A stretch of DNA of 7,651 bases from Sediminibacterium sp. (GTDB lineage: Bacteria > Bacteroidota > Bacteroidia > Chitinophagales > Chitinophagaceae), in assembly GCA_023256555.1 (NCBI GenBank), contig JALRFB010000039.1, positions 1 to 7,651 on the forward strand, written 5' to 3'. The notes under the pieces are model-generated. The model did no database searches. It saw only the letters and a list, made by a program, of their open reading frames with translations, and had not been told where the DNA came from. The position numbers were made by a program, and so were the translations under genes. This document shows, in pieces, positions 1 to 7,651 of this stretch (position 1 is its first letter; every line of letters starts with the position of its first letter).

Positions 1-330
1 GTCTATAAAAATGAAGTATTTACCCATTTGCATATTGGGCAAAATATAGATGAAGCATTTGTTAAGAAAATTAGAGATGGCAATAAGTTAGATATTGGTA
101 TTGGGAAACAAGGGGTAGAGAAATTGACAGATGATCAATCTTCTATCATAAGATTACTTAAAATGCATCAAGGCTTTTTGCCTTATCATGATAAGTCCAA
201 TCCAGATGATATTTATGCTTTCTTTGGGATGAGTAAAAAAGCATTCAAAATGAGTGTCGGAATTTTATACAAGGCAAAATTAATCACCATTGAAGAAGAT
301 GGTATTCGATTAGTGACTGAAAATCAATAA
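1..330 (+). CDS. cvfB: CvfB/YitL-like S1 RNA-binding protein, C-terminal part (5' truncated by window edge)
   Basis: The frame is open from base 1 to a TAA stop at 328-330, so the visible 110 residues are the end of a longer protein and the ATG at 28 is internal, not the start. The visible part begins with the tail of an S1-like beta-barrel repeat (VYKNEVFTHLHIGQ, then an IDEAFVKKIRDGNKLDIGIG segment). It ends in the winged-helix domain typical of CvfB/YitL proteins, with the landmarks GFLPYHDKSNP, FGMSKKAFKMSVGILY and EEDGIRLV. Family members are about 280 residues, so roughly the last 40 percent is present. Known members bind RNA and have been linked to virulence-factor expression in Staphylococcus; the role in Bacteroidota is not well defined. 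The thiolase gene follows 41 bases later on the same strand, so co-transcription is possible, though no functional link is evident. Confidence 0.85.
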   Translation, partial: VYKNEVFTHLHIGQNIDEAFVKKIRDGNKLDIGIGKQGVEKLTDDQSSIIRLLKMHQGFLPYHDKSNPDDIYAFFGMSKKAFKMSVGILYKAKLITIEEDGIRLVTENQ

Positions 331-371
331 ATTACTAAATCTAATTAATTTTTTAATTTAACTAAATTTAT

Positions 372-1553
372 ATGGCAAAGGAAGTATATATAGTAGCAGC
401 CGTTAGAACGCCGATTGGTTCATTTGGCGGATCTTTAAAATCTTTTTCAGCTACTCAATTGGGCGGAATTGTCATTAAAGCGATTCTAGATAAAACAAAA
501 ATTGATCCCAATAATGTAGACGAAGTTATTTTTGGCTCAGTCATTCAAGCTGGTTTAGGACAAGCCCCTGCAAGACAAGCTGCATTGAATGGAGGGCTTC
601 CGCACAAAGTAATTTGTACTACAGTCAATAAGGTATGTGCAAGTGGTATGAAAACCATTGCTCAGGCCGCCCAAACTATTTTACTTGGTGATGCCGATAT
701 TGTCATAGCTGGAGGAATGGAAAGCATGAGTAATGTACCATTTTATAATACCCATCAGAGATGGGGCAATAAATATGGAGATACCACCATTTTAGATGGA
801 TTAGCCAAAGATGGTTTGGTTGATGTGTATGATAAAGTAGCCATGGGAAATTTTGCAGACCTATGTGCAAAAGAACATACTATTTCAAGAGAAGATCAAG
901 ATGCTTTTGCTACAGAAAGTTATCAAAAATCACAAGCAGCAACGGAAAAAGGATTATTTAAAGAAGAGATTGTTTCAATAACTATACCACAAAAAAAAGG
1001 GGAGTCTATCATTATTGATAAAGACGAAGAACCCTTCAATGTAAAATTTGATAAAATTGCTCAATTAAATCCTGCTTTTACTAAAGAAGGTACCGTTACA
1101 GCGGCAAATGCAAGTACAATGAACGATGGCGCAGCAGCCATTTTATTAATGAGCGGTGAAAAAATGAAAGCATTAGGATTAAAGCCTTTGGCAAAAATAG
1201 TTAGTTATGCTGATGCTGAACAAGATCCTAAATGGTTTACTACAGCCCCTTCATTGGCTCTACCTAAAGCACTCGCAAAAGCGGGACTAAGCATAAATCA
1301 AATTGACTTCTTTGAATTCAATGAAGCATTTTCCGTAGTGGGGATTGTAAATACTCAATTACTTAAAATAGATCCAGCTAAAGTTAATATACGTGGTGGT
1401 GCTGTTTCTTTGGGACATCCATTAGGATGTAGCGGTGCTAGAATTGTAGTAACATTAACACATATATTAGAAAGCAATCAAAAGCAATTTGGAGCTGCAG
1501 CAATTTGTAATGGTGGAGGAGGTGCTTCCGCATTAATAATTGAAAGGGTATAA
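372..1553 (+). CDS. atoB: Acetyl-CoA C-acetyltransferase (thiolase family)
   Basis: This is a complete 393-residue thiolase, the usual length for the family. It catalyses reversible condensation of two acetyl-CoA to acetoacetyl-CoA in the cytoplasm, or thiolysis of 3-ketoacyl-CoA. All catalytic landmarks are present: the acyl-accepting Cys89 in NKVCASGMK, the NEAF motif with Asn317, His349 in SLGHPLGCSGAR, and the second active-site Cys379 in CNGGGG. The positions closely match those of the well-studied biosynthetic thiolases. The segments VYDKVAMG (152-159) and DPKWFTTAP (285-293) resemble the acetoacetyl-CoA (ACAT1-like) type, so I favour acetyl-CoA acetyltransferase over a long-chain FadA, but the sequence alone does not fix substrate length. 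No FadB-like partner is adjacent. The ATG is preceded by an A/T-only stretch without a Shine-Dalgarno sequence, as usual in Bacteroidota. The gene converges with ytxJ, 13 bases apart. The gene symbol is by family only. Confidence 0.95.
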   Translation: MAKEVYIVAAVRTPIGSFGGSLKSFSATQLGGIVIKAILDKTKIDPNNVDEVIFGSVIQAGLGQAPARQAALNGGLPHKVICTTVNKVCASGMKTIAQAAQTILLGDADIVIAGGMESMSNVPFYNTHQRWGNKYGDTTILDGLAKDGLVDVYDKVAMGNFADLCAKEHTISREDQDAFATESYQKSQAATEKGLFKEEIVSITIPQKKGESIIIDKDEEPFNVKFDKIAQLNPAFTKEGTVTAANASTMNDGAAAILLMSGEKMKALGLKPLAKIVSYADAEQDPKWFTTAPSLALPKALAKAGLSINQIDFFEFNEAFSVVGIVNTQLLKIDPAKVNIRGGAVSLGHPLGCSGARIVVTLTHILESNQKQFGAAAICNGGGGASALIIERV

Positions 1554-1566
1554 ATAAATAGAAAAG

Positions 1567-1899
1567 CTATTGGCTTACTTGTTCCAACAATTCGTCCATC
1601 ATTATTCCATAATGACTTTCATCATAAGTGCATTCTCCATTTTTAATTAATAATACCTGTGGAGATTCATGGTGCACATGAAAAAATTCAGCAATAGCAT
1701 TTGAAATTGGCCTAAAATTCAATAAATCTAAATAGTAAAAATCAATATTATCAGGTGCTTCCGCTCTTTCAAATCTTGAAAAAGCCATTTGTGAAATACT
1801 ACATGTGGTGCTATGTTTGAAGATAACCTGAGGCTTATTGCTAGAATTTATTTTAATGTTTTCTAATTGATCTAGACTAGTTAATTGAATCCAATTCAT
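1567..1899 (-). CDS. ytxJ: YtxJ-type monothiol bacilliredoxin (BrxC family)
   Basis: This 110-residue single-domain thioredoxin-fold protein matches the YtxJ/DUF2847 family in length and pattern. The active-site motif is HSTTCSIS (residues 29-36), with a single nucleophilic Cys33 where thioredoxins carry CxxC. The expected cis-proline is Pro80 in HESPQVLLI. The YLDLL segment (56-60) fits the beta strand before it. A second cysteine, Cys90, lies outside the active site. Family members are inferred to remove bacillithiol from S-bacillithiolated cytoplasmic proteins, so the gene suggests that the host makes bacillithiol, as many Bacteroidota do. It is convergent with the thiolase gene and divergent from the exonuclease gene, so it is probably transcribed alone. 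A candidate Bacteroidota -7 element lies just upstream. The start at 1899 lies immediately before the conserved N-terminal strand and gives the normal family length. Confidence 0.9.
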   Translation of the reverse strand: MNWIQLTSLDQLENIKINSSNKPQVIFKHSTTCSISQMAFSRFERAEAPDNIDFYYLDLLNFRPISNAIAEFFHVHHESPQVLLIKNGECTYDESHYGIMMDELLEQVSQ

Positions 1900-1917
1900 A
1901 CATTTAAATTAAGGGTT

Positions 1918-1925
1918 CAAAAATA
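1918..1925 (-). promoter_or_regulatory. Candidate Bacteroidota -7 promoter element for ytxJ
   Basis: Read on the minus strand, these eight bases are TATTTTTG, an exact match to the Bacteroidota -7 consensus TAnnTTTG. The element lies 19 bases upstream of the ytxJ ATG, so transcription would begin about a dozen bases before the start codon. A TTG that could act as the -33 box lies about 24 bases further upstream, slightly longer than the usual spacing, so that half of the match is weak. The motif is short and the region is AT-rich, so a chance match is possible. Confidence 0.35.
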
Positions 1926-1992
1926 GCCAAATTATTGGAACTATTAGATCAAGTATATGAATAATGATTAACTTCACTCAATAATCGTATTT

Positions 1993-2760
1993 ATGCAATT
2001 ACAATTGACCAATCCTATTTGTTTTCTAGATTTAGAAACTACTGGTATAAATGTTAGTCTTGATAGAATAGTAGAAATTGCTATCATCAAAATTATGTCT
2101 GATGGTTCTAAGCAAATCAAAAGAAAATTAGTCAATCCTGAAATGTCTATACCTAAAGCTGCATCAGATGTGCATGGCATTACTGATGAAATGGTTAAAG
2201 ATGCTCCAAGCTTCAAACAAATTGCAAACGAAATTAAACAATTTATTGAAGGAGCAGATTTAGCAGGGTATAATAGTAACAGATTTGATATTCCTATGTT
2301 AAATGAAGAGTTTCTTAGAGCGGGTATTGCAATTGATATGTTATCAAGAAAATTATTAGATGTTCAAAAAGTGTTTCATATGATGGAACAAAGAACTCTT
2401 TCAGCAGCTTATAAATTTTATTGTGATAAGAATTTAGAAGATGCGCATACTGCTGAAGCAGATGCAATGGCAACATTTGAAGTACTGGAAGCACAGGTGG
2501 TTAAGTACCCTCAAATTGGAAATACAGTAGAATCAATCGTTAAATTTACCGGAGAAGATGAGATTATTGACTTCGCTAGAAGATTGGTTTATGAGAATGG
2601 GGTAGCGGTATTTAATTTTGGGAAACATAAGGGAAAACCTGTTATTCAAGTACTTAAAGAGGAACCACAGTACTATGATTGGATGATGAAAGGTGATTTT
2701 GCGCTACATACTAAGCAAAAATTGACTGAAATTCTAAATAAGTCAATATTAAATAAATAG
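1993..2760 (+). CDS. DEDDh-family 3'-5' exonuclease (DnaQ/ExoX-like) with ExoX-like C-terminal domain
   Basis: This 255-residue protein carries a full RNase-T/DnaQ exonuclease domain (about 8-170). Exo I is FLDLETTG with Asp13 and Glu15, Exo II is NSNRFDIPML with Asp99, and Exo III is HTAEAD with His152 and Asp157. These are the four acidic residues and the general-base histidine of two-metal-ion DEDDh exonucleases. A second conserved block at about 206-248 (FNFGKHKGKPV, EPQYYDWMMKGDF) resembles the small C-terminal domain found in ExoX-like proteins. It is therefore more likely a stand-alone repair or recycling exonuclease than the proofreading subunit of the replicase, although annotation pipelines often call it DNA polymerase III epsilon. 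The start is well fixed: the same frame has a TAA stop at 1969-1971 and no other ATG before 1993. It is divergent from ytxJ and is followed after 52 bases by the glycosyltransferase gene. Confidence 0.9.
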   Translation: MQLQLTNPICFLDLETTGINVSLDRIVEIAIIKIMSDGSKQIKRKLVNPEMSIPKAASDVHGITDEMVKDAPSFKQIANEIKQFIEGADLAGYNSNRFDIPMLNEEFLRAGIAIDMLSRKLLDVQKVFHMMEQRTLSAAYKFYCDKNLEDAHTAEADAMATFEVLEAQVVKYPQIGNTVESIVKFTGEDEIIDFARRLVYENGVAVFNFGKHKGKPVIQVLKEEPQYYDWMMKGDFALHTKQKLTEILNKSILNK

Positions 2761-2779
2761 CTTATATTTACATATAATA

Positions 2780-2794
2780 ATTATTTCAAATAAT
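2780..2794. repeat. Short AT-rich palindrome between the exonuclease and glycosyltransferase genes
   Basis: The arms ATTATTT and AAATAAT are perfect 7-base inverted copies around a single central C, ending 18 bases before the GTG start of the next gene. Such a site could bind a dimeric regulator, but in AT-rich DNA a repeat of this size often arises by chance. A one-base spacer is too tight for an RNA hairpin unless inner pairs stay open, so it is not a terminator. Confidence 0.3.
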
Positions 2795-2812
2795 CACTAT
2801 ACCCCCTAATCA

Positions 2813-3574
2813 GTGAAAAAATTAGTCATAATCCCTACTTATAACGAGAAAGAAAATATTCTTTTGATCGTTAATGCTGTTTTGTCTTTAAAGGGGGCTT
2901 TTGATATTTTAGTCATTGATGATGGTTCTCCAGATGGAACTGCTCAATTGGTAAAAGACACAATTCCCAAACATCCAGGTAGATTATTCATTGAAGAAAG
3001 AGCTGGCAAATTAGGATTAGGTACTGCCTATATTCATGGTTTCAAATGGGCTTTAGAAAAAAATTACGACTATATAGTTGAGATGGATGCAGATTTTTCT
3101 CACAATCCCAACGATTTAGAAAGATTGTACACTGCATGTGAAGTGGATGGTGCTGATGTGAGTATCGGTAGTAGATATGTAAGAGGTGGCGCAACTGAGA
3201 ACTGGCCATTAGATAGATTAATTTATTCAAAAGGAGGATCTGCTTATACTAGAATTATCACTGGTATGCCTATCAAAGATCCTACAGCTGGTTTTGTTTG
3301 TTATAAAAACAAGGTGCTCGCTGCAATTGATTTAGATAAGATTAATTTTATAGGTTATGCATTTCAAATTGAAATGAAATTTGCATCTTGGAGATTGGGC
3401 TTTAAATTAAAAGAAGTTCCTATTACTTTTGTTGATAGAAAAATTGGCACTAGTAAAATGTCTAAGGGAATTATCAAAGAAGCCATACTTGGTGTGTTAA
3501 ACATGCAATGGCAGCATATGACTGGACGCTTTATAAAGAATATTAAGCGTGTATATGTTAGTCTTTTTTTGTAG
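2813..3574 (+). CDS. Polyprenol monophosphomannose synthase-like glycosyltransferase (GT2, DPM1 family)
   Basis: The 253-residue protein is a GT-A fold family 2 glycosyltransferase. Visible motifs are IIPTYNEKENI (6-16), the nucleotide-binding DDGSPDGT (36-43), the metal-binding DAD at 92-94 within VEMDADFSHNP, and GSRYVRGG (119-126). Others are the acceptor-side DPTAGFVCY (156-164) and DRKIGTSKMSKG (208-219), where DPM1 enzymes hold basic residues near the lipid phosphate. DPM1-type enzymes move mannose from GDP-mannose to a polyprenyl phosphate at the inner face of the cytoplasmic membrane, supplying periplasmic mannosyltransferases. The protein ends about 30 residues after the catalytic domain, without a GtrA-like membrane domain, so it is the single-domain soluble or peripheral form. 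The start is GTG: a TAA stop lies in frame at 2807-2809, two codons upstream, and the IIPTYNE strand follows directly. The true sugar could be glucose or another hexose. It converges with the receptor gene, 4 bases apart. Confidence 0.88.
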   Translation: MKKLVIIPTYNEKENILLIVNAVLSLKGAFDILVIDDGSPDGTAQLVKDTIPKHPGRLFIEERAGKLGLGTAYIHGFKWALEKNYDYIVEMDADFSHNPNDLERLYTACEVDGADVSIGSRYVRGGATENWPLDRLIYSKGGSAYTRIITGMPIKDPTAGFVCYKNKVLAAIDLDKINFIGYAFQIEMKFASWRLGFKLKEVPITFVDRKIGTSKMSKGIIKEAILGVLNMQWQHMTGRFIKNIKRVYVSLFL

Positions 3575-3578
3575 TCAA

Positions 3579-6023
3579 CTAAAATTCTAAAATAAAACCT
3601 ACTGTCGGTGTAACAAACACTTGATTTCCATCAGTTATCGAAGGTATTGCGTTAGAACCATCTTTTTTAATTGGTTTACCATCTGTTGTTTTAAATGTAC
3701 CATCTGGATTAGATTCAAATATATATGCACTTGGCGCTACACTTCTGGTTCCATACCAATTGGTCACATCTAAGAAAAAATCTAAGGTAGCTTTCTTATA
3801 AAAATACTTTTTGTCAATTCTAAGATCACTAGAGTGGAATGGTTGAACTCTTAATGTATTTAATCTTGAATAATCTAAAATACCTTGTTTTAAAGTCACA
3901 AAATTTAATCTACTTGCAACACTATCATAAGGCGTATAAGGGGTTCCACCTTGTACTCTTAGTTTTAATCCTAATTCCCAGTTCTTATTGAATTTATATC
4001 CAGCAGTTAAACTCAATAAATGAATATTTTCCCAAGCACTAGGAATAAATTTGCCAGCAAAATTTGTATATGAACTTCTGAAATAACTATAACTTGCTAC
4101 CCCAAAAAATCTTTTAGTTAATTTCTGTTGAGCAAATAATTCAAATCCATAACTCTTGCCAAAACCTTTTGTACTAATTGGTTCATTTCCTAGAATATTA
4201 AAATCTGCTCCTAAATTAGATAGACTAATTCCTTTTTGAATACTAATAGGAACTCCAAAATACTTCTTAGCAAATACTTCAAATGTAAATCTTGTTGCGT
4301 CACTGGGTATATATTCAATTCCAGCTACATAGTGATTGCTTCCAATATAATCTGCATTCTTATTGACAAAATTTCCATTTAAATCTTTGAATCCTAACAC
4401 TGTAAGTGGTGCTACTTTAAAATATCTTCCAATAGAAGCATTTAAGTTTATCTTATCTGTTAATACATAACTGAATCCTAGTCTTGGAGAGATTCTACTC
4501 ATGAAATCTTTTCCTGAATTATTAAATCCATTCCCATCTGTTCTAATCCCGGCACTAATTCCTAATCTATTATTGAATGCTCTTTTACCTAATTGAAAAA
4601 ATGCACCATATTTTTTGAATGCTAAATCTGTAAAATAATTATAAGTCAATGGAGCTGATATTGCTAATCCTTGATTTGAAGGAATATATGATTTTAGTAC
4701 TTGATAGGTATAATTATCGTATTCCACTGTTTGAATATTAGCACCAGTAGTCCATTTTAGTCCCAAGAAACTCTTGGTAATATCGAATCTTAATTTATTT
4801 TCAATTTCATTAGATCTAAATTGTAATGTAAGCTCACCTTTATTTTGGGAAAGATTATCCTCGTATTTCTCATTTAAATTGTTCAAGTGATTTCTACTCA
4901 TACTAATATTCCAATAACCCTTATTAATCAATCTTTTTAAAGAAACACCAACTGTATAACTCCATTGATTGATTGAAGGACTTGAATTCAATGCATAAAT
5001 TTTTTCAGGTGTGGCATTTCTTGGTGCCACAAAATAGAAATCGTCTATTGCTCCTATACCCAAGAATGTTAAAGTAGTTTTGGGATCAATTTGATGGGTT
5101 ACTTTATATTGAAAATCCCAAAAATTAGGTCTTATAGGTAAGTCTAAGACATGAAATAAATATTGTAAATAACTTCTTCTAGCAGAAGCTAAGAATGTAG
5201 TTTTGCCAGATTTAGATAATGGGCCATTAAATGTACTTGCAAATTCTGTTGCTCCCATTCTGATATTGGTTTCCAATTTATTGGGGTTGCCTCTTTTCTG
5301 TTTGAATTCAAAAACAGATGAAAGCGCATTATCAAATTTTGCATCAAATGCAGAAGTAGACAATTTCACTTCATCTATAAAAGATACATTTAAAATACCT
5401 TGTGGGCCTCCAGCACTTCCTTGGGTAGAAAAGTGATTAATTACTGGTATTTCAATACCATCTAAATAAAATACATTTTCATTGGGAGCGCCACCTCTTA
5501 CAATAATATCGTTTCTAAATCCAGCACTAGTACTAGCAGAACCGGTCACGCCAGGTAAACTTTGTACAACTTTAGAAATATCAAAATTGCTACCTGGACT
5601 TGATTTAATTTCCTCTGCTGTTAACTTTTGAACACTCAAAGGAGTTTCTAAAGTAGCGGCTCTTACTGTTCTTTTAGTTCCTCCTACAATTACTTCTCTC
5701 AAGGTGAGTTCCTGAGGTAGTAATTCTATGGTATTGATGGTCTCATTACCTGAACTTACTATTACATTATACAAAGTATAGGGAATACTTCCTAAAGAAG
5801 TAAATAAAATTTGATATTGGCCTGTTGGAACCATTTTTAGCTCATATCTACCTAAGCTATCAGAAATGGTAGAAAATGGGGTATTAATTACTTTTACAGT
5901 TACTCCAGCAATGGGATTTTGTGTGTTTTTATTGACAATCCAACCAGATAGGCTACCCTTAGCTTGAGCCATTGATTGTATTGAAAAAATAAGACTAAAA
6001 CATACTAGAACAAAATTCCTCAT
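3579..6023 (-). CDS. TonB-dependent outer-membrane receptor with carboxypeptidase-regulatory-like N-terminal domain
   Basis: This is a complete 814-residue outer-membrane protein. Residues 1-21 form a signal peptide, with a hydrophobic core and a likely signal peptidase I site after AQA (19-21). Residues ~23-103 are a carboxypeptidase-D-regulatory-like beta-sandwich (GWIVNKNTQNPIAGVTVKV, SDSLGRYELKMVPTGQY). Residues ~105-240 are the plug domain (ETPLSVQKLTAEEI, VVQSLPGVTG, DIIVRGGAPNENVFYLDGIE). The rest is a beta-barrel ending in GFILEF with a terminal phenylalanine, the usual outer-membrane targeting signal. Such receptors import substrates using TonB/ExbBD energy. It is shorter than most SusC proteins and no SusD gene is adjacent, so a glycan-utilisation role is not supported. 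The substrate cannot be read from sequence; siderophore, metal complex or peptide are all possible. It faces the S9 peptidase gene head to head and converges with the glycosyltransferase gene, 4 bases apart. Confidence 0.93.
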   Translation of the reverse strand: MRNFVLVCFSLIFSIQSMAQAKGSLSGWIVNKNTQNPIAGVTVKVINTPFSTISDSLGRYELKMVPTGQYQILFTSLGSIPYTLYNVIVSSGNETINTIELLPQELTLREVIVGGTKRTVRAATLETPLSVQKLTAEEIKSSPGSNFDISKVVQSLPGVTGSASTSAGFRNDIIVRGGAPNENVFYLDGIEIPVINHFSTQGSAGGPQGILNVSFIDEVKLSTSAFDAKFDNALSSVFEFKQKRGNPNKLETNIRMGATEFASTFNGPLSKSGKTTFLASARRSYLQYLFHVLDLPIRPNFWDFQYKVTHQIDPKTTLTFLGIGAIDDFYFVAPRNATPEKIYALNSSPSINQWSYTVGVSLKRLINKGYWNISMSRNHLNNLNEKYEDNLSQNKGELTLQFRSNEIENKLRFDITKSFLGLKWTTGANIQTVEYDNYTYQVLKSYIPSNQGLAISAPLTYNYFTDLAFKKYGAFFQLGKRAFNNRLGISAGIRTDGNGFNNSGKDFMSRISPRLGFSYVLTDKINLNASIGRYFKVAPLTVLGFKDLNGNFVNKNADYIGSNHYVAGIEYIPSDATRFTFEVFAKKYFGVPISIQKGISLSNLGADFNILGNEPISTKGFGKSYGFELFAQQKLTKRFFGVASYSYFRSSYTNFAGKFIPSAWENIHLLSLTAGYKFNKNWELGLKLRVQGGTPYTPYDSVASRLNFVTLKQGILDYSRLNTLRVQPFHSSDLRIDKKYFYKKATLDFFLDVTNWYGTRSVAPSAYIFESNPDGTFKTTDGKPIKKDGSNAIPSITDGNQVFVTPTVGFILEF

Positions 6024-6106
6024 ATAATAATTAATAATGATGCAATTTATAACAAATAATATTCTAAATAGTTTACCTAACTTAGGAATTCAAAATTTAA
6101 AGCCAA
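6024..6106. promoter_or_regulatory. Shared divergent promoter region of the TonB receptor and S9 peptidase genes
   Basis: Both flanking genes start here and point away from each other, so promoters for both should lie in these 83 bases or overlap the coding ends. The stretch is strongly AT-rich with no Shine-Dalgarno-like sequence. The nearest thing to a -7 box for the receptor is ATTATTTG on the minus strand (6053-6060), part of a TATTATTTG that has one base too many between TA and TTTG. No clear box was found for the peptidase. The call rests on gene geometry rather than on a good motif match. Confidence 0.4.
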
Positions 6107-7501
6107 ATGAAATTAGCTGCTCTATTTCTAGGATTAAGTCTTTGTACTTTTGTATTTGCCCAAAAGAAGCCATTAGATCATTCTGTATACGATCAATGGC
6201 AATCTGTAAAAGAAACTATTATTCAGCCTCAGGGTCAATTCATAGTCTATTCTATCGTTCCTCAGGAAGGAGATGGACAATTATATATTAGAAATATAAG
6301 TACCAAAGAAAGTATACAAATTGATAGAGGTGCTCAAGCTAATTTTAGTGAAGATGGTATGTATGTTTTTGGAAAAATTAAGCCGTTTTTCGCTGAAACC
6401 AGAAAAGCAAAAATAGAGAAGAAAAAGGCTGATGAATTACCGAAGGACAGCTTATTTATATATGATATTAAAAAAGCACATTTAGATAAAATTGCTAATG
6501 TTAAATCTTTTCAAACTCCATCAAAAGCTAATGGATCTTTGGTGTATTTATTAGATAAAAAAGGGGATATCAATAAAGAGGGTTCAGAATTGGTTATTCA
6601 GAATTTAAAAACAACTTTCAAGCATAGTTTTAAGAATGTTGCACAATATGCACTGAATCCAAATGGACAACAAGTAATTGTTTATAAAGTACCCACTAAA
6701 ACAAACAGCGCAGAGGTTTTATTGGCCAATTTGAACGATACAACTTATAGAAAATTAAATACAAGCATATACTCAGCAACAGGTTTTGTTTGGGATGAAG
6801 TAGGAGAACAAGCAGCCTATTTTGTTGAAAAGGATAGCACAAGTAAAGCCTTGCAGAAAAATTATCAATTGCATTATTTTCAGTTGGGGATGGATACTTC
6901 TTTGAAAGTTTTAGAAACAAGTCATCCAAATATTCCAAAGAACTATGTATTTGGTGCAGACAAGAAGTTGCAGTTTAGTAAATCAGGTAAAGTACTTGAA
7001 TTAGGTATTCAACCCATATTACCCATTAAAGATACCAGCTTACCAGAATTTGAAAGAGTAAGCTTGGATATTTGGCATTATGCAGATGCTCAATTACAAC
7101 CAATGCAATTAAAAAATCTTGAATCTATATTGAAGTCAACTGAAAAAGTCTTGTTTAGACCTGCCAATAAATCTGTATTGTATTTAGGTAAAATTAATGA
7201 TAGAGATATCAAAATTGGTAATGAAGGAGATGGAGATTGGGCTTATGCCACCATTGATTCTGCTGATGCTGCATCATTTCAGTGGCAAGGTTTTACTAAG
7301 AAAGATTTATATGCAATTCATACTGAAAGTGGTAAAAAACAATTGTTACATCATAATTGGAAGGGTAGTTTGATTGCTTTTTCTCTAATATGGCAAGTGT
7401 TAAAGATAAAGCAGTCTGCCTCATCAATTTTATCTGTTTTCATATACTTTATTGTTGTCATTAAGTCTGAAATTTTATTTGAGTCATACTCATTCATCTG
7501 A
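6107..7501 (+). CDS. S9 family peptidase (prolyl oligopeptidase family), N-terminal part only; frame runs into foreign DNA
   Basis: The reading frame is 464 codons, but only about the first 422 appear genuine. Residues 1-19 are a signal peptide (AALFLGLSLCTFVFAQ). The mature start KKPLDHSVYDQWQSVKE and later segments such as VPQEGDGQLYIRN, KIKPFFAETRKAK and QGFTKKDLYAI match the N-terminal beta-propeller region of large Bacteroidota S9 peptidases. Those proteins usually run to about 900 residues, with the Ser-Asp-His alpha/beta-hydrolase domain at the C-terminus. That catalytic domain is absent. From about base 7375 the DNA is the miaB gene on the other strand, so the last ~40 residues (IAFSLIWQVLKIKQ and onward) are an antisense artefact. 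The gene is therefore truncated by the join and not a natural short protein. In its own genome it likely encodes a periplasmic or secreted peptidase. The ATG at 6107 directly precedes the signal peptide, and the next gene upstream is divergent. Confidence 0.85.
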   Translation: MKLAALFLGLSLCTFVFAQKKPLDHSVYDQWQSVKETIIQPQGQFIVYSIVPQEGDGQLYIRNISTKESIQIDRGAQANFSEDGMYVFGKIKPFFAETRKAKIEKKKADELPKDSLFIYDIKKAHLDKIANVKSFQTPSKANGSLVYLLDKKGDINKEGSELVIQNLKTTFKHSFKNVAQYALNPNGQQVIVYKVPTKTNSAEVLLANLNDTTYRKLNTSIYSATGFVWDEVGEQAAYFVEKDSTSKALQKNYQLHYFQLGMDTSLKVLETSHPNIPKNYVFGADKKLQFSKSGKVLELGIQPILPIKDTSLPEFERVSLDIWHYADAQLQPMQLKNLESILKSTEKVLFRPANKSVLYLGKINDRDIKIGNEGDGDWAYATIDSADAASFQWQGFTKKDLYAIHTESGKKQLLHHNWKGSLIAFSLIWQVLKIKQSASSILSVFIYFIVVIKSEILFESYSFI

Positions 7502-7539
7502 CAACCAAAAGTTTTTATATAGAAAGATTTACTAGTCAT
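7351..7539 (-). CDS. miaB: MiaB (tRNA-2-methylthio-N6-dimethylallyladenosine synthase), N-terminal fragment
   Basis: Residues 1-55 are the start of MiaB: FYIKTFGCQMNEYDS holds Cys13, and ADCFIFNTCHIREKA (41-55) holds Cys49. These are the first two of the three N-terminal cysteines that bind the auxiliary 4Fe-4S cluster. MiaB is a radical-SAM methylthiotransferase of about 440-470 residues that modifies A37 of tRNAs reading UNN codons. The third cluster cysteine, the radical-SAM CxxxCxxC domain and the TRAM domain are all missing. After Ala55 (codon at 7375-7377) the frame reads IKLPFQL and stops. This tail is the antisense of the S9 peptidase gene, whereas MiaB normally continues with a Thr-rich, charged helix. 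The real fragment is therefore 7375-7539. The start codon overlaps the fur stop in an ATGA arrangement. The sequence style is proteobacterial rather than Bacteroidota, whose MiaB usually begins with an IETYGCQMN-type motif. Confidence 0.85.
   Translation of the reverse strand: MTSKSFYIKTFGCQMNEYDSNKISDLMTTIKYMKTDKIDEADCFIFNTCHIREKAIKLPFQL
7370..7377. other. Chimeric join between Bacteroidota-like and alphaproteobacteria-like DNA
   Basis: Plus-strand S9 peptidase similarity is credible up to about KGSLI (codons 7361-7375). Minus-strand MiaB similarity is credible up to Ala55 (7375-7377). The two gene bodies meet within a few bases, leaving a possible shared stretch of only a few bases such as ATTGC at 7373-7377. 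There are no terminal inverted repeats, transposase, integrase or tRNA gene at the boundary that would point to a mobile element. The placement is estimated by eye from family consensus, so the exact base is uncertain by several positions. Confidence 0.75.
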
Positions 7540-7651
7540 TTTTTTTTACAATAAAGTTCAAGTCTATGATCAATCAAATCATAACCTAAACGATTTGCGA
7601 TTTTTTTTTTTAATTGCTCAATTTCATCATCAACAAACTCAATAATTTCAC
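7536..7651 (-). CDS. fur: Fur-family transcriptional regulator, C-terminal fragment (5' truncated by window edge)
   Basis: Too short to stand out as an open frame, the minus strand encodes 37 residues before a TGA stop at 7536-7538, with the 5' part beyond the window. It reads EIIEFVDDEIEQLKKKIA, then NRLGYDLIDHRLELYCKKK. This is the C-terminal dimerisation end of Fur: the IIEF strand after the CxxC-Gly turn, the DDEIE helix, and the GYDLIDHRLELY strand whose Glu/His residues help bind metal. The partial first codon (xGT) fits the Gly that normally precedes this strand. Fur represses iron-uptake genes when bound to Fe(II). Its stop overlaps the miaB start by ATGA, indicating translational coupling, and fur-miaB is a known alphaproteobacterial gene order. 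It belongs to the foreign part of the window. Confidence 0.82.
   Translation of the reverse strand, partial: EIIEFVDDEIEQLKKKIANRLGYDLIDHRLELYCKKK

Follow-up and report, generated by a model that had tools for sequence, protein, structure and literature searches.

A Bacteroidota contig with a Pelagibacterales-like fur-miaB end, very probably an in-vitro chimera

The DNA analysed here (7,651 nucleotides, hereafter the window) is the entire contig C301, one of the 368 contigs of a draft Bacteroidota genome of 1,333,346 bases. It very probably consists of a Bacteroidota piece (1 to about 7377) and a Pelagibacterales fur-miaB piece (about 7377 to 7651) that were joined as an in-vitro chimera. An initial annotation of this DNA had described its right end as chimeric and not as biology. 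Our results support that view and favour a chimera, because the two parts have differing relatives, the genome encodes a native MiaB, the remainder of the interrupted S9 peptidase gene is found on another contig (C88) and the S9 gene is unbroken in relatives.

Results

The left part of the contig likely derives from a Sediminibacterium-like Bacteroidota chromosome (Table 1). This assignment was made because of the source names on the listed thiolase homologues, 4 of 120 of which (from 7764 matches) belong to Sediminibacterium sp. and share 86% identity; homologues closer than these carry no genus label. Scanning the window for Rfam families and tRNAs gave no match.

Table 1 Features of the window. 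Relative loci are six same-genus loci inspected for gene order.
Feature	Position	Strand	Pfam	Remarks
CvfB-like winged helix gene, 3' end	1..330	+	PF17783	80-83% amino acid identity, 4/6 relative loci; the L106 and L109 stretches are too short to reach this region
Thiolase (acetyl-CoA C-acetyltransferase)	372..1553	+	PF00108/PF02803	
BrxC-type monothiol bacilliredoxin	1567..1899	-	PF11009	4/6 relative loci
Exonuclease, RNase_T domain and ExoX-like C-terminus	1993..2760	+	PF00929, PF20600	5/6 relative loci
Family 2 glycosyltransferase	2813..3574	+	PF00535	5/6 relative loci
TonB-dependent receptor	3579..6023	-	PF00593, PF13715, PF07715	67-87% amino acid identity, 5/6 relative loci
S9-type peptidase, N-terminal part (~424 codons)	6107..7380	+		Cut at codon 424-425; without catalytic domain
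Join (TTGCTTT)	7374..7380	.		Seven bases assignable to either side; alignments to L003/L106 and L017/L018
miaB, most likely Pelagibacterales, first 55 codons	7374..7539	-	PF00919, partial	Cut by the join
fur, most likely Pelagibacterales, C-terminal 37 codons and stop	7536..7651	-		Runs off the contig end

The S9 fragment is 73% identical at the amino acid level to the protein of its closest relative, G028, where the frame spans 916 codons without a stop. At the DNA level, the match to the G028 locus (L106) extends from 6155 to 7380, where it stops (935 identities over 1231 alignment columns); a second, shorter alignment of this side likewise ends at 7380. Since the catalytic Peptidase_S9 domain (PF00326) occupies residues 684-886 of the G028 protein, no catalytic domain is encoded in the window, and a Pfam search of positions 6107-7378 gave no match, the C-terminal Peptidase_S9 domain included. 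The plus-strand frame stays open to 7501 (464 amino acids). None of 109 protein matches (candidates of 255-812 amino acids) aligned past residue 435 and none matched the tail of this fused frame, so that the frame beyond the join looks accidental. A real gene fusion was rejected, since nothing among these matches resembles the frame beyond 7380.

From the join to the contig end, about 271-278 bp of minus-strand DNA resemble the fur-miaB region of Pelagibacterales (SAR11), with the fur stop and the miaB start overlapping (ATGA) as in L017, a locus of the Pelagibacteraceae MAG CC_bin40. The 55 MiaB residues are 85% identical to L017 and 76% to L018 (Candidatus Pelagibacter MED1116), the 37 Fur residues are 92% identical to the L017 Fur, and DNA identity to L017 is 80-81%. 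Eight of 120 listed MiaB proteins (of 5214 matches to the L017 protein) are identical to the tail in 55 of 55 residues. Among the 80 loci listed of 585, the top named-contig matches were Pelagibacteraceae, and the titles of 53 name Pelagibacteraceae, Pelagibacterales or Pelagibacter; the remaining 27, with 56-68%, are from other Alphaproteobacteria, Betaproteobacteria and one Pseudomonadota MAG. With Pelagibacteraceae in first place and eight identical MiaB proteins, the donor was most likely a Pelagibacterales bacterium. Base composition by itself is weak evidence for a foreign tail: its G+C content is 26% versus 32% in the rest, and about 1% of the 278-base stretches of the rest are equally low. 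No match to positions 7300-7651 was found in phage records.

The tail genes are incomplete also by their domains. The MiaB fragment comprises only positions 2-51 of UPF0004, whereas the L017 protein has UPF0004, radical SAM and TRAM; that is, the domain set of a MiaB methylthiotransferase was not found in the fragment. In NCBIfam, the Fur end gave weak Fur matches below the cut-off. Directly beyond the 55 residues, TQK comes next in 107 of the 110 listed MiaB proteins that have the motif and in all four inspected of the eight proteins identical over 55 residues, while the window reads IKL.

Similarity to SAR11 DNA starts at 7374 for L018, L024 and L065 and, with a one-base gap, at 7369 for L017, and continues to the contig end. 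With SAR11 similarity from 7374 and S9 similarity up to 7380, the join lies within 7374-7380. This agrees with the initial annotation, which had placed an abrupt join at 7361-7390, with both frames breaking at about 7370-7377, and an oppositely oriented fur-miaB end after it (minus strand, 7374-7651). Its claim that both genes are cut was likewise confirmed, with about 424 codons versus about 910 in S9 relatives, and 55 amino acids versus 435 in the L017 MiaB. Both L017 and L018 contain TTGCTTT, whereas TTTCTTT, with a difference at 7376, is found in the closest S9 relative; hence two bases of overlap are certain and up to seven are possible. An overlap of 2 to 7 bases is short, as expected for an in-vitro chimera.

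An assembler could also have fused the two genomes by a shared k-mer, scaffolding or gap closing, with no chimeric molecule involved. The tail is short and sits at a contig end, a frequent place of assembler mistakes, and there is no N run at the join, all of which would suit such an error. However, k-mer assemblers need a shared word much longer than seven bases, and the seven or fewer shared at the join are far under the usual word lengths. A chimeric molecule is therefore likelier, and we regard assembler error as improbable. Exact terminal overlaps of 15-200 bases were absent among 73 readable contigs of the genome, and the absence of overlaps of at least 15 bases does not decide for or against it.

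We then compared the S9 locus among 60 genomes (the window's own, 36 of the same genus and 23 of the same order). The best matches were in same-genus genomes, 18 of which had a close match (49-73% identity); the remaining genomes gave weaker matches, often split and mostly of 25-48%, or none. Thus the two sides, whose taxonomy the initial annotation had proposed to compare separately, lead to same-genus Bacteroidota (S9) and to Pelagibacterales (MiaB). The S9 frame is open over at least 910 codons in 17 of the 18 close relatives (373 codons in G001). Six loci were picked from these 18 for inspection of gene order. In all six, the S9 frame is unbroken and links genes of the C301 type to genes of the C88 type, and the gene order of the window is kept as far as the stretches reach, except in L111 (G009:C29, about 7780-8761), where no TonB receptor match lies between glycosyltransferase and S9; the other five loci have one. 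Several window genes and several C88 genes stand in a single run in L106, L107, L108 and L110, the window side of L106 consisting only of S9 and of a TonB receptor gene truncated at the start of the contig. L109 and L111 are consistent with a C301-C88 run over their reach.

The remainder of the gene was located by querying the own genome with the C-terminal portion of the S9 protein from G028. Residues 568-908 are encoded on C88 from base 3 (C88:1-1025, L105), with 90% identity to G028; downstream of them, C88 carries the same genes as lie behind S9 in relatives. With 25% identity, the other C-terminal match in the genome, on C302, seems to be a distant paralogue. In the alignment to L106, the window stops at base 2847 and base 3 of C88 corresponds to base 3275, so about 425 bases are missing between the two contigs; no other contig of the genome has them at E <= 0.001. 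Because C88 carries the S9 remainder and the genes that follow it, we take C88, and not fur-miaB, to be the true neighbour of the left part, with C301 and C88 likely adjoining and about 425 bp lost between them.

As the alternative, the initial annotation had named a recent natural insertion, which here would mean that the S9 gene of this strain had received SAR11 DNA. Because the contig stops within the tail, the sequence alone leaves such an insertion a small probability. C88, however, opens with S9 sequence from the interior of the gene and with nothing foreign, and the tail holds just two truncated housekeeping gene ends and no gene of a mobile element. Furthermore, the join is absent from relatives: in the own-genus set (at least 146 genomes besides the own, 147 with it), a 30-mer across the join, at up to 3 mismatches, was found in the own genome and in 0 of the 146 others. 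An exact search of viral_contigs with the 30-mer gave 0 matches. We consider a natural insertion very unlikely, and the same holds for its specific form, a microhomology-mediated uptake of SAR11 fur-miaB by a Sediminibacterium-like bacterium that interrupted its own S9 gene. If true, an insertion would represent direct gene flow from SAR11 to Bacteroidota, caught at its first step.

The host has a MiaB of its own on C298 (L097 2-1075), which exceeds the NCBIfam cut-off although it is cut at the contig edge (358 amino acids); C111 encodes an MtaB. The native MiaB is 37% identical to the tail; miaB frames of same-genus relatives mostly have around 475-510 codons. The tail was matched in 144 of the 146 other same-genus genomes, with 49% identity for the best-scoring match, and in two there was none. 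A native second miaB was rejected, given this best-scoring identity of only 49%. As for the missing parts of the donor genes, the rest of the SAR11 MiaB matched only the native MiaB and MtaB in the own genome (40% and 26%), and the rest of the SAR11 Fur matched only the tail itself (E <= 0.001). Six SAR11 loci of about 5 kb around miaB, used as probes, revealed no further SAR11 DNA in the 73 readable contigs, and four of the six matched the window tail. Separately, G063 has a miaB match on both C5 and C7 at identical coordinates and score, which suggests a duplicated contig in that assembly.

The genome is estimated to be 58.4% complete and 1.25% contaminated, and the latter value would allow for some plain bin contamination by a misbinned SAR11 contig. 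Yet a single contig carries both host and SAR11 sequence, and therefore binning alone fails as an explanation; it was rejected, and its probability is close to nil.

Finally, we screened 82 of the 368 own contigs (73 readable, 9 all N) for artefact signatures. The 73 readable contigs revealed no large inverted self-duplication, the commonest MDA artefact; their sole inverted match, close to the start of C26 (L157 16-61), is a near-perfect palindrome of 46 bases that may be a terminator hairpin or an end artefact. Imperfect direct repeats occur at the start of C20 (L151 1-288), and direct repeats in L122. Nine contigs (C289-C297, 503-520 bases) are N throughout; contigs of about 503-520 bases are commoner in single-cell assemblies than in metagenome bins.

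Discussion

The joining most likely took place in the tube rather than in the cell. The likely route is a template switch, either while the genome was amplified with phi29 (multiple displacement amplification, MDA) or while the library was made: a 3' end from within the S9 peptidase gene would have annealed to a SAR11 DNA molecule at a short stretch of matching bases (TTGCTTT at most), and its extension would have copied that molecule. We infer, with modest confidence, that MDA itself was the joining step. The lack of large inverted self-duplications and of a second SAR11 tail in the 73 readable contigs counts against this reading. Of the two mechanisms in the initial annotation, metagenome misassembly and MDA chimera, a template switch fits our data and a k-mer error is disfavoured by the seven or fewer shared bases; an MDA chimera and a library or PCR chimera are not separated by them.

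Published MDA chimeras offer a yardstick for the overlap. In the available text of a 2007 study, over 70% of the junctions had overlaps of 2-21 nt (PMC1855051), and in that of a 2015 study, most overlaps were 5-8 nt with a peak at 6 (PMC4595205). For segments more than 10 kb apart, the former gives matching bases at only 34.8% of inverted and 27.6% of direct junctions (PMC1855051). This class is nearer to the join in the window than the overall MDA set is, and in view of its figures the overlap supports MDA less than the overall figure suggests.

If the join is artefactual, the cut genes are probably neither real gene products nor gene transfer. Three items should be left out of the gene annotation of this organism, namely the 464-amino-acid frame, the 62-amino-acid frame on the minus strand and the 37-codon end of fur, and they should not serve as evidence of horizontal transfer. 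The contig should be cut back to about 7373. The case illustrates that in a species-representative genome foreign gene pieces can sit at a contig end.

Compared with the TonB receptor/S9 locus of same-genus genomes (G028 C23 and others), the window has the same gene order up to the join, save for L111 with its missing TonB receptor, but the relatives' S9 frame runs uninterrupted over about 910 codons whereas that of the window breaks off at codon 424-425. With the Pelagibacterales fur-miaB locus L017 (JALEGD010000001.1) it has the ATGA overlap in common; there, miaB is complete (435 amino acids) and further genes come after it, in contrast to the 37 fur and 55 miaB codons of the window. With the MDA chimeras described in the available text of PMC1855051 and PMC4595205, the window shares a fusion over a handful of matching bases, 2 to 7 in its case. 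Those chimeras formed within a single genome and are mostly close and inverted, whereas the window, for which MDA may have been used, joins two organisms.
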